DNA of 7,939 bases from Candidatus Desantisiibacteriota bacterium (lineage in GTDB: Bacteria; JACRDZ01): NCBI GenBank assembly GCA_016209155.1, contig JACQWU010000155.1, forward strand, positions 2,318-10,256. Direction: 5' to 3'. The notes under the pieces were generated by a model. The model saw only the letters and a program-made list of their open reading frames with translations. It was not told the DNA's origin and searched no databases. A program made the translations under genes and the position numbers. Of this stretch, positions 1 to 7,939 are shown in pieces. Every line of letters starts with the position of its first letter. Position 1 is the first letter of the stretch.

Positions 1-127
1 ATTCACTTAAAGTAATAGAAGATATTCCAACATCTGAAATATTTATCGTTGTTAATTTATTAAGTATTTCTAACGGTTTCTTTTTAATTATATAGATACA
101 GATATTGGTATCTAATAAATATTTCAT
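1..127 (-). CDS. vapC: VapC-type PIN-domain toxin, N-terminal part (runs off the left edge)
   Basis: Reading the minus strand from the ATG at 127, the first 42 residues begin MKYLLDTNICIYIIKKKP and continue to ISSITLSE at the window edge. The LLDTNI opening with its Asp at residue 6 is the first acidic site of PIN-domain ribonucleases, and SSITLSE leads into the second acidic site (expected as SEL), which lies outside the window. VapC toxins are Mg-dependent RNases that cut tRNA or other RNA and are held inactive by VapB. The ATG overlaps the vapB stop codon (ATGA, 124-127), the usual arrangement for translationally coupled vapBC operons. The remaining two thirds of the protein are not visible, so whether it is intact is unknown. 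Confidence 0.88.
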   Translation of the reverse strand, partial: MKYLLDTNICIYIIKKKPLEILNKLTTINISDVGISSITLSE

Positions 128-354
128 TTAAACAATTCCCTTTTTTGATTTTCGGGCTGGTTTCTTTCAGTCATAAAATCATCAGAAAATTTATCCAAAC
201 TATTTATTAAATTTTTCCATGGAGTATTTTTTGATATTAACATTACAACATCACCTATTTTGTTGATATATACTTCTTTTGCGTTAAATCTAAAATCTTT
301 TGGTAAACGTACAGCCTGGCTTCTTCCATTTGTAAATATTTTTGCTTTATTCAT
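124..354 (-). CDS. vapB: VapB-type antitoxin with SpoVT/AbrB (MazE-like) DNA-binding fold
   Basis: The 76-residue product opens with NKAKIFTNGRSQAVRLPKDF, the hallmark of the AbrB/MazE swapped-hairpin antitoxins that precede VapC. The C-terminal half (NTPWKNLINSLDKFSDDFM, then a short charged tail) matches the toxin-wrapping tail typical of VapB. It should neutralise the adjacent VapC and repress the operon by binding DNA through the N-terminal domain. The ATG at 354 is supported by a Shine-Dalgarno AAGGA at 366-362 with 7-nt spacing. Its stop overlaps the start of vapC by 4 nt. Length is normal for the family and the frame is intact. Confidence 0.92.
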   Translation of the reverse strand: MNKAKIFTNGRSQAVRLPKDFRFNAKEVYINKIGDVVMLISKNTPWKNLINSLDKFSDDFMTERNQPENQKRELFK

Positions 355-361
355 TTTAGCT

Positions 362-366
362 TCCTT
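362..366 (-). promoter_or_regulatory. Ribosome binding site of vapB
   Basis: AAGGA on the minus strand, 7 nt upstream of the vapB ATG at 354. It supports that start codon. Confidence 0.7.
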
Positions 367-389
367 TATATAATCTTATTGTTCTAATT

Positions 390-413
390 CTATGATATAT
401 ACTATGATATATA
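390..413. repeat. Two perfect tandem 12-bp repeats, candidate VapBC operator
   Basis: CTATGATATATA occurs twice back to back (390-401 and 402-413) in the leader of vapBC. The repeats cover the probable vapBC -10 box (404-399) and part of the spacer. VapB antitoxins normally autoregulate by binding short repeats at this position. That these repeats are the operator is inferred from placement only. Confidence 0.55.
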
Positions 414-427
414 TTAATTTCTGTCAA
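399..427 (-). promoter_or_regulatory. Probable vapBC promoter
   Basis: On the minus strand a perfect TTGACA -35 box (427-422) is followed after 17 nt by TAGTAT (404-399), a 4/6 match to the -10 consensus. This puts the transcription start about 40 nt upstream of the vapB ATG. The -10 lies inside the tandem 12-bp repeats. The surrounding AT-rich sequence offers other weak -10 choices such as TATATA. Confidence 0.5.
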
Positions 428-466
428 GTATAATGTGAGTAAATCCAAAATATACGTAAATTATGG

Positions 467-494
467 TTGACATTCCAATTATTACGGGTATAAT
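467..494 (+). promoter_or_regulatory. Strong sigma70-type promoter of the ATPase gene
   Basis: A perfect TTGACA (467-472) and a perfect TATAAT (489-494) are separated by 16 nt. The predicted transcription start falls at about 500-502, on the ATG at 501, so the message would be leaderless. No Shine-Dalgarno sequence lies upstream of that ATG. Confidence 0.65.
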
Positions 495-500
495 TGAGTT

Positions 501-1657
501 ATGTTTAAAAGAATATTAAACCTTTTAATATATAAAAATTCATTTTTTTTATTTGGCCCAAGGCAGGTAGGCAAGACTTATCTTATAAAACACACCCTTT
601 CACCGGATTTATTCATAGATCTTTTGAAACATAGTGAATTTTTACGCTATTCTAAAGATGTTTCAATTCTATCCCGGGAAATAGAAGCTTTAAAGAAAGA
701 AAAGTGCTGTATTGTCATTGATGAAATTCAACGCTTACCGCAGCTTCTTAACGAAATTCAGCTTATTATGGGAAATAAAAGAGAAGCGCAATTTATTCTT
801 ACCGGATCAAGCGCGCGTAAATTACGAAAGGCAGGAACAAATTTATTAGGAGGGAGAGCAATTACTCTCCATTTGCACCCATTTACTTTTGAAGAATTAG
901 CAGAGGATTTTAATTTGGAAGAGGCCATGCAATTTGGTACTATTCCGAATATCGCGATTGAAAAAGACAGGAAAAATAAAATTCGACTTTTAAAAAGCTA
1001 CGTAGAAACCTATATTAAAGAAGAAATTCAACAGGAGGCATTGACCAGAAATATTCCGGCTTTTGCCAGATTTTTAGAATTAGCCGCGTATGAAACGGGA
1101 ATATTATTAACTTTCAGAATATTGCCAGGGAAGTTGGAATACATTCAAAAACTATCAAAGAGTATTTTTATATTCTGGAAGATACTTTGCTCGGGTTTTT
1201 GCTTTATCCTTACACAAAATCACATAGGACAAAAATCATATCTCATCCAAAATTTTATTTTTTTGATCCTGGAATTGTGGCCGCGCTTCGCGGGGAGCTT
1301 TTTCAGAATTTAGTTTCAGGGACGTCACCGTATAGAATGATTTTTGAGCATTGGATATTTCTAGAAATAAAGAGAATGCTTGATTATTATGAAAAAGAAG
1401 CAAAAATGAGTTTTTTTAGAACATCAGACGGCGCTGAAGTAGATCTGATTTTAGAGATTGAGGGTAAAGTCTGGGCTGTTGAAATAAAGTCATCTAAAGA
1501 GCCGCAACTAAGCGATGTAAGAGGTTTAAGGAGCTTCTTAAAAGATCATAAATATGACAGGGCAATTTGTGTATGCCAGACACCGCGTTCATATGTGAAT
1601 GATAATATTGAATTTCTTCCATGGAGAAACTTTATACATCAGTTAAAAGCTAAATAA
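501..1657 (+). pseudogene. AAA (AAA_14) ATPase with DUF4143 C-terminal domain, split by a 1-nt frameshift
   Basis: Read across the frameshift this gives about 385 residues, normal for the AAA_14/DUF4143 family. Visible parts are Walker A GPRQVGKT (residues 19-26), Walker B VIDE followed by IQRLP (72-79), a sensor-like LTGSSAR (100-106), and a C-terminal PD-(D/E)XK-like core with GAEVDLIL and WAVEIKSS. The first frame (501-1313) is collinear with the family up to ETGILL at about 1107. Sense then continues in the frame one base back, with NFQNIAREVGIHSKTIKEYF from 1109, through FYFFDPGIVAALRGE to the stop at 1657. In the second frame alone, a naive start at 1187 would miss this joining stretch. 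These proteins are common in accessory regions and their substrate is not known. The short direct start MFKRILNL matches the family's usual N-terminus, so ATG 501 is chosen even though no ribosome binding site precedes it. It is either a pseudogene or a sequence error. Confidence 0.88.
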
Positions 1658-1730
1658 ATCGTAAATAGTAAACACGGAAGGGACGCTCTTAACTATTCGA
1701 ACTTTTATATATCATTGAATTAGTTATTAT

Positions 1731-1734
1731 AGGA
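1731..1734 (+). promoter_or_regulatory. Ribosome binding site deciding the ATG at 1742
   Basis: AGGA lies 7 nt before the ATG at 1742. Nothing comparable precedes the downstream ATG at 1979, where the upstream bases are A/T only. This supports 1742 as the ancestral start of the primase-helicase gene. Confidence 0.6.
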
Positions 1735-1741
1735 AAATGGT

Positions 1742-1909
1742 ATGGATTTTAAAGAGTTGTTTGAAAAATATCAGTCATTACTGTCAGAAAACAATAGTTT
1801 GAAAGAAGAAATAAAAAGCTTAAAAACTCAACTGAGTATTGTAGATCCGCATATTATTCCTGATGAAATTTCTGAGCATGAATTTGCACTGACACTATTT
1901 GAACAATAA
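1742..1909 (+). CDS. Coiled-coil N-terminal segment of the TOTE-type primase-helicase, cut off by an in-frame TAA
   Basis: A 55-residue frame begins MDFKELFEKYQSLLSENNSL. Leucines at residues 6, 13, 20 and 27, with Ile24 and Leu31, form a leucine-zipper-like coiled coil, followed by a proline-containing linker ending in FALTLFEQ. It ends at TAA 1907-1909. It is in the same frame as the large downstream gene, and the 23 codons between the TAA and ATG 1979 (SADKILPSSINNKSDSAEKI, then KLF) are open and read directly into MTLFKGRNDVYAKRW. This is therefore best taken as the severed N-terminus of one gene (1742-4669) and not as an independent small protein. N-terminal coiled coils are frequent in this kind of primase-helicase and probably mediate oligomerisation. 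A free 55-residue peptide could still be made, since its ribosome binding site is good. Confidence 0.72.
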   Translation: MDFKELFEKYQSLLSENNSLKEEIKSLKTQLSIVDPHIIPDEISEHEFALTLFEQ

Positions 1910-1978
1910 TCCGCAGATAAAATTTTACCATCAAGCATTAATAATAAGTCAGATTCCGCAGAAAAAATTAAATTATTT

Positions 1979-4669
1979 ATGACGCTATTTAAAGGACGAA
2001 ATGATGTTTATGCTAAAAGGTGGGAAAACACAAAGAAAGGAACCTCTGGTTATTCACCGTTCTGTTTGAATGAGTGGAAATCCGGATTATGCGGGAAACC
2101 ACAAAAAAGATGTACCGATTGCGCTAATAAATTATATGCCGGATTGGATGAAAAGGTTATAGATGCCCATTTACGAGGGATTAATAATTTTGTTGCTGGA
2201 ATATATCCATTGTGCCTTGATGAAACTTGTTACTTTTTAGCTATTGATTTTGATGGTGAAGAGTGGCAAAAAGATATTCAAGTATTAAGAGAAGTATGCA
2301 TGGAATTCAATATCTCAGTGGCTGTTGAACGCTCACGTTCCGGTAAAGGATCTCATGTATGGTTTTTCTTTGAAAATTCGATATCCGCGCTACTGGCAAG
2401 AAAATTAGGAAGCGCGTTACTTACATACTCTATGAATCGAAGGCACGAAATAACCTTTAAATCTTATGACAGACTTTTCCCTAATCAGGACACCATGCCA
2501 AAGGGCGGTTTAGGAAATTTGATTGCTTTGCCATTGCAAAAGTTTGCAAGGAATAATAAAAATAGCGTTTTTATTGATGATAATTTTGAACCCTTTAACG
2601 ATCAGTGGACATTTTTAGCAAATATTAAAAAACTTTCTGAACATGATGTTGTAGTACTTATTTCAAAACTTTGTCATGGAAATGAACTTGGAGTATTGAA
2701 AAAAGACGATGAAGAAGCTCAAAAACCATGGGAAACAAGCAAAATAAAATTACTAAAAAACGATTTCCCGCAGGATGTTGAAATTGTAAAAGCAAATATG
2801 TTGTTTGTCCCAAAAAAAGACATTTCTCAAAGAGCATTAAATCATTTAAAACGTTTAGCGGCTTTCAATAATCCGGAATTTTATAAAAAACAAGCTATGC
2901 GAATGACGGTTAATAAAATTCCAAGGATCATATCATGTTCTGATGAAACTGCGGAATACCTTTACCTGCCAAGAGGATGTGAGACTGATTTAAAAGCTGT
3001 ATTTGAAGAAAACGGGATTAATGTTCATTTAATAGACAAGACTAATTGTGGTAAAAAAATTGATGTTGAGTTTAACGGCAGTTTAAGAGATGAACAACCT
3101 ATCGCAATCGATAAATTGCTTAAGCATGATATCGGGGTACTTTCAGGAACAACAGCTTTTGGAAAAACAATTGTTGCAATTAAGTTGATTGCTGAAAGAA
3201 AAGTAAATACACTTATTTTGGTTAATAAAATCAGTTTAGTTGCACAGTGGAAAAAAAGATTGATGGAATTTTTGATTATTAATGAAGCTTTCCCGGATAT
3301 AAATATAAATGATGAAAAAAAGCGAGGAAAAAAGAAGGACAGAAGTATTATCGGGCAATTAGGAGCAGGGAAGGAAAGTTTAAATGGAATTATTGATATT
3401 GCTATAATGCAATCATTAAACAGAATGGGTGAAGTAAAGGAATTGGTTAAAAATTATGGCATGATTATTGTTGATGAATGCCATCATGTTTCAGCTTTTA
3501 GCTTTGAAAATGTGCTTAAAAATACAACCGCAAAATACATTTATGGATTAACTGCAACACCAAACAGAAAGGATGGACATCATCCAATCATATTTATGCA
3601 ATGCGGGCCTGTACGATTTAGAGATGATGCAAAAAAGCAGGCAGAAAAAAGACCTTTTGAACATTTTATTATCCCAAGATTCACATCTCTTAAAGTGCCA
3701 ATAGATAAAAATGAAAAAGATATATCTATTCAAGAACTATACTCTGAAATTGTTGTTAATGAAATGAGAAATCAGCTTATTACGGATGATGTATTTAAAA
3801 GTTTTGAAAGCGGCAGAAACTGTGTTATTTTAACTGAGAGAACTGCTCATGTTGAATTGCTTGCGAAAAAATTGAGAGAGAGAATCCCTGATGTGATATC
3901 TTTAACAGGTGGAATGGGCATGAAGGAAACCAGGGAAATATTCGCAAGGATATCTGAAACTCCAACTGATAAACAATTAACATTGGTTGCCACAGGGAAA
4001 TACATTGGTGAAGGCTTTGATGAACCGCGTCTTGATACTTTATTTTTAGCTATGCCGATATCATGGAAAGGCACTTTACAGCAATATGCAGGCCGGCTTC
4101 ATAGATTATTTGAAAACAAAGATGAAGTGCAAATATATGATTATGTTGATATCCATGTTAGGATGCTCGAGAAAATGTATGGTAAGAGGCTTTCCGGATA
4201 TGCCTCTATTGGTTATAAAGCTAAAGGAGAAAATATTGATTCAAAAGCAATTGATATTATTTTTGACAAGCAAAGCTTTATGCCGGTTTATAGCAATGAT
4301 ATCATAAATGCTGAAAGAGAAATTTTAATAGTGAGTCCGTTTATTACTAAAAAACGAACGACGCAAATGCTGCAATATTTGAACGTTCCTTTAAGTAAAA
4401 AAGTTAAGGTTATCATTTTGACGAGACCGGCGGATGACTTTAATGAAAAAGCAAATAATGCTTTGCAGGGTACATTAGACTTATTGAAAGGTGCCGGAGT
4501 AAGTTTGGTTTTTAAATCAAACATTCACCAAAAGTTTGCAATAATGGATCAAAGAATTGTATGGTATGGAAGTATCAATCTTTTAAGTTTTGGAAGCGCT
4601 GAAGAAAGCATAATGCGGCTTGATAGTCCCAATATTGCAAATGAACTGATGAAGAGTATAGATGTTTAA
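1979..4669 (+). CDS. TOTE conflict system-type protein: archaeo-eukaryotic primase + SF2 helicase + PLD-like nuclease domain
   Basis: The 896 residues hold three domains. An archaeo-eukaryotic primase domain (about 1-240) starts LFKGRNDVYAKRWE and carries a Cys cluster (C29, C38, C45, C48), the metal-binding DFDG (90-93), SRSGKGSHVWFF with the His of the second motif (119-130), and GNLIALPLQ (179-187). A superfamily 2 helicase (about 365-745) carries LRDEQ, Walker A GTTAFGKT (390-397), DECHH (499-503), GLTATPNR (523-530), GEGFDEPRLDT (677-687) and QQYAGRLHR (701-709). A C-terminal phospholipase-D-like domain (about 765-890) carries one HxK-D-GSxN motif (H850, K852, D857, GSIN 864-867). Families with this order are described as TOTE conflict systems, thought to act against invading DNA. 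The exact activity here is inferred. Every catalytic motif I can recognise is present. The reading frame continues upstream to 1742 past one TAA, so ATG 1979 is a fallback start lacking a Shine-Dalgarno. Expression would need reinitiation, readthrough or a corrected sequence. Confidence 0.92.
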   Translation: MTLFKGRNDVYAKRWENTKKGTSGYSPFCLNEWKSGLCGKPQKRCTDCANKLYAGLDEKVIDAHLRGINNFVAGIYPLCLDETCYFLAIDFDGEEWQKDIQVLREVCMEFNISVAVERSRSGKGSHVWFFFENSISALLARKLGSALLTYSMNRRHEITFKSYDRLFPNQDTMPKGGLGNLIALPLQKFARNNKNSVFIDDNFEPFNDQWTFLANIKKLSEHDVVVLISKLCHGNELGVLKKDDEEAQKPWETSKIKLLKNDFPQDVEIVKANMLFVPKKDISQRALNHLKRLAAFNNPEFYKKQAMRMTVNKIPRIISCSDETAEYLYLPRGCETDLKAVFEENGINVHLIDKTNCGKKIDVEFNGSLRDEQPIAIDKLLKHDIGVLSGTTAFGKTIVAIKLIAERKVNTLILVNKISLVAQWKKRLMEFLIINEAFPDININDEKKRGKKKDRSIIGQLGAGKESLNGIIDIAIMQSLNRMGEVKELVKNYGMIIVDECHHVSAFSFENVLKNTTAKYIYGLTATPNRKDGHHPIIFMQCGPVRFRDDAKKQAEKRPFEHFIIPRFTSLKVPIDKNEKDISIQELYSEIVVNEMRNQLITDDVFKSFESGRNCVILTERTAHVELLAKKLRERIPDVISLTGGMGMKETREIFARISETPTDKQLTLVATGKYIGEGFDEPRLDTLFLAMPISWKGTLQQYAGRLHRLFENKDEVQIYDYVDIHVRMLEKMYGKRLSGYASIGYKAKGENIDSKAIDIIFDKQSFMPVYSNDIINAEREILIVSPFITKKRTTQMLQYLNVPLSKKVKVIILTRPADDFNEKANNALQGTLDLLKGAGVSLVFKSNIHQKFAIMDQRIVWYGSINLLSFGSAEESIMRLDSPNIANELMKSIDV

Positions 4670-4839
4670 GCAGAGGTTGACATATTTATGAAAATGGAAG
4701 TATTAATAAAAAAATTCGGCAAACTGCTTCTTCTGAAAATGAAGCGCTTATAGATAAGATTACCGAAGGGACTAACAGTCAAAACCCGATTTTCGAACGA
4801 GACCTGAAAGCAAATCATGAAGTCCAACTGATGGTATAG
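4670..4839 (+). pseudogene. Fragment of an AIPR-like abortive infection protein, frameshifted
   Basis: Immediately after the primase-helicase stop, one frame gives AEVDIFMKMEVLIK (4670-4711). After a run of seven A's (4708-4714) the frame one base back continues IRQTASSENEALIDKITEGT, then NSQNPIFERDLKANHEVQ, ending at TAG 4837-4839. The joined text resembles the AIPR family (abortive infection phage resistance), where a strand ending in a V-I-E/Q-T-like stretch is followed by LI-KI--ATNSQNPI--RDL-AN-E-Q. Only about 55 residues of a protein several hundred residues long remain. Both the N-terminal bulk and the C-terminus are missing. The homopolymer slip is a classic indel site. Assignment rests on recalled family text and was not searched. 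Confidence 0.5.
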
Positions 4840-4851
4840 GTATTATACAGA

Positions 4852-5145
4852 TTGGAAAAATGGGGATGTTTTTTACATCATTCGGAACTTGCATTGGTAT
4901 ATCTTATTGGCTGGATTTGTCCGGAGATAAAAGAAGATCCTGCAATCATAAGAAGCGATGAGCACCTGATGAAGGTTTTATCTCGAACAAATCGTACTAA
5001 GTTCAGGAACCAAGTCCTTAATCCGCTTATAGAAATAAATTTTATTGAAATGACCATTCCTGATAAACCTCAAAGCAGTAAGCAGAAATACCGGCTGACT
5101 GAAAAAGGGAAAGAGCATTTGAAATTGCTGGAGAAAAATATGTAG
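4852..5145 (+). CDS. Winged-helix C-terminal domain of a Fic-like or AlbA_2/RecG-like ATP-binding protein, detached
   Basis: The 97 residues contain TNRTKFRNQVLNPLIEINFI, EMTIPDKPQSSKQKYRLTEKG and a Lys/Glu-rich end. This NPL-E---IEMTIPDKP-S--QKYRLT signature closes many Fic proteins and AlbA_2 (Schlafen-like) putative transcriptional regulators or RecG-like ATP-binding proteins, where it forms a winged helix. No ATP-binding, Fic or AlbA_2 domain is present upstream. The frame is closed by the TAG at 4837-4839. The only start is TTG 4852, without a clear ribosome binding site. The first 25 residues (including HHSELALVYLIGWICPEI) are not recognisable. It is most likely the leftover 3' end of a larger gene, possibly not translated. 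Confidence 0.6.
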   Translation: MEKWGCFLHHSELALVYLIGWICPEIKEDPAIIRSDEHLMKVLSRTNRTKFRNQVLNPLIEINFIEMTIPDKPQSSKQKYRLTEKGKEHLKLLEKNM

Positions 5146-5303
5146 AAGACAGAAGATTGAAGACACAAATAAGATATCAATGGCACTTCCTGTCCGGATA
5201 AATTCATTTCTGTTTTCTATAGTTAGTTGATTATTCCCTCATGTTAATTACAAAATATAATATTCCAAGCCCTCAGTTTTACGTTTTTCTTTTATTTATA
5301 TTC

Positions 5304-5329
5304 GTAGGGGCAGGTTCCCATGCCTGCCC
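5304..5329. repeat. 26-nt hairpin repeat, copy 1
   Basis: GTAGGGGCAGG then TTCCCATGCCTGCCC. The arms GGGCAGG (5308-5314) and CCTGCCC (5323-5329) pair perfectly around an 8-nt loop. It is identical over 26 nt to 6490-6515 and strikingly GC-rich against its AT-rich surroundings. This copy is followed by TTTTT, so it could also act as a rho-independent terminator on the plus strand. It resembles dispersed REP-like elements. The family is not identified. Confidence 0.85.
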
Positions 5330-5399
5330 TTTTTAATAATTTATGAATGGAATATTGTAAAAAAAGGAGTAAAATATAATTATCAATGATAATTTATAT

Positions 5400-5639
5400 T
5401 TGATGGAGCAGGTGAATAAGGATAGTATGATAATAAATGAACGGCCATTATCCCCGGGGGCTCGAATAGTTGTTAGAGACGCAGAATGGTTAGTGCGGAG
5501 TGTGGATCAGGTATTAACAGGCGGGAAGCAATTATTATGCGTTGGAATTAGAGAAATGAAGCATGATAAAAAGTGGAAAAAAGAATTAATATATGTTATT
5601 ATAAAATCAGATTTTGTAAGTGAAAATTTTCGATTATAA
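5400..5639 (+). pseudogene. N-terminal remnant of a DrmD/SNF2-type helicase
   Basis: The frame encodes 79 residues from a TTG at 5400 (ATG at 5403). A better start may be ATG 5427, preceded by AAGGA at 5418-5422. The segment LSPGARIVVRDAEWLVRSVD followed by QVLTGGKQLLCVGI matches the N-terminus of large SNF2-like helicases of the DrmD (DISARM-associated) kind, which begin L-PG-R--VRD-EWLVR-V followed by a GG--L---G strand. After about residue 50 the text (REMKHDKKWKKELIYVII) no longer matches, and the frame stops long before any helicase motif. There is no Walker A or DEAH box nearby. It looks like the decapitated head of an approximately 1000-residue defence helicase. Alternatively it could be a free-standing small domain protein, since the frame itself is clean. 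Confidence 0.55.
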
Positions 5640-5762
5640 ATAAAAAAAATAATATGTATGTATAATTAAAAGTCCTTGTTGTAATTTTATAGAAATGTCA
5701 GCAGGAAAGTAGATTACAGATGGAATTTTCGGAAGGGAATTTTGGTAAGAAAAGTTAGTTAT

Positions 5763-5767
5763 GGAGG
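5763..5767 (+). promoter_or_regulatory. Ribosome binding site of the second antitoxin
   Basis: GGAGG ends 6 nt before the ATG at 5774. It is the strongest Shine-Dalgarno in the window. Confidence 0.75.
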
Positions 5768-5773
5768 ATAGTT

Positions 5774-6022
5774 ATGATAAAAACAGTGGAAGCAATTTAT
5801 AAAAATAAGCAGTTCATTATCGGGAAAAAGAGAGAATATCCCAAAGACGGCAGTAATGTTTTGATAATATTCGAGACTAATAAAAAAGAGAAAGACAGTA
5901 CAAAAAGAATAGAAAATAAATCTTTATATGGTATTTGGTCAAAAAAAATTCCTCCAACCATTAATATTGAAAGTAAACTTCGTGAAATTAGGTTAGGCTG
6001 GAAAAAACATTTGGAAAATTAA
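5774..6022 (+). CDS. Antitoxin of a VapBC-like pair (DUF104/AF2212-like N-terminus)
   Basis: The 82-residue product starts MIKTVEAIYKNKQFIIGKKR, resembling the DUF104/AF2212-like antitoxins that open with a KTVEAIYE-G strand and a short beta barrel with VLIIFE. The C-terminal half (SLYGIWSKKIPPTINIESKL followed by REIRLGWKKHLEN) looks like the helix that wraps around a PIN toxin. Its stop codon (6020-6022) directly abuts the toxin ATG at 6023, so the two are translationally coupled. The start is fixed by the strong GGAGG at 5763-5767. It presumably neutralises the adjacent PIN-domain RNase. The frame is intact even though the partner toxin is frameshifted. Confidence 0.78.
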   Translation: MIKTVEAIYKNKQFIIGKKREYPKDGSNVLIIFETNKKEKDSTKRIENKSLYGIWSKKIPPTINIESKLREIRLGWKKHLEN

Positions 6023-6411
6023 ATGGCCGAAAAATATATTTTAGATACACATACCTTGTTTTGGTATTTGACAGCTTCTCCTAAATTAAGCCGCAAAGCA
6101 AAAGATATTATTGAAAAGGTTTTAACATCAGGAGAGAAGGTTGTTATCTCCGTAATTACTTTAGCTGAATTGTATTATCTAAATGAAAAAATCGGAAAAC
6201 CGCTTGATTTTTTTTCTGAGTATAAAAAACTTGAAGAAAATTTAGAGATTGCTCCAATTGAAACGACTGATATTTTATCTTTTGTGAATTGGATGAGATT
6301 GAAGAAATGCATGATCGTTTAATTGTAGGACTTGTTTTAAAAATGGATGGAATATTAATCACAAAGGATGAAGTAATACGAGCTAGCAAAAAAATAAAAG
6401 TTTTATGGTGA
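6023..6411 (+). pseudogene. VapC-like PIN-domain toxin, disrupted by a 1-nt frameshift
   Basis: The first frame opens MAEKYILDTHTLFWYLTASP with the first PIN acidic residue at D8 and the second at E49 (TLAELYYL). It reads to DILSF at about 6283, then goes astray and stops at 6322. One base back, the sense resumes as ELDEIEEMHDRLIVGLVLKM, then DGILITKDEVIRASKKIKVL, to the TGA at 6409-6411. That segment carries the other two conserved acidic positions, the Asp of MHDRL (6313-6315) and of TKDE (6367-6369). The joined length of about 129 residues is exactly normal for VapC RNases. The break at about 6283-6291 separates the two halves of the active site, so the toxin should be dead if the lesion is real. 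No ribosome binding site is needed, since the ATG abuts the antitoxin stop. Confidence 0.87.
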
Positions 6412-6489
6412 TTATGCAGTTGAAATTGTTATAGCGTATTTTTAATTTGGCATAGTTTTATATTATTCAACAATTTGAATGTAAATTTG

Positions 6490-6515
6490 GTAGGGGCAGG
6501 TTCCCATGCCTGCCC
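6490..6515. repeat. 26-nt hairpin repeat, copy 2
   Basis: Same orientation and identical over 26 nt to 5304-5329. The arms are GGGCAGG (6494-6500) and CCTGCCC (6509-6515), with an 8-nt loop. It follows the toxin gene by 78 nt and is followed by ATTTTTATTT, so it could end the toxin-antitoxin transcript. No further copy was seen in the window. Confidence 0.85.
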
Positions 6516-6581
6516 ATTTTTATTTATAATTTTAATGATAAAAAGAATAATATAATTAAATATCCGGACACATTCAAATAA

Positions 6582-7939
6582 AGAAATCTCTCATATAGGA
6601 ACGACCGAGGAATCTTGCAGAAAGTTCTGCTAAATTTTCAGGGATCGATATATTTTGAATATTCTATTCCGCGAATGGGGAAACGAATTGATGTTGTAAT
6701 TATTATTGGATCTGCGATTTTTGTCTTAGAATTTAAAGTAGGCGAAAAAGAATTTTTATCATATGCTATTGATCAGGTTTGGGATTATGCTTTGGATTTA
6801 AAGAACTTTCACGAAACAAGTCATGAACATTTTATTGCTCCTATACTTATTGCCACTAAGGCAAAAAACGTTACTTCATTTGTTGCAGCAACACCACAAA
6901 ACGACAAATTGCTTTTTCCTATTAAGTGTAACGTGGAATTACTCAGTCAAGCAATCAAAGATGTATTGTTTTTTGCAGAAGGGGCTATAATTGATCCAAT
7001 ACAATGGGACAGAGGGCGGTATTCCCCAACTCCAACAATCGTCGAAGCAGCAATGGCACTCTACAATGGCCACTCAGTTAGTGAAATTTCGCGCAGTGGT
7101 GATAGCGCAATCAACTTAAGTGAAACATCTGATACAATATCAAAAATTATTCGTTTTTCAAAAAATAAATCGCATAAATCAATCTGTTTTGTAACAGGTG
7201 TACCGGGTGCCGGAAAAACATTGGTCGGACTTAATATTGCAACCAAGCATATTGATAAATCTAACGACCTTTACAGCGTTTTTCTTTCTGGTAATGGGCC
7301 ACTTGTTGCTATCTTACGGGAGGCTTTAGCTAGGGATAAGGTACGGCATGAAAAAGAGCGTGGGATTAAGGTTAAAAAAAGCGAAGCAATGAGTGATGTT
7401 AAGATGTTTATTCAAAATGTTCATAATTTTCGTGATGAATGTCTAGTTGATTGCGAAAAACCACCAATTGAGCATGTGGCATTATTTGATGAAGCACAGC
7501 GTGCTTGGAATCTGCAACAGACAGCATATTTCATGCATCGGAAAAAGAATAGACAAAATTTTAATCAGTCTGAACCTGAATTTTTAGTTTCATGTCTTAA
7601 TCGTCATTCGGATTGGGCGGTAGTTGTTTGTCTGGTTGGTGGAGGTCAAGAGATTAACACGGGGGAGGCTGGAATTAGCGAATGGATAGAAGCCTTAAAT
7701 CGCTCATTCCCAGACTGGCATATTTATATATCTTCTCGACTTACTGATAGTGAATATGGAGCGGGAAAAATATTAGATGAATTAAAATTACGACCAAATG
7801 TTGTAAAAAAAGATGAACTGCATCTTGCTGTTTCGATGCGTTCGTTTCGTGCTGAAAATGTTTCATTATTGGTAAAGCAGTTACTTGATCTTAATGTAGA
7901 TGAGGCGCACAATACCTTGGCAAATGTGTCTAAGAAATA
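6582..7939 (+). CDS. DUF2075 (Schlafen-like) P-loop helicase/ATPase with a PD-(D/E)XK-like N-terminal motif; 5' end missing, runs off the right edge
   Basis: An open frame runs from 6582 (after TAA 6579-6581) to the window end, 452 codons, without any good start. Readable domain text begins around 6612 ([11 protein letters not shown], then [19 protein letters not shown]) and includes VLEFKVGE, a D...ExK nuclease-like motif (Asp 6690-6692, Glu 6729-6731, Lys 6735-6737). Walker A GVPGAGKT is at 7197-7220 and Walker [11 protein letters not shown] at 7479-7508, both typical of DUF2075 proteins. Family members normally carry roughly 50 more residues before this point, so the gene is probably truncated at its 5' end. 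Possible substitute starts are TTG 6615 (with GAGGA at 6607-6611, a tight 3-nt spacer) and ATG 6675. The latter would lose part of the fold. The family occurs in phage defence and mobile-element contexts. A nucleic-acid helicase or translocase role is inferred. Its sequence is visibly less AT-rich than the fragments to its left. Confidence 0.87.

What the first reader, a model, noticed from the sequence alone, without database searches (positions are those of the whole stretch)
1742..4669. TOTE-type primase-helicase-PLD gene interrupted by a single in-frame TAA after its coiled coil
From 1742 to 4669 (976 codons) the only interruption is TAA at 1907-1909. The flanking text is collinear and in the same frame, a good ribosome binding site lies only at 1742, and the enzymatic domains begin just after ATG 1979. 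Either this is a nonsense mutation that unlinks the oligomerisation domain, a sequence error, or a natural split into a small coiled-coil peptide plus a catalytic protein. Having intact AEP, DEXH and HKD motifs in one polypeptide makes it the most interesting enzyme in the window.
Basis: partly seen in the sequence, partly recalled or inferred. Interest (0 to 1): 0.65.

Follow-up and report, generated by a model that had tools for sequence, protein, structure and literature searches.

The report
Broken primase-helicase-nuclease defence gene
This is an ordinary member of a widespread bacterial conflict-gene family (leucine zipper, primase, helicase and nuclease in one protein) whose copy here carries one premature stop between the zipper and the enzyme, most likely a recent mutation or a sequence error rather than a new split-gene design.

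Summary
Window 1742-4669 is one collinear frame, interrupted only by TAA 1907-1909. The frame encodes a 31-residue leucine zipper, a disordered linker holding the TAA, an AEP/Prim-Pol domain, an XPB-like helicase and a single-HKD PLD nuclease.

About 65 public homologues (43-73% identical, many phyla) have the same architecture in one unbroken frame. Sixty-five relatives reach the stop's column: 54 have a sense codon, 11 a gap, none a stop. ATG 1979 is an internal methionine of the first AEP helix, without a ribosome site. The natural-split idea therefore fails.

What remains is a recent nonsense mutation (about 0.6) or a sequence/assembly error (about 0.33). The catalytic part shows no sign of decay: no second lesion in 919 codons, shorter tree branch than its sisters. 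For mutation: neighbouring genes are frameshifted or truncated, and about 7% of public copies are broken. For error: the MAG has assembly faults even in rpoB. However, 0 in-frame stops occurred in 13,989 conserved codons.

The family is already named (Pfam AEP-TOTE; architecture like type 3 CAPP_A, "CAPP-Helicase"). Side observation: these genes often lie just downstream of varied toxin or restriction genes.

The parts
1742..1906 (+). N-terminal part of the gene upstream of the stop: leucine zipper (codons 1-31) plus start of the disordered linker; 55 codons
   Evidence: ORF. Heptad pattern conserved in the family: Leu at residues 6, 13, 20, 27 and F/Y, Y, N, N/I, L at 3, 10, 17, 24, 31. Helix 3-30 with pLDDT 83-93 in the intact homologue.
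1907..1909 (+). premature in-frame TAA (codon 56), in the variable disordered linker
   Evidence: equivalent to residue 58 of homologue L055, inside its pLDDT<50 segment 34-67; no stop in 65 relatives aligned there
1910..1957 (+). remainder of linker, same frame, no ATG/GTG/TTG start codon
   Evidence: sequence; continuous alignment with relatives
1958..2650 (+). AEP / Prim-Pol domain (Pfam AEP-TOTE PF22548) with four-Cys cluster; ATG 1979 lies inside its first helix
   Evidence: hmmscan E 4e-100; fold match to CAPP Prim-Pol 7nqd Z 24.9, rmsd 2.5 over 203 residues, on the homologue's model
3078..4230 (+). SF2 helicase/translocase core, XPB-like (ResIII + Helicase_C)
   Evidence: XPB 6p4f Z 23.3; SauUSI 7clg Z 17.7
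4298..4666 (+). C-terminal PLD nuclease domain with a single HKD motif (H-x-K-x4-D at 4526)
   Evidence: PLDc_2 E 1.7e-10; motif
501..1657 (+). upstream AAA_14/DUF4143 ATPase gene, frameshifted between about 1040 and 1115 (frame +3 to +2)
   Evidence: intact paralogues of 383 and 390 aa in the same genome align in two frames
4684..5145 (+). remnant of a Fic-like gene: C-terminal wing domain only, no Fic domain upstream
   Evidence: Fic-like_C PF21247 E 7.5e-16 on 4852-5145
6023..6411 (+). PIN-domain toxin gene, frameshifted near 6290; small partner ORF at 5774-6022
   Evidence: PIN E 1.3e-8 on 6023-6322; sequence continues in another frame (read by eye)

Best explanation
The locus is a normal single-chain gene of the AEP-TOTE / Prim-Pol-helicase-PLD conflict family with a recent nonsense mutation in its variable linker, in a strain whose conflict island is decaying. 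Intended working (inferred from domains): the N-terminal leucine zipper with Asn in the core pairs two chains. That brings two single-HKD PLD half-sites together into one nuclease. The XPB-like motor moves along or opens duplex DNA, and the Prim-Pol domain binds single-stranded template and primes or fills in. Together they would process foreign or mobile DNA. With the TAA, translation from 1742 yields only a 55-residue zipper peptide. Any product restarted at ATG 1979 lacks the zipper and most of the first AEP helix, and would be poorly made because it has no ribosome site. The copy is therefore predicted to be inactive. Shown here: architecture, stop, conservation in relatives, motif integrity. 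Inferred: dimerisation, activity and loss of function.
For: (1) About 65 full-length homologues are unbroken, and none of the relatives aligned at residue 56 has a stop. (2) The downstream 919 codons are otherwise intact and keep all invariant positions of the family, and the window's tree branch (0.16) is shorter than its sisters' (0.24, 0.28), so the lesion is recent. (3) Neighbouring genes are also damaged: frameshifted AAA_14/DUF4143, Fic remnant, frameshifted PIN. The contig's coding density is 0.69 against 0.86 on average. (4) Broken copies occur elsewhere in the family: L077, L079, L095, L121 and L134 of roughly 70 PLD-type copies, including an isolate genome, Pseudobacteroides cellulosolvens. 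(5) In this MAG, conserved genes showed 0 in-frame stops in 13,989 codons, so substitution-type stops are not a common error here. (6) TAA is the main stop codon of this genome, 160 of 262, so it is not reassigned.
Against: The MAG contains assembly faults in genes that must work: rpoB is frameshifted by a short deletion-type join, and 3 of 31 conserved genes show frame switches. So the neighbouring frameshifts, and possibly the TAA, could be artefacts. No reads were available. The lack of any second lesion also fits an error.
Confidence: 0.6

Rival explanations
1. The TAA is a base-calling, consensus or assembly error in the MAG; the real gene is intact and the enzyme functional.
For: Catalytic part shows no decay. 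The MAG is 78.8% complete in 352 contigs, has short N-gaps including one directly before the window, and has misjoins in rpoB and other conserved genes.
Against: The MAG's demonstrated faults are deletion-type frame changes; no in-frame stop was seen in 13,989 conserved codons. The flanks of the TAA are perfectly collinear with relatives.
Confidence: 0.33
2. Natural split: a separate zipper peptide (1742-1909) and a catalytic protein (from ATG 1979) work as two chains.
For: Both ORFs are open and the stop sits exactly in the disordered linker, where a break would do the least structural damage. Some more distant relatives without the PLD domain lack the coiled coil altogether (L124, L131, L133, L139).
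Against: No stop in the 65 relatives aligned there. ATG 1979 matches an internal residue (Met in 31 of 89 relatives, otherwise mostly Arg) and removes near-invariant residues of the first AEP helix. No ribosome binding site before 1979, and no start codon between 1910 and 1978.
Confidence: 0.04
3. Programmed read-through or recoding of the TAA.
For: The frame is kept on both sides.
Against: The stop is not conserved in any relative, TAA is the genome's main stop and is absent from conserved frames, and the following base is T, usually a strong termination context (general knowledge).
Confidence: 0.03

Closest known systems
Full-length AEP-TOTE homologues, e.g. L055 (JAAYUV010000060.1, Peptococcaceae MAG), L060, L056
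   Same: Same domain order, 69-71% identity over the whole read-through protein, same zipper at a similar distance from the AEP domain.
   Different: Their frame is unbroken.
CAPP_A type 3 'CAPP-Helicase' and the non-CRISPR helicase-fused Prim-Pols (Zabrady et al. 2021, PMC8211822)
   Same: [quoted passage not shown] the paper says non-CRISPR members of this architecture are the most prevalent and that non-CRISPR homologues typically sit in mobile elements. Fold match of the AEP part to the CAPP Prim-Pol structures, Z 24.9.
   Different: No CRISPR or cas gene seen on this contig; an extra C-terminal PLD domain and an N-terminal zipper that the passages read do not mention.
SauUSI (7clg), ATP-dependent restriction endonuclease, PADLOC mREase_IV
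   Same: PLD-type nuclease joined to an SF2 motor in one chain; helicase part aligns at Z 17.7, PADLOC mREase_IV E 8e-13 on the helicase.
   Different: SauUSI has its PLD domain at the other end and a methyl-cytosine reader instead of an AEP domain (general knowledge).
XPB / archaeal XPBII helicase
   Same: Helicase core fold and sequence.
   Different: Repair/transcription helicase; no AEP or PLD domain.

Membership tests
AEP-TOTE family (Pfam PF22548) with helicase and PLD | AEP-TOTE domain above the curated cut-off | tested here: met
   334.5 bits against a cut-off of 27
AEP-TOTE family (Pfam PF22548) with helicase and PLD | AEP catalytic motifs DxD and (S)xH | tested here: met
   FLAIDFD at 2234, SGKGSHVW at 2339; both in invariant columns
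AEP-TOTE family (Pfam PF22548) with helicase and PLD | SF2 helicase and C-terminal PLD with HKD motif in the same chain | tested here: met
   the PLD-bearing copies cluster on the tree, and the label-less rows inside are cut or broken copies
AEP-TOTE family (Pfam PF22548) with helicase and PLD | one uninterrupted reading frame including the N-terminal coiled coil | tested here: not met
   TAA 1907-1909. This is a property of intact relatives rather than a defining feature of the family; the copy is read as a disrupted member.
CRISPR-associated Prim-Pol (CAPP) | Prim-Pol fold of the CAPP type | tested here: met
   7nqd Z 24.9, rmsd 2.5, 203 residues, on the intact homologue's model; phmmer E 1.4e-12
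CRISPR-associated Prim-Pol (CAPP) | operonic link to cas1/cas2 and a CRISPR array | tested here: not met
   No cas gene among the ORFs of the 10.3-kb contig, and no recurring cas-like neighbour cluster recognised in the relatives' flanks. Not filed as a CAPP.
SauUSI-like modification-dependent restriction enzyme | N-terminal PLD plus modified-base reader domain | tested here: not met
   PLD is C-terminal and Pfam finds no reader domain; similarity is of working parts only
Natural two-chain (split) version | break conserved in relatives, with a start signal for the second chain | tested here: not met
   no conserved stop; no ribosome site before 1979

The most novel reading that the evidence does not exclude
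The zipper-AEP-helicase-PLD enzyme is a portable partner that attaches itself as the downstream gene of many unrelated conflict genes (AAA_14/DUF4143, AbiEii, Fic, RhuM, HipA, McrC, XhoI, XamI, Schlafen-AlbA, RloB, ParE, PIN). It would act as a shared DNA-processing arm of otherwise different defence or toxin systems.
Probability: 0.2. Interest if true: 0.5.

Novelty: new member of a known kind. Interest (0 to 1): 0.2.

Why it matters
For the finding itself: it removes a tempting but wrong split-gene story and shows how to tell a lesion from a design (many intact relatives, a restart site inside a helix, no decay downstream). For the family: the conserved leucine zipper with buried Asn next to a single-HKD nuclease makes a clear, testable prediction that dimerisation switches the nuclease on. 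The frequent position behind diverse conflict genes is a lead worth a proper statistical study.

Tried and rejected
Natural split gene: rejected. Codon reassignment of TAA: rejected. Second copy in the same genome that might supply the missing part: none, only an unrelated helicase at 27%. Fixed operon partner: none; the upstream gene varies. An apparent AAA_14 pairing is at family level only (28% to L080's gene). Phage origin: the listed phage hits cover only the middle, helicase-bearing part, although some IMG/VR contigs carry family members. Literature under the name TOTE: none in the held library.

Full report
What is in the sequence. The frame from ATG 1742 to TAA 4667-4669 holds 975 codons with one internal stop, TAA 1907-1909. 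The downstream ORF encodes AEP-TOTE, ResIII/Helicase_C and PLDc_2 domains with complete AEP, helicase and HKD motifs and a four-cysteine cluster. The upstream 55 codons score weakly, below the curated cut-offs, against several leucine-zipper and coiled-coil families.

Where the window lies. It is C323:2318-10256 of a MAG with 352 contigs, 78.8% complete, from a thinly sampled phylum (three same-phylum rows). A two-base N-gap lies directly before the window. The contig looks like a conflict island: VapBC-type pairs, a truncated large helicase, an AAA_14/DUF4143 ATPase, a Fic remnant, a PIN toxin and a Schlafen-group-3 helicase related to PADLOC PDC-S41.

Relatives. A genome-contig scan gave 80 loci, most with the whole AEP-helicase-PLD architecture. 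With read-through translation (X at the stop) as query, 65 loci align as a single clean stretch reaching the C-terminus, many from residue 1. Sixty-five alignments span residue 56: 54 have a sense codon, 11 a gap, none a stop. The linker sequence is variable, so no single ancestral residue can be read off. ATG 1979 corresponds to residue 80, which is Met in 31 of 89 relatives and mostly Arg otherwise, so it is an internal position. No relative starts there; even relatives with little or no coiled coil start upstream of this helix.

Structure. The intact homologue L055 (73% over the catalytic part) was folded with 39 relatives, including the window's 1910-4666. It shows a helix at 3-30, a disordered linker at 34-67, and the first AEP helix at 79-89. 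The window's TAA maps to L055 residue 58, and ATG 1979 to Met 87, near the end of that helix. The AEP part matches the CAPP Prim-Pol domain (Z 24.9) and the helicase matches XPB (Z 23-24) and SauUSI (Z 17.7). The zipper has Leu every seventh residue at 6, 13, 20 and 27, with Asn common at core positions 17 and 24. That pattern is typical of parallel dimers (general knowledge). A single HKD motif normally needs two chains to form one active site (general knowledge), hence the proposed role of the zipper.

Is the stop real? For a real mutation: adjacent genes are damaged; contig coding density is 0.69 against 0.86; most AAA_14 paralogues elsewhere in this genome have long open frames; no in-frame stop occurred in 13,989 codons aligned to a same-phylum genome; and broken copies exist in about 5 of 70 relatives, one in an isolate genome. 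For an error: rpoB of this MAG is split by a short deletion-type fault, and 3 of 31 conserved genes show frame switches. Either way the lesion is young: the catalytic part has no second lesion, and the window's branch is shorter than those of its sisters. My weights are 0.6 mutation, 0.33 error, 0.04 split gene, 0.03 recoding.

Known context. Pfam names the domain after the 'TOTE conflict system'; no paper under that name is in the held library. Zabrady et al. 2021 (PMC8211822) describe helicase-fused Prim-Pols as the third CAPP_A type and as the commonest non-CRISPR form, typically in mobile elements. The protein here fits that description and adds a PLD domain; no cas genes were seen on its contig.

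Neighbourhood lead. In 49 of 84 loci a gene lies upstream on the same strand within 150 bp. Of 40 upstream genes scanned, 27 are toxin, restriction or defence types of many unrelated families, against 6 of 20 downstream genes. Fisher p is 0.012, and 0.058 when only same-strand downstream genes are used. The sample was chosen by hand and categories were assigned by me, so this is a lead, not a result.

Verdict. The interesting option (natural split) is rejected. The remaining reading is a recently disrupted, or misread, member of a known family.

Noticed in passing
upstream flanks of L056, L058, L059, L070, L074, L080, L084, L091, L096, L100, L104, L109, L111, L127, L130, L136, L141, L142, L143: The AEP-helicase-PLD gene often lies a few bases downstream of an unrelated conflict gene (RhuM, AbiEii, XamI, Fic, XhoI, AAA_14/DUF4143, Schlafen-AlbA, RloB, HipA, McrC); the upstream partner changes from locus to locus.
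   Followed up: partly
G000:C276 around 2770; L151 around 13838; L158 around 3630; L208 around 11400: rpoB and three other conserved genes of this MAG change frame at short deletion-type joins, which points to recurrent assembly faults in the bin.
   Followed up: partly
window 501-1657: The AAA_14/DUF4143 ATPase upstream is frameshifted between about 1040 and 1115; the genome has 13 matches to this gene, most of them with long open frames.
   Followed up: yes
window 5307-5329 and 6493-6515: Two exact copies of GGGGCAGGTTCCCATGCCTGCCC, an inverted-repeat element found 11 times in the genome allowing two mismatches, against 0 for the reversed control pattern.
   Followed up: partly
L099, L100, L101, L107, L109: Some Oscillospiraceae relatives carry a different, non-coiled-coil N-terminal module in place of the leucine zipper.
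   Followed up: no
L121 (Pseudobacteroides cellulosolvens) 5788-7587: A family member in an isolate genome stops after about 580 family residues, a real broken copy outside MAG data.
   Followed up: no
window 6615-7939: Schlafen-group-3-type helicase with a strong match to PADLOC candidate PDC-S41 (E 6e-180), running off the contig end.
   Followed up: no
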